Positions 1-64,000 of a stretch of DNA of 64,000 nucleotides are shown here, in pieces. The stretch spans positions 27,770 to 91,769 of IMG/VR virus record IMGVR_UViG_3300042566_000478. The stretch is one strand, 5' to 3'. The stretch is from a virus. A program made the translations under genes and the position numbers. A model generated the notes under the pieces. That model saw nothing but the letters and a program-made list of their open reading frames with translations. It searched no databases and had not been told where the DNA came from. The stretch's first letter is position 1. The number at the start of each line of letters is the position of its first letter.

Positions 1-46
1 TTACTGAATTAATGATTGAAGACAGACTGTCCCAATTGTTTTCCAC
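1..46 (-). CDS. Partial gene, N-terminal 15 codons only
   Basis: An open frame begins with GTG (44-46) and runs off the left edge of the window. An AGGAGA Shine-Dalgarno sequence lies four bases upstream (51-56) and overlaps the TAG stop of the preceding gene, the usual spacing in this replication operon. The visible product starts MENNWDSLSS. This is too short to assign a function; it is the next member of the polymerase operon. Confidence 0.6.
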   Translation of the reverse strand, partial: MENNWDSLSSIINSV

Positions 47-54
47 TTGTTCTC

Positions 55-432
55 CTATACCCAGTTAGATTGTTCACCTTGGTCGTAAAGTGAGTTCCAC
101 CCACATTCAAAACATCTTGGTGCAGGTACTTTACCACCTGCTGATGCATTTGAGCGACTAAAAACTTTATTACCTCCACAACGTGGACAAGTTTGATTTC
201 CGTCTACACGATGTGCTTCTCCACCCTTCCAATTCCTAATAGCACTGCCCATATCTGTTTGACCATTGGGGTCAACCTGCTGTGCCACATTAGTTTGGTG
301 CTGTAACGGTGACTGCATCACACGCTGTTGTGCTTGCTGTTGTAATGCTGGAAGCACCACACGTTCTGTAGGCAATGACCTACGCTCTTCTTGGGGTGCG
401 TTGCTTAGTTTTCTATCCCACCAACTACTCAT
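55..432 (-). CDS. Small zinc-ribbon protein
   Basis: A 125-residue protein with a Gln-rich N-terminal half and a C-terminal zinc ribbon made of CPRCGG (about residues 82-87) and CFECGW (about 107-112), two CxxC knuckles about 20 residues apart. Zinc ribbons of this size bind nucleic acid or protein partners; no catalytic motif is visible. It starts at ATG 432 with an AAGGAAG ribosome-binding site and lies downstream of the polymerase and a small acidic protein, so a replication or transcription accessory role is possible. The specific function is unknown. Confidence 0.7.
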   Translation of the reverse strand: MSSWWDRKLSNAPQEERRSLPTERVVLPALQQQAQQRVMQSPLQHQTNVAQQVDPNGQTDMGSAIRNWKGGEAHRVDGNQTCPRCGGNKVFSRSNASAGGKVPAPRCFECGWNSLYDQGEQSNWV

Positions 433-441
433 TGTTCTTCC

Positions 442-792
442 TTATTCTACAGGTGATATTAACGCAATAACTTGGTTTTCTAACATCTTTTGTACGAGAG
501 CCATACCAAATGCTACTAGTACCCCCTTGGAGCCTTCAAGCATAGCAGGGGGTGGTAATTCTTCATCATCCATTGTTTTGGACAACACCTCAGTAAACCA
601 TTCTACTGACTCTTCAATCTCATCATAGATACCAAAGTCATGTAGTAATTCCCATTGGTCGTCAATAAGTTGTTCTTCTAATTCCTGTACTTCTTGAGAA
701 GGTGGAGTCATCCCAACACTTTGAGCAATCTGTTGTCCACCAGGAAAGGAAAGCATCAGGCAAAAGTTTCTCTTTTCTGCAATATCGTTCAT
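442..792 (-). CDS. Small acidic protein translationally coupled to DNA polymerase
   Basis: A 116-residue protein of unknown function. I place the start at ATG 792 because it overlaps the TGA stop of the polymerase gene as ATGA, the coupling used throughout this genome; a longer reading to 831 would run back inside the polymerase gene. The product is acidic (VQELEEQLIDDQWELL, DDEELPPP) and largely helical in the middle, with a hydrophobic C-terminal stretch (about residues 85-116). No recognised domain. Its position directly after polA suggests co-expression with the replisome. Confidence 0.65.
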   Translation of the reverse strand: MNDIAEKRNFCLMLSFPGGQQIAQSVGMTPPSQEVQELEEQLIDDQWELLHDFGIYDEIEESVEWFTEVLSKTMDDEELPPPAMLEGSKGVLVAFGMALVQKMLENQVIALISPVE

Positions 793-2840
793 TTTCCTTT
801 TGCCTCCGACCAGTTCGTTGCTGCATGACAAGACACCTTAAGTGTGACTCCCATAATACTCCTATCGTGGCCCATAGCAGTAACTAGGGTGGACATTGCA
901 GAGTTTTCATCTTCTTCTGGGGCAACTGCAACAAGTTCGTCATGTACTTGTACCAGCATCTTGGCATTAGTTCCTACAAAGGCTTTGTTTACGTCAATCA
1001 TGGCTTGCTTACAAATATCTGCGGCACTTCCCTGAATGATGGCGTTAATAGCCTGCCGTTGTGCTCGTGACTGTGTGAACGAGTCTTTGGACAAAAGGTC
1101 TGGAAGTCTGCGCCTACGACCAGTCAAGGTAGTTACATACCCAACTCGTGCGGCTTTGGTAATAGCAAGTTGCTTCCAACGTGTCAGTTCTGCAAAACTC
1201 TTATAGTAATTATTCAAAATTTCCATAGCATGCTCATCGTCAATGCCTGTAGTACGGGCAAGTTTTGCATAACCACCACCGTATGCGGTAAGAAAGTTTA
1301 CTCCCTTACCAATCTGTCGTTCTTCTGATGACACTTCGCCTACGGGTTTCTTAAATACAGCAGCCGCAGTTGCGGCGTGAATGTCCTCGTTGTTTCTAAA
1401 AATGCGAAGCAACTGCTGGTCTTGGCTAAACATAGCCATTACTCGGAGTTCAATCTGGTCATAGTCAGCCACAAGCATTGTGTACCCATCTGGTGGAACA
1501 AACAAACTACGAATAGTTGAATCTCGTGGGATGTTCTGCAAGTTCGGGTTAGACGAAGACAAACGACCAGTTGCGGCTCGGTGCAAGTTAAAAGACGGAT
1601 GTAACTTACCGTTGTTCAACTTAGGCAAAAGACCATCAACATATGTTGACTTCATCTTTTGGATTTCCGCATAGTTCAACAACAGTGGGATTAGTGGATG
1701 CTTATCTTTTAACTTCTCCAAAGCCTCGTTGTCTACAGACGGAGCACCCTTGTTAGTTTTCTTAGTTGGTTTAAGACCAAGCCCACCTGCTCGTTTACCC
1801 GTAAACAAATAGGTTTGTTTGTCCTTGTTAGAGTCTGGGTTAAACCCAGCATAAGAGTTGTCCACAATGTCTAAGAGACACTCTCTAATCTTGTTGTCTA
1901 ACTCTTTGCGAAGCAGTTTAAGTGAGGCTGTGTTTACTGTAATGCCCTCATCTTCCATCAGCATGAGTACACGAAGCACTTCCATATCCTGTTTAATTGC
2001 AGGCTGGAGTTCTTCATGCATATTAAGTTTTGCTCGTAACTTTGAGTACAGCATCCATGTCCAACGAGCATCTAAGTGAACGTACTTAGCCGCAGAACTA
2101 AAGGGTACTGTGTTAATGACAGCACCAAGTTTTCCTTCTTTGGCGTAAGCGTCATGCCCACCAAAGTTTTGAGCAATTAAGTTGGTTAACGAAAATGATT
2201 GAGAGTTCTCATCTTCCAGATGTTGGAGAATCATTGTGTCAACATATGGGCCTGGAGGTAACTCTCCGTAATACTTCTTTATAGAACGAGCGTCAAACTT
2301 TACGTTGTGTCCTACCTTTGTAAGTTCACTAAAGAATATAGGGCGAAGCGCTTCAAACACTTCGTATTTAGATAACTGTTGTGGTGGTTCTGAGTACACG
2401 CCAGGAATCACATACTTGGCTTTAGCCATTGACTCCTTACCGCTTACAGTTACCTTGCGATATCCAGGTGGTGGAATGGTTGTACCATCACCACGCTCTT
2501 CTGGAACAATAATCTCGCCAAGAAGGTGACCCATTGGAATAGCCCATGAGCGACCATACGTAGCAATCCCAATCCAAAAGACTTCGTTGCGTAACGGGTC
2601 TAATGCCAAATCTTTGAGGTAACGCTGGCGAATTGCTTCTGTTGATGAAGCGACAATAGAGTCCGTAGGGTTCTTGAGTGTTGCGATGTGGTCTTTGCAC
2701 TCTTTTGTAAAAAGTGCATTGATATCATCATGGCGCTCAATCACCCCACGGGACTCAATGTCAAAGGCGAACTCCCCTGCCTTTGTAACTACCTCAACAA
2801 GTTCATGCAACTCTTCAACGGTGTGTACCGTTTGTTGCAT
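789..2840 (-). CDS. polA: DNA polymerase, family A (Pol I type) with 3'-5' exonuclease
   Basis: A 683-residue replicative polymerase. The N-terminal half holds a DnaQ-like proofreading domain: FDIES with D27/E29 as exo I, and GHNVKFD with D183 as exo II. The palm and fingers follow: motif A DYDQIELR (D459), the O-helix motif RQIGKGVNFLTAYG (R508, K512, F516, Y520) and motif C VHDEL (D634/E635). There is no 5'-3' exonuclease domain, as is usual for phage enzymes. F516 matches Phe762 of E. coli Pol I. It starts at ATG 2840 after AGTAGGATTC, six bases from the SSB stop. It presumably copies the phage genome with the helicase and primase encoded upstream. Confidence 0.97.
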   Translation of the reverse strand: MQQTVHTVEELHELVEVVTKAGEFAFDIESRGVIERHDDINALFTKECKDHIATLKNPTDSIVASSTEAIRQRYLKDLALDPLRNEVFWIGIATYGRSWAIPMGHLLGEIIVPEERGDGTTIPPPGYRKVTVSGKESMAKAKYVIPGVYSEPPQQLSKYEVFEALRPIFFSELTKVGHNVKFDARSIKKYYGELPPGPYVDTMILQHLEDENSQSFSLTNLIAQNFGGHDAYAKEGKLGAVINTVPFSSAAKYVHLDARWTWMLYSKLRAKLNMHEELQPAIKQDMEVLRVLMLMEDEGITVNTASLKLLRKELDNKIRECLLDIVDNSYAGFNPDSNKDKQTYLFTGKRAGGLGLKPTKKTNKGAPSVDNEALEKLKDKHPLIPLLLNYAEIQKMKSTYVDGLLPKLNNGKLHPSFNLHRAATGRLSSSNPNLQNIPRDSTIRSLFVPPDGYTMLVADYDQIELRVMAMFSQDQQLLRIFRNNEDIHAATAAAVFKKPVGEVSSEERQIGKGVNFLTAYGGGYAKLARTTGIDDEHAMEILNNYYKSFAELTRWKQLAITKAARVGYVTTLTGRRRRLPDLLSKDSFTQSRAQRQAINAIIQGSAADICKQAMIDVNKAFVGTNAKMLVQVHDELVAVAPEEDENSAMSTLVTAMGHDRSIMGVTLKVSCHAATNWSEAKGK

Positions 2841-2845
2841 GAATC

Positions 2846-3514
2846 CTACTGAGCGTCAAGAATGTCTGTTGCTACTTCCAACAGTTCTGTGCGAGTAGGA
2901 ATCTTGATAATGCTTGGGTCGTAAGCATTATTCTTCAACACCTTCATAGTGTCTTCGTCAAATGCTTTGAGGTTCCACTCTTCAAGGTCACGCTCACGCA
3001 CCATCTGCAAAATGGTTTGTGTCTGTGCTCCCTTACCAGTCTTGGATACTGCCCAGTAGTTCTTGGACAAAGGTCCTTGGCGTGGGTCAAGGTGGAAGTT
3101 CTTAAGTTGGTCAATCAAACGAACGCCAACTTCAAACGACTTAACAATTGCTTCTTCTTCGTTGCTGAGTACAGCAATGTTGAATGCAAACTTGGTGCTT
3201 GGGCGATTGCCTGCATCACAAAGTGGGCAACCGTTTGGGTCATCGTGCAGACAAACAAATGACTTCTGGCCTTGGCGACCATCAATCCAGTGTGTGCGGA
3301 ACGATGCATACGGCTCGTCTTCCAAGAACTTAATGACTTGTGTGTCTTCAGTTACCTTAAATCGTTGTGCGTATGGAGATGCTGCTTCTTGTACACGGTC
3401 TGCTGCACCCCAACCACGCTTAATGGTTTTAGATGCAGTAGGTGCGCTAACAGCCTCTGTTTTCTTCGGTGTGATTTCTTGCTCGTCATCTTCGTAATCG
3501 TCATAATTTGACAT
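2846..3514 (-). CDS. Single-stranded DNA-binding protein, gp32-like with zinc site
   Basis: A 222-residue protein resembling T4 gp32-type SSBs. A short acidic N-terminus (NYDDYEDDEQE) is followed by a core with a likely zinc site, C88-x-H90-x5-C96-x2-C99 (FVCLHDD...GCPLC), which matches the His/Cys-rich subdomain of gp32. It lies directly upstream of the polymerase in the same operon, where an SSB would be expected. The acidic tail is at the N-terminus rather than the C-terminus, which differs from gp32 and bacterial SSB. The call rests on the zinc motif and context; it could be another zinc-containing replication protein. Confidence 0.7.
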   Translation of the reverse strand: MSNYDDYEDDEQEITPKKTEAVSAPTASKTIKRGWGAADRVQEAASPYAQRFKVTEDTQVIKFLEDEPYASFRTHWIDGRQGQKSFVCLHDDPNGCPLCDAGNRPSTKFAFNIAVLSNEEEAIVKSFEVGVRLIDQLKNFHLDPRQGPLSKNYWAVSKTGKGAQTQTILQMVRERDLEEWNLKAFDEDTMKVLKNNAYDPSIIKIPTRTELLEVATDILDAQ

Positions 3515-3536
3515 GATGTACCTTGCTCTTTCAGTG

Positions 3537-3977
3537 TTAATTTGACCAGTGTTCTTTTATGTGTTTTTTAAAGCCTACCCAATCTGCACCTTTTCCTCGT
3601 GGATTGTTGAGTCCAAAGTGTTCAACTGAGTAGAGCAATAACTCTACCTGCTTCTTGCTGTATAACCTACGCCCTTTCAAAGGTTTTCCAGGAATTTGTT
3701 CCCCATCTGGGGTAGCGGTTCTAAATGAAGGAGTAGGTATAAACCCACGTTCTTCCCACTTCCTGATGGTTCCTGGTTTCCTATCTAGGGCTTTAGCCAC
3801 CTCACCTACGGTGTAGAAGGCTGTCTTCTCTCCACGAACCGTGTAATAGGTTGCGTGAAGAAAAACAAATGGGTCATCGTTAACTGCTGGTTTACTGCCT
3901 GCCCTGTTTTTGGGCGGCTTCTTACCAGGGTAGTTAGGCAAGTCCCCAAGGAAATCGTCTATGCCTTTAATGCCCAA
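3537..3977 (-). CDS. MerR-like helix-turn-helix DNA-binding protein
   Basis: A 146-residue protein with a basic, Pro-rich N-terminus (about 1-45) and a MerR-type winged helix at about 54-110: FYTVGEVAKALDRKPGTIRK followed by WEERGFIPTP, then GRRLYSKKQVELLL. This domain recognises DNA in MerR regulators and excisionase-like proteins. No effector domain follows, so it may act as a small regulator or an architectural factor. It overlaps the previous gene by 19 bases and lies between the SNF2 helicase and SSB genes, so it is likely part of the early replication operon. Confidence 0.8.
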   Translation of the reverse strand: MGIKGIDDFLGDLPNYPGKKPPKNRAGSKPAVNDDPFVFLHATYYTVRGEKTAFYTVGEVAKALDRKPGTIRKWEERGFIPTPSFRTATPDGEQIPGKPLKGRRLYSKKQVELLLYSVEHFGLNNPRGKGADWVGFKKHIKEHWSN

Positions 3978-4378
3978 GTTTCTTTCTCAACATAAAAGGT
4001 TTTAACTTTTTCTTGAATGTCTTCGTCATTCCAAGCAAGACCAAGCAACTTGTCCTCACTAAGAACTTCAATCACTTCTTTAACTGTATCCCAGTGACCA
4101 TTCTCTTTAGCCCATGCTTCAGCAGCACTGGTATTGAATGACTTGGAGATACGGCGTTCACGCTTAAGTTCTACATCACCAAGGTCAATCCAGATGTTTC
4201 CTTTTTCGTCTGGCTTACCATGTGCGACCAACATGTCTGTCAATTGTGCCTTAAGAGCGTCTGTTCGTTTTTGGGTTTGGTCAAGTAGCGACTTGTGGTT
4301 TTTATAGTCTTCAACTACTCGCCGTGCATGCGCTTCATCAAATTCTGATGCTGGTGTTTCTCGTACAATCTTTGCCAT
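3959..4378 (-). CDS. Hypothetical coiled-coil protein of the replication operon
   Basis: A 139-residue protein. The N-terminal part (about 14-52) is predicted by eye to be a long helix or coiled coil (RRVVEDYKNHKSLLDQTQKR). A short beta segment follows (GNIWIDLGDVELKRERR), then a helical C-terminus. It starts at ATG 4378 after GAGGTATAAC, immediately after the helicase stop. No catalytic motif is seen. The layout (helix, small beta unit, helix) recalls phage replication accessory proteins, but I cannot name a family. Confidence 0.6.
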   Translation of the reverse strand: MAKIVRETPASEFDEAHARRVVEDYKNHKSLLDQTQKRTDALKAQLTDMLVAHGKPDEKGNIWIDLGDVELKRERRISKSFNTSAAEAWAKENGHWDTVKEVIEVLSEDKLLGLAWNDEDIQEKVKTFYVEKETWALKA

Positions 4379-4379
4379 G

Positions 4380-5924
4380 TTATACCTCGCTGTTTGTTAA
4401 GAACGAAGACAGTGCGCCTAAGTTCAGTTGAAAGTTTCCCTTACTGTCGTACCCACCGTCAACAAAGGCTTTATTGATGTTTCTCTTCTCTTGCAACATT
4501 TCGTATTGTCTTTCCTCAATACTGCCCTTCATAACGAATGACACGATATTAACGTGTGGAAACTCAGATGACAACCTGATAATTCTGGCTTCTCTTTGGT
4601 CCAATTTTCCAGCACTCCAAGGAAGGTCATAGGAAATCAAGTAGTTAGCCACGGGTAAGTCTACGCCGTAACCACCAGCATCAGATGACAAGAACAGCCT
4701 TGTGTTCTGGTCTGTAGCAAATTGTTGCTTGGCTTTATCTCTAGATAAAGTATCCATTCCACCCATAAACAATACGCTGTTAGTAAGGTGTTTAGTTGCT
4801 TCTTGAATAAGTTTAAGATTGTTCTTAAAAAATGAAAACAATACAATTTTGTTTTTAGGGTCTTCATTAAGAACATCTTCAATGTACTGAAGTACAGCAT
4901 CTAACTTAGGAGTGTTGTACTTACCTGAAAGCATTCCACGAGAAATAATGTCTGCGGAATAGCGACTTCCTCCAGCAGTCTTATCATCCATAAACAAACA
5001 AGCAGATATATGTACTAATTGTGGGTTATCGCAGAACATGCGAAGAGTTGTAAGTTTGGACATAATGTCACCTTGTGCATCACCTGCACCAGCATTACCG
5101 TAGTAGTTAGCCCACAAATCAAAACTACGACCATGTTGTGTAACTGCTTTCTGAATTGCTTGTAACAACTCTTCAGCAATTACCTTGTATGTTGCTGCAC
5201 CTGCTGAATCAAATGGAACAGGAATGAAGTGGTTAATAACCTGGGGTAACTGGTCTTGAATGTCCTCACGGGTTTTACGAACCATTACATCTTTCATGCT
5301 CTCATGTAATGATTTGAGGTTTCGGTATCTGCTTGGCTTGCCAAAGTGGTCACGGACAATAAAGGTTCGGTCAAACACTTCGTACTTACCCAATACTGCT
5401 GGGTCAACAAACTCCATAATTGAAAACAACTCTTCTGGTCTGTTCTCAATTGGTTGACCCGTAAGTGCAAATCTGTAATGGTACTTTTTACCTATGCGCT
5501 TGATTAACCTTGAGCGCTTGGTTCTTGGTGTTTTAATCATTGTTGCTTCGTCAACCACAATGGCATCAAACTTATGTTTTTCAAAATCTGCAAGGTCGTT
5601 AGCCAGTGACTCTGGGTTTACAATTACATATTGAGAACTCAATGCTGTACGCCACAGTTTCTTGCGAGCAGCAACAGTCCCATCAATCACAATAGAAGAT
5701 GAATCAGTAAACTTTTTAATTTCACGGTCCCATTGATATTTAAGAGATGACGGAACAACAACAAGAACTTTGGTCACTTCTTTGGATGCCAACAATGTTT
5801 CTAGTGCGGAGATGGTGGTTACTGTTTTACCAGCACCCATCACAAGAGCAAGAAGCATTTGACCACGGTCAATCATCAACTCGGTGGCCTCTTCTTGAAA
5901 CGGATACAACTTACCCTTAAACAC
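4380..5924 (-). CDS. SNF2-type superfamily 2 DNA helicase/ATPase
   Basis: A 514-residue SWI2/SNF2-like ATPase. Motif I is MGAGKT (29-34), motif II DEAT (125-128), motif III LTGQPIEN (154-161). The C-terminal RecA-like lobe has SSDAGGYGVDLP and the arginine-finger motif DQREARIIRL (about 412-450). Proteins of this family translocate on duplex DNA; in phages they occur with replication and recombination genes. It starts at GTG 5924, overlapping the end of the primase gene by eight bases. It is about the minimal family length with no added DNA-binding domain, so it probably works with other replisome proteins. Confidence 0.92.
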   Translation of the reverse strand: MFKGKLYPFQEEATELMIDRGQMLLALVMGAGKTVTTISALETLLASKEVTKVLVVVPSSLKYQWDREIKKFTDSSSIVIDGTVAARKKLWRTALSSQYVIVNPESLANDLADFEKHKFDAIVVDEATMIKTPRTKRSRLIKRIGKKYHYRFALTGQPIENRPEELFSIMEFVDPAVLGKYEVFDRTFIVRDHFGKPSRYRNLKSLHESMKDVMVRKTREDIQDQLPQVINHFIPVPFDSAGAATYKVIAEELLQAIQKAVTQHGRSFDLWANYYGNAGAGDAQGDIMSKLTTLRMFCDNPQLVHISACLFMDDKTAGGSRYSADIISRGMLSGKYNTPKLDAVLQYIEDVLNEDPKNKIVLFSFFKNNLKLIQEATKHLTNSVLFMGGMDTLSRDKAKQQFATDQNTRLFLSSDAGGYGVDLPVANYLISYDLPWSAGKLDQREARIIRLSSEFPHVNIVSFVMKGSIEERQYEMLQEKRNINKAFVDGGYDSKGNFQLNLGALSSFLTNSEV

Positions 5925-6843
5925 TTAACCACCAGGGAAATACTGAGGCGTTTTTAAGTGCTGTGATAATTTCGTCTTGAGTCATGTCACCGATGTCTTT
6001 TGCGTTCGTGTGTGCGTAGTGTATATATTTTATACCATTCCTGAAGGATGGTAGTTGCTTTTTAAGCCTTTTTGCGGAGTCAATACCTGCATCGTCATTG
6101 TCCATTGCAATGATAAGAGTGTCCACATGGTCTGAAAGAATCCTAATCTGTTCTTTACTAACCGCAGCACCAAAGGTAGCCAAACCACGAACACCGTTAG
6201 CAACTGTGTGAATACGAGCAACGTCTAACGGGGACTCAACAAGAACCGCAGTCTTCTTGTCCAGTTTGTCAATACCGAACAATGTCGCAGATTTCTTTAC
6301 ACCAATTGGATAGTTGCGAACCTTTGATGGTTCTTTCTCTTGCCAGCCAAGCAACTCTCCCATTGGAGAAACAATCGGCAAAATCCAAGCCTGCTTCTTT
6401 TCGTCAAACCTGATGCCATACTTTCGTGCAGACTCTCGGTCAATGCCACGAGTCCATAACCAATCGTCAGATGGTGCAGAGAATGCACTAAACATCTTCC
6501 AATCAACTTCTGGCTTTACTACCTCAACTGGTTCTGCTGTGAGTCTCTCTAACCCAGTCTCAATGAGAAAAGAATGTACTGCAATAATGCTGTCAGGTTC
6601 ACCTGTCAATTCAGAAACAAGCGTGGACAAAGTTCCTTTAGCACCGCATGAGTAACAAATCCACAAACCGCTACGTGCGTTCATGGACCATGATGGTGAG
6701 TTGTCTGCTTTACCTGTGGTCTTTTCATGCACAGGGCAACACGCAGAAATCTCTTTCTCACCTACACGCTTTACCTTGACACCTAAACGTGACAAGACAT
6801 CAGCAATGTCAGTAATACCAGTTGTCCCTGTCGCTGTCATCAT
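5917..6843 (-). CDS. DnaG-like primase (zinc finger + TOPRIM)
   Basis: A 308-residue protein. The N-terminus has a CHC2 zinc finger: C36-P-V-H39 and C63-Y-S-C66, the DNA-reading module of DnaG primases. The middle domain (about 110-190) leads into a TOPRIM fold with E203 (LVESPLDVA) and the acidic pair D248-N-D250 (IIAMDNDDAG), which bind the catalytic metal ions. It lacks the long C-terminal helicase-interaction domain of bacterial DnaG, so it is a compact phage primase. The start at 6843 lies inside the end of the helicase gene after GGGAGAGA; a second ATG at 6840 is equally well placed. Confidence 0.92.
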   Translation of the reverse strand: MMTATGTTGITDIADVLSRLGVKVKRVGEKEISACCPVHEKTTGKADNSPSWSMNARSGLWICYSCGAKGTLSTLVSELTGEPDSIIAVHSFLIETGLERLTAEPVEVVKPEVDWKMFSAFSAPSDDWLWTRGIDRESARKYGIRFDEKKQAWILPIVSPMGELLGWQEKEPSKVRNYPIGVKKSATLFGIDKLDKKTAVLVESPLDVARIHTVANGVRGLATFGAAVSKEQIRILSDHVDTLIIAMDNDDAGIDSAKRLKKQLPSFRNGIKYIHYAHTNAKDIGDMTQDEIITALKNASVFPWWLSV

Positions 6844-8074
6844 TCTCTCCCTCTTCTCCTACTTCTGTAAAGTCCATGTTGTTCCAGTCCCAGTTAATTC
6901 GGATTTCTCCAGATGGGGCAGAACGAGCAATAACTACACGAATGATTCCTTGGTTCTCAATGTCTGGGTCAGACTCAACAGCAAGTACCAAGTCAGAGTC
7001 TTGAGCAAACGATGAGGTGTAACCGATTGAGTCAACAGTTACTCTGCGTGACTTCTTGTTACCTAACTTCCACGAAAGAACCTGTGTAGTACCAACAATT
7101 GGAATGTCAGCATTTTGAGCAAGTCGCTTTAACGAACGAGTGATGTTAGTCAAGGCTTGTGGCGAACCTTTTGGTTCTCCCTGCTCGTCATCCATGAGGT
7201 ACACACCGTCAACAAACAAAATGTCTGGTTTGTATTCCTGAACTTTTGCCGCTAGTGAACTTACTGTAGTAAGTGACGAGGTGTCTTCAGTAATGATAAA
7301 TGGGTGCATGTTCTTGCGTAGTCGCAATGACTCACGCACTTTTTCAAACTCCTGGTCAGAAAGACTTGCTCTCAAGATATTGCTGTATGGAACTTTGGCA
7401 ACAATCGCATCGTAACGTGCGGCTTGTTCTTCAGCCGACATTTCAAATGAAACAAACAGTGGTCGCTTACCGTGAATGTGGGCAGCGTTAGCCATCATCA
7501 AGGTCATCAATGATTTACCCTTCTTTGCTTCACCAACGAATGTAATTAACTGTTGAGGGCGAAGACCTGAAGTAATGCGGTCAAGTCCGTTAATCCCAGT
7601 GGGGATACCACGCAGAGAGTTTGGCATCTTGCGAAGTTCGTCATACTTTTCTAATCGTGCTTCCCAAGTCTCAATAAGGTTTACATCTCGTAGGCGAGCA
7701 ACATCTGCTCCAGCCTTTTGAACGCCTGCGGCAAGCAACTTAAATGCTTCACTTGTATCACCAGCGTTAAGTGCAGGCATCGCTGCTGACATGGCTTCAA
7801 CAAGGTTGCGTTGTCGGTAGCCAGCGTAGAGTTCATCAACCAATGCAGTGAATGGTTCTTGTTTGGCATCAACTACTTTTACTTCACCAAACTCCAAACT
7901 GAGCGCACGTTCAGTTGGAACTGAACCATGATTACGCCAGTAGGTAATTACCCATGACCAAATCTGGCCCCACTCTTTAGTGAAGTGGTCGGCTTTTACA
8001 CCGTGCTTTAATGGGTATGAAACGTCTTGCTCATTGATTACTTTGCTGATTAAGAGTTGTTCTGCACTAGCCAT
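6809..8074 (-). CDS. Replicative DNA helicase, DnaB/RecA-fold
   Basis: A 421-residue helicase. The N-terminal helical region (about 1-125) resembles the DnaB N-terminal collar (SAEQLLISKVINEQD). The C-terminal RecA-like core has Walker A GEAKKGKS (181-188), an SFEMSAEEQAAR segment typical of DnaB, a hydrophobic Walker B strand ending in D (ILFVDGVYLM) and a sensor region around GTTQVLSW. It should form the hexameric fork helicase. It is encoded between the DnaC-like loader and the primase, whose start overlaps its end by 35 bases. The acidic C-terminal tail (EEGENDDSDRDNW) is of the kind that contacts partner proteins. Confidence 0.93.
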   Translation of the reverse strand: MASAEQLLISKVINEQDVSYPLKHGVKADHFTKEWGQIWSWVITYWRNHGSVPTERALSLEFGEVKVVDAKQEPFTALVDELYAGYRQRNLVEAMSAAMPALNAGDTSEAFKLLAAGVQKAGADVARLRDVNLIETWEARLEKYDELRKMPNSLRGIPTGINGLDRITSGLRPQQLITFVGEAKKGKSLMTLMMANAAHIHGKRPLFVSFEMSAEEQAARYDAIVAKVPYSNILRASLSDQEFEKVRESLRLRKNMHPFIITEDTSSLTTVSSLAAKVQEYKPDILFVDGVYLMDDEQGEPKGSPQALTNITRSLKRLAQNADIPIVGTTQVLSWKLGNKKSRRVTVDSIGYTSSFAQDSDLVLAVESDPDIENQGIIRVVIARSAPSGEIRINWDWNNMDFTEVGEEGENDDSDRDNWYY

Positions 8075-8514
8075 CAGTTATTCCACGCAGTCTTTGATGA
8101 GACTACGGTTGCCCTGAGTCCAATTAATTTGTAATGCTCTTGGTCTGCAACATAAATCTGAGTGATACCACGATTGATGCTGAGGTCATAAGCAAGTTCT
8201 TTGATGTCTTGATATGCAACCACGTTTGTTGAAATCCCCTTTTTGAGTAACCACCTGTCTATCGCATCAGCGACTTGAGGTGGAAGCAGTGTATAAACCT
8301 CTGTACCTATTCCCAACCTGTTTACTGCGTCACTCAAAGATTTTATGGGAAGAGTATTTGGTTCCCACAGACGGAGGTACGAATCCCATTTCTCATTGCG
8401 TAAATAATAAGATGCCTTAACTTTTGCCAAGCCTTCTGGAGGATTAGCAAGCACACCCTCAAACATGGTTGCTTGAGAACGAGCAGTAAACGAAGACAGG
8501 TCATTACCTTGCAT
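8074..8514 (-). CDS. Hypothetical protein between helicase and loader
   Basis: A 146-residue protein with no recognised motif. I chose ATG 8514, which has AGGA nine bases upstream, over a TTG at 8544 that would overlap the loader gene further. The middle has alternating helix and strand, and the C-terminus carries a hydrophobic strand pair (GITQIYVADQ, LIGLRATVVS), suggesting an alpha/beta domain. Its stop overlaps the helicase start as TGATG, so the two are coupled. It may be a replication accessory or a structure-specific nuclease, but no active site is evident. Confidence 0.6.
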   Translation of the reverse strand: MQGNDLSSFTARSQATMFEGVLANPPEGLAKVKASYYLRNEKWDSYLRLWEPNTLPIKSLSDAVNRLGIGTEVYTLLPPQVADAIDRWLLKKGISTNVVAYQDIKELAYDLSINRGITQIYVADQEHYKLIGLRATVVSSKTAWNN

Positions 8515-9145
8515 GTTGACTAGTCCTGTAATCCTTTCCTTCAAACGGAATCTGAAGCGTTGAGTCTTGAAGAATTGATGACAAGCGTGGTCCGTAAACT
8601 TTTGCTAAAGATGCAATGGTGTATTCGGAAGTAACGATAGTAATCAACTTCTGTTCATACCGACTGTTCAACAATGATACAAGAGCACCTTTTGTAAAAT
8701 CAGTTTTCTTCTCAGCACCAAGACCGTCAAGCACCACAATGTCGTAAACCGAATTGAGGTACTTAAGCATGTACTCATCGCCGTACTCTTCTGGCAACTC
8801 CCCGTCATTACGAATCTCATCGTAAGAGGCTTCAACAAACTTTTCGGTAGTGATAAAGAAACCACCAACTTGTTTAGTTGCCAGTAACTCTGTCAACATT
8901 GCAGAAGCAAGGTGAGTTTTTCCTGTGCCAGTTGTTCCGCATAAATACAAACCTTCTCCGTTTGTACGGTTGTCATCAAAGTTCCCCATCCATCCACGAA
9001 TGGCCTTGACAACACCCCAACTACCAACTTCTTCGTTGTAGTTTTCTAAAGTCTTATCTGCATACCTACGAGGAATGTGTGCGTTGGATACACGCTCTTT
9101 TGGTTGGCGGTTGCGCCAGTAACGAGGACCATGCCAATCAGTCAT
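8504..9145 (-). CDS. DnaC-like helicase loader ATPase (AAA+)
   Basis: A 213-residue AAA+ protein. Walker A is GTTGTGKTH (about residues 70-78), Walker B is DIVVLDGLG, and a sensor segment TIVTSEYT and an arginine-rich C-terminus (GPRLSSIL) follow, as in DnaC/IstB/DnaI loaders. I set the start at ATG 9145 because it overlaps the previous stop (ATGACTGA) and has GGAGAAG upstream; an in-frame ATG at 9172 would extend back into the upstream gene. It likely loads the adjacent DnaB-like helicase at the origin, together with the initiator encoded two genes upstream. Confidence 0.88.
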   Translation of the reverse strand: MTDWHGPRYWRNRQPKERVSNAHIPRRYADKTLENYNEEVGSWGVVKAIRGWMGNFDDNRTNGEGLYLCGTTGTGKTHLASAMLTELLATKQVGGFFITTEKFVEASYDEIRNDGELPEEYGDEYMLKYLNSVYDIVVLDGLGAEKKTDFTKGALVSLLNSRYEQKLITIVTSEYTIASLAKVYGPRLSSILQDSTLQIPFEGKDYRTSQHAR

Positions 9146-9545
9146 TAAGGTACTTCTCCAATCGTGGGTCAAACTTCATCTGGTCTTGTGCGGTCTGCAC
9201 TGTACTGCCCTGAACACGTGCGAACAACTCACCTCTTCTTGCAGCAAATGCTCGCCACGGAGTTTCTTGTTCTTTTAATGGTGTTCGTTTAATATCATCA
9301 GCAAACAAGTCAATCATTTGGTAAATCTGTTCATGTGTTACCGAGTCTGCAACCATTGTGCTAAAGATTTTCATCATGGCTGGACCGTTAACAGGGGCGT
9401 TTAAAGACATAGACATACCAGAAGTCCTATCGTGAAGGTATGCAACTAAATCTTTAAGGTTCTTCTTCTTTGTTGGTTCAGCCTTCGGCTTGTCTTCATC
9501 AGCGCCGATTACTTTGACATCCCAGTCATCGTGTTTCTTTTTCAC
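9138..9545 (-). CDS. Hypothetical replication accessory protein
   Basis: A 135-residue protein with a very basic, Lys-rich N-terminus (about 1-32) and a helical body (about 50-125; MMKIFSTMVADSVTHEQIYQ). It sits between the winged-helix initiator (ATGA overlap at 9542-9545) and the helicase loader (8-base overlap). Its size and position recall small partner proteins such as lambda P-like or DnaD-like factors that bridge initiator and helicase. That role is inferred from position only; no diagnostic motif is visible. Confidence 0.65.
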   Translation of the reverse strand: MKKKHDDWDVKVIGADEDKPKAEPTKKKNLKDLVAYLHDRTSGMSMSLNAPVNGPAMMKIFSTMVADSVTHEQIYQMIDLFADDIKRTPLKEQETPWRAFAARRGELFARVQGSTVQTAQDQMKFDPRLEKYLND

Positions 9546-10057
9546 TCCGCCTCCAAGTTTTTAATCTGGCGCATCCACCTAGGGTCTTGAAGCATAAAAG
9601 TAGGAATTTTTCTATCTTTCTTTTTGGCTCCCTCTAGGGAATGATTAGTCTCTATAGATTGGGTGTCAGGGGTGACACCCTCCGAGGGTGTCGCTGGTGA
9701 CACTAGGGGGGTGTCACTGCTGACACTATGGGGGGTGTCGCTGGTGACACCCTCCCTGGATTTCGGGTTGTTAAAGTCAACGGTGTACAAGTTTGTTTTG
9801 TTGTTTCCAGCCGAGGCTTTACGAATAGTTTTTCGGAGCACCCCAGCAGACTCAATCCGCTTCATGGCACGGATAATCGTGCTCCTACCCAAACCTGTCT
9901 TTTCAGCAAGGTGGTCGTAAGACGTAGTGAATTGCTGTGTGTCATTGTCCATGTACTTCAAAGCGTTTACTAGTACGCATAGGGCTACTGGGTCGTTTCC
10001 GATGTACTCCATGACCCAACTTGGAATCGGGATAAAGGTTCCACTGAACTTTGCCAT
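9542..10057 (-). CDS. Winged-helix replication initiator, lambda O-like
   Basis: A 171-residue protein. Residues about 10-90 form a winged helix (DHLAEKTGLGRSTIIRAMKRIESAGVLRK, given here as a region, key elements LAEKTGL and RSTIIRAMKRI) of the kind found in the DNA-binding domain of lambda O and related initiators. Residues about 97-140 are a low-complexity Ser/Thr/Pro linker encoded by the four dyad repeats described separately. The C-terminus is basic. It starts at ATG 10057 with AAAGAGGAG upstream. Origin repeats inside the initiator gene and a loader plus helicase downstream are the lambda O-P arrangement, so initiator is the most likely role. Confidence 0.75.
   Translation of the reverse strand: MAKFSGTFIPIPSWVMEYIGNDPVALCVLVNALKYMDNDTQQFTTSYDHLAEKTGLGRSTIIRAMKRIESAGVLRKTIRKASAGNNKTNLYTVDFNNPKSREGVTSDTPHSVSSDTPLVSPATPSEGVTPDTQSIETNHSLEGAKKKDRKIPTFMLQDPRWMRQIKNLEAE
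9661..9752. repeat. Four tandem dyad iterons inside the initiator gene, candidate replication origin
   Basis: Four copies of a GTGTC-N4-6-GACAC dyad start at 9663, 9688, 9711 and 9735, spaced 25, 23 and 24 bases apart. The first is a perfect inverted repeat of GGGTGTCA/TGACACCC around a 4-base centre. The block is G+C-rich within a moderate-G+C genome. The adjoining side (about 9589-9660) is AT-rich, with runs such as aatttttctatctttctttt. Lambda ori has the same plan: four dyad iterons in gene O next to an AT-rich unwinding region. Function is inferred from this layout. Confidence 0.7.
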
Positions 10058-10096
10058 GTTTGAATTTCTCCTCTTTGTGTGTTAACATTTGGTTAT

Positions 10097-10117
10097 GAGA
10101 AGGACTTCTTCCTTCTC
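10097..10117. other. Inverted repeat in the gap upstream of the initiator gene
   Basis: A perfect 8-base stem, GAGAAGGA and TCCTTCTC, flanks a 5-base loop. It lies 40 bases upstream of the initiator start in the largest gap of the window (10058-10202). It could be an operator, a leader hairpin or part of a terminator; no T-run follows on the minus strand. Confidence 0.4.
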
Positions 10118-10166
10118 TGCCATCCCTGGTTTCCCCTTTCTACAGGGTTGGCTTTTAGGATTGAGG

Positions 10167-10196
10167 GTGGCAGGGTTTCCTTCTTTGACCTGCCAC
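10167..10196 (-). terminator. Hairpin after gene 10203-10781, possible terminator
   Basis: A perfect 8-base stem GTGGCAGG/CCTGCCAC encloses a 14-base loop directly after the TAA of the upstream gene. There is no U-tract on the minus strand transcript, so it is either a weak or factor-assisted terminator, or an mRNA-stabilising hairpin separating structural and replication genes. The rest of the 145-base gap holds the second inverted repeat and the initiator's ribosome-binding site. Confidence 0.45.
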
Positions 10197-10202
10197 TCTC
10201 TC

Positions 10203-10781
10203 CTATAACTGTTTGGTCTGAATAGACCCGTCAGAATAGACTGTAATCTGCATTACAGGCTTTACAACGGTCAAAACCTTCTCCATGCGTGGGGTAGACA
10301 CTACTTCAGGTTTTGGCTCATCCTGGGGCTTCCTAGTGGCCTCTGAGGGGGTATGACCAGGGTCTACCGCTAGTGGAGCAAGCCCATTGGTCAGTTCCAA
10401 GCATTCAAGGTTTCGGTCACTTGCCCCAAAAACCAGTTCTTTGGTCAGTTCCGTAGGTTCTCCAGACTCGTCTGTATCAAACAATACAAGGACTTTAAGT
10501 GTGTTCTCTGAGATGGTTTGGGCTTGTGCAAAAGCATCTTCTACAAGATTCTCCATGTGGTAGACAATCAAAGAAGCGTCAAGAACTGACGGGTGTACTT
10601 TTCCTGTTGAGTACACAATGAATTTTTCATTGCGAGTAATAAGCCAGTCAAGGACTCGTGCTTGACCTGCGGTTGGTTTACCTGTCCAAATGACATGGAA
10701 GCAAGTTCCTTGTGTGTCGTTCAGCCCAGTTTCAATTACGTTTGCGGAAGCGTTTCCTGTTCCACCGATTAAGTATTCCAT
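10203..10781 (-). CDS. Hypothetical alpha/beta protein
   Basis: A 192-residue protein that I do not recognise. The N-terminal about 130 residues alternate strands and helices, with a hydrophobic strand ending in acidic residues (KVLVLFDTDESGEP), a Rossmann-like feature. The C-terminus has a Pro/Glu-rich linker (about 140-165) and a short beta tail (QITVYSDGSIQT). It has an AAGGAAAC ribosome-binding site. It is the last gene of the structural block, placed just before the replication genes and followed by a hairpin. Confidence 0.6.
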   Translation of the reverse strand: MEYLIGGTGNASANVIETGLNDTQGTCFHVIWTGKPTAGQARVLDWLITRNEKFIVYSTGKVHPSVLDASLIVYHMENLVEDAFAQAQTISENTLKVLVLFDTDESGEPTELTKELVFGASDRNLECLELTNGLAPLAVDPGHTPSEATRKPQDEPKPEVVSTPRMEKVLTVVKPVMQITVYSDGSIQTKQL

Positions 10782-10790
10782 GTTGTTTCC

Positions 10791-11045
10791 TTATTTGATT
10801 GATTTTTTATGTGCCATATCTCCAGTTAGGGTGAGTAAGCGTAGCAGAGTGTGTACTGCTCCTGCAAGTGTCGCTACCACTAAACCTGACAACCATCGTT
10901 CATCAAAAGGAACAATAAAGATTGTAATGTAAGACAATATTGTTCCTGTAGTCACTTTAACCCAAGGCATTACTTCTTTTGGTAATAATGATTCAATAAT
11001 TTGTAACGCTTTGTAAACGGCTAATGCACAGATTATGTAGTTCAT
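10791..11045 (-). CDS. Small membrane protein, possible holin
   Basis: An 84-residue protein with two or three hydrophobic segments (about 1-20, 30-47, 54-76) and a basic tail (MAHKKSIK). The start is ATG 11045, which overlaps the TGA of the baseplate gene as ATGA; the reading frame can be extended to 11063 but only inside that gene. Its size and topology fit a holin or another small phage membrane protein. Other holin candidates exist in the lysis cassette near 35 kb, so this assignment is weak. Confidence 0.55.
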   Translation of the reverse strand: MNYIICALAVYKALQIIESLLPKEVMPWVKVTTGTILSYITIFIVPFDERWLSGLVVATLAGAVHTLLRLLTLTGDMAHKKSIK

Positions 11046-12670
11046 GTAAGTCCTGGAATCCAATCGTAAACAATCTCGTAGTCAATGTTTGTGTCAAGTA
11101 GCATGGTAACGGGTAGCAACTGCGGAATCAACTTTTCTATAGCAAGTTCTGTCTTGCCTTTGTTAGTTGAGTATGTAGAGTAAGAAGCATATTGTGCTCC
11201 ATCCCACTGGGAATCCGAAAAGTTATCTTGGTAAATAAATCCACCAAAGTCTGAATCACCATTAAAGAATGTTCCATAAGTTTTTGGTTCAACCATCCAC
11301 TGGTTTACCAATACAGAGTCATTTGCATCAAGTGCGTAAATGAGTACTGGGTATGCCATAGCACTAGCACTATCTGGCATCAGAATTACACGGCGTTCAC
11401 TTGGTGATATTTCAACAGGGATTAAATTGTCTGTCTGTTCATCTGTGTTCCACTCAGTCCAAGCGGCTGATGCTGACCAATATGAACCCCAGATATCGCC
11501 ATCACCATCAACCATTATTGAGTTCCAATAGTCAATGTCATTGTCTACTGGTACAGCAGTTTTTGAGACAAGGGCAAATTGTGCAGAAGCAGAACTTGCA
11601 TTTGTTACAAACAAACCACCTTCAACAGATGCGTAAGTGCAAGATGCACTTGACGAACTGAAATCCCATTTTTTAGTTCCAGATGTAACAACAAACTCAG
11701 AGTCAGCAATGAGGTTTACTTTTTCTGCATACACACGAAATGTATACCGTGGTGAAGAGTAGTTCTCAATAATTTCTACTTGGCAACCAGTAACAGCAAT
11801 TAAATATTGTTTGATTGCAGACAATGTTCCTTTACGTTGTCGGTAGTATCCAATGTCTTGAATTATTTGTCGGATGCGAGAAATACCAATGTCATCTGGT
11901 GTTACTTCCAGCCCAAACATGTCTGCAAGTAGCGTAAGTGATTGTGATTCAGTTACGTTTGGGTCATAGTGTTGCATTACAGAATCAAACAAAGTTCGTG
12001 TTCTGTTTAACTCAAAACCAAATGTGCTGAGGTATCTTTCCAACTGACCACGGTCTAGCCCTTGTGGGTCTAGGTTGCGCCCATACGTGTCATTTACACG
12101 GTGATGAGTAGGTATGCGTGACCAAATTTGCTCTTCGGAACCATAATTATATGGAACAAGTTCTTGTAGGTAAGCCACACGTTCGTACCAGTTGACTGCA
12201 CTGATTCCAGTACCACCCTGGTTCCAATGTAAGAACATTGAGTAGTACGCCCATTGACCTGTAGGAACACCATTATGTTCAACTGAGTAAACTGAGTCGT
12301 ATGAATACTGCGTTTTGATTATTGCACCGTCACGAACTGTTTCTGGTGGTCCAGTTGGCGAATACACAATAACAATGTCAGTAACTACCGAACTCTCACT
12401 TAAGTTTTCTTCTGCTGGTGTGATTGTAAAGTTTGTCCACTCAAGAAGTACTGAAGAGTAGGAGTTAGAAATTGCTGTAAATGAAGCAGTTGTTGTTAAG
12501 TTTTCTGTAACAAAAACAATTCCATCGGAACGTATTGCTGAGTCACTGTCTAGTCTGGTAAGACCAGTAGGTGTTGTGGTACTAATACCACGAACATAAG
12601 AACCAAACGGGTTTGCATCTGGACTTAACTCTAAGTCAGTCCTTCGTACTCTAAAGGATACTCTTGCCAT
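11042..12670 (-). CDS. Baseplate wedge/tail protein, P2 gpI-like
   Basis: A 542-residue structural protein. The N-terminal about 150 residues are beta-rich. The central region (about 170-325) resembles the P2 gpI tail-protein family: a helical stretch around LDRGQLERYLSTFGFELNRT, then GISRIRQIIQDIGYYRQRKG and TLSAIKQYLIAVTGC, a typical signature. The C-terminal about 210 residues look like a beta-sandwich, possibly a fibre-attachment domain. It follows the J-like baseplate gene with a two-base gap, as gpJ and gpI are paired in P2-like baseplates. It probably bridges wedge and fibres. Confidence 0.8.
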   Translation of the reverse strand: MARVSFRVRRTDLELSPDANPFGSYVRGISTTTPTGLTRLDSDSAIRSDGIVFVTENLTTTASFTAISNSYSSVLLEWTNFTITPAEENLSESSVVTDIVIVYSPTGPPETVRDGAIIKTQYSYDSVYSVEHNGVPTGQWAYYSMFLHWNQGGTGISAVNWYERVAYLQELVPYNYGSEEQIWSRIPTHHRVNDTYGRNLDPQGLDRGQLERYLSTFGFELNRTRTLFDSVMQHYDPNVTESQSLTLLADMFGLEVTPDDIGISRIRQIIQDIGYYRQRKGTLSAIKQYLIAVTGCQVEIIENYSSPRYTFRVYAEKVNLIADSEFVVTSGTKKWDFSSSSASCTYASVEGGLFVTNASSASAQFALVSKTAVPVDNDIDYWNSIMVDGDGDIWGSYWSASAAWTEWNTDEQTDNLIPVEISPSERRVILMPDSASAMAYPVLIYALDANDSVLVNQWMVEPKTYGTFFNGDSDFGGFIYQDNFSDSQWDGAQYASYSTYSTNKGKTELAIEKLIPQLLPVTMLLDTNIDYEIVYDWIPGLT

Positions 12671-12672
12671 AA

Positions 12673-14472
12673 TTAAACGGTGATTCCTCCGCTAGAAGTA
12701 ATAACAATGTTCTTTAACAAAAGAAGAGATGCTTCTCCAGAACGCACTCCAGATACAACAGGGTCCGAGCCAACTACGTCAATAACATCGTCAACTAAAC
12801 CAGTTGTAAATTCTTGTACAGTTGTGTACTGAACTCCATCTACGGCAAGAATTGTTTGGTACAACTCTCCAAGTGTTATCGTTTGGTTGAAATCAACATT
12901 TTCAAATGAGAACATGTCTTTAACCGCAAGAGCAACATCTTCTTCAATTGCATCACGAACATAGTTAGGCAACACACTTAAAGTAAATTTAATAGAAACT
13001 TCGTCAAGTTCAACTTCAGGCATTACGACCATGTTTACCCCCACCATGCTTCGTGGGTCAATGTAATCGTAAATTGTGTCTCGCACTTCTGTATCTAATG
13101 CAAGTGGCCCAGTAGTAGGGTCAACAGACACGGTTCCGTCATAATCGTTAATGTTTCCCAACGCATAGATTTTTACTTGAGCGTTTCTAACATAACCATC
13201 AGAAACAGATGCTGAAGCAACACTTGCTGATGCTAAATCATAGCGAAGTGTGGTTCCACTGCTACCTGTTTTTACTACATAAGTACCATTGAATGTGTCG
13301 TCAATATTGAACACTGCGATTGTTTCTCCCACAGAAAAAGTGTGTGAAGAATCGGTAGTTAGTTGTGCAACACTTGCTGACAATTGTTTGTTTGTAATGC
13401 TTACTTGTTTAGCAGCAACATTATTTAATACCGCTTTTGCTTTAACAACACCAGAGGTACGAAGTGTGAGGTCTTGGTAGTCCGTCAATGACACAGCACG
13501 GTCTTGCGACCTAAATGAAGATGTAATGTTTTTACGTAAGATTTCAATGCTTTCAGGATTTGCACCACCAAATGCTTTAACTGTGTTTGGGATAATAACA
13601 AGACCGTCATACCCTGCACCAATACTTGAATCTAGTGATTCAAATTCAGTAATGGTATTAGCGGATACGTTTCCTTCAGCGCCTCGTGAAGTCCTGTAAG
13701 TAACAGTAATTACAGAGTTAGTGGTTGGTACTTTTCCGTTTGCGTTGTTACCAAAGGTAAGAATCGTGTAGTCATCCGATGTAATGCGTGTTGAATATAC
13801 AAGGTCTGTTCCAGTAGCATCAATCAGTCGCTCAATTTGAGAATAAGAAACAGAAGAGCCACCAGGTCCTTCATTTACAGTAACTGTAATTGACCTACCT
13901 ACTACGTTTGGTTGGTTAAGAATAATCTGTTGATTTGAACCATTAATGCTTGTGTAGGACTCAGTATAAATTTCACCCTCAGTAAGTGGGACTCGGATGT
14001 TTCCGTCTGATTTTGAGTACGTAACATAGTTAGGAACATTTGTTCCACTTACGTTTATAGCAATTGGTGCTTGACTTAAAAAGATAACGTCAGAATTATC
14101 ATATGGAGATTTACCAACAAACCTAGTATTTCTAGGAATAAGAACTGGCGCTTCATCTGTGCAGATAGAATCAGAAGGATTAATGAAGATAATCGCAGTT
14201 GCGTTACTTACTCCTTGTGCTTTGTAGTCTAAGAGGCTTGCTAAAGCCAAAACGCTTGACCGTTGTGTAGCGGTTTCCAAAAATGCTTCCTGTGCAACCC
14301 TGTCAAGGTAGTAGTGGAGTGTGTCGCCAAGGTATGCCCATAGGTCAACAAACACCATGCCAAAGTCCGTTGCTTCACGAGATGTCCATTCGGGGATAGT
14401 TTCTGAAGCACGTGAAAGCAGGTCTTCACGAATAGACGCATAGTCCCTATTGGTATAGTCAAATTTCATCAT
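12673..14472 (-). CDS. Baseplate J-like protein (gpJ / T4 gp6 type)
   Basis: A 599-residue baseplate wedge protein. The N-terminus (FDYTNRDYASIREDLLSR, then EATDFGMVFVDLWAYLGDTL) is typical of large J-like proteins in myoviruses, which place each wedge around the hub. The middle is beta-rich; the C-terminal part has the J-family run of short helices (about 480-560; LGELYQTILAVDGVQYTTV). It overlaps the gp25-like gene by four bases (ATGA). Together with gp25, hub and gpI homologues it forms a complete simple baseplate. Confidence 0.93.
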   Translation of the reverse strand: MMKFDYTNRDYASIREDLLSRASETIPEWTSREATDFGMVFVDLWAYLGDTLHYYLDRVAQEAFLETATQRSSVLALASLLDYKAQGVSNATAIIFINPSDSICTDEAPVLIPRNTRFVGKSPYDNSDVIFLSQAPIAINVSGTNVPNYVTYSKSDGNIRVPLTEGEIYTESYTSINGSNQQIILNQPNVVGRSITVTVNEGPGGSSVSYSQIERLIDATGTDLVYSTRITSDDYTILTFGNNANGKVPTTNSVITVTYRTSRGAEGNVSANTITEFESLDSSIGAGYDGLVIIPNTVKAFGGANPESIEILRKNITSSFRSQDRAVSLTDYQDLTLRTSGVVKAKAVLNNVAAKQVSITNKQLSASVAQLTTDSSHTFSVGETIAVFNIDDTFNGTYVVKTGSSGTTLRYDLASASVASASVSDGYVRNAQVKIYALGNINDYDGTVSVDPTTGPLALDTEVRDTIYDYIDPRSMVGVNMVVMPEVELDEVSIKFTLSVLPNYVRDAIEEDVALAVKDMFSFENVDFNQTITLGELYQTILAVDGVQYTTVQEFTTGLVDDVIDVVGSDPVVSGVRSGEASLLLLKNIVITSSGGITV

Positions 14473-14882
14473 AATGGGGCATCCTCAGTTAACTGGAGTG
14501 GATTATTAATTGTATATGTAGTGGTCTTTACCATGTTTGTATATGGAAACTGGTAAGTAACCCTAATCCCAAGACTGTTTGGAAGACCAGTGGATATGTC
14601 TCCCTGTTCTATTTCCTGAACATCTATAGAAATAATGGTTATTGATGGTATTAAGGTGCGTAGTTCAGCAAGAGACTCCATCTTAAACTCTTCAAAAACA
14701 AGTGGGTCAAACGACTCAAAGAGAAGGCTGTAGGAGTTTGAGCCAAATAACTGACTCATCGGGCGTTGACCTTGTTGAGAAAGTAGATATTCTCCTATCT
14801 GCTGTTCAACATTAGTCTCAACATCCAATACGGCTTCTGTCTTTCCGTACTGATTAATTTGGAATGGGTATTTAAGAATCAT
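14469..14882 (-). CDS. Baseplate gp25/gpW-like protein
   Basis: A 137-residue protein of the gp25/GPW family that initiates the tail sheath at the baseplate. Diagnostic segments are the N-terminal FQINQYGKT, then LDVETNVEQQIGEYLLSQQG and QRPMSQLFGSNSY, where the family has its characteristic Glu/Arg and Pro residues, and the helix MESLAELRTLIPSI. The C-terminus forms a beta hairpin (GIRVTYQFPYTNM). It lies between the spike/OB protein and the J-like gene, the standard order. Confidence 0.92.
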   Translation of the reverse strand: MILKYPFQINQYGKTEAVLDVETNVEQQIGEYLLSQQGQRPMSQLFGSNSYSLLFESFDPLVFEEFKMESLAELRTLIPSITIISIDVQEIEQGDISTGLPNSLGIRVTYQFPYTNMVKTTTYTINNPLQLTEDAPL

Positions 14883-14889
14883 AAGACAG

Positions 14890-15126
14890 TCATCCTTGTG
14901 GGTTTACATTAAGAATAAAAACATTAGTAAAAGATTCATCATCAGCAGTTACAACTACTTGTTCTCCGTTTTGTGGCATAGGCCAAACTCCATCAATTTT
15001 CTTTCTACCAATTTTAGAAATTGTTATTGATTTATCATTACCAAACTTGGTAGGAATACGAACCCGTATCTCCCCAGTCTCTGAGTTAGTATAAGAAACA
15101 ATTGCTCTGTAAATGTTAGTAAACAT
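14890..15126 (-). CDS. Small OB-fold baseplate protein, gpV/gp5-like spike component
   Basis: A 78-residue all-beta protein. The sequence pattern (NIYRAIVSYTNSETGEIRVR, a GxWPMPQNGEQVVVTADD loop, then VFILNVNPQG) matches the OB-fold of phage spike and tail-tip proteins such as the gp5 N-domain and gpV. It overlaps the hub gene by 11 bases. The domain alone, with no long beta-helix, suggests that the spike tip is either built by another protein or is very short. Confidence 0.7.
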   Translation of the reverse strand: MFTNIYRAIVSYTNSETGEIRVRIPTKFGNDKSITISKIGRKKIDGVWPMPQNGEQVVVTADDESFTNVFILNVNPQG

Positions 15127-16279
15127 AAGCCATCTCTTTTTCTGTTACCCATCGTGCTTGGATTAAATTTGATTTGGGAGGTTTCTTATACTGCGGCTCG
15201 TTTATAAATGTTCCAGCAACATCAATTGTTGAATCTGTTTTAATACAAAGTTTTGTAATGTAGTGGTCTGTGTTAATAGAGTGTTCAACATTTTCTACAA
15301 TCCAGTAACCATCAAACCTTGAATCATAGTTTTTAACTAGAACTAAAGAACCAGGAACTGGGGTTGAAATACCAGCGACTGTTACTTCTGCATAATAAGG
15401 AAAACTGTTTAATTTATAACCTTTTGTCATCTGGTTTAAATGCGCTTTAGATTGAGATTGAGTAGATATGCTATGCGTAAATCTGTTCTTTACTTTTTTT
15501 CCTAAACGTGTTCCTGCCAAAGCAGAGGTAGAACTTGTAATGGTTTTTCCTCTTTTATCAAGCGTGTTGATGTCATAGTTATGACTATTGCCGTATGGTG
15601 TGACATCTCCAAATGTTCCTTTAAACTCTAAGATGCTTCCAGGTTTTCTATTCTTACCTGCTGCTCTCCCTGGAGACTCCAACTCCGTAATAGGTTGATT
15701 ATGAAAATATCCAGAGAATGGGTCATACACATTAATGTGTGAACTAGTAGCGGTAACACGGTATCCAAACTTGTTTACCTCAGTTACAAGTAGTTCCCAA
15801 TCAGATTGATTCTGTTGTGAAATAACTGGAATAACAAAGTCATTATTAGGAACTGAGTACGAGGCGTTGTATTTTTTTGCCAGAGTTTTTACCAACTTAG
15901 ATATTGTTGTGTTTTTATATACAGTGTTACCAATTGTTTTCATTTCGTAACTAGTACCCATACACACAATCTTTGCTTCTTGTATTAATGAGTTGTTTAC
16001 AGAACCCATTCTGCTATAAGCACCAGCATCTACATAAGCCACATACCCATAGAATGCTTTTTTATTTGCGGAATTATTACCAAGAGAAATGTATACGGGT
16101 AAACCAACATAGCCAGTGATTGAAGAGGCTGGAAAACCTGCATAAGTAATTACTGCCATGTCGTGCTTGTCTTCGGCATATGAAACTTCTACAGCAACAA
16201 TACTTGAGTCACTCACGTTTCCACCGAAGACAGATACATCAAGGAGTACCCCTTCATTAAAAAAGTCTTTTCTAATCAT
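15116..16279 (-). CDS. Baseplate hub protein, gpD/gp27-like
   Basis: A 387-residue protein with the organisation of the phage late-control/gpD hub family: an N-terminal beta-barrel (VSYAEDKHDMAVITYAG, VGLPVYISLG), a helix-rich insertion around TTISKLVKTLAKKY, and a second barrel with SDWELLVTEVNKFGYRV. These proteins form the trimeric hub that joins the tube to the spike. The C-terminal barrel (PGSLVLVKNYDSRFDGYWIV) is followed by a lysine-rich tail. The flanking LysM-like and OB-fold genes support the call. Confidence 0.85.
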   Translation of the reverse strand: MIRKDFFNEGVLLDVSVFGGNVSDSSIVAVEVSYAEDKHDMAVITYAGFPASSITGYVGLPVYISLGNNSANKKAFYGYVAYVDAGAYSRMGSVNNSLIQEAKIVCMGTSYEMKTIGNTVYKNTTISKLVKTLAKKYNASYSVPNNDFVIPVISQQNQSDWELLVTEVNKFGYRVTATSSHINVYDPFSGYFHNQPITELESPGRAAGKNRKPGSILEFKGTFGDVTPYGNSHNYDINTLDKRGKTITSSTSALAGTRLGKKVKNRFTHSISTQSQSKAHLNQMTKGYKLNSFPYYAEVTVAGISTPVPGSLVLVKNYDSRFDGYWIVENVEHSINTDHYITKLCIKTDSTIDVAGTFINEPQYKKPPKSNLIQARWVTEKEMAYVY

Positions 16280-16527
16280 TGTGGTATACGTATTTCCATT
16301 CCAGGAGCAAGGTCTAATGGAAAAGAAATCTGTGGGTTTACATCAGCAATACGCCACCATTGTGATGCATCTCCAAATAACTTAAACGCCATGTTTTCAA
16401 TAGTGTCTCCCGATGTGACTAAGTAACGAGAAACTCTTACTGGGTCTGAGTCTTTACGTGTAGCAATAATTTTTCCATCTGCACCAATCTCAGAACTTAC
16501 AGCGTATCTAGATAGACCATTAATCAT
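16276..16527 (-). CDS. LysM-like baseplate/tail protein (gpX/gp53-like)
   Basis: An 83-residue protein whose C-terminal half is a LysM-like domain: RYLVTSGDTIENMAFKLFGD, ASQWWRIADVNPQI, LAPGMEIRIPQ. In phages and contractile injection systems this small protein fastens the baseplate wedge to the hub or caps the tube. It is coupled by a 4-base overlap to the hub gene and directly follows the 709-residue protein. The sequence match is strong for its length. Confidence 0.88.
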   Translation of the reverse strand: MINGLSRYAVSSEIGADGKIIATRKDSDPVRVSRYLVTSGDTIENMAFKLFGDASQWWRIADVNPQISFPLDLAPGMEIRIPQ

Positions 16528-18656
16528 TACATACCTACTGACTTAAAGAAAGAAACACCTTCACCAGATACGTTTGCACCTGCACCAGTTATATCACGAT
16601 AGCCACCGTTATTCCATGCGTAAAACCATTCATTGTTATCCATAAAAGCATTATGAACTTCAACTGTTTGTTTTTTATAGTGCCAGTCGTACAAAAATAT
16701 TGACTGTCCTGGCATCACATCATCTTCAATTCTCCAACGAATACCTAATTCAACAGTAAACTTGTCTTGTTCAAACGGTTTAAGCAGTGTTCCTGCTGTG
16801 ATGTCTGTTCTATTTGTAGTATCAAATGTCCAGTCAGTACCCTCACCTTCGGTAAAAAACCACCGATTAGTGGATGTTCCACCTTTGTTGGTGTGCATCA
16901 GGTCTTGACCAAATCTTCCAGTATCTGCTGTGGCTAACTGACCCTCTACCTTAAACACCCACGGGTCTTTTTCAGTTCCCCATTGGGCAAAATCGGTTGA
17001 AGATTGTTTTGGTGGTGCTCCTGGTTTATAGATGTAACTTCCAGGTGCATCAGCAACGAATGTTTGACGAGTCTTTGCAGTTCCATTTGTATTTACTACG
17101 TGGGAATCCCAGTATATTTTTAACACTCCATCCCAATAAAAACTAAAGTTCTTTCCCTCACTCTTCCATTGGTTTATCCAGTCTTCACCGTTTTTACCAA
17201 TGCGTGTTTCTTCACTTATCCAAAACATTACTGATGCTTCATCTGTCTGTTCAAACAAATGTTTAAACAAAAGAGCAGGTTGTTCTGGTCCACTTGGTGC
17301 GGGTGGTATTTGTGTGTATAGATACTTACCGTTTCTAGGTACGTGGTTTATAGAATAAATTCTGTTAAAGAAGTCTTTTTTCTTTAACAAGTCATCGTAT
17401 TCTTTATACCTATCAAACTCAGGAGTGTTTGGAGATGGTGTTGTTACAATTGGTGCATTATTATCACCAACACCAATGTCTGGCAACTGAGTAAGGAACG
17501 TGTTCTGTTGAGCAAAGCCCATGTACAAAGCCTGCATTTGAATCATTACAGTTGCTTGTGTTGGAATCATGTCAGAAGAGAACTTATTAAACGTAACTTG
17601 AATTGATTGGACAAATCCTTCAACCATCATCCACTTAGTAAATAGAATACGAACAGGTGTAGGTGTAAGAAATGCTTTGTTACCAATGTTCATTGAGTAT
17701 GCGTTATACCTATTTTGGTCAATTTTCTTAGTGTCTTCACCCGTTGGGTTAGTTGGAGAACTAGGTGAGTCTTTAGAAAATCCCCACTTGTTGCCAGCAG
17801 CATCAGCCTCTTGCTCACTTTGTATGGCATTATAAATATCTTTTGCAAGACCTTGACCAATAACGTCATCCAAAATTAAAATGTCAGCGAGTACACCAAT
17901 ACGTGTTACCCATGAAGGGTCATATGGTTTTGATGGGTCTAAATAATCTATTGTGTTTGTTATGTTTTCTCTAAAGTTTGCTTTTACTGTTTTATCCCCA
18001 ACAAGGTATCTTTGTGAGGCAACCTCTGCTTCTCGGTTAAACAAAAGTTCAAAAGCAAAACCAGCCTTACCAGGAATTGGTTGGGCTAACTGAGATGGGT
18101 CTTGGTTAAAGAAGAACTGCATATCGCTTTCAGCAGTAACCATTCTTGTAATGTTGTCAGGGTTAAATTGAAAGTTACATTTCATATTTCTAATTGTTGA
18201 AGCAGTTGACTTACCAGTAGTCTGCGCTTGTTTATTTTCTTTATCGTAAAACTCAGTAAGTCTACGAATATAACCACGTTCTACTGTTACTGTTTTATTG
18301 TTTACCGCATCACGATTTGTGTAACCTGGATAAATAAATCTAGGGTTTTGGATACCACCATTAGGGGTATTCCATGATTTGTTTAAAGCACTGTTTGGGT
18401 CATAGTCATAAGCACCTTTTAATGACGAGTCAGGTCCGTCAGCAGTAGTACCAGTACTAGATGTAACACCAAAACCACTTCTACCGTTAGCGTCAGTACG
18501 TTTAATAGCACCAGCCGATGCCTGTTTTTTAGTATTGACTTTTACTATTGGAGTATTAACATTTGCATTCAAAGTTTGCAAACGAACTTGTTGCGCTTTT
18601 TTAGAAGCATAAGCATCAGCCTTTGCTCGTGCTTCTGGGCTATTTTCTCCAGCCAT
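16527..18656 (-). CDS. Tail tube-baseplate junction protein, CIS-tube/Afp7-like
   Basis: A 709-residue virion protein. The N-terminus (about 1-150) is basic and low-complexity. Around residues 155-375 the sequence recalls the contractile-injection-system tube/LysM adaptor proteins: CNFQFNPDNITRMVT, then PVRILFTKWMMVEGFVQSIQ and VTFNKFSSDMIPTQATVMIQ, a strand pattern shared with gp19-like tube folds. The C-terminal third is Trp-rich and beta-rich. It lies between tape measure and LysM-like genes, so it likely initiates tube growth on the baseplate. It is longer than usual, suggesting extra peripheral domains. Confidence 0.6.
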   Translation of the reverse strand: MAGENSPEARAKADAYASKKAQQVRLQTLNANVNTPIVKVNTKKQASAGAIKRTDANGRSGFGVTSSTGTTADGPDSSLKGAYDYDPNSALNKSWNTPNGGIQNPRFIYPGYTNRDAVNNKTVTVERGYIRRLTEFYDKENKQAQTTGKSTASTIRNMKCNFQFNPDNITRMVTAESDMQFFFNQDPSQLAQPIPGKAGFAFELLFNREAEVASQRYLVGDKTVKANFRENITNTIDYLDPSKPYDPSWVTRIGVLADILILDDVIGQGLAKDIYNAIQSEQEADAAGNKWGFSKDSPSSPTNPTGEDTKKIDQNRYNAYSMNIGNKAFLTPTPVRILFTKWMMVEGFVQSIQVTFNKFSSDMIPTQATVMIQMQALYMGFAQQNTFLTQLPDIGVGDNNAPIVTTPSPNTPEFDRYKEYDDLLKKKDFFNRIYSINHVPRNGKYLYTQIPPAPSGPEQPALLFKHLFEQTDEASVMFWISEETRIGKNGEDWINQWKSEGKNFSFYWDGVLKIYWDSHVVNTNGTAKTRQTFVADAPGSYIYKPGAPPKQSSTDFAQWGTEKDPWVFKVEGQLATADTGRFGQDLMHTNKGGTSTNRWFFTEGEGTDWTFDTTNRTDITAGTLLKPFEQDKFTVELGIRWRIEDDVMPGQSIFLYDWHYKKQTVEVHNAFMDNNEWFYAWNNGGYRDITGAGANVSGEGVSFFKSVGM

Positions 18657-21421
18657 TATTTACTCCTCAACAATTCTCTACGTAATTCTTTGTCTAGCAT
18701 TTGGGCAATTTGATGAGCCATTGCTCGTGCATCTTGAACATTGTTACCAGTAGATGTCACGTGAATAGTTGGCGCAATAGTCACATTAGTTCCACCAGTA
18801 ACGGTCAAGTTACTGGTTCCACCACGAGTAGGTGAACTAAATTGTGGGTCACCACGATTAAGCCCAAGTTCTGCTACGGCTGCTTGAGCCTTTGGCATCC
18901 ACTCCGATGTTCTTGCCATTGGTCCACCTTCTGTGTTCCAAGGTGTGTAGTTGCCACCACCAAACTCCAAACGTGCAGCCTTGATATTTGTTAGTGGGTC
19001 CCAAAGTTCTTCATCGTTAGAAATACCATAACGCTTTCTACGAACAGTACCCATAGGGTTTGTTGGTGTATCAAGCATATTGATTTGGAAAAGGCCATAT
19101 GACTTATCTGGTGGTTTACCGTTGAACACTCCAGGAATCCAGTTAGATTCACGACCAGCAATAGCAAGCATGTTTACTAAGTCTTGTCCTTTAAACCCAC
19201 GCTTGTACATCATCTGAGCAATTGTTCGTGGGTCCATTGCCTTCATGCTTCTAGTACCCTTTGGTGGCGGTGTACTTGACACACGTGTTTGTGACACACC
19301 ATTGACACTTGGGGATGATGAAGAACCAGTAGAAGTGTCATACATAACGTGGTTTACACCCATAGCAGAAACTTGGTCAGATAAAGACATGCCTTGGAGG
19401 TTTACATAACCACTTCCTTCTACTCCTCCAGCAGAAACATATTTGTCACCAACAAAGTCAGGGCCAATTCCATCCCAACTACCTTTTTGTACACCAGCAG
19501 GAGTACCCCACGGTGAGCCTTGTTTTTCATATTCATAGCGTGAGTTAGGGATGTCATTAGGTTGAATGTGCCATTTTTCTCCGTTGACATCTTTAAATGT
19601 CTTAAGACCAAACCGTGCTGCGTTAGCAACAACCCAATCAAGGTCACCAACAAGGTCGGCAGCCAAACCAAGTTCGTGCATAGAACGACCTGGAGGTGCT
19701 GCTGGAGCACCTGTCATAAGTTTGTATTCTTTACCGTTCCAAGTAACATCGCCCTTGCTTCCATCTGTTACTTCTCTGTAGCGAGAGTTAAACAGTTGGC
19801 TTTGTGTTTCTTGACTACGGAAACCTTCACCAATACCTACGTTAGGGTTTTCTGCAAACATACGAAGTAATCGGTCTTTAAATGTTGCATTAAGTTTTCC
19901 AAACGTGGGAACATTACCTAATGATGAAAGAGGTACACGGTTTCCTTTTCCGTAACCAACAGGAACACTCTTACCATTAGAGGCTGCTTGGTTTCCAGCA
20001 GAGCCTGGTTCAACAGCAGGGTCACCTCGGAACATTGAGCCACCAAGCATTGTCATTGCCATTCCTAGTGGAAAGGTAGCAGGATTGCTCATGCTCATAG
20101 CACCAATTCCCATCAATGCTCCACCAATACCTTTTTCTACCATCCCTCCTTTAAAGTCCATACGTTTTCCAATTAATGGAGAAAGTACTTCTTCAAGTTT
20201 TCCTAATGCTTTAGTTACAGCCTGAGTATTCTTTTCCATTTGTGCAAAGTTGTCAGACTGACGCTTATAGAAGTCTTCATCCCTTCCTTCTTTTGTTCGG
20301 GCAGTTTCTTCAGCCTGTGTAGCAAAGTTGTCTTCAATTCCCATCATCTTTCGTTGTGACTTTTTGGAAGGGTCATACATTCCCTTCCCACCCTTTTTCT
20401 GATACTGCACATTTGATTCTGCGTAATCAAGAACAAGGTCAACCATGTCTTCAGGAACACCAGATGCCAACAAACGAGCACGTGTGGCAGAACCTTGTTG
20501 ACGAGCACCTGCCAACATCTTTTCGTTAGTAAGACCAGTACGTTGTGTAATGTCCTTGATTACTTGGTCCATTGACCGTTGTTGCCCACCAGGGCCATAA
20601 AGACCAGTACCAAGCATCATGGTCATTCGGTTGTTTACTTGAGCAGAACCAAGTGTTTGAGCCATTGATGCCATATCACCTGTGCTCAATGAGTAACCAG
20701 ATACTGCACGAAGACCTGCCATACCTGCGGCATTCTTTTGGGCATCAATACCAGTGCTTGCCTGCAACGCAAGAAGTTCGTTAATACCGCCGTATCCTAA
20801 ACGCTCACCTTGTAGAGGTTTACGCATTTGATGGTAGTACTGGTTTTGAGTAATACCCATGCGCTGTTGGTAGGACACAGCCAGTTTGTCAGCGCTTAAT
20901 GAACGGTCATAGTTAGAAGTAATACGGTTATCTAATGCTTGAATAGCAGCATTAACAGCAGTTAATGCTTGTGCTGTCCTAAGACCCTTAACTGGTGTTA
21001 GTCCTCCCCCGTCACCATCACCGCCACGACCACCACCACCACCAATGATTATGGTGTGGCCTTTAGCGCTTTGAATTGCGTTGGCTGCTGAAGCGTCATT
21101 GATTACTGAGCCAGTTAATGCAGGTACTGGGTTGTCTGGGATAGCACCAGTTGCTGGGTTTGCGCCTCCACCAGCGCCAAGAGCCCCAGGATTAATCTTA
21201 GAAATACCTTGAAGAAGTTTTAGTGTCTTCTCTAACTTGGTATTAATGTTTGGGAGTTGTTGGTTAAGATACTGGAAGGAGGCTTTCATCTCCTTGATAC
21301 CAGCACTTATTTTATTAAACTCAGTTGTATCTAATTTGAAGCGAGCACGAACGTCAGCAGTAGCACTGCCTTTAGGGATACCCTTACCGTTGCCTGAGAG
21401 GTCAGGTTCGTTCTTAGCCAT
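18656..21421 (-). CDS. Tape measure protein with M15 peptidase and transglycosylase domains
   Basis: A 921-residue protein. Residues 1-80 form a coiled coil, followed by a Gly-rich segment (81-140) and a helical region. A VanY/M15 peptidase domain spans about 510-635, with zinc ligands H582 and D589 (SMHELGLAAD) and H618 (EKWHIQP). A lytic-transglycosylase-like domain spans about 730-850, with catalytic E758 (IAGRESNW) and SYGLFQIN. Tape measures set tail length and can carry wall hydrolases that open the cell wall during DNA entry. It follows the tail chaperone genes, has AGGAGTAATC upstream, and overlaps the next gene by one base. Confidence 0.93.
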   Translation of the reverse strand: MAKNEPDLSGNGKGIPKGSATADVRARFKLDTTEFNKISAGIKEMKASFQYLNQQLPNINTKLEKTLKLLQGISKINPGALGAGGGANPATGAIPDNPVPALTGSVINDASAANAIQSAKGHTIIIGGGGGRGGDGDGGGLTPVKGLRTAQALTAVNAAIQALDNRITSNYDRSLSADKLAVSYQQRMGITQNQYYHQMRKPLQGERLGYGGINELLALQASTGIDAQKNAAGMAGLRAVSGYSLSTGDMASMAQTLGSAQVNNRMTMMLGTGLYGPGGQQRSMDQVIKDITQRTGLTNEKMLAGARQQGSATRARLLASGVPEDMVDLVLDYAESNVQYQKKGGKGMYDPSKKSQRKMMGIEDNFATQAEETARTKEGRDEDFYKRQSDNFAQMEKNTQAVTKALGKLEEVLSPLIGKRMDFKGGMVEKGIGGALMGIGAMSMSNPATFPLGMAMTMLGGSMFRGDPAVEPGSAGNQAASNGKSVPVGYGKGNRVPLSSLGNVPTFGKLNATFKDRLLRMFAENPNVGIGEGFRSQETQSQLFNSRYREVTDGSKGDVTWNGKEYKLMTGAPAAPPGRSMHELGLAADLVGDLDWVVANAARFGLKTFKDVNGEKWHIQPNDIPNSRYEYEKQGSPWGTPAGVQKGSWDGIGPDFVGDKYVSAGGVEGSGYVNLQGMSLSDQVSAMGVNHVMYDTSTGSSSSPSVNGVSQTRVSSTPPPKGTRSMKAMDPRTIAQMMYKRGFKGQDLVNMLAIAGRESNWIPGVFNGKPPDKSYGLFQINMLDTPTNPMGTVRRKRYGISNDEELWDPLTNIKAARLEFGGGNYTPWNTEGGPMARTSEWMPKAQAAVAELGLNRGDPQFSSPTRGGTSNLTVTGGTNVTIAPTIHVTSTGNNVQDARAMAHQIAQMLDKELRRELLRSK

Positions 21422-21423
21422 GA

Positions 21424-22354
21424 TTACTCCTGTTTACGCCATTTGCTCATTGCTGACCAATACGCTCTTTGGCGTACTGTCATCGTCTTAATATCCTTGA
21501 GCGTGAAGCCCTTGTAAACCGTGGCAATCGTATCGTACTCCCAATATAGTACTACTAAATCAGCCGAATAAAAGTGCGGCCCAGTTGAGCATGATTGGGA
21601 ATGGTTGCTCGCAATGGGCGCAGAGGGCTTCCACCTCCTTGATTTCTGGCCCTGGTTGTGCTTCAGATAGTGCTTCAACAATCTTTGCTCGGTCTTTCAT
21701 ACCCAATTTTTTAGCCCATGCAACAGGGTCAGCAGGCTTTTTACCTTCTTCCCAAACAGCACAACGAGCAATTAAAAACGTATTTTGCTCAGGAATGCTT
21801 CTTGCTTTTAGTCCTACAAACTGACTGTCACTTGCAGTAACAAGATTGAACTGCATAATTGTTCCATCTTTTAGAGTTACCTTAAGCGGTTCCTTTGGGT
21901 CTTTATCTGACTTCTTTACTGGGAAGTCATTCAAGTCAATTTGTACATCGTTTGATTTAACGCAATGTGGGCAAATAATTTGGTATTCACGAAAGATTCC
22001 GTAAGTAGCACGAACTGTTTCCAAAAATAAAGCATCTCGGTCACCAATAATTAGGTTGTCAACCAACCCTGGATTCTTTGTAATGTCTATATTTCCAATG
22101 GAAACAACACTGCGCTTGAGCAGATGGGACATGTACTGTGCGTACAAAAGGTCGTCATCAGACTCAAGCGCAGCAAGTGCTTCTTCGTCTTCACCGTTTA
22201 ATTCTTTTACAAATGCAGTTGTTTCCCACTCCCCTGTTTCCTGGTTTTTAAGTCCACGAAACAGTTCAATTTTTCCGTATGGAACTATTTCCATACGGGG
22301 TGTTGGGTCAGTAATTGCAGCGTTAAGCGACATTGCTTGTGCGTTGTTATCCAT
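21424..22354 (-). CDS. Tail assembly chaperone, long form made by predicted +1 frameshift
   Basis: A predicted 309-residue fusion. The 264-residue protein encoded by 21560-22354 is joined near its end to an overlapping frame that stops at 21424, three bases before the tape measure start. The extension (48 residues) has the look of a chaperone GT tail: LVVLYWEYDTIATVYKG and VRQRAYWSAMSKW. It has no start codon or ribosome-binding site of its own near its useful part. The G/GT pair before the tape measure is a conserved phage arrangement that binds the tape measure during tail assembly. Read joined at about 21572. Confidence 0.7.
21560..22354 (-). CDS. Tail assembly chaperone, short form (gpG / gp26-like) with zinc ribbon
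   Basis: A 264-residue protein. The N-terminus (PYGKIELFRGLKN, FVKELNGEDEEALAAL) is like T4-type gp26/baseplate-hub assembly proteins. Two CxxC pairs, C128-P-H-C131 and C245-A-H-C248, could bind one zinc ion. It starts at ATG 22354 with TAGGAGAAAAC upstream. Position between tube and tape measure genes, and an overlapping downstream frame, mark it as the short chaperone form. The zinc site distinguishes it from lambda gpG. Confidence 0.8.
   Translation of the reverse strand: MDNNAQAMSLNAAITDPTPRMEIVPYGKIELFRGLKNQETGEWETTAFVKELNGEDEEALAALESDDDLLYAQYMSHLLKRSVVSIGNIDITKNPGLVDNLIIGDRDALFLETVRATYGIFREYQIICPHCVKSNDVQIDLNDFPVKKSDKDPKEPLKVTLKDGTIMQFNLVTASDSQFVGLKARSIPEQNTFLIARCAVWEEGKKPADPVAWAKKLGMKDRAKIVEALSEAQPGPEIKEVEALCAHCEQPFPIMLNWAALLFG
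21569..21574 (-). other. Candidate +1 frameshift site CTT-TTA
   Basis: Four codons before the TGA of the short form the minus strand reads GCA CTT TTA TTC GGC TGA. A P-site tRNA on CTT can re-pair with TTT one base on, the slip used in the RF2 gene (CUU U). The new frame continues to 21424. A -2 shift would reach the same frame and cannot be excluded by sequence alone. Confidence 0.5.
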
Positions 22355-22395
22355 GTTTTCTCCTACTTGTATTTTTTTTAATTACTTAAGTTTAA

Positions 22396-23031
22396 TTATG
22401 CTAGCAGTGCCTGCTCACCAGTCAATGCAGAGATTTCTTCAGGTTGCCATGCAATTTGGAAACCCTCATGGTGAAGGTTCATTTGCTGAATCATAATTCC
22501 GTTGTCTCCAGCGTTCAGGTCACTTAGACCGTATGCACCAGGCCAGCAGTTGTACAACCTAAATGCCAACTTTACGTTTCCTGGTATTACGTTTCTGTCT
22601 GCTGTGTTGTCGTACTGGTACTGAACACCAGATGCTGTGTATGGGTGGTCGTAAACTTTAACGGTTACGTCACAACGGTAGTTAGTTTCGTCACCCTTAG
22701 CACCTTGGTCAAAACCTTCTGTACCTGTTCCACCAACCCATGCATGCATGAACTTGGTCCACTTCCAAAGTTGGTCTTGTGACGCAAAAGCACCACGAGC
22801 AAATGACACTGCTGGGAAGTCTGACTGCCCAACCATCTTGTGTGGGTGAGTATTCATCCCACCTTCACGGTAAGCAATCAGTTCGTTCTGAACTGAGAGT
22901 CCACCTACTTGAGCAAAGCCAAGGTCACCAATACCAGTTAGGTAGTTAGTCAAGGCTGGACCAATAGGTGTAAAGCGTACTGTGAATTTAAAGTTGCGTA
23001 GAGGGTCGGTCCTCTGTGTTCTTGTTGCCAT
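22396..23031 (-). CDS. Tail tube protein, gp19 family
   Basis: A 211-residue protein of the T4 gp19-like tube family: DPLRNFKFTVRFTPIG, then GDLGFAQVGGLSVQNELIAY and REGGMNTHPHKMVGQSDFP. The pattern of a strand, glycine-rich turn and YREGG segment is highly characteristic. The C-terminus (NLHHEGFQIAWQPE) forms the last strand of the fold. Hexamer rings of this protein build the inner tube through which DNA passes. It is placed directly after the sheath gene with an AGGAGATATC ribosome-binding site. Confidence 0.96.
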   Translation of the reverse strand: MATRTQRTDPLRNFKFTVRFTPIGPALTNYLTGIGDLGFAQVGGLSVQNELIAYREGGMNTHPHKMVGQSDFPAVSFARGAFASQDQLWKWTKFMHAWVGGTGTEGFDQGAKGDETNYRCDVTVKVYDHPYTASGVQYQYDNTADRNVIPGNVKLAFRLYNCWPGAYGLSDLNAGDNGIMIQQMNLHHEGFQIAWQPEEISALTGEQALLA

Positions 23032-23040
23032 TGATATCTC

Positions 23041-24588
23041 CTAGATATTCGTGGTGACGGTGCTTCCACCAGTCCATTGACTGATGGTGATTACGATGAA
23101 TTCGGCTGGTGACTGCAATGCAACTCCAACCTCAATGTTTACTGTTCCGTTTTCAATATCGTTTTGCGTGTTGTTAGTTGAGTTACAACGGACAAAGAAT
23201 GCTTCCGTTGAAGTACGGCCCTTCAAACCACCTGAAGCCCAGAAGGTGTTCAGGAGTGAAGAAACACGCACCGTAAGGTCTGCCCACAAACGCTCATCGT
23301 TTGGTTCAAACAAAGCGCTTTGAGTGCTTTCCTTAAGAAGGTCCTTAAGGTAATTAAGTGAACGGCGAACTGTGATGTACTTCTCAGAAGTATTACGTGC
23401 CAAGGTGCGAGAACCATTGATAATTACTCCAACGCCTGGAACTACGTTAAAGAGGTTTAATTGGCTATCCTTGTACAAGTTACCTTGTTCGGTTTCTGTA
23501 AGGTTTGCTACCAAACCATACACGTTTCGGATGTCCAAACTATAGCCAGCAGGTGCTTTAGCAACACCACGGGTTACTTCTGAACGAACCATTGCACCAA
23601 GAACCGCACCACCTGGGTAGGTATTGCGGATAGCGGCAGCACCAGTTTTTGTTGGGTCAAACATTTTCATTGCTGGACCGTAAACTGCTGCGAAACCAGA
23701 CTTGGTGTAAGGCTGTACTGCGTCAGCAAGTGCTTGCTTGTTTGTTGCGTTTAGTGGGGTATCAACAATCAACAACGAGTTTCCACGAGTTGACATCACC
23801 GTAATGGCATTGTTAATAATTGTTGATGAGGTTTGCCCAACAAGGTTAAACAAGAGTCCCGATGTAATGGTTTCGTGACGGGTAAGAGCAGTAGCCCAAT
23901 CAACGGAATCAATTGCACCCACTCCCTCAGAACCGTTGGAGAACGTAGTAGTTGTTACGTAGTCATCAACACCAATACCAGTTACGGTAAGAGTTGCATT
24001 GCTAGCCACAGTTGCTACAGTTGAAGCACTAACATATGACGAGTAAAGGTCAAGAACGGTTGAAACATAACGGTAGTTAGCAGGGTCAACAGAAAGATTT
24101 GACCAGCGTTCTACTTCGCTACCATCAAGTTTAACTGTCAAAGTAAACAGCGAATTCTTGGTAATCTTCGGTGCTGATGACAGGTCTGTCAGTGTTTCTG
24201 TGTCAAAGGTGTAATCAACAGACAAGTCATTACCCCAGGTTCCAGGTGATTTGGTAATCAAGAGGATAAGGTTTGCACTACTTCCACCAGTTGGCGTTGC
24301 TGTCAAGGCGCTGTAAGCGTATGTTGACGTTGCATCAATTACACGGGTAACATAGGCTGCTTGACCACCGTTTGCAAAGTAGTGGTAGACAGCATAACCA
24401 AGGTCGTAGTTGATGTCTAATGCACCAAACAAACTGGTGTACTGTGACCATGTAGTCACAAGGGTTGGTGTCGTTGGTCCACGCTCTGCTGTGCCAATAA
24501 ATGCAGCAGAAGTAGGTCCATTCGCAGTTGTCAAATTGGTTGCAAACGTACCTTCCTGTACGTAAACTCCTGGGCGTTCGTATGCCAT
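23041..24588 (-). CDS. Tail sheath protein
   Basis: A 515-residue contractile sheath subunit. The N-terminus AYERPGVYVQEGTF, then SAAFIGTAERGPTTPTLVTT and YHYFANGGQAAYVTRV are family hallmarks. The C-terminal domain (about 390-515) has the conserved LARNTSEKYITVRRSLNYLK and the closing VALQSPAEFIVITISQW, which forms the inter-subunit beta mesh. It identifies the phage as a myovirus. Expression signals are strong (AGGAGTAAT before ATG). Confidence 0.97.
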   Translation of the reverse strand: MAYERPGVYVQEGTFATNLTTANGPTSAAFIGTAERGPTTPTLVTTWSQYTSLFGALDINYDLGYAVYHYFANGGQAAYVTRVIDATSTYAYSALTATPTGGSSANLILLITKSPGTWGNDLSVDYTFDTETLTDLSSAPKITKNSLFTLTVKLDGSEVERWSNLSVDPANYRYVSTVLDLYSSYVSASTVATVASNATLTVTGIGVDDYVTTTTFSNGSEGVGAIDSVDWATALTRHETITSGLLFNLVGQTSSTIINNAITVMSTRGNSLLIVDTPLNATNKQALADAVQPYTKSGFAAVYGPAMKMFDPTKTGAAAIRNTYPGGAVLGAMVRSEVTRGVAKAPAGYSLDIRNVYGLVANLTETEQGNLYKDSQLNLFNVVPGVGVIINGSRTLARNTSEKYITVRRSLNYLKDLLKESTQSALFEPNDERLWADLTVRVSSLLNTFWASGGLKGRTSTEAFFVRCNSTNNTQNDIENGTVNIEVGVALQSPAEFIVITISQWTGGSTVTTNI

Positions 24589-24624
24589 TATTACTCCTAA
24601 AGTGTAAAGGGGATTGGAAAAAAC

Positions 24625-25293
24625 TTACTCATTGAAAACATGCAGTTGAGATGTAATTGTACTATTAATTTGGGTAACGGGTTCTGTACCTGTCAGAGCA
24701 TCAAGGTCTTGACCTGTGATTTCTGCGGACATTTTGAGAGTTAATACCTTACGGAATATGCGCTTTCGGTAACCCGATTCCATATCCAGCAAGTCTGCGT
24801 TGGTCCAGTCCAGCATGTCAAAACGGCGTACCGTTCCGTCTGCTGGTATGTTTATGGAGTTCCAACGAAATGGGGCGACTTTTCTAATAATCCCAGAAGT
24901 CAATTGTCTGTCATGTAGGGCAGACCGTGTATAAATAGATACCTGATAAAGCAGGTCTACTGGGATAAAGTCGTCAAAACTAAGGATGCTGGTGCTTGCT
25001 GAAACACTGGCGCTTTCGCTAGGCCAGTAGTCAATAAATGCAGGTCGGTCTTCATATAGACCACTACCTGTGGTGTCTATGTACGCACCTTGGTCAGACA
25101 ACTGGCGTTCTGTAGCATGAAGAACGTCAATAAGTTCTACCGTAATAAATGGGTAGTCTCGCTCTGTTTCTCCTTCTGGGTAACGGAAAAAGACCTTTAC
25201 TGGGCGGCGTTCATTACGGTCATCGGTGACATACAGCCCACTAAAACGTGCTTTAATAGCCTCGTCTTCGGCAAGGAGAAACCCAGTCCGCAT
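24625..25293 (-). CDS. Probable tail terminator/neck protein
   Basis: A 222-residue protein with no unique motif. It is beta-rich, with KVFFRYPEGETERDYPFITV and IPVDLLYQVSIYTRSALHDR segments resembling phage tail terminator proteins, where a small alpha/beta ring closes the tail below the head. It lies just before the sheath gene and overlaps the preceding neck gene by one base. The role is inferred from synteny with other myoviruses. Confidence 0.55.
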   Translation of the reverse strand: MRTGFLLAEDEAIKARFSGLYVTDDRNERRPVKVFFRYPEGETERDYPFITVELIDVLHATERQLSDQGAYIDTTGSGLYEDRPAFIDYWPSESASVSASTSILSFDDFIPVDLLYQVSIYTRSALHDRQLTSGIIRKVAPFRWNSINIPADGTVRRFDMLDWTNADLLDMESGYRKRIFRKVLTLKMSAEITGQDLDALTGTEPVTQINSTITSQLHVFNE

Positions 25294-25709
25294 TAGTTCA
25301 ACCCACCTTTTCCAGTGAGTTTGTCAAGTTTTTTGTTAAGGCTTAACTCTAAGCGTTTAGCACCCTTCATACATTCTTTGCGAAGAATGGATTGCGCTGG
25401 AGGACCATACTCTATTTGGACAGCCTTTGGTCCAGATTTACCATCAACCAAGTAGGAGATGGTTTCATCTGAGTTATTGTAATTAAGTTTAAAGTCTTTT
25501 ACTAATGCTTTGTACTTAGGGTCACTTAACACAAGACCTTCTTTGGCAATCTTATGCTCTTCGGCTAGGCTGGCGTTTACAGCGTCTTCAAGGTATTCCT
25601 GAAGGTTCATTATTAAATCACCAAAGAAAAGAATTGGGGAAGGGACACCTTCAATAATCTTTCTAGAACTGGAGACAGAAATAGGCGCAGATGCACGTTT
25701 GCCAACCAT
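25293..25709 (-). CDS. Putative neck protein
   Basis: A 138-residue protein. I start it at ATG 25709, five bases after AAGGAG; a GTG at 25715 touches that ribosome-binding site and is unlikely. It has a basic N-terminus, a helix (NLQEYLEDAVNASLAEEHK) and a strand-rich middle (GPKAVQIEYGPPAQ), then a Lys-rich C-terminus. The place between head completion and tail terminator genes fits an HK97 gp10-like or other neck component. No family is recognised. Confidence 0.55.
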   Translation of the reverse strand: MVGKRASAPISVSSSRKIIEGVPSPILFFGDLIMNLQEYLEDAVNASLAEEHKIAKEGLVLSDPKYKALVKDFKLNYNNSDETISYLVDGKSGPKAVQIEYGPPAQSILRKECMKGAKRLELSLNKKLDKLTGKGGLN

Positions 25710-25759
25710 TGGCACTCCTTAGTTCTAGGCGATGTTTGCATGCCGCACGGCATACATAT

Positions 25760-26293
25760 TTAGTTTACCAGGAATGTTGGAAGCGTAGAAGGCCAAGGCA
25801 AATCATGGATTTCCATTTGTTCTGGACCTGGGTCGTTTGGCATTTCTTGGTCAACATAAACTTCAATACCTTCAACAACGATGAGCACATCATCTGTTGC
25901 ACGACCACGAACACGGTACATAGATACAGCGTAGTAACGAGCATCATAAAAGAACATGTCATTTAAATGCCTCTGATACTCAAACGGTTCAGTCATACCA
26001 GCATCACGACAGTCTTCAATTGACAAAACAGCGTTGACAACCTGCACTGGTTGACGACCTTCTGGAATTGCTCGCTTGGTATCTTCAGTCTCAGTAATCA
26101 TCAACACAGGTAGAGTTACCCCTGATTTATATGCTTTACCACCAGAACCGTATGGCGCTTCATCGTAAACATCATCTATCACGCTGCCAGCGCCAAATGG
26201 TAGAAACTCAAACCACGTAATATGTTCACCTACGCTGCGATGGTGCTTACGATACTGCTTCCGTATTTGTGCTAATTCTCTACGGGGGTCCAC
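25760..26293 (-). CDS. Putative head-tail connector (stopper-like) protein
   Basis: A 177-residue protein starting at GTG 26293, three bases after the stop of the preceding gene. The N-terminus is basic and helical (RRELAQIRKQYRKHHRSV). The rest is beta-rich (YYAVSMYRVRGRATDDVLIV) and ends with a Pro-rich tail. Size, fold type and place between capsid and sheath genes suggest a connector ring or stopper. A function is not shown by any motif. Confidence 0.55.
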   Translation of the reverse strand: MDPRRELAQIRKQYRKHHRSVGEHITWFEFLPFGAGSVIDDVYDEAPYGSGGKAYKSGVTLPVLMITETEDTKRAIPEGRQPVQVVNAVLSIEDCRDAGMTEPFEYQRHLNDMFFYDARYYAVSMYRVRGRATDDVLIVVEGIEVYVDQEMPNDPGPEQMEIHDLPWPSTLPTFLVN

Positions 26294-26296
26294 GGG

Positions 26297-27133
26297 TTAC
26301 CAACCAGTAATCGGTGCGGTTGAATACCCTTGTTGAGGCTCAAGGTCAAGGTACACATCTTCACGAAGTGGTTCATCGTGGTCTTCAATCTTAATGTCGC
26401 CTGGGTTAATTTCAGGGAATTGTCTTTCTATTGGACCGTAATCACCCAACTCACGTGCTTTATAAATCGGAACAAGGTATCCAGTTGTTCTAGAAACACG
26501 GCGAAGATTCATTATTTCAATGCGTTCAATACCAATATTTAGAGCACGAGCCTGTGCTTGGTAGTTGCGAGTCCAGTAATCCAACATGGATTGAACCATT
26601 CGGAAACGCTGACTGGCAGGGATATGCACAGACTCTGATGTCGTTACGTCAATGTCACGACTGTACTCAGTTAATAGACCCCACAAAGTTTCAACCACTG
26701 TACCCATACCAATTGTGTCTAAAACAATTGGGGCAACAAGTTCTAGTGGGGTGTCTAAGTTGTATGTATGTTGCTCAATAGAGTGACCAGCAAAGTACTC
26801 TAAGTCTTTTGGAAGAACCCATTCGTAATAATAACCTTCTACCATTATCTTTGTAGTAGAAGAAAAAGAACGATTAAATCTTATAATCCCATTTCTATCA
26901 TCCAGTGAATAGTATGTAGACGCAGATGTATCGGATGTAATCTCAGTTGGGCTGCCGCCTGTTGGGTATGAGGCTATCCACAAAGAACTTTGTTCAATAT
27001 TAGGGTTACCTAATTCATAGGTTCTACCCACAGCGTCAAAAGATACCTGAAAGAATTTAGGGTAATCACGAAGATATGTGCGAGCAATCTCCACAATCTT
27101 TTCAACTATTGCGTGTGAGTGGTTAGCATGCAT
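26297..27133 (-). CDS. Virion protein of the neck region
   Basis: A 278-residue protein. The N-terminal about 100 residues are beta-rich with Ser/Thr-rich loops. The C-terminal half is helical (RFRMVQSMLDYWTRNYQAQA), followed by RRVSRTTGYLVPIYKARELG, which may bind DNA or portal. It starts at ATG 27133, without a clear ribosome-binding site. Its location after the capsid module suggests a head-completion or adaptor protein. I do not recognise a family. Confidence 0.6.
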   Translation of the reverse strand: MHANHSHAIVEKIVEIARTYLRDYPKFFQVSFDAVGRTYELGNPNIEQSSLWIASYPTGGSPTEITSDTSASTYYSLDDRNGIIRFNRSFSSTTKIMVEGYYYEWVLPKDLEYFAGHSIEQHTYNLDTPLELVAPIVLDTIGMGTVVETLWGLLTEYSRDIDVTTSESVHIPASQRFRMVQSMLDYWTRNYQAQARALNIGIERIEIMNLRRVSRTTGYLVPIYKARELGDYGPIERQFPEINPGDIKIEDHDEPLREDVYLDLEPQQGYSTAPITGW

Positions 27134-27150
27134 AGATATAGTTTACTTTA

Positions 27151-27318
27151 CTATTGGTCGCCAGAACCAGAGCCAGGAACTGTGTCTTGTAAATCTTGAC
27201 CAATAGCAGGTTGTTGTTCACGAAAACGTGGAATATGAACTCTACGAATTCTTGTAATGTCTGCTACTGAACCAGTTGGTTTAGTTAACCGTACTGCGTA
27301 GGGTGTTGTTTCAGCCAT
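27151..27318 (-). CDS. Small hypothetical virion-region protein
   Basis: A 55-residue open frame (starts MAETTPYAVRLTKPTG, ends GSGSGDQ). Its ATG shares a base with the stop of the preceding gene (TAATG), a coupling used repeatedly in this genome, and it fills an otherwise empty gap between two structural genes. It contains a basic RIRRVHIPRF stretch. Function unknown. Confidence 0.6.
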   Translation of the reverse strand: MAETTPYAVRLTKPTGSVADITRIRRVHIPRFREQQPAIGQDLQDTVPGSGSGDQ

Positions 27319-27962
27319 TAAATACCAGCAAATAAAAATGGGTGAAGTGCTTCTTCACGTGCTCCTTCATACTTAGCAAGGTTTTGCCAAGCGCTATCTA
27401 CGTATACGTATAACGATGATTGGTCAGTAGCAGGCACTGTCCCTGTACGAATGTATAAGTCACCTTGGTCTGCTGCTTCAGATGGGATAGCAGTACCAGT
27501 TCTGTGCGCCATGTTTAAGAACATGCGCTTATCAACAACACTTAATGCGCTAAATGCCACTCCAGATTTTCTATAAAGTGCATAAAGTGGAAGTTGGCTA
27601 GATAAAGGTGTTGGGAAAATAGGGTTGGTTGCGCTAGGCGTTCCTTTAACTACACCGTACTGATACGTTGACGCATCAACACGAGTTACAACAAGAAGGT
27701 CAAAACGTGCATCTGTTTCAGGTGCATCAAAAAGAACAGTGCTTGCAGATACATAACCATAGTGGTTATTTACATAAACATAGGATGCTGTCAGCGCAGC
27801 AGAACCGTCACCTGCTGAGTAAACAGTAATGTCTGCTCCCGAAAGAACACCATAGTTGTGATTACCTAGGATTTGAAAATCAAGCGAATCTGGTTCTGCT
27901 TGGTCAAGGCTCTGGATTGTTACTCCGTACTCGCTTGCATTAGGTACTGTAAATCCAGCCAT
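27318..27962 (-). CDS. Virion structural protein, possible head decoration or head fibre
   Basis: A 214-residue all-beta protein. The middle (LLVVTRVDASTYQYGVVKGT, then PSATNPIFPTP and LPLYALYRKSG) follows a pattern seen in appendage proteins of tailed phages, where a jelly-roll or fibre base is followed by a TPxLP linker. Here it sits between capsid and neck genes, so a head fibre or decoration protein is more likely than a tail fibre. The C-terminus (SLYVYVDSAWQNLAKYEG) resembles fibre-tip sequences. Confidence 0.55.
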   Translation of the reverse strand: MAGFTVPNASEYGVTIQSLDQAEPDSLDFQILGNHNYGVLSGADITVYSAGDGSAALTASYVYVNNHYGYVSASTVLFDAPETDARFDLLVVTRVDASTYQYGVVKGTPSATNPIFPTPLSSQLPLYALYRKSGVAFSALSVVDKRMFLNMAHRTGTAIPSEAADQGDLYIRTGTVPATDQSSLYVYVDSAWQNLAKYEGAREEALHPFLFAGI

Positions 27963-27969
27963 TTAAACC

Positions 27970-28227
27970 TCAGAGGGTGTCGTAGATGTTGCCGTTCTTC
28001 TTCAAATATTCAAACAAACCACGTGGAAGTTTGTAACGCTTACCGTCATTAAACAACCATGTGTCTTGACCCCAAAACATTGTCCATGAACCTTTTACAC
28101 GAGCACTAACAGTGTCGCTCTTTACTTCAGATTCAAGTTCTTCTGCTTGAGGAATTTCTGATACAAAAAGAATCTCATCTTCTTGCTCTACAAATTCTTT
28201 GATAACTGATTTCTTTTTTACTGCCAC
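27970..28227 (-). CDS. Small conserved head-region protein
   Basis: An 85-residue protein. I choose GTG 28227, six bases after GGAG; a TTG at 28239 overlaps that site. A Lys-rich start is followed by an acidic stretch (about 10-35) and a C-terminal block (GSWTMFWGQDTWLFNDGKRY and KLPRGLFEYLKKNGNIYDTL) that looks like a compact, conserved domain. It is the first gene after the capsid terminator. Function unknown; a head-associated role is inferred. Confidence 0.6.
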   Translation of the reverse strand: MAVKKKSVIKEFVEQEDEILFVSEIPQAEELESEVKSDTVSARVKGSWTMFWGQDTWLFNDGKRYKLPRGLFEYLKKNGNIYDTL

Positions 28228-28250
28228 ATTATTCTCCAATTGTGAAAGGG

Positions 28251-28283
28251 TTGGGGGAGTCGGGTTTTACCCCGACCCCCCAA
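28251..28283 (-). terminator. Strong hairpin after the capsid gene
   Basis: A G+C-rich stem of about 13 pairs, TTGGGGG-A-GTCGGG against its complement with one bulged base, and a TTTTA loop. It begins 16 bases after the capsid stop. No T-run follows, so termination may be partial. Such a hairpin after a major capsid gene commonly both limits read-through and stabilises the abundant capsid mRNA. Confidence 0.7.
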
Positions 28284-28298
28284 TACTAGTTGACTTAA

Positions 28299-29378
28299 TT
28301 ACGAGGAAGCGATTGCTCCACCCTTGGTGTTCAGCAACACACGTGATTCGTGTGTAATCATGCCGAAGCCCCAAATGGCGTACCAAGCGAGTCCATGCTC
28401 ACGACCAAAGTCAATTACGCCACCGTCACGGAGTTCAACTGGCAATGCGATTGCATGTCCAAATGCGTTGTCTCCAATCATGATTGCGTTGTACGACTCT
28501 GCGTTCATTGCTTGCGTACCCGATGCTGACGAGTCAATGTCTGCTGGACCTACGTTCTTCTTAACCTGAGTGGTTTCAATGAACACAACGTCATACAGAC
28601 GACCAATTTCACCAAGCATGAAGTTGCCAGGTGCAGCGTACTTGGATACTTCAATGAATTCAGGCCAGTCACGGAGCGCACGGCTCTGTGATGGGTGAAC
28701 GAAGCAAACGTAAGTGTCGCCAAGGCGTGGGATGTTCTGACCAGCGAGGATTTCAACAGCATCCTTGATGGTTGCAGGTGAGAGGTAACCTGGGTTACTT
28801 GCGTCACCCAAAGTGCCTGCATCGTAAGGAGCAATTGAACCACGGGTTGCACCGAGGGTCTTGCGACCAAACACTAGGTTTGGAGGAACTGCTGCGCCGC
28901 CACCAAATGGAATTGCGGTCTGGTAGAGGGTGTTGCGAGCCTGAATGTCCATGCTTTGTGCCATGTGACGACCAAGCAAACGGCTTGACGATGCCATAAC
29001 GTCATCAAACGATGCGTTAAGGAGCAATTCGGTAACTGCAAGAGCCTGACCTTGTTCACCTACGGTGATTTGAATCTGTGATGCTGACAGAGCAACTGGC
29101 TCCATACGCACACCTTCATCAAGGGTTGCTCCTTCTGTTTCGTCTACAGCAAGGTTGCTGTAGCGCATGAAGTTGATGGTCAAACCAGGTTGTACACCAA
29201 GTTCGGTCTTCTTCACTGCAAACTGTTCAAAGCGAAGAACAGGCATTGCCTGGAACAAGATTTCCTTGGACCAGATAGTTTGAATTGCTGGGGATAAAGC
29301 GGTGTCGCTACTGTAACCAGTTGAACTAATGTTCGCTGTTGCAGTAATCGCACCACCTGTTGGTGCTGGAAATGCCAT
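28299..29378 (-). CDS. Major capsid protein, HK97 fold, N4 gp56-like
   Basis: A 359-residue protein. The sequence WSKEILFQAMPVLRFEQFAV and VKKTELGVQPGLTINFMRYS, followed by EGVRMEPVALSASQIQITVG and LLNASFDDVMASSSRLLGRH, is typical of the N4 gp56-type capsid proteins, an HK97-fold family with an N-arm, a P-domain and the conserved EQGQA strand. It starts right after a Shine-Dalgarno AGGAGACATC. It is encoded after portal and scaffold genes and followed by the strong hairpin, consistent with high expression. Confidence 0.93.
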   Translation of the reverse strand: MAFPAPTGGAITATANISSTGYSSDTALSPAIQTIWSKEILFQAMPVLRFEQFAVKKTELGVQPGLTINFMRYSNLAVDETEGATLDEGVRMEPVALSASQIQITVGEQGQALAVTELLLNASFDDVMASSSRLLGRHMAQSMDIQARNTLYQTAIPFGGGAAVPPNLVFGRKTLGATRGSIAPYDAGTLGDASNPGYLSPATIKDAVEILAGQNIPRLGDTYVCFVHPSQSRALRDWPEFIEVSKYAAPGNFMLGEIGRLYDVVFIETTQVKKNVGPADIDSSASGTQAMNAESYNAIMIGDNAFGHAIALPVELRDGGVIDFGREHGLAWYAIWGFGMITHESRVLLNTKGGAIASS

Positions 29379-29410
29379 GATGTCTCCTTAAGTGACTATG
29401 GATAGATTAT

Positions 29411-30190
29411 TTAAAAACGACCTTTAGGTCGTGAACTTAAAAGCCTGTCTCGCATTTTAACATACTGGTCCATTGTCATATTACGGATATCATCCGCATT
29501 CAATGTTTGGTATTCCGTTTGAGTTTCCATTGGCCCAACGGATGGTGACGTTACCGCCACACCCTTAACACGACTTGGTTGAGTCGCTTGTTGGATACTC
29601 TCAATAATAGCAGCACTCCGTTGACGAAGGATTTCCACTGATGCTTCAACCTCTTCTGGGGTGTTGCCTGCGACCAAATCAATCAGTTCAGGAATGATTT
29701 CGTCTTGAGACTCGTGTACACGGCGCTGGCGGTAGGTTTCAACCTCACGCAACTGGCGCTCTTTATCTAGCAATGCTTGTTGTGCAGAACGCTCTGCTTC
29801 AATTTGGGCAAAGCGGTTTTGCCATTCAGCGTCAACATTTTTAATCTTGACGTTAAATTCATCTTCAGTTCGCTTGAGAAGTTCTTTTGCGCTCAACTCA
29901 TCAAACTCACGCTGACGGCGAATTTCTTCTTCCTTACGGGCAATTTCTTGCGCCTCACGGATAGCCTTCTCACGGTCTTGAGCAAGAGATGTAACTTGCT
30001 CTTCCATGCTCTTGTATCGGCTTTCAGCCTCTTCAATGCGCTTGTAGAGTTTGTCTTTCTCTTGCTTACGGATGTTTTCTACTTCGTCTTCTGTGAAGAC
30101 TTTGCCCTTTGGGGCAACTGTGTTTGCCTCCGCATGAAAGGCTTCTGTAGCCTCCACAGGGATGACAATTTCGTCATTACCTTTTGCCAT
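29411..30190 (-). CDS. Scaffolding protein
   Basis: A 259-residue, highly charged protein. Residues about 30-170 form an almost continuous coiled coil rich in Glu, Arg and Lys (ENIRKQEKDKLYKRIEEAES). The C-terminus is less charged and includes DDIRNMTMDQYVKMRDRLL, the helix-loop-helix usual for binding the capsid protein. Placed between portal and capsid genes, this is the standard scaffold position. No protease motif is visible in it. Confidence 0.85.
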   Translation of the reverse strand: MAKGNDEIVIPVEATEAFHAEANTVAPKGKVFTEDEVENIRKQEKDKLYKRIEEAESRYKSMEEQVTSLAQDREKAIREAQEIARKEEEIRRQREFDELSAKELLKRTEDEFNVKIKNVDAEWQNRFAQIEAERSAQQALLDKERQLREVETYRQRRVHESQDEIIPELIDLVAGNTPEEVEASVEILRQRSAAIIESIQQATQPSRVKGVAVTSPSVGPMETQTEYQTLNADDIRNMTMDQYVKMRDRLLSSRPKGRF

Positions 30191-30243
30191 GATTTTCTCC
30201 TAAGTGTTGTTTAGCAAATATTGACTTGTGTTATTAATACGTT

Positions 30244-31935
30244 TTATTTGTCTTCGTCAGGTATACGGCGCTGGGCGAACCTTGCTCCGTATGCCTTACT
30301 AGTCATTTGGTTCATCAATTCCATTTCTACTGGTGGGATACCAGCACCTGGAAGCACTCCGCCCCCTTGAGGGCTTCCTGCACTAGTTACATTACCATCT
30401 CCTGAAGGAGCAGGTTCAAGACCCCCTCCATTAGGAAGTAGCCCTGTAGCCATCATTACTGCTTGACCAATTTGAGCACGAATCATATCCAATGCTCCTT
30501 GGTCAACAGCGTCATCTCGTAGTTCCTCAAAGACTTCAATCATCTTCTCATTCGGGAACTCTTCACCTAGGGCTCGTAGTGCGCCCTTCTTAGATTCAAT
30601 ACCCAAAGCCATCTTTGCCTGCACTTCGTTGAGTTTGATAAGAGCATCAACAGGAAGTGGGTCGGGCCAGTGAATGGTTGTCTTGTATGTATTTGGGTCA
30701 TTAGGGTCTAACTGTGTGAGCATGTCTGGCTCAGGCATTGCAGACTGTGACGGGTTATAAATCAACAGTTCAGGAACAAACACAGCACAAGTTTTGATAA
30801 TGATTTCGTTCAGACGTTCAAGACCCTGTGTAAAGTGAATCTTCTTCATCTGGTAACGGTTCATCAAAGGCTGGTACTGAATAGCCAAAGCAACACCTGA
30901 AGTATTAGATACTGGCTGGAATTGACCAAGAGCAGTTTCAGGTACGCCAGTGATTTCATGCATTGCTCGTTTAATCATTTGCACGTATTCAATAGCACCA
31001 GACATTTCGCCACGTGACTCAAGGTTAAACACTTGTGCTTCTTTAGGAAGACCAGCCCAAACCTTCTTAGGACCACGCTCTAGTTGTGAAGCCTTAGCAC
31101 CAGTGATGATAGTTACTGGGGCAGCGTGGTAGTTGATGATGTCTGAGATTTCAGTCATCTTCTCGTTGAGTTCACGGTTCAATTGGATAATGTCCCAAAT
31201 GTCTGACTGACCCCAAGGTGATGAAGTTATTGTAATGTTCGGAATGTGAACAATTGGAACAACACCAATTGGGTTTTCATACTCATCAATCAACTCATCA
31301 TTGATAAATTGCTGTACGGTATTGTCCGTAAGAATTTCAGTAAATGTGTAAACCTGACGAGTTCCTTCTGGCGATGTTCCCCAGAAACGATACTTAAGTT
31401 TAAATCTGATTAAGCGCTCACGGTCATGTGGGTGATACTCAGGGAAACAATGCGCTGGGTTTAGTGGAAGAATGCGGACACGACCTGGGTGCTGTAGCCC
31501 AACACCATCAACGTAAGGTTCATCATATGCAACTTTTACAAAGCAGTCTCCAGTGATACTTGCAAGTTGCCCCATTTGCCACAACAAATAATGTTTGTTG
31601 TTGTGGTTGTCCCACACTTCGTGAAGCAGTTGTGGAATGATTGCTTCGTTTTGCTCAGGTACTTTAAATTGAATACCTTTACCAAAGCAGAAGTTTGTAA
31701 TGAAATCCGACATGGTTTTCACATAATTCATGGTGACGTTGTTGTCACCCATCTCACGGCGGTGTGACCAGTGATGACCTAGATACCAAGCCCAAGCAGC
31801 AGAATACCTGTTGAGTCTTGGTCCATGAACTTCAAACTCTTCGTCAGCAAGTTCAACCAATCCAAGTGGACTAATCGCTACGGTTAAGTCACTAGATGCC
31901 GCCCTATAAGACGGTGACCAAAAATCAACAGGCAT
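30244..31935 (-). CDS. Portal protein
   Basis: A 563-residue portal. Features include a helical N-terminus with RYSAAWAWYLGHHWSHRRE, the wing region YVKTMSDFITNFCFGKGIQF, a stem/clip around PIVHIPNITITSSPWGQSDI, and a crown region LNREMNEK-like helices (RELNEKMTEISDIINYHAAP) followed by ITGVPETALGQFQPVSNTSG, a strong portal signature. It forms the dodecameric vertex for DNA packaging. It lies upstream of the scaffold and capsid. The Gly/Pro-rich C-terminus (about 505-545) is typical. Confidence 0.95.
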   Translation of the reverse strand: MPVDFWSPSYRAASSDLTVAISPLGLVELADEEFEVHGPRLNRYSAAWAWYLGHHWSHRREMGDNNVTMNYVKTMSDFITNFCFGKGIQFKVPEQNEAIIPQLLHEVWDNHNNKHYLLWQMGQLASITGDCFVKVAYDEPYVDGVGLQHPGRVRILPLNPAHCFPEYHPHDRERLIRFKLKYRFWGTSPEGTRQVYTFTEILTDNTVQQFINDELIDEYENPIGVVPIVHIPNITITSSPWGQSDIWDIIQLNRELNEKMTEISDIINYHAAPVTIITGAKASQLERGPKKVWAGLPKEAQVFNLESRGEMSGAIEYVQMIKRAMHEITGVPETALGQFQPVSNTSGVALAIQYQPLMNRYQMKKIHFTQGLERLNEIIIKTCAVFVPELLIYNPSQSAMPEPDMLTQLDPNDPNTYKTTIHWPDPLPVDALIKLNEVQAKMALGIESKKGALRALGEEFPNEKMIEVFEELRDDAVDQGALDMIRAQIGQAVMMATGLLPNGGGLEPAPSGDGNVTSAGSPQGGGVLPGAGIPPVEMELMNQMTSKAYGARFAQRRIPDEDK

Positions 31936-31972
31936 TCGTTACACCTTTTCTGAAAAGAAGAATACTAAGATA

Positions 31973-32242
31973 TTACTTCTTTTTTGCAGGGGCGGCTTTT
32001 TTGGCTGGTGCTTTCTTAGCAACAGGTGCTGCTTCCATAGCCTTGGTTGCTACGCTCAAAAGAAGAGCAGTGTTTTTTGGACCAATTTTGGTTGATACAA
32101 CCGAGACAAGTGCTGCTACCGCAGGCAATGCGATTGCAATTACTTCTGGGGTCAAGTCCAACTTGGCTCCTGCATAGGTAAGTGCGCCCAAAACTGCGCC
32201 CTTAATTGCTGCGTCTGTTGTTTCTACTTTTGCTTGATTCAT
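31973..32242 (-). CDS. Small membrane-active protein with Lys/Ala tail
   Basis: An 89-residue protein with two hydrophobic helices (about 10-28, AAIKGAVLGALTYAGAKLDL, and 33-52, VIAIALPAVAALVSVVSTKI) and a C-terminal histone-like KKAPAKKAAPAKKK tail. Hydrophobic helices plus a basic tail fit a holin or another small membrane protein; the Lys/Ala tail could also bind DNA. It sits between the HslV-like gene and the portal gene rather than in the lysis cassette. Role uncertain. Confidence 0.6.
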   Translation of the reverse strand: MNQAKVETTDAAIKGAVLGALTYAGAKLDLTPEVIAIALPAVAALVSVVSTKIGPKNTALLLSVATKAMEAAPVAKKAPAKKAAPAKKK

Positions 32243-32269
32243 ATTAACTCCTTAATAGGGGATACCCGA

Positions 32270-32902
32270 TTATACAGGCTTACGGGTTTTGCTTTGTTCG
32301 TACTCCTGAATGTACGTGTGATACGGAGGTCCCGTATGAGGGTCAAACTTAGCACTAACGGCGAGAGCCTTCAGCGCATGGTTTTTAGCCTGTTGCACAG
32401 TTTGTTTCTTGTTGTGCGTAAGTACATGCATAGCACCTAGGGCGTACTCGCCACCAGACCCAATCACGTACAGACCACTGGCTTCAGAAGCCCAAGCGTA
32501 ATCTCCATCAACTATATAGATAGTGCCGTTAATGGCTACAAGAATTAATGACCCTTGCTCTGCAATGTGTTGCTTGTTTTCGTTAAGGTCGGGGATTGAG
32601 TATCCTTGTGCATCAAAGCATTCACGGAGTGCTGGTATAAACTTCGCCGTAAAGAACTGGTCAAGTTTCTTCCCTTTAAGGTTTGGCGGTGGGGTCGGCG
32701 GTTGGAATACATGATGGAGAATGTTGATGGCCCGTACATCTCCAGCAGCACCAAGTAAATATTTTCCATTAGTTGATACCTTGCTACTTCCTTCACGAAG
32801 AGTTCCTATTTGCGTGGCAATGCCCCCATCAATAGACGAGATGCGAGAGTCCACGCAGACGACTGCGAACCCATCACCTTGGACAGCGACAATAGTAGTC
32901 AT
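32270..32902 (-). CDS. HslV/proteasome beta-like Ntn hydrolase
   Basis: A 210-residue protein. The start MTTIVAVQGDGFAVVCVDSR aligns with HslV: after loss of Met the first residue is Thr, the nucleophile of this family. The next catalytic residue, Asp17 in mature numbering, is in CVDSR, and a Lys (SSKVST) comes seven residues later than HslV Lys33. A GAAG loop (LLGAAGDV) matches the conserved GxxG. The family forms threonine proteases. It is encoded between the phosphoesterase and portal genes, so a head-maturation or host-directed protease is possible. No HslU-like unfoldase is seen in the window. Confidence 0.85.
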   Translation of the reverse strand: MTTIVAVQGDGFAVVCVDSRISSIDGGIATQIGTLREGSSKVSTNGKYLLGAAGDVRAINILHHVFQPPTPPPNLKGKKLDQFFTAKFIPALRECFDAQGYSIPDLNENKQHIAEQGSLILVAINGTIYIVDGDYAWASEASGLYVIGSGGEYALGAMHVLTHNKKQTVQQAKNHALKALAVSAKFDPHTGPPYHTYIQEYEQSKTRKPV

Positions 32903-32904
32903 GG

Positions 32905-34062
32905 CTATTCAGCGATGAATTCCTTCCCATGATACAACGCCCAACCGTTGTAGATGGGAATAACATCGTATGCGAACCTGTGATTTCCGTCATCCTCGTA
33001 AGTGACAACACCGATACCTTGTTGCCAATTCTCGTGACGAGTTAGAGGGCGACCATCAAGGTCTACACCACCACGTGTAGAAGGAATAGCACCGTCAATT
33101 CTAGCAAGGCAACCAGGAGAAGCAGCCATAATGGTTCTCGGACCATCAAAGTCTTCACGTGTTTTAAACGCTGTTTCAATGCGATGAATATGCCCATAGA
33201 TAACACTCGTCTTCTCTTGGTTAAGGTATACGTGTGCAGTAGAACCTGATGATTTCACACGGTCACCGTGGATGATGCGAAGTTTTTCATTGACCCAATA
33301 GTCAGATGCTGGATAACCTGGTCGGTACTCAATACCAAACTCATCCATACGGCAAAGGTATGGGACTGAAAGAACAGGCCACGAGTCTGGTGTGTTACCT
33401 TTGCGAAGACCGTAAGCAGCACCTGCGTTTTGTACGAGGTACTTAGGCATACGTTCTTCGTGATTTCCTGCAAGCCAAATGATTTTTGCATTTGGAGCAG
33501 CAGCACGAAGTTGAGCGCAGAACAAAGTTGCACGGTCAATTGATGCTTGTGTAGTTTGTGCATACGCAGGATATGTCACATACTTGCCCATCTCAGGAAG
33601 GTCAAGGTTGTCACCAACAAGTGCAATAACTTCAGGTTGTAAATCTTCTATAACCTTAATGCAGATGTCAAGAGCCTTTTCGTCATGTGTTGCTTCCAAG
33701 TTTCCTTCACGGTTGCGGTAATAACCAATCTGAATATCTGGAGGAACTACACAGGTCTTAAACCCTGTTGCTTTTTTCTTAGTTACTTTTGGTGTTGGTA
33801 ACTTGATAGCAGGACCTTGTTGTACAACAGGCCATTCAGGACCAGACTCCCATTTAGGTGAGAACTTAAATTGCACACCAGCAAGGTCGTGAATCTCTGC
33901 TTCACCTTCTTCGTTTTTGGTAAGTGATTGATAGAGAGATACTCGTTGTATTTGACCAATTTCGTCTACATCAATTCCTTGACGAGCAAATAGGTCAGCA
34001 AGTTTTCCAAGCACTTCTTTAGGACTCTGTGGTCCAGCAGTTAGTTCTTCTTTAATGGACAT
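32905..34062 (-). CDS. Calcineurin-like metallophosphoesterase
   Basis: A 385-residue protein. The C-terminal about 280 residues carry the metallophosphoesterase motifs: PDIQIG (in place of the usual DxH), VGDNLD, GNHEER, an IIHGD metal-binding His, and GHIHR. These coordinate a two-metal centre that cleaves phosphate mono- or diesters or nucleic acids. The N-terminal about 110 residues are a separate domain with a helix pair (PKEVLGKLADLFARQGID). A substrate is not evident; nucleic-acid processing or nucleotide signalling are options. The D-x-Q change in motif 1 should not abolish activity by itself but is unusual. Confidence 0.85.
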   Translation of the reverse strand: MSIKEELTAGPQSPKEVLGKLADLFARQGIDVDEIGQIQRVSLYQSLTKNEEGEAEIHDLAGVQFKFSPKWESGPEWPVVQQGPAIKLPTPKVTKKKATGFKTCVVPPDIQIGYYRNREGNLEATHDEKALDICIKVIEDLQPEVIALVGDNLDLPEMGKYVTYPAYAQTTQASIDRATLFCAQLRAAAPNAKIIWLAGNHEERMPKYLVQNAGAAYGLRKGNTPDSWPVLSVPYLCRMDEFGIEYRPGYPASDYWVNEKLRIIHGDRVKSSGSTAHVYLNQEKTSVIYGHIHRIETAFKTREDFDGPRTIMAASPGCLARIDGAIPSTRGGVDLDGRPLTRHENWQQGIGVVTYEDDGNHRFAYDVIPIYNGWALYHGKEFIAE

Positions 34063-34333
34063 CGCAACTACACATCTTTCTACTATGTTTTTCTACCATT
34101 CGGATTGTTACATCATGCCCATGTTTTTTAAGCAAATCAGAAAGCCACTTATACGTGTAGCCACTAGTTTGGATTGAGCGAGGTGAAGCGTTCTTTTCTC
34201 GTATTTTAACGAAAGCATCATCTAATGCTGCCTGTTCTTCAACAGACATTTCATTACGGACTTTGCCAATACCGCAAAGTTTTAGAGGAGCAGAACCTGC
34301 TTTAAGTTCGTCTAATAAACTATTTTTTGACAT
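34052..34333 (-). CDS. Small protein with helix-turn-helix-like region
   Basis: A 93-residue protein. The C-terminal half (ASPRSIQTSGYTYKWLSDLL, then KKHGHDVTIRMVEKHSRK) is basic and helical and looks like a DNA-binding helix-turn-helix. It overlaps the phosphoesterase start by 11 bases. It could be a transcription factor or a small terminase-like protein; the terminase large subunit gene is several kilobases upstream, so the second option is weak. Starts at ATG 34333 after GGAGAAGAAAA. Confidence 0.6.
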   Translation of the reverse strand: MSKNSLLDELKAGSAPLKLCGIGKVRNEMSVEEQAALDDAFVKIREKNASPRSIQTSGYTYKWLSDLLKKHGHDVTIRMVEKHSRKMCSCDVH

Positions 34334-34463
34334 TTTTCTTCTCCAACTTGTGTCGTTCTTTTTGAAGCACCTCTATTACTCTGAACAATTCTTCAGTATC
34401 AGAAGGCCCAACAAAGACCTTACTGAGATAATAGAGGATACGGTCAATGTCATGTACCTTCAT
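34320..34463 (-). CDS. Small hypothetical protein
   Basis: A 47-residue frame (starts MKVHDIDRIL, ends LEKKNVKK) preceded by AAGGGTGGTAGC and, 29 bases upstream of the start, a candidate promoter. It overlaps the next gene by 14 bases and contains that gene's ribosome-binding site. It is mostly one charged helix. Function unknown. Confidence 0.6.
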   Translation of the reverse strand: MKVHDIDRILYYLSKVFVGPSDTEELFRVIEVLQKERHKLEKKNVKK

Positions 34464-34491
34464 GCTACCACCCTTTTGGTTTAGGTTGTGT

Positions 34492-34520
34492 AGCGTATCC
34501 TACCTAAGTAGGTGTGTCAA
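34492..34520 (-). promoter_or_regulatory. Sigma-70-like promoter TTGACA-17-TACGCT
   Basis: On the minus strand TTGACA (34515-34520) is followed after exactly 17 bases by TACGCT (34492-34497), directly after the endolysin stop. A small inverted repeat (CCTAC-CTAA-GTAGG, 34499-34512) lies in the spacer and could be an operator or weak terminator. It would drive the small genes, the phosphoesterase, the Ntn hydrolase and the head genes. Confidence 0.55.
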
Positions 34521-35060
34521 CTACCCCTGAAAGGAAGCGACAGCCTCTGGAATATTGTCACCACATACGTAGCGCAAGTGCCAAGGCTCAGAGGGAACAA
34601 CTTCCCATGAGAAGCCAAACTTTTTCACATTGGCAATCAACCAATTAAGACGTTTTGGCTCTGCGGCGTTAGCCACATCAACGGCGATGCCGAGGTTATG
34701 CTGGGACTTACCAGGTGTCGCCAACATTGCCATACCCTTTTTCAGATACCAAGTCTTGCCTTCAAATGTTTTGGTGCTTTGACCTGGGATTGGTTCAAGT
34801 TGGTAGCGAGTAAGGAATCCTTTTTTCTGTGTTTCGTAATCACGATATGTGTCACCTGCTGAAGTCGGCTTGAGTTCAACCCCTTCAGCCTTTGCAGCAG
34901 CAACCATTGCAGCCCACGCTTTTGCCGCAATGTGGTGCATCTTTCCGCCACCTACGGCAGGGACAAGAAGATTTGCTGGCAACTTTCCAGGCTCAATGCC
35001 CTTAAGGTCCTTTGGTAATACTACGGGAACAATATAATCCCAAGCAACTTTCTTACTCAT
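34521..35060 (-). CDS. Endolysin, VanY/M15 D-Ala-D-Ala carboxypeptidase type
   Basis: A 179-residue peptidase. The M15 motifs are complete: SAGDTYRDYETQ, then SQHNLGIAVDV with zinc ligands H121 and D128, catalytic E158 and H161 in SEPWHLRY. The N-terminal about 40 residues may be a small binding segment. It has no signal peptide, so it needs a holin for release. It overlaps the downstream-coded holin-like gene by four bases, forming a lysis cassette. M15 enzymes cut the peptide stems of peptidoglycan. Confidence 0.92.
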   Translation of the reverse strand: MSKKVAWDYIVPVVLPKDLKGIEPGKLPANLLVPAVGGGKMHHIAAKAWAAMVAAAKAEGVELKPTSAGDTYRDYETQKKGFLTRYQLEPIPGQSTKTFEGKTWYLKKGMAMLATPGKSQHNLGIAVDVANAAEPKRLNWLIANVKKFGFSWEVVPSEPWHLRYVCGDNIPEAVASFQG

Positions 35061-35344
35061 GCAATCTCCTCATCGTCAGGGATACCATTACCATTTTTAT
35101 CTTCTGCGTTCCTGCCAGTTGAAATCATCAAACCAGCAAGTGTTCCAGTAATGAATGTCGCTACTGAAGAAAGAACGCTAAAGAACATTTTATCATTCTC
35201 TGCTTGAGCGCCGATAGGCTGTGTAACAAACACAAGCGCCCAAAGCACCCCGACTGTGGTGATGAGTAGGACAAAACCAAGCATGCATCCGATTACAAAC
35301 TTCAAACGGGCATCTAGTTCTGCTGAGGTTAACCGTGGTTTCAT
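35057..35344 (-). CDS. Holin-like membrane protein with a calcium-loop-like tail
   Basis: A 95-residue protein with two transmembrane helices (about 15-40, VIGCMLGFVLLITTVGVLWA, and 52-75, MFFSVLSSVATFITGTLAGL) and a charged C-terminus. It overlaps the endolysin start by four bases, as holin and endolysin genes often do. The tail DKNGNGIPDDEE resembles an EF-hand/dockerin calcium loop, which is unusual for a holin. Best candidate holin. Confidence 0.75.
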   Translation of the reverse strand: MKPRLTSAELDARLKFVIGCMLGFVLLITTVGVLWALVFVTQPIGAQAENDKMFFSVLSSVATFITGTLAGLMISTGRNAEDKNGNGIPDDEEIA

Positions 35345-35577
35345 GGTGCTGTTGTCTCCTGTGTTGGGATTAGTTCTTCTAATACTGGGTTTACTAAACC
35401 TTCCAAAGTTGGGTCAAAACCTAGTAATGTGTCTGGGCATGCCCCATCTACTTGGCATGCAGGGCGTTGGCACTCAGGCTTTTCCCAGTTTGCTGGGTCT
35501 TGGCATTCATAACGGTATTTACCGTCATAGCCACAACTTGCTAAAAGTATTGCTGAAATAAAGAATAACTTTTTCAT
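35341..35577 (-). CDS. Small Cys-rich lipoprotein of the lysis cassette
   Basis: A 78-residue precursor: a basic, hydrophobic signal (MKKLFFISAILLAS) and a lipobox LLASC, with the lipidated Cys at residue 15. The mature part has four Cys in YECQ...PECQRPACQVDGAC, a Pro/Glu-rich pattern. Its place between the holin candidate and a second membrane protein suggests a role in lysis or host-surface exclusion. Spanin lipoproteins occur in Gram-negative hosts, but this one has no obvious partner inner-membrane subunit. Confidence 0.75.
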   Translation of the reverse strand: MKKLFFISAILLASCGYDGKYRYECQDPANWEKPECQRPACQVDGACPDTLLGFDPTLEGLVNPVLEELIPTQETTAP

Positions 35578-35792
35578 TTCTTTTCCTTATCCATATGCCA
35601 GTCAATGTGTGTGTTCAAACGACCAGCCACTGCGTCAATACCGCTACGAACTTTGCGAAGTTCGGACATTACGTTTGCGTGGTCTTGACGATTTTCCGTT
35701 CTGAATTCTTTGAAGGACTTCAGAAGAAAACCGACTCCAGTTCCTATTACGGGTATAGCAGCCGCAATGATGATTGCCCACGCATCGCTCAT
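35574..35792 (-). CDS. Small single-span membrane protein
   Basis: A 72-residue protein: one N-terminal membrane helix (AWAIIIAAAIPVIGTGVGFL), a basic stretch and a charged coiled coil (DHANVMSELRKVRSGIDAVA). This form is common in lysis cassettes of actinobacteriophages. It overlaps the lipoprotein by four bases. It could be a holin partner or second holin. Confidence 0.65.
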   Translation of the reverse strand: MSDAWAIIIAAAIPVIGTGVGFLLKSFKEFRTENRQDHANVMSELRKVRSGIDAVAGRLNTHIDWHMDKEKK

Positions 35793-35795
35793 AGG

Positions 35796-37010
35796 TCACT
35801 CTTTAATTCCAAATTGTTGACCATTGATTTTACGGCGAGCATGTACCATACTTGATGCACCTTGTGGGGTGTTATCAATTACTTCTCTAATTTTTTGTCG
35901 TTGCAAAACATCTGGAGATGCATACTTTTTAGGAATACCACCAGTTTGACCGACTGGGATATCAGGGCGAACTGGGCGAACAAAACCTGATTCCGTTGCA
36001 GCGCCTTCCATTGCTTTTAACCCTGCTGTGTGTTTTACAGTCAACCCACCAGTTTGCCCAGCAAATCCACGAGCAGTGTCGTGCATGCGAGCGTCAGTAT
36101 TGTCTGCATCGTAAAGATAAAATTCTTCTTCATTACCATGTGCGTCTTGCATCACCCAGCGTTCTGGTTTTGGTTCATCTTTACCTAACCACAACGCTGC
36201 TTGAGTGGTAAGACCAGCATCATGTCGTTGTTTTACACGTTTTGTAGGTGTCTGTTCACTAATGCTTCCAGTGAGATAATAGTTTGATGGTGCATCTGCT
36301 TCAGGTTCTTTTTCTCCTGGGCGAAGCACACGGTTCATTTTTTCTTTTGTGTAGTTCATATGGGTCATCAACGGATGTTGTTTTGCAAGACCAATTGCTT
36401 CTGGGTCTGTACTTCCTTTTCCTTCAAAATCCGCAATCCAAGGACCAGCCAAAGTTGTTTTATGCCAAGGAACGTCTGTCCACATGTTGCTACGCAAAGC
36501 AGGAATCATCCCAAGTTCACGAGCATTACGAGCGCCTTTTCGTGATTGAATTACAGCAAGTGCTCCAGCAAACTGAGGATTGTCTGCCCAATAACCAGAC
36601 CTAATTTGTTTTGCTTTTTCAGCAGAACCTCCAGGCATACCATAATGCCCAGACTTAGAGTTACACAATTGAGTGCAGATTGGAGTCCTACAACCTGAGC
36701 ATCCCTCAAATCTTCCGCTACTTGTAGCGTTTGCTAAAGACATACTCATTTGATGAGTTGACCTAACAAGTTCATCTGGGTGAGTTGCGTTTTTAGCAAT
36801 TTTTAAATTAGTTGATTTTTCTCCAGGGTCAGTATCACTAATCATTGATAGACCAGCGCCACCACCACGGCTTTTCTTATACAAGTCCCAATCATCAATT
36901 ACTTTTTTAGGTTGAGCAATTGCAGAACGATATTCAGATTCACTAACTGAATTGACAATATCTTGTAATGCTGGTAATTGTGGGGTTACTTCTATCCTTT
37001 TCTTAGCCAT
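35796..37010 (-). CDS. Cys-cluster protein resembling phage GP88-family proteins
   Basis: A 404-residue protein of uncertain function. A Cys cluster at C104-x2-C107-x4-C112-x3-C116 (GCSGCRTPICTQLCNSKSGH) is followed by RKGARNARELGMIPALRSNM and TDVPWH, and by YYLTGSISEQTP. These features recall the GP88 family of actinophages, which I name with caution. Four clustered Cys suggest metal or Fe-S binding. The last about 80 residues are basic. It sits between the lysis cassette and two unknown genes; starts at ATG 37010 after GAGGTAAC. Confidence 0.55.
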   Translation of the reverse strand: MAKKRIEVTPQLPALQDIVNSVSESEYRSAIAQPKKVIDDWDLYKKSRGGGAGLSMISDTDPGEKSTNLKIAKNATHPDELVRSTHQMSMSLANATSSGRFEGCSGCRTPICTQLCNSKSGHYGMPGGSAEKAKQIRSGYWADNPQFAGALAVIQSRKGARNARELGMIPALRSNMWTDVPWHKTTLAGPWIADFEGKGSTDPEAIGLAKQHPLMTHMNYTKEKMNRVLRPGEKEPEADAPSNYYLTGSISEQTPTKRVKQRHDAGLTTQAALWLGKDEPKPERWVMQDAHGNEEEFYLYDADNTDARMHDTARGFAGQTGGLTVKHTAGLKAMEGAATESGFVRPVRPDIPVGQTGGIPKKYASPDVLQRQKIREVIDNTPQGASSMVHARRKINGQQFGIKE

Positions 37011-37014
37011 GTTG

Positions 37015-37557
37015 TTACCTCTGCTCGTAGTCGTACTGGTCTTTACGACCCTTACTTACGTGAATAGCCCTACGGCGAAGGTCAGTTTCTTTTACCAAAC
37101 GACCTTCATCTTCTGGGCGAACTGTGTCTTTAAGTTTCTTGTCAAGCATTGGTTTACCAGGACCAAACGCAGAATCAATTGGGTCAGCCATTGGGTCACG
37201 TTGTTTAAACTGAGATTCCTGTAATGTGTCTGCTGCTTGCAAATCACGAGGAACTACATAGCCTGTTGGTTGGTAAACTTTTACACCCATGTCATTCTTA
37301 AGATAGGTGTTAAGAACAAATGGGTGTCGGCGTTCACGAGTCTTAGGTGGTGGGGCGGCTTGAAAGGAAGAATAGAACTGACCAGTTCTACTCATGTACA
37401 AACTAGGACTAAATGCACCCGTAGGGCTTAGTCCATATGTTTGGGCAATGCCTGCCCTTAAGTCATCGGTTGAAGTTAGAGCAGGTGAATCAAAACCGAG
37501 TGGTTCTGCACCTATTGCACCAGCGTCAACACTTGGGTCGCCGCCGACATCTGACAT
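37015..37557 (-). CDS. Hypothetical protein
   Basis: A 180-residue protein. Its N-terminus is acidic and Gly-rich (MSDVGGDPSVDAGA), its middle basic with RERRHPFVLNTYLKND, and its C-terminus strongly charged (KETDLRRRAIHVSKGRKDQ). It looks largely disordered, as are several proteins between the lysis and terminase genes. No Shine-Dalgarno is evident; it follows the previous stop by two bases. A virion-associated or injected role is possible but not shown. Confidence 0.6.
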   Translation of the reverse strand: MSDVGGDPSVDAGAIGAEPLGFDSPALTSTDDLRAGIAQTYGLSPTGAFSPSLYMSRTGQFYSSFQAAPPPKTRERRHPFVLNTYLKNDMGVKVYQPTGYVVPRDLQAADTLQESQFKQRDPMADPIDSAFGPGKPMLDKKLKDTVRPEDEGRLVKETDLRRRAIHVSKGRKDQYDYEQR

Positions 37558-37559
37558 GA

Positions 37560-37961
37560 TTAGTCGTTAACAACCGTCACGTTTGGTCGGTTCATGTGTC
37601 CGCCTGAGTTGTATGAGTACTCAAACTGTGGCATGTCATCGCCAGCCATTGCACCTTCAACAAACTCTGAAAGTACCGATGGGGCTTCAATCCACGATGC
37701 TGAACCAACATGAGCACGTTCACGCATGGTGTCTGCTGCATGCTTGTAGAACATCTCTGGGTTGTTCTGGTTCATTCGCAAAGGCGATGGTGCGGTGTCC
37801 TCATAGGCTCCACGACCAAAGTCGTTTGGAACGTCAGTGTCGGTTGCGACACCTTCTTCAAAGCGAAGAGGTCCCTTGTTGCCTGGAATGCTTGGAGCCA
37901 TGTTTCGCTCAAAAACGGTAAGGTCACGTTCTGGGAACATTGGCGCTGGTGCTACTGTCAT
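37560..37961 (-). CDS. Hypothetical protein
   Basis: A 133-residue protein, Pro/Asn-rich, with little regular structure predicted by eye (MFPERDLTVFERNMAPSIPG; ends RPNVTVVND). It has a good AAGGAGTAACAC ribosome-binding site and is the first gene after the terminase. The composition matches the neighbouring unknown gene. No family is recognised. Confidence 0.6.
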   Translation of the reverse strand: MTVAPAPMFPERDLTVFERNMAPSIPGNKGPLRFEEGVATDTDVPNDFGRGAYEDTAPSPLRMNQNNPEMFYKHAADTMRERAHVGSASWIEAPSVLSEFVEGAMAGDDMPQFEYSYNSGGHMNRPNVTVVND

Positions 37962-38001
37962 GTGTTACTCCTTGGAAAATAAGGTTTCCACAAGAATACC
38001 A

Positions 38002-39567
38002 CTAATTGAAAAAGGGGTTCTCGCCAACTTGGATAGTAGGCATTGCGTCATACACAGTCATTGCACAGGCAAGAGCCAATGAGTCTGGGTAGTCGTCAAA
38101 CGCACCCTTCTCATTTGGGGCTTCAGCCAGCATGTATGGACCACGATAAACCTTTTCTAGGTCATTCATTTGTTGATTAAAGCGTTTCCATGAACGGGTA
38201 CGGCGAGCCTTAGAGTGTCCTGGGATTACTAACTGCTCACGTTGAATCAATTCCGTCAGGTGTACCCATCGTTCGTTTTGGTTTTTAGCATCAGAAGTCA
38301 TAGCAATAACTTCTATATTTGGCAACAAAATCTTAAGGCGTTCCGCTACAGCACCACCAACACCTTGTGAGTCCACGCCAATACGAAGCACATCATAGTT
38401 ACGCAAGAAGTCAATAATTTGAAAGTATTGTTGTTCCCACTCTTGGTCGTTAATTTCCAACCAGTTGAGAATACGGTGTTCGTAGAACCCGAATGGGTCT
38501 GGATGGTCCCAGTCAACCCAGCAGACAGTTACTACTGTGGAGTCATTGGAACGAGCAACGTCAATACCAACCACTACAGGGGTTCTCCACCATTGTTTGA
38601 CCAGTGGCATAGACGGGTCATAAAGTCTTTCCATTCTTTCTTCAGTAACGAACATTCCCTTTTCCAGCATCCATCGGTTGCAATACGACATCTGGAATTC
38701 GTCAGAATCTTCACCAATGCGGAGTTTTTCTTTGGCAATAAATTTCCCGTAGTTAGCGTTGTACTTTGAAGCAACTTTGTAATCGTACTCAAAATGGCAA
38801 TCCCTAATTACTTTTCTACTTTGATTAACACGCCGTTTGTTGTATTGAATCATCTTGTAGAAGTAGGACTTGTTACGGGAAGCCGTTCCAGTAAGCATGA
38901 TACTTCCGTTGTTAAACGCCAACATCGGCTTGATTGATTTGGTAATCATAAACTCATCGGCTTCCTGAGCCTCGTCAATAAGCACAAAATGGTAGGTTTT
39001 TGATTCAATCTTTGCCTTTGGGTTACAGGTCTGCATTCGGCAGATAGAACCAGAGCGCTTCATGGTGATGATTTTTCCCTTACCACGAGTACCACCAGAG
39101 GTAGCCTTGTCATCCAGTTCAGGGTCAAGAAGAAAACCAAGGGCGTGTTCGCTAGTCAAACGACTTACGATACGACTAAACACGGTGTCTGCTTGGTCTT
39201 CAGTTGGCGCAAACACTCCCACCCAAAAACCTTTCTCAAACTTAGACAGCCAGGTTGGGTAGATGTTTGAAAGTTTTGGAAGAATGACCATCATTGATGC
39301 AAGTACGTTAGAAAGAACTTCTGACTTACCAGACTGACGAGTTGCGATAAGAGTTATTTCTTCACCGTCACCCAAAACAATGGACTCAATAATTCTGTAC
39401 GCAATAGGAATTTGGTACGGGAACAACTCAACATCGCAAAACTGCTCAGTAAAAAGAACCAGTTTTGTAACTAACTGGTCAACAAACTCAGCCGAGGTTT
39501 CGTCAAGTTCTTCAACAATCTCTTCGGCTAGTAACTCTTGTTCTTGGTCCAATAGGGAATCCGACAT
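38002..39567 (-). CDS. terL: Terminase large subunit
   Basis: A 521-residue packaging motor. Walker A is ATRQSGKS (75-82), Walker B FVLIDEA (D198/E199), and a coupling motif LTGTAS (about 225-230). The C-terminal RNase H-like nuclease domain has D336 (GIDVARSNDST), IGVDSQGVGG (about 394-403) and DDYPDSLALA near the end. It cuts and packages the phage genome through the portal. A small terminase subunit is not evident nearby; the helix-turn-helix protein at 34052 or one of the small genes upstream are possible candidates. A TANNNT-like box lies 8 bases before its ATG. Confidence 0.97.
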   Translation of the reverse strand: MSDSLLDQEQELLAEEIVEELDETSAEFVDQLVTKLVLFTEQFCDVELFPYQIPIAYRIIESIVLGDGEEITLIATRQSGKSEVLSNVLASMMVILPKLSNIYPTWLSKFEKGFWVGVFAPTEDQADTVFSRIVSRLTSEHALGFLLDPELDDKATSGGTRGKGKIITMKRSGSICRMQTCNPKAKIESKTYHFVLIDEAQEADEFMITKSIKPMLAFNNGSIMLTGTASRNKSYFYKMIQYNKRRVNQSRKVIRDCHFEYDYKVASKYNANYGKFIAKEKLRIGEDSDEFQMSYCNRWMLEKGMFVTEERMERLYDPSMPLVKQWWRTPVVVGIDVARSNDSTVVTVCWVDWDHPDPFGFYEHRILNWLEINDQEWEQQYFQIIDFLRNYDVLRIGVDSQGVGGAVAERLKILLPNIEVIAMTSDAKNQNERWVHLTELIQREQLVIPGHSKARRTRSWKRFNQQMNDLEKVYRGPYMLAEAPNEKGAFDDYPDSLALACAMTVYDAMPTIQVGENPFFN

Positions 39568-39588
39568 ACCCTACAAGCCTACCCTAAT

Positions 39589-39825
39589 TTAGAAAAGTGA
39601 TAACTGGTCTGGATTATTCGGGGCGTACATACGGCGGTTAGCCTCTACCTCATCCACCATCTTTTCTATCTGAAGTAGGAAATCGTGCATGTCTTCCGTA
39701 TCCGCAATTAGTCGGTAATCAACCCGTTTTAGCAACCCATTGTGTGGGAACGCTTGAACACGAACTGCTAGGTCATTTGCTAGCCCAATAGTTCTGTCCA
39801 TCTTAAGTTCTTCTGGTGCTCTCAT
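39589..39825 (-). CDS. Small protein ending in a sliding-clamp-binding-like tail
   Basis: A 78-residue protein starting at ATG 39825, which overlaps the previous stop as ATGA; the frame is open to 39876 but only inside the neighbour. It is helical, with an acidic region (DFLLQIEKMVDEVEANRRM). The extreme C-terminus is NNPDQLSLF. QL(S/D)LF is the consensus by which bacterial proteins bind the beta clamp. The position at the free end is where that motif acts. The protein may recruit or compete for the host clamp. Confidence 0.65.
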   Translation of the reverse strand: MRAPEELKMDRTIGLANDLAVRVQAFPHNGLLKRVDYRLIADTEDMHDFLLQIEKMVDEVEANRRMYAPNNPDQLSLF

Positions 39826-40064
39826 TGTTTTCTCTTTTCTATCTCTGACCAAATAACTTGTAAGGCTTCTACACAATCATTTACTTCACTTGCTGGGGCA
39901 TCTCTAAATCTCCACGCATCAAAAGAAGCACCCAAAGCCATGATTGAGTTATCCATCCAACCGTACAAAGAAGAGTTATCTAACTTAGCGGCTCGTTGTT
40001 GCGCCTTACTTGGTGGAAGTTTATCATGCGATTTTTCTTCCTTTTTAAATATCCCTAGTGCCAC
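39822..40064 (-). CDS. Hypothetical protein
   Basis: An 80-residue protein, basic at its N-terminus (FKKEEKSHDKLPPSKAQQRA) and helical afterwards (ASEVNDCVEALQVIWSEIEK). It overlaps the gene before it by 10 bases and the clamp-motif gene after it by four, so the three are one operon. Function unknown. Confidence 0.6.
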   Translation of the reverse strand: MALGIFKKEEKSHDKLPPSKAQQRAAKLDNSSLYGWMDNSIMALGASFDAWRFRDAPASEVNDCVEALQVIWSEIEKRKQ

Positions 40065-40324
40065 TGTTTAATCTCCTCTATTGTTGTGTCCATCTCACGA
40101 CCACCTAACGCAAATAATAGTCCTTCTTTTTCACTCTTGATTTCGTTACGTCTACACAACCCAAATTGAAACAAGTACTTACCAAACCGTAATTGCGGTC
40201 CCTTACCTTTACGCCAGTACCCACCGAGTTCTTGACATGTACCCATTGCGATATGTGGGATATTAGGTGTACCAGTATCACGGACAATCCAATAGACAAA
40301 CCAAATTCCACGAACTATATTCAT
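40055..40324 (-). CDS. Hypothetical protein
   Basis: An 89-residue protein. It begins with a hydrophobic, aromatic segment (NIVRGIWFVYWIVRDTG), then a basic part with GGYWRKGKGPQLRFGKYLFQ, and ends with an acidic helix (MDTTIEEIKQWH). It starts at ATG 40324, with a TAGTAT box eight bases upstream. No family is recognised. Confidence 0.6.
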   Translation of the reverse strand: MNIVRGIWFVYWIVRDTGTPNIPHIAMGTCQELGGYWRKGKGPQLRFGKYLFQFGLCRRNEIKSEKEGLLFALGGREMDTTIEEIKQWH

Positions 40325-40342
40325 GGGGGTAGATACTAGTCG

Positions 40343-40903
40343 TTATCGCCAATCAAGTGGGAGTTGGTATTGCCTGGTGTCTTGCTGTTCAACATCAGGG
40401 AACCCTTGGTCTTCTTGCTGTTGGCTAAATGCTCCGTACTGCAACTTCCTACCCAATGGCGTTGCTTGCGGCCTGTTGAAATGGTCTGGGTCAAAGTCAA
40501 CATAACCACCACTCATACCACCAGTGTTAAATGTTTTACCTTTTGAAAGAGCCTCATAGAAACGCTTGGCTTGGTAAACAGGGACATTGTTAAACACGTA
40601 CTTAGTTGGGTTTTTTCTACCCTTCTTTCCACGGAAGTCCATGTAGATATCACCAACCATAGTTTCTGGGTTAAAGAAATACTGGACAAAAGTAAAGCGA
40701 GTGCTGTCTTGTCCGTTTGTTCTTTCACCTAACATGTCTGGCGTTGCATTGTCCACGCCACCTGTACTAGCAACCCAGGGGTCAAAGCATTCTTCCTCGT
40801 TAAACAAGGCTTGCTTTGTTTGCTCGTCAGAAAGGGCAAACGCCTGCAAAGAGTCCTTGATTCTTGCCCTACCTGCGTTTCCTAAACCTCGTGCTCTAGC
40901 CAT
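40343..40903 (-). CDS. KTSC-like protein with a C-terminal clamp-motif-like end
   Basis: A 186-residue protein. Residues about 66-125 (FTFVQYFFNPETMVGDIYMD, then YVFNNVPVYQAKRFYEALSK) resemble the small KTSC domain, named for conserved Lys-Thr-Ser-Cys residues that are not all kept here. The C-terminus is YQLPLDWR, similar to the Q-L-x-L hydrophobic peptides that bind the beta clamp. It is preceded by TATAAT six bases before its ATG, so it is probably translated from a leaderless mRNA. Role unknown. Confidence 0.6.
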   Translation of the reverse strand: MARARGLGNAGRARIKDSLQAFALSDEQTKQALFNEEECFDPWVASTGGVDNATPDMLGERTNGQDSTRFTFVQYFFNPETMVGDIYMDFRGKKGRKNPTKYVFNNVPVYQAKRFYEALSKGKTFNTGGMSGGYVDFDPDHFNRPQATPLGRKLQYGAFSQQQEDQGFPDVEQQDTRQYQLPLDWR

Positions 40904-40909
40904 GCACCA

Positions 40910-40915
40910 ATTATA
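40910..40915 (-). promoter_or_regulatory. TATAAT box, leaderless start of gene 40343-40903
   Basis: TATAAT is followed by six bases and then ATG (40903). A -10 element at this distance places the transcription start on the start codon, and there is no Shine-Dalgarno sequence. It overlaps the last codons of the upstream gene. Confidence 0.65.
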
Positions 40916-41492
40916 GTTTGTTATTAACCTTTAGGCAGAATTGCCAGTAATACTTACCAACAACAGGCCATTCAATTTGGCTCTCTGCATCAAACCATGA
41001 TTTTCCTGCTGGGTTATTAGGTATCACATCAAATAAATTGACAACATTGTTAAACTCCAATGAATTTAACAATTTCTCAACTCTTGACTCATGACAATTC
41101 CAATGGTGGTGAGCGCCATCCCACCATTCCAATCCAGGAACATGTGTATCAGGGACATCTAAATGCTCCATAACTGACTCCACCAACCACCACGGCTCTA
41201 AACCCTCTTTCCAGCGTTTAATAGTTCTATGAACATCTGGACCAACGACAAGCATTGGAGCATTGGGTTTAGCAATACGTTGCATGTCTTTGAGGAATGT
41301 AGACACCTCTAACCAAGGAATGTGCTCCAGCACATGACCCATGTAGATAGCATCAAACGTATTATCTTCAAACGGATACGGTTTACCAGGGGCTACCTTG
41401 ACATCTGGTTTGGTGTCATCTGTTTCCCATGTATCTGTATTTACCCAACCTTGTGCGTAATGGGTTCCACAACCAACATTTAAAAGTTTCAT
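40911..41492 (-). CDS. Class I SAM-dependent methyltransferase
   Basis: A 193-residue protein. The N-terminus KLLNVGCGTHYAQGWVNTD is motif I (GxGxG variant), which binds S-adenosylmethionine; FDAIYMGHVLEHIP is motif III-like and places it with the Methyltransf_11/23 type enzymes. It starts at ATG 41492, overlapping the dioxygenase stop as ATGA. The partner genes (dioxygenase and glycosyltransferase) suggest modification of a sugar or lipid. Confidence 0.85.
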   Translation of the reverse strand: MKLLNVGCGTHYAQGWVNTDTWETDDTKPDVKVAPGKPYPFEDNTFDAIYMGHVLEHIPWLEVSTFLKDMQRIAKPNAPMLVVGPDVHRTIKRWKEGLEPWWLVESVMEHLDVPDTHVPGLEWWDGAHHHWNCHESRVEKLLNSLEFNNVVNLFDVIPNNPAGKSWFDAESQIEWPVVGKYYWQFCLKVNNKL

Positions 41493-42256
41493 GAAACAGG
41501 ACCACCTTCTAGTGGGAAATACCACCCACCATTATTATTTTTTGCTGTTGGCATATCTTGACGGTGATTGATTCCTGAATAGTGAGCAATCAAAGATTTA
41601 CGTGGCATACCAACAACATTAGGCTCAGAACCACGATGTAATAACCTACCATGCCAAAACAACACATCACCACGCTCTGGCAGATACGTGATTACTTCAG
41701 CGTTACGTTTCTCAATCTCTGCTTCAAACAATGGGGTAAGTAGTCGTTCACTATGTTTGGGCCATGTATGGTCTTGCTCATCTGGACTAAGTGCAGCAAG
41801 AATCTTTTCCCTAGTAACTGTAGGCCACCTGTGTGAACCACGAACAAATTGAAAAGGTCCAGAGTCTGGGTGAATGGTTTCAAGAGCAATCCAGATAGCA
41901 GCATAATAGTCACCAACATGGTCTGGATTTAAATAAGAATCTTGATGCCAATTACGGCGAGTAGTAACCCACCCCGTTAGATTTAAATGAAGACCAGCAG
42001 GTTCACCAATAAGGTCTTGCATAGTATTAGTAATTCCACTGTAAGTAAGAATATCCATCACTTCTGGATGTCTGCGATACGGTGTGCAATCAGGCCACCC
42101 ACCAGGTCGCTCGGAGTTATTCTCTAACCAACATTGTTCATAATTGACCATCAACTCTTCTGGAACAAAGTTTTTCTTAATAACAAATCCGTCTGCATTC
42201 CAATCCATTGGGCCAATGGGGGGAGCAGGTATCGTTAGGTCATCTAGGGTAATCAT
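41489..42256 (-). CDS. PhyH-family Fe(II)/2-oxoglutarate dioxygenase
   Basis: A 255-residue protein of the phytanoyl-CoA dioxygenase family. Iron ligands are H104-Q-D106 (NWHQDSYLN) and H207 (LLHRGS); R219 (MPRKS) binds 2-oxoglutarate. IWIALETIHPDSGPFQFVRG, then SHRWP, is the core double-stranded beta-helix of the family. It hydroxylates an unknown substrate. It overlaps both the methyltransferase and the glycosyltransferase by four bases, so all three are co-translated. Confidence 0.92.
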   Translation of the reverse strand: MITLDDLTIPAPPIGPMDWNADGFVIKKNFVPEELMVNYEQCWLENNSERPGGWPDCTPYRRHPEVMDILTYSGITNTMQDLIGEPAGLHLNLTGWVTTRRNWHQDSYLNPDHVGDYYAAIWIALETIHPDSGPFQFVRGSHRWPTVTREKILAALSPDEQDHTWPKHSERLLTPLFEAEIEKRNAEVITYLPERGDVLFWHGRLLHRGSEPNVVGMPRKSLIAHYSGINHRQDMPTAKNNNGGWYFPLEGGPVS

Positions 42257-43335
42257 AATGCTGAGATTTTCTCCATTACTTCATTCCAATCAAAGCCACG
42301 TTTTTCCATTGAAAACTGCTCTTTAACTACTTCGTAGTTTACCATTGCTTCATCTTTACGCATGTTTGGGTCAAGTAGTTCCTTTAGGTGGTACTTCCAC
42401 TCCTCTGGAGTTTTGGCAATACGCCCTACCCCAGCATCCGCAAGGTATTGATATTCAGGTGAATATGATGCAATAAAAGGAACACCAGCAGCGACATACT
42501 CAAGTCCCTTGATAAAAGACTTTGCATGATTGAACTCAACATTGTTTAGGGGAACTAAACCAACGTCTATAGGTGGGAACAACTTAGGGTAATCAAGAAT
42601 TGGAGCCATCGGCATAATTGTTGATTTCTGTCGGTAATGCCCAAGTTGTGAATATGCAAAAGGCGCATCTGGTGTGTGACCAGAGTGATGAAAAGTTAAG
42701 TTATGTTGTTTTAAAAACTTAGGAACGTGTGGATTAAGGCTTTCTAAGTCACTAGACCGCCAAGGTGTAGCACCAACCCAACCAACAACGGGAGAGCGTT
42801 TTGCTTTGTCTTTACGCATCTTCCAACGGTCAACATCTATTCCGTTGCGGATTAGAAACACATTTTTTCTTTTTTTAGAATAGAATTCATACAAAAATGG
42901 AGTAGATGTGATTACCGCATCTGCTTCATTAATCATGTGGAAATAGTGGTCACGGTTATTTTCTGGGTGTAGTTTTGGGTCAGTAGCCGCATACGCACGG
43001 TTAGTTGGCTCAAGACCTTCAAAAAAGTCGTCAATATCAACAACGATTTTTTGTCCTTTTTTCTTTGCTTCCTTTACCATGTCAGTGATTTCTTTACGCA
43101 TCACCAATTTAAATACGAGGATTTCCCACCCGTGAATGGCTTTGTCGTTAGCGACAATTAATCCGTAACCGTGGTCTTCGTGCCAGCGTGGAAACCCCAT
43201 ACCAACACGCCACTCAAACTTCTCCAACTCTTTCATAGGAAGAAAACAGCGATACCACGCACAACCGTTTGGTTGTAGTGGCTTTGTCCCGTGCGCCCAA
43301 TCGTATGTCAAAAACCCAATCGTTTTGTTACCCAT
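42253..43335 (-). CDS. GT-B-fold glycosyltransferase (GT4-like)
   Basis: A 360-residue protein. The C-terminal domain has the GT4-type layout: VVGWVGATPWRSSDLESLNP (donor side), a helical segment, then VGLVPLNNVEFNHAKSFIKG followed by LEYVAAGVPFIAS, the EX7E-like segment with conserved K/E residues. The N-terminal domain contains VVDIDDFFEGL and a nucleotide-fold GIDVDRW linker. It would transfer sugar from a nucleotide sugar. It is the first gene of the tailoring operon with PhyH and the methyltransferase. Confidence 0.85.
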   Translation of the reverse strand: MGNKTIGFLTYDWAHGTKPLQPNGCAWYRCFLPMKELEKFEWRVGMGFPRWHEDHGYGLIVANDKAIHGWEILVFKLVMRKEITDMVKEAKKKGQKIVVDIDDFFEGLEPTNRAYAATDPKLHPENNRDHYFHMINEADAVITSTPFLYEFYSKKRKNVFLIRNGIDVDRWKMRKDKAKRSPVVGWVGATPWRSSDLESLNPHVPKFLKQHNLTFHHSGHTPDAPFAYSQLGHYRQKSTIMPMAPILDYPKLFPPIDVGLVPLNNVEFNHAKSFIKGLEYVAAGVPFIASYSPEYQYLADAGVGRIAKTPEEWKYHLKELLDPNMRKDEAMVNYEVVKEQFSMEKRGFDWNEVMEKISAL

Positions 43336-43341
43336 AAACCT

Positions 43342-43518
43342 CTACTCTTCGTCTGTGTCACTACCCTTTCCAGCGACAGCAACGAAGTGTACAACAAGTC
43401 CAGCCACAGTAATCCACACACCCCAAGTTAGGGTTTGCCCAGACAGGGTAATAAGGACCATGCCAGTTCCAGCCAGTGTCCAAACCAGCCCATGTACTTC
43501 ATTCCAAAGTCTTTTCAC
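43342..43518 (-). CDS. Small two-span membrane protein
   Basis: A 58-residue frame starting at GTG 43518, four bases after AAGGAG. It has two hydrophobic segments (about 10-26, LVWTLAGTGMVLITLSG, and 30-48, LTWGVWITVAGLVVHFVAVA) and an acidic tail (DTDEE). The size suggests a holin-like or membrane-anchoring factor. It lies between the surface protein and the glycosyltransferase. Confidence 0.6.
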   Translation of the reverse strand: MKRLWNEVHGLVWTLAGTGMVLITLSGQTLTWGVWITVAGLVVHFVAVAGKGSDTDEE

Positions 43519-43566
43519 AATGCTCCTTAGTAGAAGGTCGTTTTGCCTATTTGCGCTTGTCTACGG

Positions 43567-43580
43567 GCCTCCTAGGAGGC
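43567..43580. other. Perfect 14-base palindrome
   Basis: GCCTCCTAGGAGGC reads the same on both strands and is flanked on both sides by CTACGGG, so the repeat can extend as a cruciform. It lies 19 bases downstream of the surface-protein stop in the gap before the small membrane gene. It could act as a terminator or as a protein-binding site. Confidence 0.45.
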
Positions 43581-43598
43581 TCTACGGGGATTGTGGAG

Positions 43599-45176
43599 TT
43601 ATCGTCTACGACTAGAAACAACTGGTGCAGGCAGTATAAATGATACCGTAGTGGCGGCTACTACAACACGGCGTACCCCTACAGATACCGTAGAATCCGT
43701 AGGAACATAGTTATCAAAGCCACCTTCAAAGACGTTAATTTCTTCTTCAAAGGCTTCTTTTACTTCGGTTGGCGCATCTTGTACAGCATCAACAATTGCT
43801 TGTGCTTGTTCGCTAGTTAACTCGCCAGTATCTACTGTGGCGAAAATCTCAGTTGCTTGGTTAGCAGTTACGTTTTCCAGAACGGCTGCGCTGGTAGCAA
43901 GTTCAGTTGCCTGGTCGCTAGAGATTTCTGTAGCCAAGATGGTGTCCACAACTTCTTGAACTTGTTCTTGGGTAATGTTGTCTGACTCCAAAATACCCAA
44001 TACTTCTTCAAGAACTTCTGGAGTTATCTCTTCAAGGGTATCCAGGTTCTCAACCACGGCATCAACAATGGCTTGAACTTGTTCTTCCGTGATGTTGTCT
44101 GAGTTAAGAGCGTCTACAACCTCGGACAAAATCTCTGGAGTAATTTCTGTAATGTCAGTCAATTCTTCAACTACAGCAATTACTTCTTCTTCAACAACAA
44201 TCTCTTCAGGGGTAGTTGTAATTGTGGTTTCTTCTACTGTAGTATCAGGATATGTTTCAGTTGTTGTGGTTTCTGGCTCAGTCATTTCTGGCTCTGGCTC
44301 AGTTGTCGTGGTTGTTTCTTCTACAGGCATCTCTTCTATATAAGGTTCCTCTACTACTGTTGTTGTGGTTCCTGTTGGTACTTCCACGACAATTTGAGGC
44401 ACGGAGGTGGTCGTAGATGAAGTTGTTGTTGTGGTGCTTGTTGTATTCTCCACTAACGTGGTACTTGTTTCTGGCACTGTCGTGGAAGTCGTGGAAGTCG
44501 TGGAAGTCGTTGAGGAGGTCGTAGATGTTGACTGCTCTGGCGGTAGTGTCGTGGTCGTTGTTGATTCTGGCAATGTTGTTTGGGGTACGGAAGAAGTCGT
44601 AGTTGACTGAGGAATAGTTGTACTTGTAGTACTTGTAGTACTTGTAGTACTAGTAGTTGTAGTCGTTGACGATGTTGTAGAACTGGTGGTTGTTGATTCA
44701 GCAAGACCATTCCATAGAGATAAATTGCTAATTGTCAGATGCCCAGGTTGGCAGCAAGAATCAGTGGAGTACTGACGAAACGTAAAAATGTCACCCTCTT
44801 CAACGGGTACAGTCATGGTTCCCGTTGCATTGTTTTGTTGTGTAATCAAGGTGTATACACCGTTGATGCCGTACTGTGGTGGGTCATACACCCAACCATC
44901 GTTGGTTTGATATGCCCAAGTGAAATCTATTGTGTCCACATTGGCAGGAATTGTGGTTTCAATTTTCACCCAATGCGATTGACCTCCACACCCACCATCG
45001 TTAGGACCATGCAAGATGATGGTGTCATTTATGACTTCTATTGAGCCATTACAGGATGCTGATTGACTGTATGTCCAGTTTCCAAGAGCATCTGCTTTAA
45101 CGGAAGTGACTGGTGCAAACCAAGCCAAAAGCGCTACGGGAAAGTAAAACCAAAATCCTTTGCGTAGTTTAGGCAC
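43599..45176 (-). CDS. Secreted Ser/Thr-rich surface protein, host-like
   Basis: A 525-residue precursor. Residues 1-29 are a signal peptide ending SVKADA. A globular domain (about 30-155, with Cys residues) follows, then a mucin-like region of STT repeats (about 160-260), a Glu/Thr-rich linker, and repeated helical units (EELTDITEITPEILSEVVDA type, about 330-470). The end is a conserved-looking block (FEEEINVFEGGFDNYVPTDS) plus RRVVVAATTVSFILPAPVV and SSRRR, like the anchored ends of actinobacterial surface proteins. No sortase site is seen. It may be taken from a host. Start is GTG, with TATAAT five bases upstream. Confidence 0.75.
   Translation of the reverse strand: MPKLRKGFWFYFPVALLAWFAPVTSVKADALGNWTYSQSASCNGSIEVINDTIILHGPNDGGCGGQSHWVKIETTIPANVDTIDFTWAYQTNDGWVYDPPQYGINGVYTLITQQNNATGTMTVPVEEGDIFTFRQYSTDSCCQPGHLTISNLSLWNGLAESTTTSSTTSSTTTTTSTTSTTSTTSTTIPQSTTTSSVPQTTLPESTTTTTLPPEQSTSTTSSTTSTTSTTSTTVPETSTTLVENTTSTTTTTSSTTTSVPQIVVEVPTGTTTTVVEEPYIEEMPVEETTTTTEPEPEMTEPETTTTETYPDTTVEETTITTTPEEIVVEEEVIAVVEELTDITEITPEILSEVVDALNSDNITEEQVQAIVDAVVENLDTLEEITPEVLEEVLGILESDNITQEQVQEVVDTILATEISSDQATELATSAAVLENVTANQATEIFATVDTGELTSEQAQAIVDAVQDAPTEVKEAFEEEINVFEGGFDNYVPTDSTVSVGVRRVVVAATTVSFILPAPVVSSRRR
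44479..44510. repeat. 9-base tandem repeat GTCGTGGAA in the mucin-like coding region
   Basis: Three full copies and one partial copy in a row. The unit is a multiple of three, so copy number changes would alter the length of the STT stretch without breaking the frame. Confidence 0.8.
44620..44655. repeat. 9-base tandem repeat GTACTTGTA in the mucin-like coding region
   Basis: Four copies (the last with one change) 110 bases from the first array. It encodes the same STT-type residues and is also frame-preserving. Confidence 0.8.
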
Positions 45177-45181
45177 GGCCC

Positions 45182-45187
45182 ATTATA
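45182..45187 (-). promoter_or_regulatory. TATAAT box, leaderless start of the surface protein gene
   Basis: TATAAT, five bases, then GTG (45176). There is no Shine-Dalgarno sequence. A matching -35 element is not evident. Confidence 0.6.
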
Positions 45188-45191
45188 GCCG

Positions 45192-45419
45192 TTACCACTT
45201 ACCTAGGGGGCAGGTTGCTTGAAGCAACTTCGTTTTTGATGCCATTAAACAACCACATTGCTTACATTGTTTAGTTAAGGAAATAAGTTCGGGACATTTG
45301 TTACAAGTATCCATACGTGCTTCTGCAACTTCTTCTGATGCACGTTCTACATTTGGGTTCAACATATCCCAAGGTCGTGTAGTTCCTAACTTTTTTTTGT
45401 ATTCCTGCCAAGCATTCAT
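45192..45419 (-). CDS. Small Cys-rich zinc-binding protein
   Basis: A 75-residue protein. The C-terminal half has TCNKCPELISLTKQCKQCGC and CPLGKW, with six Cys, a pattern like small phage zinc proteins found near tail fibre genes of T4-like cyanophages. It overlaps the previous gene by four bases. Zinc binding is likely; the target is unknown. Confidence 0.7.
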   Translation of the reverse strand: MNAWQEYKKKLGTTRPWDMLNPNVERASEEVAEARMDTCNKCPELISLTKQCKQCGCLMASKTKLLQATCPLGKW

Positions 45420-45634
45420 TGCGGTGATTTAAACTCCCCGTTTTCGTATGTCCAACCATACATATTTGTTCCTTGTAAGTTTTCAGGTAACTCAACAATC
45501 TTAGGGTCAGAGGACATAACAGCAATCAAATATTCTAGTTCAAGTGCTACTGTCTGTACCCAAGCAACTTCACCATCAACTATAAATGTGTACCAACGCA
45601 TTGGTTTATTTGGGTCAAATTCTTTTTGTTCCAT
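45416..45634 (-). CDS. Small hypothetical protein of the fibre region
   Basis: A 72-residue protein starting MEQKEFDPNK. The sequence alternates strands and acidic helices, with GWTYENGEF near the end. It has a TAATAT box six bases before the ATG and no Shine-Dalgarno sequence, so it begins a transcript that includes the Cys-rich gene. Function unknown. Confidence 0.6.
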   Translation of the reverse strand: MEQKEFDPNKPMRWYTFIVDGEVAWVQTVALELEYLIAVMSSDPKIVELPENLQGTNMYGWTYENGEFKSPQ

Positions 45635-45640
45635 GACCGT

Positions 45641-45646
45641 ATATTA
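45641..45646 (-). promoter_or_regulatory. TAATAT box, leaderless start of gene 45416-45634
   Basis: TAATAT, six bases, then ATG (45634). Same geometry as the other boxes in this genome. Confidence 0.55.
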
Positions 45647-46141
45647 GCACCTGTGACAAGGGTGTCCACAACAACTACTGTACCCACCTGGGGAACAGGC
45701 ATACCAAGAACCAATTGCGGCATTACAGCCAATGCATGGGTTTGGTGACCCTGCGTAATGAATAATATCGTAACAAACAATGTTGTTATTACCGAAAATA
45801 AAGCAGGTTCCGCAGTTTCCACCTTCTGTAGTTGTGAATGCGTATGTGCAAGAAGCACAACTTGGAATAGATGTGCCAACTACAGTTCCTGTACTAGAGG
45901 TAGCAAACCCCGTGCGTGATGCGAAAACTGATGCTATTGATGAAGACCCATTCCCCAACCCTGATGCTGTCAGTGTGCTACCAGAGCGAGTAATGCTTCC
46001 TGTGTTTACGCTTATATTGTATGTATTATCAGCGTTATAATTTGTAATAGTTGCTGTCCAACCACCGTTTGCTGCTGTAGTTGCACTAAATGTAGGAGTA
46101 TCTAGTTTAATTTCGGCGGAACCAACGCCTAATATTTGCAT
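45644..46141 (-). CDS. Cys-rich tail-tip protein
   Basis: A 165-residue protein. I start it at ATG 46141, because the longer reading to 46174 lies in the preceding gene. The N-terminal part is Ig/FN3-like (GWTATITNYNADNTYNISV). The C-terminal about 70 residues hold a dozen Cys (ASCTYAF, GNCGTCFIF, NPCIGCNAA, SCCGHPCHRC), probably cross-linked by disulfides or metal-bound. It lies next to a fibre-tip gene and likely forms part of the receptor-binding apparatus. Confidence 0.65.
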   Translation of the reverse strand: MQILGVGSAEIKLDTPTFSATTAANGGWTATITNYNADNTYNISVNTGSITRSGSTLTASGLGNGSSSIASVFASRTGFATSSTGTVVGTSIPSCASCTYAFTTTEGGNCGTCFIFGNNNIVCYDIIHYAGSPNPCIGCNAAIGSWYACSPGGYSSCCGHPCHRC

Positions 46142-46143
46142 GA

Positions 46144-46842
46144 CTATGCCACCAAGTTGCCGAGAAGCACCCACTCATCAGTGTTGATTTTTAACAACGT
46201 AGCAAGGGAATAACGACCATTTAACTTGTACTTGTCTCCTTGTGAGCGCATTGTTGCACTAGTGGAAATAGTTACCTGACCAGTTCCCAATTGCAACACG
46301 TTTACTTGGTCACCAATTTGAAATGCTTGCGAGGAGTTAACTGGGATAGTTAAAGTGACTGGAGAAGAACTATCAAACACAACTACCTTGTGTGCGTCTG
46401 CCAACACCAGTGAATAGTTTCCTGTTTTTGCGGCTGGAATAGTAAGAGCAGTAAGGGCTGCTGAACCAACGGAACGGTCACCTACTACGTTCTTTGATAA
46501 AAGTTCCCAGGTATTAGCGCTACGCTTAACAAGCGTTGCTGAAGCCCACTGCCCATTGAGGGACAGTGAGCCATTGAAACCGTTAAGTGTGACACCACCT
46601 GCTGCTGAGAAAGTCACAATTCCAGCACCAGTCTGAACCACCTCCATAACATCACCGTCATAAAATGCTGTGGTTGAATCAGCAGGTACGGTTACTGTTA
46701 CTGCACTGGAATTATTAAACTCCAAAATCTTTCCACGGTCATCAAACATAAGGGTATATGTAGTGCCAGATTGGGCGTTAATCGGGCGGTTAATACCCGT
46801 TAAATCCCTAGTTGCGCTTACCTCAGAAAGGCGTGAAATCAC
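46144..46842 (-). CDS. Fibre-tip protein with two copies of a beta module
   Basis: A 232-residue protein. After a short N-terminal linker it has two copies of a beta module of about 90-100 residues: YTLMFDDRGKILEFNNSSAV to ANTWELLSK, then YSLVLADAHKVVVFDSSSPV to INTDEWVLLGNL. A third copy closes the large fibre at 51825-56261. This pattern, with a hydrophobic lead, LxVP(V/L)NSS, LQxGxGQxT and a tip W, marks a receptor-binding or trimerisation tip. Confidence 0.75.
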   Translation of the reverse strand: MISRLSEVSATRDLTGINRPINAQSGTTYTLMFDDRGKILEFNNSSAVTVTVPADSTTAFYDGDVMEVVQTGAGIVTFSAAGGVTLNGFNGSLSLNGQWASATLVKRSANTWELLSKNVVGDRSVGSAALTALTIPAAKTGNYSLVLADAHKVVVFDSSSPVTLTIPVNSSQAFQIGDQVNVLQLGTGQVTISTSATMRSQGDKYKLNGRYSLATLLKINTDEWVLLGNLVA

Positions 46843-47168
46843 GAAATTTCTACTCCAAAGATTGAAAAGGAAAGGTTGGCGCTAGATGCGTAAATTGTCA
46901 CCACATCTGTAGTTGCCAAGGTAAAGCCAACGCTCAAAGTAGCGGTGTCCTTTGGCAAGATGTTTGCATCGTAAATGATGTAGTGCTGGTTAGCAATTGA
47001 CGTACCAGAAGGGCGAATAGCCACACGGTAGGTGGCTGCTGAAGTACCACGGTTGCACACGGACAGCGTTGAAACCACTACCGATTTACCAGCACCTACG
47101 GTGAGGAGGTCGGTATTAGTAGTTGCTGACGGTGCAGATTGGGCAAGAACCTTATATGCTTGGGCCAC
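46839..47168 (-). CDS. Small beta-rich fibre-region protein
   Basis: A 109-residue all-beta protein (DLLTVGAGKSVVVSTLSVCN, TSAATYRVAIRPSGTS) with the look of a fibre-associated jelly roll or lectin-like domain. It starts at GTG 47168, five bases after AAGGAG, and overlaps the next gene by four bases. A -10-like TAAAAT lies 31 bases upstream. Tail-fibre assembly or a virion tip is likely. Confidence 0.65.
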   Translation of the reverse strand: MAQAYKVLAQSAPSATTNTDLLTVGAGKSVVVSTLSVCNRGTSAATYRVAIRPSGTSIANQHYIIYDANILPKDTATLSVGFTLATTDVVTIYASSANLSFSIFGVEIS

Positions 47169-47199
47169 GGGCGCTCCTTAAAAGTCTGTAATGGTCCCT

Positions 47200-47230
47200 A
47201 TTTTATCATGGAAGCATCCCGTGGTGTCCA
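47200..47230 (-). promoter_or_regulatory. Candidate promoter TGGACA-19-TAAAAT for the fibre-tip operon
   Basis: TAAAAT (47200-47205) with TGGACA (47225-47230) 19 bases upstream. Transcription would give a short leader containing AAGGAG before GTG 47168. The spacer is longer than the 17-base ideal. Confidence 0.4.
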
Positions 47231-47235
47231 TGTTG

Positions 47236-47241
47236 TAGCCT
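47236..47241 (+). promoter_or_regulatory. TAGCCT box, leaderless start of the plus-strand dioxygenase
   Basis: TAGCCT (TANNNT) is separated by six bases from ATG 47248, the same geometry as the TATAAT boxes elsewhere. The 79-base gap 47169-47247 thus seems to hold two divergent promoters. Confidence 0.45.
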
Positions 47242-47247
47242 CTAGAA

Positions 47248-48081
47248 ATGAAACAAATTAGCATTATCAACAATTCTTCTTTTCAAGAGTTTCTAGAAAA
47301 CAGTGAAAAATACGTTAATGCCCTCAAAGACCTTGGTGCAATAGTCCTCCGTGGTCATAGGTTTTCTAGAAAAGAGCAGTTAATTGCTACCCAGGTATTC
47401 GGTAACTATTTAGGTTATTACCCCAACCTTAACAGTATGAAATTTTGGCATTATGAGGAAAGTCATACCATTTCAATCAACAGAAGAAAATGGGCTACAA
47501 AACAAGACATACTAGTTCCGTGGCATCTTGAGCATTTTGGCTACCCCAACCCAGCAATTGGGGCTACTTGGAACATGGAAAAGTTTACATGTGACAGTGA
47601 TGCTGGGGCAACCATCTTTGTTGACACCTCAGATGTGTTTGCTTTACTAGACAATGAACAAAAGTCGTTTCTTAGGTTATGCAAGATTTCTGCGCTCCCA
47701 TCTTGTGATGACCCAGTGATGCCAAAAACTCCAACAGTTTTTAATGCCATACAAAAACACAAATTATCTAATAAAGAGATTATGCGTATGACCTTCTGTA
47801 GGGAGGGTGAAACAAGTACTAATTGTAAATTAATTGAGTTTAATGGAAGCGAGCCAAACGATTATGCAATTGGAATGTTTGGGTGGTACGAACAGTGGCT
47901 TGGAGAGCAGGTACTAAATAATACAAACATCCGCCAAATACATCATTGGCAAGATGGTGATTTACTAATTGTTGATTTAATGGTTATGTTTCACGCTGTT
48001 TTAGGAGGTTTTTCTGAAACAGAACGCTTCTTTAATGGGCTTTGGATGCACCAATACGATACTTCTAAGTATGGTAACTAG
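47248..48081 (+). CDS. TauD/TfdA-like Fe(II)/2-oxoglutarate dioxygenase
   Basis: A 277-residue protein, the only complete plus-strand gene in the window. Probable iron ligands are H93 and E95 (PWHLEHFGYP) and H249 (VMFHAVLGG); R260 (TERFFNG) would bind 2-oxoglutarate and DGDLLIVDLMVMFHAV is the closing core strand. HxE replaces the usual HxD, which some members tolerate. It is set among minus-strand fibre genes and runs tail to tail with the methyltransferase-like gene, which suggests recent insertion. Substrate unknown. Confidence 0.85.
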   Translation: MKQISIINNSSFQEFLENSEKYVNALKDLGAIVLRGHRFSRKEQLIATQVFGNYLGYYPNLNSMKFWHYEESHTISINRRKWATKQDILVPWHLEHFGYPNPAIGATWNMEKFTCDSDAGATIFVDTSDVFALLDNEQKSFLRLCKISALPSCDDPVMPKTPTVFNAIQKHKLSNKEIMRMTFCREGETSTNCKLIEFNGSEPNDYAIGMFGWYEQWLGEQVLNNTNIRQIHHWQDGDLLIVDLMVMFHAVLGGFSETERFFNGLWMHQYDTSKYGN

Positions 48082-48791
48082 TTCTTTAGGAAATAAGTAC
48101 TTCCAAGGAAGTTAGCAAGATGTATGGTTAGCCCATCAGCGTTATTAAGTGTCTCATGTAACGGGTACATGTCGTGTTCTTTATACAAAGGTGAGTAAAG
48201 AGTTGAAAACCCATTCGTAGAAGAAGCACTTATCATGCCTCCTGGTAGTAGTAGGTTAGAAAAAGAATCCAATACTTCAGAGTTGTTAAACAGTGAATAT
48301 CCAGAAATAAAAATCATGTCAAATATTGGTTCTTGCATTCCAACCAACTCTTCAATAGAGTAGGCAGTGTATCCAAATGAGTGGTTTTCTGATGTGTTCT
48401 TTAGGTGTTTTTCCCACCAAAAGAAATACTGATTGTTTACAAAATTTATATTTGAGTCTTTTAACAACCCGTACAAAGGAAGTCGGTTAATTAACCCATC
48501 AACAATAAGGACATTTTGTGGTTTTTTTGTTGAAATAAGTAATAAATCAACTAGACAGTTTGCCCCAGCAATGGCATGTAAATCTTCTGTAAATGGAATG
48601 TCGTACCAATTTGTTTCAAGATGCACTCCACGAGCAATAAAACGAGCATCAAGGTTTGCTTCAACCGTAGTTTGTTTTACTTTACTAATGAAATCATTCC
48701 ACTCTGTACGTGTTTCTTCTGATGAAACCTGTGAATTAAAGGAAGACAGTTTAGAAGAAATTAAGGCAGTATACGCAACGTCTTTGTTCAT
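48078..48791 (-). CDS. Methyltransferase-like protein
   Basis: A 237-residue protein. It has no GxGxG motif, but NVLIVDGLINRLPLYGLLKD and FDMIFISGYSLFNNSEVLDS, then LLPGGMISASSTNG, resemble strands 1-5 of a class I methyltransferase fold, with the final segment after a PGG turn. It may be a degenerate or divergent enzyme. It converges with the dioxygenase gene, with a 4-base overlap, and overlaps its upstream gene by four bases. Confidence 0.6.
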   Translation of the reverse strand: MNKDVAYTALISSKLSSFNSQVSSEETRTEWNDFISKVKQTTVEANLDARFIARGVHLETNWYDIPFTEDLHAIAGANCLVDLLLISTKKPQNVLIVDGLINRLPLYGLLKDSNINFVNNQYFFWWEKHLKNTSENHSFGYTAYSIEELVGMQEPIFDMIFISGYSLFNNSEVLDSFSNLLLPGGMISASSTNGFSTLYSPLYKEHDMYPLHETLNNADGLTIHLANFLGSTYFLKN

Positions 48792-49120
48792 GCTTGCTCC
48801 AAATACTTACAAAGGGTCAACCCTTGCCAACTGACTCTTATTCTATGGATAAAATATTGATAGTTTTTACTTACAAACGGATAAATAGAAAACATATCGT
48901 TACTATAATTCTCTTCCTCAGATTTGTTATCAGGAACTAGTATGTAGTTGTATGTTTTGCGTAATGCATCAATATACTCATCTATTGTCATTTCTTCTAA
49001 TTTAGATGGGTCTAGTCCTGTAATCATCATAAGAACAGTAAACCAATACTCATGCCTGTTTAAATCCTCAGCCCAATCGTAAAGTACTGCTGACGAACCT
49101 GGTTCACATGAAACTGGCAT
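48788..49120 (-). CDS. Hypothetical protein
   Basis: A 110-residue protein with a Cys/Pro start (MPVSCEPGSSAV), a hydrophobic segment (WFTVLMMITGLDPSKL) and a helical, acidic middle. No domain is recognised. It is coupled to the methyltransferase-like gene. Confidence 0.6.
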   Translation of the reverse strand: MPVSCEPGSSAVLYDWAEDLNRHEYWFTVLMMITGLDPSKLEEMTIDEYIDALRKTYNYILVPDNKSEEENYSNDMFSIYPFVSKNYQYFIHRIRVSWQGLTLCKYLEQA

Positions 49121-49121
49121 A

Positions 49122-49325
49122 CTAGTTATCCTCTGTCTTGTCTTTGTACGTAGCCATTTGTGCTGAACAAATTAAAAGCACATTTTCATCTTGAGTAAAC
49201 CATTGCTTTGAGTTTGGGTCATAACGAACAATCAACTCATCAAGGTTGGTTTCTGGAACCTTTGTAGTGTCGTCATCCGTTGTTTCATCCACATTTGGTG
49301 GAAACGGGGTTTCAAAAGGCTTCAT
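49122..49325 (-). CDS. Small acidic hypothetical protein
   Basis: A 67-residue protein with an acidic N-terminus (DETTDDDTTKVPETNLDE) and a short beta unit (IVRYDPNSKQWFTQDENVLL). Starts at ATG 49325. Function unknown. Confidence 0.55.
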   Translation of the reverse strand: MKPFETPFPPNVDETTDDDTTKVPETNLDELIVRYDPNSKQWFTQDENVLLICSAQMATYKDKTEDN

Positions 49326-49331
49326 AACTAA

Positions 49332-49544
49332 CTATGCCTTAAGTTTTTCCAAATTTGAAACGTGCTTTTTTAGCAATTCATGCGATTTAAACATGAGGTC
49401 AGTTTCAGGAAAGTCATGTTCGTAGGGGTAATCAATGGTAGATATATCAACACCCAATGCAGCAGCCAATACGCTGATGGAGTACTCCAAGTGTGAAGTT
49501 GCTTCAGTTTTTGCTTTAAGCATTTGCTCTGGTGAAAGGGCCAT
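49332..49544 (-). CDS. Small helical hypothetical protein
   Basis: A 70-residue, mostly helical protein (SPEQMLKAKTEATSHLEYSI; ends KKHVSNLEKLKA). It has AAAGGATAAC upstream of the ATG. It is placed between the two small acidic genes and the DUF6065-like gene. Function unknown. Confidence 0.55.
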   Translation of the reverse strand: MALSPEQMLKAKTEATSHLEYSISVLAAALGVDISTIDYPYEHDFPETDLMFKSHELLKKHVSNLEKLKA

Positions 49545-49579
49545 AATGTTATCCTTTGTATATAGTTACCTAGTGTAGT

Positions 49580-50287
49580 TTACACTACTGGGGTGGCTAA
49601 TCTGGGTAAGCCTCTAGTGGGTGGTCCGATGCAATTACCGTCTGCGTCAACTCCTGTTTTTATACCCTTAACCCAAGTCCAAGGGTTTTCAACGCTATTT
49701 TTCTGTTTTGATTCCATGTACCGTAACCGTTGGCGAACCTTTTCTTTATCATCCCCCCAGTTTCCTGTTGAGACTGTCACATTTTCTAAAATGGTATTGT
49801 CGTAAATAGTCAAGAAACAAAAAGGTTCTCCAGCATGGAAGGTCACTGGTTTTCCAATTGTGCGAATTCTCCAACTAATGTCAACTGTGTCAGGCCACCA
49901 GAAACTAGGAATTGACGCTGATAGTGGGTCAGCATCTGGATGAAAATAGTTTGGCGAACCAGTAATCCACGTACTGTAGTTTTCATCAGTCTCAATAGCC
50001 CAATCTAGGTGAAAAGTAACCATGTCTATGATTCCTGCTCGTGCCTGTTCCCTACCGTCTGCTGTTGTTTCTCCAGATATAATCCTTGCCACTGAGTTTG
50101 GCTCATCAAGTTGTACGACAACATCTTCTTGTAGCACAAACTCCCACCCTAAAACATTGGCTGTTGTGACAGGTAAACATTGATATGCATGCTTGTTATG
50201 TGTAGCATCCATCCAATCCCTCTTTAGTCTGGATTGTCTGATTTCGGGTGGGTTGTTAGATACTTTTAAAAACTTAATGTTTGTCAC
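49580..50287 (-). CDS. DUF6065-like protein
   Basis: A 235-residue protein. The start (IKFLKVSNNPPE) and CLPVTTANVLGWEFVLQEDV resemble the DUF6065 family, found in actinobacteria and phages; this is a by-eye match. It has a beta-rich body (ISWRIRTIGKPVTFHAGEPF) and a basic C-terminus. It starts at GTG 50287, overlapping the P4H-like gene by 14 bases. No catalytic motif is visible. Association with 2-oxoglutarate oxygenases hints at a peptide- or sugar-modification pathway. Confidence 0.55.
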   Translation of the reverse strand: MTNIKFLKVSNNPPEIRQSRLKRDWMDATHNKHAYQCLPVTTANVLGWEFVLQEDVVVQLDEPNSVARIISGETTADGREQARAGIIDMVTFHLDWAIETDENYSTWITGSPNYFHPDADPLSASIPSFWWPDTVDISWRIRTIGKPVTFHAGEPFCFLTIYDNTILENVTVSTGNWGDDKEKVRQRLRYMESKQKNSVENPWTWVKGIKTGVDADGNCIGPPTRGLPRLATPVV

Positions 50288-50948
50288 TATAGTTACCTTG
50301 ACTTATTCCTGTGCATTTGTGGTGTCTATCGTTGTAGTCAAACATAGTAACTGCAGAATACTTTGTCCCACTAATAACGGGCAGTGAGGCGTGTTGGAAT
50401 AAGTACGCAGATGGAAAGAAAATAATGTCTCCTGCATCTGGTTTAATTTTTAAGTCAAACCGTGGGAACCATAACTCACCACCCTCGTAGTCATTATTGA
50501 GGTACATGACGGAAGATACTGTGCATGTGTAGGAAAAACCGTGGTCTGAATGGACTGCAAAGTGTTGACCAACCCCGTACTTAACGTAATTGATTGCTTC
50601 CATATACTCAGTTTTAACATTTACAAGAGATTCGTAATGTCTAAGACATGCTACTAATGGGTCGGTTGTGTCTTTCCAAATATTATATATTTCAGAATAT
50701 TGAGGTGGAGCACTTTTTGCCCTAATTTCATCTATTTTGCAATCAAAACAATTTCGGTACTCAGGCATAGACTCGTAGTCACCAACAAGTGCTTCTTTCC
50801 ACATGTATGTAGGTGTTGTGCTTTCACCAATAGTTTCTTCAAGCCTTTCAATAAGCCTTAAAGATTTTGGTAAAACATTATGATATATAACAATTCCTAA
50901 TTTGAAATCTGAAACATAGTCAAAAGTAATATCCATCTTGTTATCCAT
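50274..50948 (-). CDS. Prolyl-4-hydroxylase-like 2-oxoglutarate dioxygenase
   Basis: A 224-residue protein with the P4H core: KYGVGQHFAVHSDHGF (H133-x-D135), MYLNNDYEGGELWFPR, GDIIFFPSAYLFQHAS (H186) and GTKYSAVTMFDY (K196, binding 2-oxoglutarate). It lacks other domains. Such enzymes hydroxylate Pro or other residues; the Pro/Gly-rich FN3 tip protein encoded next to it is one possible substrate. Two ATG codons (50948 and 50936) lie in a 12-base tandem repeat; either may be used. Confidence 0.85.
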   Translation of the reverse strand: MDNKMDITFDYVSDFKLGIVIYHNVLPKSLRLIERLEETIGESTTPTYMWKEALVGDYESMPEYRNCFDCKIDEIRAKSAPPQYSEIYNIWKDTTDPLVACLRHYESLVNVKTEYMEAINYVKYGVGQHFAVHSDHGFSYTCTVSSVMYLNNDYEGGELWFPRFDLKIKPDAGDIIFFPSAYLFQHASLPVISGTKYSAVTMFDYNDRHHKCTGISQGNYSDKH

Positions 50949-50958
50949 CTTGTTATCC
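50931..50958. repeat. 12-base tandem duplication spanning the start of the P4H gene
   Basis: ATCCATCTTGTT occurs twice in tandem, followed by ATCC. On the minus strand this duplicates the ATG and its spacer, so two in-frame starts exist, each after GGATAACAAG. Confidence 0.8.
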
Positions 50959-50978
50959 TTTTATTTTTACTTTTTTTG

Positions 50979-51821
50979 TTATTTAAATGCAGGTGCAAAC
51001 GATGGGCCAAACGATGGACCAAATGGTGGTGGAAATGAAGGACCAAAAGATGGTGGCGCTACATAACCACATTGCCCATCTCTATACGCTCCATTATACC
51101 CACCAGTTCCAGCGCATGTTTGACATCCACCGCAATCATAGTACTGGTAGGAAACTTGACCGTCACAACTAATACCAACGTATGAGCAGTTACCAGGATA
51201 CGGTGGCGGAGCACACGGAGGGCAAAAGTTTGGAGGAAAATAAGGAGGGGCAACAGGGGTAACGGAGTTAGATGCTGCTGAGTACGCACTGTTTCCGTAA
51301 ACACTCTCTGCTCTTACAGTGAATGTGTAAGCAGTTCCGTTTGTTAATCCTGTAACCGTGCGTGAAGTGACGTTTACACCAGTTGCTTGTAACCCACCAG
51401 GGTTTGATACTACTCTGTAAGTAACATCACCAGCAGCAGCAGTACCAGTAGCCCCTTGTGTAAAAGTTACTGTTGCTTCAGCGTTACCACCAGAAGCGCT
51501 GGGGCTAGTTGGGGCTGACGGGGCAACACCCATTACCAACGATGGACTTGACGAAGATGCGACAGATTCAACACCATTTGAAGAAATGGCTGTAACAGTA
51601 AAAGTAACAGTACTTCCTGCTGTTAGTCCAGTAACTTGAATAGGGCTAGAACTTCCTGTTGCACTTTGACCAGAACTAGATGTGGCTCTGTAGGAAATAG
51701 TCCCCTTACCAACATAAGTCGGGGCAGTAAAAACTACGTTAGCCGCAGTACCTGATACCAGTGTTGGTGTACCAATCGTTGGTACTCCTGGAATTTTGCC
51801 GCCTGAATCCTTTGTTGCCAT
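50979..51821 (-). CDS. FN3-domain tail-tip protein with Cys/Pro-rich end
   Basis: A 280-residue protein. Two fibronectin type III domains (about 10-98 and 100-190) show the pattern SYRATSSSGQSATGSSSPIQ and TAYTFTVRAESVYGNSAYSA. The C-terminal about 80 residues are Cys/Gly/Pro/Tyr-rich (FCPPCAPPPYPG, CGGCQTCAGTGG) and end with repeated FGPSF units. FN3 and Cys-rich tips bind surface carbohydrates in other phages. It is adjacent to the large fibre (3-base gap). Confidence 0.75.
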   Translation of the reverse strand: MATKDSGGKIPGVPTIGTPTLVSGTAANVVFTAPTYVGKGTISYRATSSSGQSATGSSSPIQVTGLTAGSTVTFTVTAISSNGVESVASSSSPSLVMGVAPSAPTSPSASGGNAEATVTFTQGATGTAAAGDVTYRVVSNPGGLQATGVNVTSRTVTGLTNGTAYTFTVRAESVYGNSAYSAASNSVTPVAPPYFPPNFCPPCAPPPYPGNCSYVGISCDGQVSYQYYDCGGCQTCAGTGGYNGAYRDGQCGYVAPPSFGPSFPPPFGPSFGPSFAPAFK

Positions 51822-51824
51822 AAA

Positions 51825-54800
51825 TTATGCCGAAATGTCTCCAACGAGCACCCAAGTGTTTTCTGCTCTCTTGATGAGCGTAGCATATGACCACTGTGCT
51901 CGCATCTTGAGTCCTGGTGTGGCGTTGATGGTCACTCCACCCGTAGCCACGATTGTGGTTTGTCCAGAACCAGTCTGAAGAATGTTAATCTGCGAACCAA
52001 CTGGGAATGCCACTGATGAGTTCAAGGGAACCGTAAGGGTGTTAGCAGAGCCGACACCCATCTCCACAACCTTGTTTTTGTCAGCCAACACGAGTGTGTA
52101 AGAAGCAGTTTGGGCGTTTGTTGAAACGTCAGCCAACTTACCAAGTTCAATTGCAGCAGATGCACTAATGTCAGTGTTCACAATCACACCAGAAGCAATT
52201 GCGGTTACGCCAGTATCCGAGATAGTTACATCTCCAGTTTCAGTAACGGAAGTAGGGACTCCAGATGAGTTGTAAACAATGATGTTTCCAGCAGTACTTG
52301 TTGCCAATTTGCTGAGTGCAATTCCAGCAGATGCGCTGATGTCATCATTGACAATGGTTGCATCGGCAATCATTGTGCTTGTGACAGTCCCACTATCACT
52401 AGTAGTTACAACACCACTTGCGTTAACCCAAGCAGAGCCGTTCCATTTAAGGAAATCACCTGAAGTAGGGGCTGAAGCAGAAACATTGCCAATGTCATCA
52501 AGAGCATTGATGATTGGAACTGATGCTGGAACCCATGCGGAAGATGCAGATACATACTTGAGGAATTCTCCATTTGATGGTGCTGATGCAGAAACATCGG
52601 ATAAAAAGTCAAGGGTAGGAGTTGTTGGACCCCATGTTCCACCAGCACCACCAGCAGGAGTAAATGCCAGAACCTGACCACTAGTACCCCAATATGGGTC
52701 TATTTGAAATACATCTGTACCATTGCTGAAATTAATACTATTAGCATTTAATGAATAATAAGGACCATCCAAGGCGTTTGCCCCAAGAATTTGGTCCACT
52801 GTTATATCCAATGTACCCTCCACTGCGGAGGACATGGAAATACCAGATGTAGCGCTTATTGTTAGGTAGTCGGTAGTGCCAGGTACACCTAAAGTCAATC
52901 CTTGACTGTTTGCAACCCATGCGGATGCAGATGAAGACCAAACAAGAGGACTATTATCTACGGGTGCTGAAGCACTGACATCCGAAATGTTATCCAGTGT
53001 TGATGACGTATTCAGGTAATACGAACCCTCTTGCCCATCAAGAAGGTCAGCGTTAAGGTTTGTAACAACCGTAGACGATGAAACAGACATTGGAGCAGTG
53101 CCAGTTGCAATTGTGCTTTCAAGGGTCTTTACAACAAGAGGTGCGGCTGAGTAACTTGCATGAGCAGTATTGATTGGGTCAGTTGGTTCTGGTTGATAAG
53201 AATCAAAGAACTTCCACTTACCGTCAGTAGCATCACGGAATACTCCAGCATGCCTGTAAGTCCCATCGTTGTAGTTTCCAGCAATACCGAGGTCTGGGTT
53301 TGAAATGGTGTTTCCATCATTCAAGTAGATAAATGAGTCTTCAATTGCAAGGTTTGTCTCTGTTGTTGTGTAGTAGACACCACCAACATGCAAGTCAGTA
53401 CCTACATACATAGCACCAGTTGTTGACAACGAGCCAAATGTTGGTGAAGCAGATGTAGCAACTGATTGACCAATTGCAATTGTTGGAGTTGTACCCTCAC
53501 CAGAGTTGTTGGTAATGGTAAGACCCGTTCCAGCAACAAGCGATGCAACATAGTCACCAGTAGTCTTTGTTCCAAGAGCCACTGTGTTGTCTGGGAGTGT
53601 TACAACTCCAGTAAAAGTAGGCGAGGCGCTTGGGGCCTTAGAATCAATCTGTGTTTGGATAGCAGACGTAACCCCATCAACGTAGTTAAGTTCAGTTGTT
53701 GAAAGCGTAGCCCCATCAAGAATATTTAGTTCTGCGGCTGTTGAAGTAACACCAGTTAAATCCGTTGGAGCGATAGAAATATTTGTAGAACCATCAAATG
53801 ATTGACCAGCGATATTTCTTGCTGTCTGTAAGACTGTTGCAGTAGATGCGTTACCAATTACTGGAGCAGTAACAGCAGCAAAAGTTACCGATGCGCTTGT
53901 CCCAACAGCCTGCCCAATGGCGATGGTTGGACTTGAGCCTTCACCAGGAGTGTGTGTTACCGTGACACCAGTACCAGCAGTTACGTCATTTACGTAGTTG
54001 CCAGTCGTGTCTGTGCCAAGCGCTACAGAGTTTGGTTCAATTGTTGCTGTGAGAGTTGCATTCCCAAGATTGGTAAATGTTGCTGAACCACTAAGGTCAC
54101 CACCAAGTGTGATTACTGGGGATGCAGTAGCACTTGCTTTATTATCTAACTGGGTTTGAATAGCCGAAGTTACGCCATCCACATAGTTAAGTTCTGTGGC
54201 AGTAGCGGTTACACCAGTAAGGTCAGTTGGGGCAATAGATATATCAGCAGAACCGTTAAATGCTTGTCCAGCAATATTACGAGAAGTCTGTAATGTCGTT
54301 GCAGTTGAGGCGTTCCCAATAAGTGGTGCTGTTACCTGACCAAATGTTACGCTTGCGCTAGTACCTACATCTTGCCCAATTGCAATTGTGGCGTTAGAAC
54401 CCTCACCAGGAGTATGTGTAATGGTTACACCAGTTCCTTGGGTTAGGTCTACCATGTAGTTACCAGTGGTGTCGGTTCCTAGATTAATAACTTCAGGTTC
54501 CCAACCAGTGTTTACCCATTTAAGGAAGGCATTTTCACCAGGAGCAGACGCAGATACGTCTGTTAATGAACCCAATGTTGAATTCATAGTTGAAAGAATT
54601 TCTACGTTGGAACTTCCATTAAAAGGCACTGTTCCAGTTACTGCCCCAGTTAACTGAATGTTTCTTGGGGTAGCAAGTGTTGTGGCTGTATCAGCATTAC
54701 CTGTAAACTCTCCGTAAACCCTAGCAAAAGTAACAGAAGCACTGGTTGCTACGTCTTGTCCAATGGACAGAGTGTTTCCAGTTTTTGTAATGCCCGTACC

Positions 54801-56261
54801 AGCAATAATGTTTGCTGTACCTGTAAATTGAGTAAAAACGATATCATCAGTACCAATTTCATGGTGTTGTTCTGTTCCATTACCTGTACCAGTTGAACTA
54901 ACAAGAAATCCTTGGTTACCGTTCACAGAACCTGAACCAATGTAACAAGCATCTCCACGAACAACATTGTCTTCAAAACCATCAAAGTCTATTGCTCTTG
55001 TAAGAATGTACACAGCACTAGCAGAACCCTGGTCTGAAACAAGGTAGATACCGTTTTGTTTTGCGTCAGCCTGATTCTTAATCAGAACTCTGTCATTTGT
55101 TGTTGCATTCACACCATCAATAGACAAACGACCATTTTGAGTAGCGGTGAGTGTTGCCCCAACACCATCTGTTCCGTTGTCGTAATCTGGTAGATTAGGC
55201 AAAATTGTTGCTGTTGCAAGTTTTACAGACAAATGCCAGTTGATACCTGCGGCAATAGCATCAACATACTGTTTTGTTACAGCATGGTTTGATGAAACTG
55301 GGCTGTTAGTAAGTGATACTTGAGCAAAAGTTACAGAGGCAGATGTACCTACCGCTTGACCGATTGCGATGGTTGCATTTGAACCTTCGCTTGGGGTGTG
55401 TGTGATTGTTACACCAGTACCCTGCGTAAGGTCTGACATGTAGTTTCCAGTTGTGTCAGTCCCAAGAGCAATTGTTCCACTTATGGCAAGAGTTCCGCTC
55501 GCATCAGGAAGACTTACGGTTCTATCGGCAGTTGGGTCTACAACAGTAAGTACTGTTTCAAACTCGTTTGTTGTTGCGCCTTCAAATGTAATGAAGTGTG
55601 GTTCTGGAAGATAAATACCATGAATTCTTGGAGTTCCACCAGTAGCCGTAATTTCTGGTCCATTAATGGTTGGAGTGGTAAGAGTTTTATTAGAAAGCGT
55701 TTGAGTCGTATCCGTGCCGACAAGGGTTGTCGTTGCATCAGGCAGAGTAATAGTTCTGTCTGCAGTTGGGTCGGTTACAGAAAGAGTAGTTTCAAACTCG
55801 TTAGCGGTTGCACCTTCAAAAACAATGCTTCCGTTTAGGTTCAAACCAGCAAATGTTGGAGAGGTAGATGCTGATACATCCTGACCAATCGCTACTGTTG
55901 GGGTGGAACCTTCACCTGAATTGTTTGTAATGGTCAGACCAGTTCCAGCAACAAGTGACTCAACGTATGAACCAACCGTGTCGGTTGAAAGATTTACGGC
56001 ATCGTTAATCCATGAAGTTCCATTCCAACGAAGGAAATCACCATTGGCTGCGCTGGTAATTGTGACATCCGAAAGGGCATCAAGAGAGGCACTACCAAGG
56101 TTAGCGTTTGAATAGCCAAGACTTGTCCATGCCGTAGAACCATTACCAATCTTAAACTTGGCAGTATCTGTTTCGTACCCAATTTCTCCTGAAGAGAGTG
56201 TTGGGTTGGCAGCAGTCCATGCAGCAGCAGTAGAACGCTTTAATTGAATTTTAACGCTCAC
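51825..56261 (-). CDS. Large modular tail fibre
   Basis: A 1478-residue fibre. The N-terminus (VKIQLKRSTAAAWTAANPTL then SSGEIGYETDTAKFKIGNGS) is the attachment domain common to phage fibre proteins (major-tropism-determinant N-terminal type). The shaft is made of repeated units that contain GTDTTGNYxxDLTQGTGVTI, THTPxEGSNATIAIGQ, SVTFxxVxAPxIGNASTAT and ELNYVDGVTSAIQTQ, about five copies. The C-terminus is a beta module shared with the 46144-46842 protein. It starts at GTG 56261 after GGAGGAG. It is probably the receptor-binding fibre. Confidence 0.88.
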   Translation of the reverse strand: MSVKIQLKRSTAAAWTAANPTLSSGEIGYETDTAKFKIGNGSTAWTSLGYSNANLGSASLDALSDVTITSAANGDFLRWNGTSWINDAVNLSTDTVGSYVESLVAGTGLTITNNSGEGSTPTVAIGQDVSASTSPTFAGLNLNGSIVFEGATANEFETTLSVTDPTADRTITLPDATTTLVGTDTTQTLSNKTLTTPTINGPEITATGGTPRIHGIYLPEPHFITFEGATTNEFETVLTVVDPTADRTVSLPDASGTLAISGTIALGTDTTGNYMSDLTQGTGVTITHTPSEGSNATIAIGQAVGTSASVTFAQVSLTNSPVSSNHAVTKQYVDAIAAGINWHLSVKLATATILPNLPDYDNGTDGVGATLTATQNGRLSIDGVNATTNDRVLIKNQADAKQNGIYLVSDQGSASAVYILTRAIDFDGFEDNVVRGDACYIGSGSVNGNQGFLVSSTGTGNGTEQHHEIGTDDIVFTQFTGTANIIAGTGITKTGNTLSIGQDVATSASVTFARVYGEFTGNADTATTLATPRNIQLTGAVTGTVPFNGSSNVEILSTMNSTLGSLTDVSASAPGENAFLKWVNTGWEPEVINLGTDTTGNYMVDLTQGTGVTITHTPGEGSNATIAIGQDVGTSASVTFGQVTAPLIGNASTATTLQTSRNIAGQAFNGSADISIAPTDLTGVTATATELNYVDGVTSAIQTQLDNKASATASPVITLGGDLSGSATFTNLGNATLTATIEPNSVALGTDTTGNYVNDVTAGTGVTVTHTPGEGSSPTIAIGQAVGTSASVTFAAVTAPVIGNASTATVLQTARNIAGQSFDGSTNISIAPTDLTGVTSTAAELNILDGATLSTTELNYVDGVTSAIQTQIDSKAPSASPTFTGVVTLPDNTVALGTKTTGDYVASLVAGTGLTITNNSGEGTTPTIAIGQSVATSASPTFGSLSTTGAMYVGTDLHVGGVYYTTTETNLAIEDSFIYLNDGNTISNPDLGIAGNYNDGTYRHAGVFRDATDGKWKFFDSYQPEPTDPINTAHASYSAAPLVVKTLESTIATGTAPMSVSSSTVVTNLNADLLDGQEGSYYLNTSSTLDNISDVSASAPVDNSPLVWSSSASAWVANSQGLTLGVPGTTDYLTISATSGISMSSAVEGTLDITVDQILGANALDGPYYSLNANSINFSNGTDVFQIDPYWGTSGQVLAFTPAGGAGGTWGPTTPTLDFLSDVSASAPSNGEFLKYVSASSAWVPASVPIINALDDIGNVSASAPTSGDFLKWNGSAWVNASGVVTTSDSGTVTSTMIADATIVNDDISASAGIALSKLATSTAGNIIVYNSSGVPTSVTETGDVTISDTGVTAIASGVIVNTDISASAAIELGKLADVSTNAQTASYTLVLADKNKVVEMGVGSANTLTVPLNSSVAFPVGSQINILQTGSGQTTIVATGGVTINATPGLKMRAQWSYATLIKRAENTWVLVGDISA

Positions 56262-56893
56262 TAGAATACTCCTCCGTCATAAACTGCCTCAATCATGTTA
56301 GTAAGTTCTGCTTCAAAAATATCTTCAAAACTTGTTCCGCCATCAATATCTAGTAAACTAGCGCTGTTGTCTTGATTAACCCAGTTGGTCCCATTATAGA
56401 CCAGTATCTGCCCAGTAGTTGGGGAAGGTACTGACACATTACCAACATCATCAAGTGAATTAATTGTCGGAATTGCTGATGGAACCCATGAAGATGATGC
56501 TGAAACATATTTTAAAAAATACCCATCAGTTGGTGCAAACGCACTGACATCTGATAGGTCATCAATAGAACCAACGGTGCTGGCAACCCCTGGGGCAAAC
56601 TTAGTGCCATCAAATTTAAGAACTTGATTTGTAGTTGCACCCGTAGGGTCTATTTCAATGCTGTCTACAAACAGAGTTGGTGTTTTAAAAGTGTCATCTG
56701 TCTTAAGAACATTGGCAGAGTCACGGTATAGGTTTACATCACCAACGGCAGAACCGTCACCCCAAACAAGACGACCACCTGCTTCAATTTTTAAGCGAGA
56801 ATATGTGTCTTGGTCAACATAAACGGTTATAGCATCAGAACCAGCAGATGATAACTGCTTAACAGTGATAGGTACTGTAAATTTCTGTGCCAC
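56261..56893 (-). CDS. Fibre-associated protein
   Basis: A 210-residue protein starting at GTG 56893 after TTGAGGTC. The N-terminus (AQKFTVPITVKQLSSAGSDA) resembles fibre attachment segments, and the C-terminal half (LKYVSASSSWVPSAIPTINS, LDDVGNVSVPSPTTGQILVY) repeats the DDVSASAP-type unit of the large fibre. It probably forms a short proximal fibre segment. It abuts the large fibre by one base. Confidence 0.7.
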   Translation of the reverse strand: MAQKFTVPITVKQLSSAGSDAITVYVDQDTYSRLKIEAGGRLVWGDGSAVGDVNLYRDSANVLKTDDTFKTPTLFVDSIEIDPTGATTNQVLKFDGTKFAPGVASTVGSIDDLSDVSAFAPTDGYFLKYVSASSSWVPSAIPTINSLDDVGNVSVPSPTTGQILVYNGTNWVNQDNSASLLDIDGGTSFEDIFEAELTNMIEAVYDGGVF

Positions 56894-56941
56894 GACCTCA
56901 ATCGCTTTCTATGTTATGACTCCTCAGAGTCTATTTAGGTA

Positions 56942-58240
56942 CTAACCTACTACAACGATGGTGTAATCGTTAGCGGAGATAGTTCCGTAAAGAACAACTG
57001 ACACAGTATCTGCGTTAGCACGGGTCACATCTCCAATTACCGTAGCACCAGTTGATACTTCGTAAATCTGCACGTTTACATCTGTTGTATTAAAGTTGTG
57101 AGTAACTGTGGTGGTTGATACGCCTGTGCTGCTTGCGGCACAACCTTGCTTGGCAATACGAGCAAGTGTTGAGGTTGATGTTGTGACTGCACCAGCACTA
57201 GTTTTAATACCAAGGTTTGTACGAGCAGTTGCCGCATCACTTGCGCCAGTACCACCGTCTGTAACAGCAACGTCTGTACCGTTCCATACACCCGTGGTGA
57301 TGGTTCCCAAAGTAGTGATGCTGGACTGACCAACATAGGTTGATGCGATATCTACAGAGTCAGCATTAACCGTAATTCGGTCAGAAGTACCAACTACGTT
57401 AAGTACGTTTCCAGTTTTGGTAAGACCGTCACCAGCAAGGATGGTTCCAGCAACTGAGAACAAAGCCCATGTAAGACCCGTTACACCTACGTTGATAGTT
57501 CCGTTAGTGGTGAGTACCCAACCGCTATCTGCGTTAACAGCACCTTCTTCAACGAAGGTAAACGCACCAGGGGTTACTTCTGCGTTAGAATCAAAGTCAG
57601 TTGCACGAACTGCTGCACCCGAAGCCTGAACAATATAGATACCGTTTTCTGATGCAGTGCTCTGGTTCTTAACAAGAACACGGTCACCTGTTGCAAGCGT
57701 TACGTCAGTGTCAAGAGTGTCACCGTTTTCAAGGTCTGACGCAAGGTTAATTGGTGCAGTTGTTGCGGCACGTACTGAAGCCTTAACATCAAGTCCAGAA
57801 CGGGCAGCATCTACATATGCCTTAGTTGCTGCATGGTCATCGTGAGTTGGGGTTCCAAACTTAGCCTGACCGTTAGCATCACGGATAACCAATTTGTTTG
57901 CAGTTGCTTCAGAAGTTGCATCAGCCAGTTTTGAGAAGTCTGAAGCGGTCATCAAACCAGCACTTGCCGATGTAGCAAGGTTTGCTGTAATGGTGATAGC
58001 ACCATTTGATTCGCTAATGGTCAAAGCGTTGCTGTATAGGCCAGCAGAACTTACGCCAGTAATCATCTTTCGCCATGCGGCGGCAGTAATGTCGTAAACC
58101 TTAATAGTACCTTCAGTACTATTGAAAATCATCCGACCATCAAAGTTGCCCGTACTTGGGTCTGTGCCAACTACTTCAAAGGTAGCGTTAAGCAGTTGAT
58201 TCTGATTAAGGTCAATATTAGTTAGAAATTTTTGAGCCAT
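56942..58240 (-). CDS. Tail fibre protein
   Basis: A 432-residue protein. The N-terminus (LTNIDLNQNQLLNATFEVVG), then KLVIRDANGQAKFGTPTHDD, HAATKAYVDAA, and DRVLVKNQSTASENGIYIVQ, are features common to many phage fibres. The C-terminal part has TVTHNFNTTDVNVQIYEVST and VSVVLYGTISANDYTIVVVG, a beta-strand tip. It lies between the two-domain protein at 58671 and the large fibre; the order suggests a sequence of fibre proteins. Starts at ATG 58240 after TAAGGAT. Confidence 0.82.
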   Translation of the reverse strand: MAQKFLTNIDLNQNQLLNATFEVVGTDPSTGNFDGRMIFNSTEGTIKVYDITAAAWRKMITGVSSAGLYSNALTISESNGAITITANLATSASAGLMTASDFSKLADATSEATANKLVIRDANGQAKFGTPTHDDHAATKAYVDAARSGLDVKASVRAATTAPINLASDLENGDTLDTDVTLATGDRVLVKNQSTASENGIYIVQASGAAVRATDFDSNAEVTPGAFTFVEEGAVNADSGWVLTTNGTINVGVTGLTWALFSVAGTILAGDGLTKTGNVLNVVGTSDRITVNADSVDIASTYVGQSSITTLGTITTGVWNGTDVAVTDGGTGASDAATARTNLGIKTSAGAVTTSTSTLARIAKQGCAASSTGVSTTTVTHNFNTTDVNVQIYEVSTGATVIGDVTRANADTVSVVLYGTISANDYTIVVVG

Positions 58241-58249
58241 TAAAAATCC

Positions 58250-58678
58250 TTACGTGAGGTAGGCATAGCCTGAGAACGCTGATGAAAAGTTTACTACAAC
58301 TTGTGTGGTGCTGGTATATGTGACTTCTCCGAATACAACCGTTTTTGCACTGTCAACAACAGAAACAGACGGGTAACCACCTAAAGAGTGGTTTATTGTC
58401 CATGTTGCTGACGCTGTTCCTTGAGTATGTACATGGCGTGATGCCTTTTGGAAAACAAGGTTGAGAATTTGGTTAGGAGAAATACCAGTAATGCTGGCAC
58501 TAGCAGTTTCCCCAGTAGTGACCGTTCCGATGGTTAAGGTGTTTGGTGGGCCAGCAACACCAGGGTCGCTGACAACTATGTCAACGGTTGAAGAGTTTAC
58601 ACTTAAGTTACCAAGAGCAGATTCGTCTACATAGACAATGCTGTCATCTGGACTAAGTACAAGGGTGTAATCAGGCAT
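58250..58678 (-). CDS. Fibre/tail-tip protein
   Basis: A 142-residue protein. The C-terminal half (WTINHSLGGYPSVSVVDSAK, TVVFGEVTYTSTTQVVVNFS, SAFSGYAYL) is a common phage tail-tip beta module. The N-terminal half has regular strands and a collagen-like PGVAGPP. It overlaps the upstream gene by eight bases and is followed by the fibre at 56942-58240. A receptor-proximal role is likely. Confidence 0.7.
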   Translation of the reverse strand: MPDYTLVLSPDDSIVYVDESALGNLSVNSSTVDIVVSDPGVAGPPNTLTIGTVTTGETASASITGISPNQILNLVFQKASRHVHTQGTASATWTINHSLGGYPSVSVVDSAKTVVFGEVTYTSTTQVVVNFSSAFSGYAYLT

Positions 58679-59384
58679 ACGGGTTAGTTGCCACCGAAGC
58701 GTCTACAACAATGGTTCCTGAAGCAATTCTGTCCCAATCTCCAGCGCTGTCTTGAACAAACAGGTCAAAGGTATGGCTACCTGCAGGAATAGGGTTTTTA
58801 TCCGAAATATGCATTTCTAAGGTAGTCCCAGTCTTTGGGGCCAAGTAACCACGCCTATTAGCAGTGAGGGCAATAATTGTTTCTTCGTTGGGGGCAGTTG
58901 AGTACCAACGCAAGTCAAGAGTCTTTACATCGTTAGCGTCTACTGCCTGAAGGTATGCGTTAGAGACAACCTGAAGTGCTCCAGTACTGTCTTTCCACGT
59001 AAATGTTTTACGGAAATCCTGATTTTGGGTCATACGCAGTTCCATTGATTGCGCCTCATTTCCATCTGTTACTGTATTATTGGCTTCTACTGTGATAACT
59101 CCAGCACTAACTCTGTAGTACGTGTCATTAAACTTGGCTAAAACATCATACTCCAAGTCACCAATTGGTAGTTCAGAAGTCTCAGCCCCAGTAAGGGACA
59201 ATAGGATTTCCCCAGACCCTGTGATTTCAGCATTAAGTTTTCGTTTAGATGTCGCTGTTGATTGAATTTGTGCTTTAACAGCAGTTGGAACCATCAAACG
59301 GTGTTTGCTTTTACTTTTAATTACAAGTATGCGCTTAAGAGGAATGCCTTGAGTGGCAACATAATTTACTGTACGGGCGACCAT
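58671..59384 (-). CDS. Baseplate-upper-protein-like structural protein
   Basis: A 237-residue protein with two beta domains (about 1-110 and 120-230). The second has RKTFTWKDSTGALQVVSNAY and TTLEMHISDKNPIPAGSHTF then DLFVQDSAGDWDRIASGTIV, a pattern of BppU-type phage proteins that connect fibres to the baseplate. It has no Shine-Dalgarno and a TACAAT box six bases before the ATG, so it likely begins the fibre operon. Confidence 0.6.
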   Translation of the reverse strand: MVARTVNYVATQGIPLKRILVIKSKSKHRLMVPTAVKAQIQSTATSKRKLNAEITGSGEILLSLTGAETSELPIGDLEYDVLAKFNDTYYRVSAGVITVEANNTVTDGNEAQSMELRMTQNQDFRKTFTWKDSTGALQVVSNAYLQAVDANDVKTLDLRWYSTAPNEETIIALTANRRGYLAPKTGTTLEMHISDKNPIPAGSHTFDLFVQDSAGDWDRIASGTIVVDASVATNPYA

Positions 59385-59390
59385 TTACCT

Positions 59391-59396
59391 ATTGTA
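59391..59396 (-). promoter_or_regulatory. TACAAT box, leaderless start of the fibre operon
   Basis: TACAAT, six bases, ATG (59384). Same arrangement as at 59724 and 63510. Confidence 0.65.
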
Positions 59397-59402
59397 CCCC
59401 AA

Positions 59403-59717
59403 TTACTTTTTACCTTTACCCTTGCCACCACTCTTCTTAGGAAAGTCGTGACCAATCTCAGACATCTTTCTGCGAACAAGACTTTCCATGTTTTTTACTG
59501 CACGATGGTCTGAAGGGGTACTAGCCATGTGGACAACCCCATCACCTTTGATGCGAAGTTGGATATGACCGCTTTGAGTCTTGTGACCCATCACAGGGGT
59601 GCTTCCTTGACCTACACGGGTCAACATTTCACGAAAGGGTTTATCAGTGGTCAAACCACGGACACGTTCCTCATTAAGAGCGTGTTGGTCCCAATTAAGA
59701 TTTTCCTCTGTACCCAT
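59403..59717 (-). CDS. HicA-like small alpha/beta protein
   Basis: A 104-residue protein. The middle (KTQSGHIQLRIKGDGVVHMA then STPSDHRAVKNMESLVRRKM) resembles the HicA/YcfA dsRNA-binding-like fold, with GHxxLR, a strand and a TPSDxRAxxN helix. The His seen in active HicA toxins is placed as GH. The C-terminus is Lys/Gly-rich (KKSGGKGKGKK). It has its own TACAAT box. An RNA-binding role is inferred; a toxin function is not supported because no HicB antitoxin follows. Confidence 0.5.
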   Translation of the reverse strand: MGTEENLNWDQHALNEERVRGLTTDKPFREMLTRVGQGSTPVMGHKTQSGHIQLRIKGDGVVHMASTPSDHRAVKNMESLVRRKMSEIGHDFPKKSGGKGKGKK

Positions 59718-59723
59718 GCATAG

Positions 59724-59729
59724 ATTGTA
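59724..59729 (-). promoter_or_regulatory. TACAAT box, leaderless start of gene 59403-59717
   Basis: TACAAT, six bases, ATG (59717), with no Shine-Dalgarno sequence. Confidence 0.6.
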
Positions 59730-59975
59730 CTACTCCCTAGGCATACGGTACGGAAGAATCGCCTCCATGCGCTTGAGGGCTTCATCAAACTCTTCTGGGG
59801 TGCTGAATACACGAATTACGTGCATACAAGGGTCACCACCATCTTCCATTTCGTCTTCTTCTTCATCGGTAGTTGGAATCCCATCATGCATGTAACAGGT
59901 TGGGTACAAACACCATTTGTTGTCAATCCCCATTGCCAACCATGTGTCAAAGTCAAGTTCTTCTTTAGTTGCCAT
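59730..59975 (-). CDS. Small acidic protein, phage-conserved type
   Basis: An 81-residue protein with LDFDTWLAMGIDNKWCLYPT, a central acidic stretch (TTDEEEDEMEDGGDP) and CMHVIRVFSTPEEFDEALKR, a strand-helix end. Similar short proteins occur in actinophages. Two Cys and two His could bind metal. AAAGGAACAAAG precedes ATG 59975. Function unknown. Confidence 0.6.
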   Translation of the reverse strand: MATKEELDFDTWLAMGIDNKWCLYPTCYMHDGIPTTDEEEDEMEDGGDPCMHVIRVFSTPEEFDEALKRMEAILPYRMPRE

Positions 59976-59985
59976 CTTTGTTCCT

Positions 59986-60144
59986 TTATTTCATTACGGA
60001 TAGTGTTACTTGGTATTCACCGTATTCTGGCTGGTCAATCGCTGTAACCATGACCGAACTGAATCCTTGGTTATGTGCGAGTATAACAGCCTGTTCCTTT
60101 GCGTCAAGCATTTGAGGCGTATGAATTGTGTAGGTGATTACCAT
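59986..60144 (-). CDS. Small hypothetical protein
   Basis: A 52-residue frame (starts MVITYTIHTPQML, ends VTLSVMK) filling the gap between two small genes. It has a clear beta-alpha-beta pattern (QAVILAHNQGFSSVMVTAID). It is out of phase with any larger frame. Function unknown. Confidence 0.55.
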   Translation of the reverse strand: MVITYTIHTPQMLDAKEQAVILAHNQGFSSVMVTAIDQPEYGEYQVTLSVMK

Positions 60145-60159
60145 GTCTAAATCCTATCG

Positions 60160-60312
60160 TCAGTAATCGTATTTTGAAAACTTCTTTATCTTCTTTTTTT
60201 CCTTGCGGTCATTTGAAGATTTACGGTTTTCTTTATGAATGTGGTAATCCTCGTACAACTCTTCCTCTTCATCGGGAAATTGAGAACTTAGATTATTATT
60301 TTTTGGAATCAT
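60160..60312 (-). CDS. Small Lys-rich protein
   Basis: A 50-residue frame starting at ATG 60312 (MIPKNNNLSSQF), overlapping the previous short gene by 17 bases. A longer reading to 60378 lies inside that gene. The C-terminus is very basic (SSNDRKEKKKIKKFSKYDY). It has no good ribosome-binding site; translation would depend on the upstream gene. Confidence 0.35.
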   Translation of the reverse strand: MIPKNNNLSSQFPDEEEELYEDYHIHKENRKSSNDRKEKKKIKKFSKYDY

Positions 60313-60427
60313 CGGTTTTACGGAACAACTCGGAAAGTCTTTGTTCCACACGCTCTTCACGGGTTGTAACCAATTCACGGAAGCGTTGTTTACCGTATTC
60401 TCCTAAACCATCTTGAAAGTCTGTCAT
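60296..60427 (-). CDS. Small charged hypothetical protein
   Basis: A 43-residue frame (starts MTDFQDGLGEYGK, ends KTDDSKK), mostly one helix with RFRELVTTREERVEQRLSEL. A TATGGT box lies seven bases before the ATG. Function unknown. Confidence 0.5.
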   Translation of the reverse strand: MTDFQDGLGEYGKQRFRELVTTREERVEQRLSELFRKTDDSKK

Positions 60428-60440
60428 GTCCCCTACCATA

Positions 60441-61892
60441 TCATTTAAGTCGTGGTATCTTTATGTTTCTTTGAAGATGAAGGTCATCAGTACGTGTAAG
60501 TTGTTTTTTGGTCAAAGGTTTAGGCATTGGGTTTGCGTCATGATTAACTTGAAGTTCGTCAAACTGTTCCATTCCTGGAAGGGTGTGCTGAACACTTAAG
60601 TATTTTCCGTCAACATACTGGTGCCGTTTACCCATGTATTTCATTCCCATATCTGCGTATGGTTCCCCTGGGTGACCCAAACGCACATAGGGGTTACGCC
60701 CATGTTCAATTTTATTTGTCATAGGGTTATTGTAAGGTCGTTCTGAATCAGCCTGCCTCTGGTCATACAGGTCCATTGCTCTTTCAGTATCTTCCCTATT
60801 TACAAGCGCAGTATTTGCAACATGGTGTTTATAAAAGGCTTGCGAGTAGGTAGAGATTTCTCCTAGCCCCATTTTGTCTAATTGACCGTGCAGTGATGGG
60901 TTTTCGTGAACTAATTTCCCTAAATAAAGATGTTTAGCCGCATTTTGATATTCAGGAATATCATGAGGCAATCTAGCAAATCCTTTTTCTGATTTCATTA
61001 CTCTGTCTTTGTCTTTTTTATACAAAGTATGACCATAATCTCTTAAATGAGTTTCTGCAAGTTCAGTCATATTAGGTAATGAATCAATTGCAGACTTACC
61101 GCCAGAGGCTACGTGCAATCGTGCAGCCGCATATAAAGCCATTTCCCTTTTATCTTTCCACCTCTTGTTATCAACCCCATACCCAGATAGTTCCCCAGTT
61201 TTTCTCCATAAATCTAAGTGTCTATCTTCTCTTTGTGCTGGGTCTAATACTGCTTCGTGTCTTCTGTTATAACCCACACCCTTACGTATACCCTTGGGGT
61301 CACCTTCCCATTTCATGTTAGAGTACGGTTCAGAATATCTTTCCATGTAACCATCGGCAGTTCCTTCCATGTACGGAGATATATGCATACGGCCTTTGTT
61401 ATACATTGCACTTTCTAAACGAGTGTGTGAATGGTCCTCACCTTTACCATCTGGCGAATCTTCCCTGTGACCCCACTCATGGGCAAGGGTAGTATCCATG
61501 CTGTTATTGTTACCTGACATATGGATTTGGCGGTTCGTACTTGACCAGGTTCCACTGTACGTTTTTAATTTATTGTTTATTCTTACACCATTAAAGATAC
61601 CGTCACGTGGGTGTAGCCCAACAACGCTTGGGTCCATTTCTGCTATTGGCAAATCTGTATTTCCAGCATGATATATTAATAATGAATCTTCAGTTTTTAG
61701 TATTTTAGAAAAGTCATTAAGGCGTTTTTTCCCAGGATACGTTGGGTCTTCTGAAGTCATAGTTCCTGTTGCAGGATGAAACAACACGCCTTGAAGGTGT
61801 CCTTCTTGATAAGGATGGCGAAACTCTTGTGTCTCTCCACCATCTTCAGGGTTGAAGTAGGTGTTATTGAACTGTGAACCAAATCTAGGCAT
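60441..61892 (-). CDS. HExxH zinc metallopeptidase-like protein
   Basis: A 483-residue protein. Zinc-binding HEWGH is at 138-142 (LAHEWGHRED), with a downstream candidate ligand E176 (MEGTAD), a gluzincin-like layout. The N-terminus MPRFGSQFNNTYFNPEDG and QGVLFHPATG..DPTYPGKKR are shared with the next gene. The C-terminal about 250 residues are basic, with a VQHTLPGMEQF end region. The pair may be virion-injected, or modify host proteins; substrates are unknown. TATAAT lies five bases before ATG 61892, overlapping the previous stop. Confidence 0.75.
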   Translation of the reverse strand: MPRFGSQFNNTYFNPEDGGETQEFRHPYQEGHLQGVLFHPATGTMTSEDPTYPGKKRLNDFSKILKTEDSLLIYHAGNTDLPIAEMDPSVVGLHPRDGIFNGVRINNKLKTYSGTWSSTNRQIHMSGNNNSMDTTLAHEWGHREDSPDGKGEDHSHTRLESAMYNKGRMHISPYMEGTADGYMERYSEPYSNMKWEGDPKGIRKGVGYNRRHEAVLDPAQREDRHLDLWRKTGELSGYGVDNKRWKDKREMALYAAARLHVASGGKSAIDSLPNMTELAETHLRDYGHTLYKKDKDRVMKSEKGFARLPHDIPEYQNAAKHLYLGKLVHENPSLHGQLDKMGLGEISTYSQAFYKHHVANTALVNREDTERAMDLYDQRQADSERPYNNPMTNKIEHGRNPYVRLGHPGEPYADMGMKYMGKRHQYVDGKYLSVQHTLPGMEQFDELQVNHDANPMPKPLTKKQLTRTDDLHLQRNIKIPRLK

Positions 61893-61897
61893 GACTA

Positions 61898-61903
61898 ATT
61901 ATA
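61898..61903 (-). promoter_or_regulatory. TATAAT box, leaderless start of gene 60441-61892
   Basis: TATAAT, five bases, ATG (61892). The box overlaps the stop codon of the paralogous upstream gene. Confidence 0.6.
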
Positions 61904-63503
61904 GACCAGGTAGTTCTGGCTGTTCGTAAACTTCCCGTTGTTTACCGTCATAATACTGTTTTCCACGCATAGCGGATTTATTAGGAACCCTTGACATAAA
62001 TTCTTCATGTGCTGTTTGGGCAGTTTTACCAAAACCAAGTTCGTGTAGTACTGGGCGAACGTGTGGCATATTTTCGTACATATGCCCAAGCATTAACTTT
62101 GTTGTTGGGATTTCACCACTACGTGAATACCTAGTACTAAGAAGAGTTTCTCCCAAACCTTTACGGGTAGGCATTTCATCTCTACGCTCAGGGTGCGCTG
62201 CTAGGTGAAAACGAGTAGCAGAATAAAGGGCTCGTTCTTCAGCGTTCCATGCGTGGTAACTAGAGGTGTAGCCAGTTTCACTAATATCTTTTGCACGTAA
62301 CTGGGTGTTAGTTAAGTGTTTTTCAAATTGACCAGAATAATGATGCGCTCTGTCGGCTAGTGCGTCTGCATACCCTTCACTAACTGGGTCAAGGTCATAT
62401 ATCTGCCTACCGCTACGCTTAGTTAAATCACGTTGAGCCTTATCATGTGGTTCTAGCGTATGACCTAACTCGTGAGCAAGTGTTCGTTTGTTTGCTACAT
62501 ACTCACCTTGTACATTTTTTCTAGTCTGTGTAACTTTAGGTTCTTTTGTTGTGTCTGGTTCAAACCGTGTGTGCCATGTTTGGTAAGTGTATTCACCACC
62601 AACAAGTGGGTGTGGACCACTTTCAAGAGAAAGTTCTTCACCAACTGCGTGTTTTTTACCGCCCTCTCCTTTAGTTGGGTACACGTTTGGGTGATAGTTA
62701 TTTTCTTTTAACCAATCCATTGTCATATTTTGAGATGGGTCTTCCCCAATAACCTTACCAACATGTTCAGGAACGTCACCTGTTATAACATGGCCTTTAT
62801 CATTTTGCCAATGAACACCGTCTTCTTCAAGTATCGTGTGGATGTTGTAAGGGTGTTGTATCTTCTTCTCGTATTGGTTCCAAAAGCCTTTGTTTACAAT
62901 AGGCTTGTCAGATGGTTCATACGTTGTTTTTTCTGTTGTAACAGTTGATGAGTCTCTACCCACACCAACATATATTTCACCAAAACTTGCCCAACCTTTT
63001 CCCCAATCCGTAGGATAGGTAGGAGCATTTATACCTGTTTCATATTCACGGGTTGGTATATCTAAAGCATTTGCGGCTTTTCCAAGTGCTTCATGTTTTT
63101 TAAAAGAAATAACAGGGTCACCGTATTCAGGCAAAATATTACGGCGGTCTTGACCAGGTTTTCGGTTACGGTTGTATTCCACTCTTTCAGCATTCTTTGC
63201 TTCCCTTAATGCTTTTCTTTTTTTAAAATGCTCTAAATCACCTAAATGTAATGCTTTGTTAATAGCGCCCACCCGTTGTTCAGCAGGAACAGTTGGGTCG
63301 TTTTTTAACCCTGTGTATGAGTATGGGCTAAACAACATACCCTGTGGGTTATCAGAAGTACCAAAACCTTCAGCAATCTGTGGTTTTCGTTGTTCCATTG
63401 TAGGCAGGTCACCTTTTGTAGTAGGCAACTCTGTGGAAGACATGACCTTGTTTGATTCAGGGTCCTCCCAATATGTGTTGCTAAACTGCGGTCCTAAAGG
63501 CAT
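61899..63503 (-). CDS. HExxH zinc metallopeptidase-like protein (paralogue)
   Basis: A 534-residue protein. HELGH is at 344-348 (LAHELGHTLEPHDK) with E376 (VSEGYADAL) as the third ligand. The N-terminus MPLGPQFSNTYWEDPES and QGMLFSPYSYTG..NDPTVP match the 483-residue neighbour. An insertion of about 200 residues, with a Lys-rich stretch (about 94-120), separates the N-terminal and catalytic parts. The end is EVYEQPELPGL. Having two such genes in tandem, each with its own promoter, suggests paired functions. Confidence 0.75.
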   Translation of the reverse strand: MPLGPQFSNTYWEDPESNKVMSSTELPTTKGDLPTMEQRKPQIAEGFGTSDNPQGMLFSPYSYTGLKNDPTVPAEQRVGAINKALHLGDLEHFKKRKALREAKNAERVEYNRNRKPGQDRRNILPEYGDPVISFKKHEALGKAANALDIPTREYETGINAPTYPTDWGKGWASFGEIYVGVGRDSSTVTTEKTTYEPSDKPIVNKGFWNQYEKKIQHPYNIHTILEEDGVHWQNDKGHVITGDVPEHVGKVIGEDPSQNMTMDWLKENNYHPNVYPTKGEGGKKHAVGEELSLESGPHPLVGGEYTYQTWHTRFEPDTTKEPKVTQTRKNVQGEYVANKRTLAHELGHTLEPHDKAQRDLTKRSGRQIYDLDPVSEGYADALADRAHHYSGQFEKHLTNTQLRAKDISETGYTSSYHAWNAEERALYSATRFHLAAHPERRDEMPTRKGLGETLLSTRYSRSGEIPTTKLMLGHMYENMPHVRPVLHELGFGKTAQTAHEEFMSRVPNKSAMRGKQYYDGKQREVYEQPELPGL

Positions 63504-63509
63504 GGCTTA

Positions 63510-63515
63510 ATTATA
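63510..63515 (-). promoter_or_regulatory. TATAAT box, leaderless start of gene 61899-63503
   Basis: TATAAT, six bases, ATG (63503). No Shine-Dalgarno sequence lies between the box and the start. Confidence 0.65.
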
Positions 63516-63520
63516 AACCA

Positions 63521-63694
63521 TTATCCTCCGTTGGAATAAAAGCCTCTACCTACAAGATTTACTGCTGGAGAGAAATAAACAGGGCGCAACTTCTCATTAC
63601 AGTCTGGACACAGGATTGTTTTCTGCTCATCGTAGATACTGCGAGTTTCCTCGTGACGATGGTCGTTTGGGCATTTATAAGCATATGTTGGCAT
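63521..63694 (-). CDS. FmdB-like zinc ribbon protein
   Basis: A 57-residue protein starting MPTYAYKCPNDHRHE, the FmdB signature, with a second CPDC at about 29-32. FmdB-type small zinc ribbons are common in actinobacteria and phages; they may regulate or assist other proteins. It is divergent from the plus-strand gene at 63717, with 22 bases between. Function unknown. Confidence 0.7.
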   Translation of the reverse strand: MPTYAYKCPNDHRHEETRSIYDEQKTILCPDCNEKLRPVYFSPAVNLVGRGFYSNGG

Positions 63695-63702
63695 GGAGAC
63701 AC

Positions 63703-63710
63703 TATACTAT
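63703..63710 (+). promoter_or_regulatory. -10 box of the plus-strand gene at the right edge
   Basis: TATACT (63703-63708) overlaps TACTAT (63705-63710). The second is six bases before ATG 63717, the same leaderless geometry as the minus-strand boxes. Confidence 0.55.
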
Positions 63711-63716
63711 CGCCGT

Positions 63717-64000
63717 ATGGCAACGCACATTACCGACATTCCTAAACCGTTTTACTGTAATGTCCAAAATGAGTTTTTGTACAACTTTGAAAAAGGGTTT
63801 GGTGAATACACTGCTTGTTTAGTCTATGGGCTATCTGCAATTCCTAATAGGGCATGGGGTGTATCTCTACTTTTAGAGAATGGTGCATTAGTACAACATG
63901 TACCACTTCACGCTTTAACTTTCCATACACCTGCTGTACACCACCATCCTTTAGACCATTTGCAGGTATGGAGTTGCTATGGGCAAGATTTCACTACCCA
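63717..64000 (+). CDS. Partial hypothetical protein running off the right edge
   Basis: An open frame from ATG 63717 to the end of the window (94 codons, no stop). It starts MATHITDIPKPFYCNVQNEF and contains GLSAIPNRAWGVSLLLENGA, several His residues (TFHTPAVHHHPLDHL) and a VWSCYGQD segment. The His cluster could bind metal. It is divergent from the FmdB-like gene, with a leaderless promoter. No family is recognised. Confidence 0.65.
   Translation, partial: MATHITDIPKPFYCNVQNEFLYNFEKGFGEYTACLVYGLSAIPNRAWGVSLLLENGALVQHVPLHALTFHTPAVHHHPLDHLQVWSCYGQDFTT

What the first reader, a model, noticed from the sequence alone, without database searches (positions are those of the whole stretch)
60441..63503. 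Tandem pair of paralogous HExxH proteins
Two adjacent proteins share a short N-terminal signature (GxQFxNTY), a QGxLFxP region, an HExxH with a downstream EGxAD, and a DGK-to-LPG C-terminal region, yet differ greatly elsewhere. Each has its own TATAAT start. I do not recognise their family. Their size, charge and place beside the tail fibre genes would suit proteins injected with DNA or used to process fibres or host proteins.
Basis: partly seen in the sequence, partly recalled or inferred. Interest (0 to 1): 0.68.

Follow-up and report, generated by a model that had tools for sequence, protein, structure and literature searches.

The report
Tagged phage metallopeptidase pair, probable effectors
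Two neighbouring phage genes encode related zinc-protease-like proteins that carry the same short N-terminal tag as a nearby, variable set of small enzyme genes, suggesting they belong to a kit of proteins the phage uses inside its actinobacterial host.

Summary
Window 60441-61892(-) (483 aa) and 61899-63503(-) (534 aa) are homologous proteins. HExxH, EGxAD, GxQFxNTY and QGxLFxP are conserved in every complete relative found, down to 25% identity, under purifying selection. Sub-threshold profile matches at the HExxH core point to zinc metallopeptidases (DUF6782 1.4e-4, Tox-MPTase2, reprolysins; PDB snake-venom metalloproteinases). Structure models were too poor to prove the fold. The pair is not a recent duplication: the two types form separate, fully supported branches, and most related phages carry only one.

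The larger finding lies just outside the window. The N-terminal signature is a variant of a portable tag (HExLSxxQF / GPQF) found on GNAT acetyltransferases, ParB-like proteins and ADP-ribosyltransferase-like proteins in adjacent variable arrays. The pair and many array genes also share an unusual start: TATAAT/TATACT 5-7 nt before ATG (leaderless type). In high-GC relatives, tagged genes sit among portal, capsid and connector genes. Mycobacterium phage Tonenili has ParB-like and GNAT-like regions fused in one protein near the portal.

Best reading: zincin members of a tagged, un-fused counterpart of "polyvalent" phage effectors, probably acting in the host and possibly virion-delivered. Packaging is inferred, not shown.

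The parts
61899..63503 (-). First HExxH protein (P0002, 534 aa)
   Evidence: ORF; relatives; dN/dS 0.32-0.34
60441..61892 (-). Second HExxH protein (P0001, 483 aa)
   Evidence: ORF; relatives; dN/dS 0.31-0.40
63471..63494 (-). N-terminal tag GPQFSNTY of P0002
   Evidence: GPQF also on unrelated array proteins
61857..61880 (-). N-terminal tag GSQFNNTY of P0001
63324..63344 (-). QGMLFSP block of P0002
61773..61793 (-). QGVLFHP block of P0001
62460..62474 (-). HELGH predicted zinc-binding/catalytic motif of P0002
   Evidence: invariant in family
62364..62378 (-). EGYAD, predicted third zinc ligand (Glu) of P0002
   Evidence: invariant; 28 residues after second His
61467..61481 (-). HEWGH predicted zinc-binding/catalytic motif of P0001
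   Evidence: invariant in family
61353..61367 (-). EGTAD, predicted third zinc ligand (Glu) of P0001
   Evidence: invariant; 34 residues after second His
62499..62921 (-). Variable insert (about 140 aa) between predicted core strands of P0002; absent in L009, longer in L016/L050
   Evidence: alignments; model strands 181-194 and 323-337 flank it (low confidence)
61902..61925 (-). C-terminal tail EQPELPGL of P0002; a similar tail (QxxLPG[LM]) ends L048:2245-3207 and L013:6049-6711
60570..60590 (-). QHTLPGM motif of P0001
63510..63515 (-). TATAAT box 6 nt before the ATG of P0002 (leaderless-type start)
61898..61903 (-). TATAAT box 5 nt before the ATG of P0001, overlapping the stop codon of P0002
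59403..59717 (-). Conserved neighbour with a related N-terminus (ENLNWDQH) and a TANNNT box at -12; possible further tagged protein
   Evidence: phrog_2089

Best explanation
Both proteins are zincin-like (gluzincin-type: HExxH plus a downstream Glu in EGxAD) metallopeptidases. They are the largest members of a set of separately encoded phage effectors that share a short N-terminal tag. Shown here: homology, invariant active-site residues, purifying selection, a tag shared with GNAT, ParB-like and ADP-ribosyltransferase-like proteins, shared leaderless-type starts, and virion-gene neighbourhoods of tagged genes in relatives. Inferred: the tag is a delivery or targeting signal that sends diverse enzymes to one place, most likely the virion head; after injection the peptidases cleave host (or co-delivered phage) proteins to favour the phage. 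The set would be an un-fused equivalent of the polyvalent proteins of other phages. My probabilities: zincin metallopeptidase 0.85; functional membership of the tagged set 0.8; tag as a virion packaging/delivery signal 0.45.
For: HExxH and EGxAD are invariant in all complete relatives at 25-93% identity. Metallopeptidase profiles hit the HExxH core: DUF6782 1.4e-4, Tox-MPTase2 0.03, Reprolysin_3/4 0.3; in the PDB, snake-venom metalloproteinases, protease C and ADAM8, all weak. Tag: 21 of 31 array proteins versus 4 of 54 other window genes, Fisher p=7e-9 (post hoc pattern). GPQF occurs on a GNAT (L045:2058-2408 MPIFGPQF), ParB-like proteins (L006:5481-6248 MPRPVGPQF; L023:2510-2830 DHLGPQF) and the zincins. 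A third zincin-like protein, L048:2245-3207, lies inside an array with WDQF near its N-terminus and the tail QQDKLPGM. TATA[ACT]T 5-7 nt before a start codon: 6 ORFs in L006 versus 0.1 expected. Tagged genes lie beside portal (L032), capsid (L023), connector genes (L021) and terminase (L019) (gene identities judged by eye from similarity to window genes). The single zincin gene of L016/L017 lies between terminase and portal genes. Tonenili gp097, near the portal gene, matches ParB families and the tagged GNAT. Literature: MPTases are the commonest domain of polyvalent proteins, and solo GNATs among late mycobacteriophage genes are proposed to be capsid-deployed (PMC5512222).
Against: No profile match reaches a curated cut-off. 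AlphaFold models are poor (mean pLDDT 50 and 56) and Foldseek found nothing. No proteomics exist. In the low-GC phages the pair and many array genes have their own leaderless-type promoters rather than lying in the late operon, which suits expression in the cell as well as packaging. The tag is short and degenerate, and about a third of array proteins lack it.
Confidence: 0.5

Rival explanations
1. The pair and the array are host-takeover enzymes made in the infected cell from leaderless host-type promoters and never packaged; the tag is a binding motif for a shared partner in the cell.
For: TATAAT/TATACT 5-7 nt before ATG at the pair and at many array genes, whereas most window genes have Shine-Dalgarno-like leaders; arrays are variable between relatives.
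Against: In high-GC relatives tagged genes sit within the virion gene cluster, and the L016 and L050 zincin genes lack this promoter, the L016 one lying in the head cluster.
Confidence: 0.33
2. They are virion-assembly proteases that process fibres or head proteins.
For: Conserved position between the arrays and the tail-fibre genes in the window, L009, L010, L013 and L048; HExxH proteins.
Against: The neighbourhood differs in L016/L017; many relatives have only one of the two types; variable inserts suit effectors better than maturation enzymes; the phage has a separate HslV-like peptidase beside its portal gene.
Confidence: 0.1
3. The N-terminal QF/QL tag and the C-terminal Q..L motif are sliding-clamp-binding motifs that send the enzymes to the replisome.
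For: Several tagged ParB-like proteins read QLSMF, QLQMF, QLAMF or QLRMF; family C-termini read QLKLW (L045, L046) or QLSLI (L016, L050). The clamp-motif comparison is from general knowledge.
Against: Most tags (GPQFSNTY, LSNLQFNYR, LSGTQFFHG) do not fit the clamp consensus, and the window pair's QPELPGL and QHTLPGM fit poorly.
Confidence: 0.1
4. They are inactive structural relatives of zincins.
For: No activity data; the fold is not confirmed.
Against: All predicted zinc-ligand and general-base positions are invariant across highly diverged members.
Confidence: 0.06

Closest known systems
Zincin-like MPTase domains of polyvalent proteins (Iyer et al. 2017, PMC5512222)
   Same: HExxH plus a Glu in a following helix; variable insert regions; found in phages together with ART, GNAT and ParB domains; predicted delivery with DNA
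   Different: Here one catalytic domain per gene, each with a short shared N-terminal tag, instead of 2-15 domains in one polypeptide; no match to a polyvalent-protein MPTase model was reported by the Pfam scans
DUF6782 putative metallopeptidase family (PF20573)
   Same: Aligns with L046 residues 99-199 around the HExxH (E=1.4e-4)
   Different: 21.6 bits, below the 27-bit cut-off; no match for the window proteins themselves
Tox-MPTase2 (PF15638), polymorphic-toxin metallopeptidases
   Same: Aligns with the HExxH core of L013 (E=0.03)
   Different: Far below cut-off; no secretion or immunity gene context seen
Mycobacterium phage Tonenili gp097 (phrog_3147)
   Same: ParB-like region and a GNAT-like region resembling the tagged GNAT, near the portal gene; ART-like segments read by eye
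   Different: A single 751-aa fused protein with no HExxH; its repeated HEGARI motif is not the same tag; the GNAT match is weak (E=0.03)

Membership tests
Zincin metallopeptidases | HExxH motif, conserved in the family | tested here: met
   Invariant in all aligned members
Zincin metallopeptidases | Third zinc ligand downstream (Glu in gluzincins) | tested here: met
   EGxAD invariant, 28-45 residues after the second His
Zincin metallopeptidases | Zincin fold: strands, HExxH helix, ligand helix | tested here: inconclusive
   Order of elements fits, but mean pLDDT is 50-56 and Foldseek found no match
Zincin metallopeptidases | Zinc-dependent proteolysis | not testable with these tools
   Needs biochemistry
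Polyvalent proteins | Several unrelated catalytic domains in one polypeptide | tested here: not met
   One predicted catalytic domain per gene; the others are separate neighbouring genes
Polyvalent proteins | Phage type encoded near packaging/portal genes | tested here: inconclusive
   Met for L016/L017 and for tagged proteins of high-GC relatives; not for the pair in this window
Polyvalent proteins | Packaged and transferred with DNA | not testable with these tools
   No proteomics available
DUF6782 (PF20573) | Score above the curated cut-off | tested here: not met
   Best member 21.6 bits against 27; no match for P0001 or P0002
Tox-MPTase2 (PF15638) | Score above the curated cut-off | tested here: not met
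   14.5 bits against 25

The most novel reading that the evidence does not exclude
A short, portable N-terminal tag (HExLSxxQF / GPQF) works as a virion-packaging and delivery signal, letting a group of actinobacterial phages load an exchangeable set of unlinked effector enzymes (peptidases, acetyltransferases, ADP-ribosyltransferases, ParB-like proteins) into the particle.
Probability: 0.35. Interest if true: 0.82.

Novelty: new variant of a known kind. Interest (0 to 1): 0.6.

Why it matters
If the tag is a delivery signal, any gene carrying it could be recognised as an injected effector from sequence alone, giving a list of host-manipulating enzymes in phages of abundant, largely uncultured actinobacteria, and a possible way to load chosen proteins into phage particles. 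It would also offer an un-fused counterpart of polyvalent proteins, making the packaging step experimentally separable from each enzyme.

Tried and rejected
Direct family assignment failed: no hit for the pair in Pfam or PHROGs and nothing meaningful in NCBIfam, and no credible relative among 50,697 phage records or in the genome collection. AlphaFold models were too poor to use as proof; the Foldseek results are noise. PDB hits to ribosomal protein, PH-domain-like protein and antibody chains were dismissed. A recent tandem duplication was rejected: the tree separates the two types with full support. A tag shared only through DNA-level promoter sequence was considered and disfavoured, because the tag also occurs in high-GC phages without the TATAAT box and on array genes without their own box. 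Tonenili's repeated (R/K)TAG motifs may be protease sites, but this was not followed up. A literature search for a description of the tag found none (open-access library only).

Full report
Check of the observation. Both ORFs are present on the minus strand at the stated coordinates. Signatures are as described: MPLGPQFSNTYW and MPRFGSQFNNTYF at the N-terminus, QGMLFSP/QGVLFHP, HELGH/HEWGH, EGYAD/EGTAD and LPGL/LPGM. EGxAD, QGxLFxP and QFxNTY occur in no other ORF of the window. The two proteins match each other weakly by BLASTP (E=2e-5) but align well once relatives are included; a profile of the pair and its close copies aligns with the family core with hhalign probability 100 (the two profiles share members, so this is consistency, not independent proof). 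Each ATG is preceded by TATAAT at 5 or 6 nt.

Relatives. IMG/VR holds close copies (L002-L009), an intermediate tandem pair (L010), and diverged single genes: L011-L013, L045 and L046 (P0001 type), L048, L049, L016/L017 and L050/L051 (P0002 type). HExxH, EGxAD, the QF tag and the W...E.ALY.A.R.H segment persist throughout the complete members. dN/dS of 0.23-0.40 shows purifying selection. The tree splits the two types with 100/100 support, so the tandem arrangement is older than the divergence of these phages or was assembled from two lineages.

Nature of the domain. No library names the pair. Relatives give weak matches, placed at the HExxH core, to DUF6782 (putative metallopeptidase, 1.4e-4), Tox-MPTase2 and reprolysin-like families, and profile searches of the PDB give weak matches to snake-venom metalloproteinases, protease C and ADAM8 among unrelated hits. 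A sequence such as AGSYDSSVNRIYLR...FSHELGHAFDS in L046 reads as a normal zincin core (judged by eye). AlphaFold2 gave the right order of elements but low confidence, so the fold remains inferred. P0002 has a variable insert just before the HExxH, missing in L009 and larger in L016/L050, which could recognise substrates (inference).

The wider system. Contig L006, nearly identical to this genome, continues past the window end and shows a divergent array of small genes: ParB-like, Arr-like ADP-ribosyltransferase-like and GNAT proteins. The GNAT assignments pass Pfam cut-offs; the ParB-like and ART-like ones are sub-threshold. L010, L011, L013, L045, L046 and L048 have other versions. Many begin with a tag such as MAAHESLSGTQF, MPAHEHINQEQL or MALNPNQF. 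By a pattern defined after seeing the data, 21 of 31 array proteins but 4 of 54 other window genes carry it. The zincin N-terminus is a variant: GPQF also starts a GNAT (L045:2058-2408) and ParB-like proteins (L006:5481-6248; L023:2510-2830 reads DHLGPQF, joining the two forms). L048 also has a third HExxH protein inside its array, with WDQF near its N-terminus and ending in QQDKLPGM, close to P0002's EQPELPGL.

Starts. The pair and many array genes have TATAAT or TATACT 5-7 nt before the start codon, the arrangement expected for leaderless mRNAs (general knowledge of actinobacteria); L006 has 6 such ORFs against 0.1 expected, with more in other relatives. Most structural genes of the window have Shine-Dalgarno-like leaders instead.

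Delivery. A pattern scan for the tag found 18 loci, including soil-type phages of 63-67% GC. There, tagged genes sit beside portal (L032), capsid (L023), connector (L021), terminase (L019) or tail-fibre-like genes (L026, L035) (identities by similarity to the window's genes). L016/L017 place the zincin itself between terminase and portal genes. Mycobacterium phage Tonenili encodes a 751-aa protein near its portal gene with ParB-like and GNAT-like regions. Iyer et al. argue that such domains, including solo GNATs among late genes of mycobacteriophages, are packaged (PMC5512222). I therefore favour virion delivery, but expression in the infected cell without packaging is nearly as well supported.

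Host. Two WhiB genes elsewhere in the same record and a terminase 46-48% identical to Streptomyces phages point to an actinobacterial host; the GC content of 43% suggests a low-GC lineage (inference).

Verdict. The pair is a real, conserved, previously unnamed family of probable zinc metallopeptidases. The most interesting part is its membership of a tagged, promoter-linked set of diverse enzymes. This is a new variant of the polyvalent-protein theme; whether the tag is a packaging signal is open and testable.

Noticed in passing
window 32270-32902 (-): HslV/proteasome-like peptidase (phrog_1040 4e-24; Pfam Proteasome 1.6e-5) near the portal gene, conserved in L016/L017; possibly the head maturation protease.
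   Followed up: partly
L048:2245-3207 (-): A third, very divergent HExxH...EGxA protein inside an effector array, with WDQF near the N-terminus and the tail QQDKLPGM; weak Aminopep match (0.011).
   Followed up: partly
L006:4354, L010:4687, L011:4655, L013:4402, L025, L034: Repeated upstream element around AACGGCAAATTTTT a short distance before the TATAAT/TATACT box of array genes; it may be a -35-like or recombination element.
   Followed up: no
window 45176 and 40903 (-): Two other window genes with TATAAT 6 nt before the start codon: a Thr-rich secreted-looking protein and a 186-aa unknown.
   Followed up: no
L006:6277-7158 (-): Fatty acid desaturase gene (6e-31) beside the array, with its own TATAAT start; absent from that position in L010 and L013.
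   Followed up: no
window 40911-43335 (-) and 47248-48081 (+): Methyltransferase, PhyH-type dioxygenase, glycosyltransferase-like and TauD-like genes between terminase and tail genes; perhaps glycan or surface modification.
   Followed up: no
L037:8524-10779 and 11545-14832: Tonenili gp097 repeats HEGARI.AAE before domains, and gp097 and gp258 share repeated (R/K)TAG motifs; possible prohead-protease sites releasing single effectors.
   Followed up: partly
L014:11725-12093 and 13194-13607: Two WhiB transcription factor genes, supporting an actinobacterial host.
   Followed up: yes
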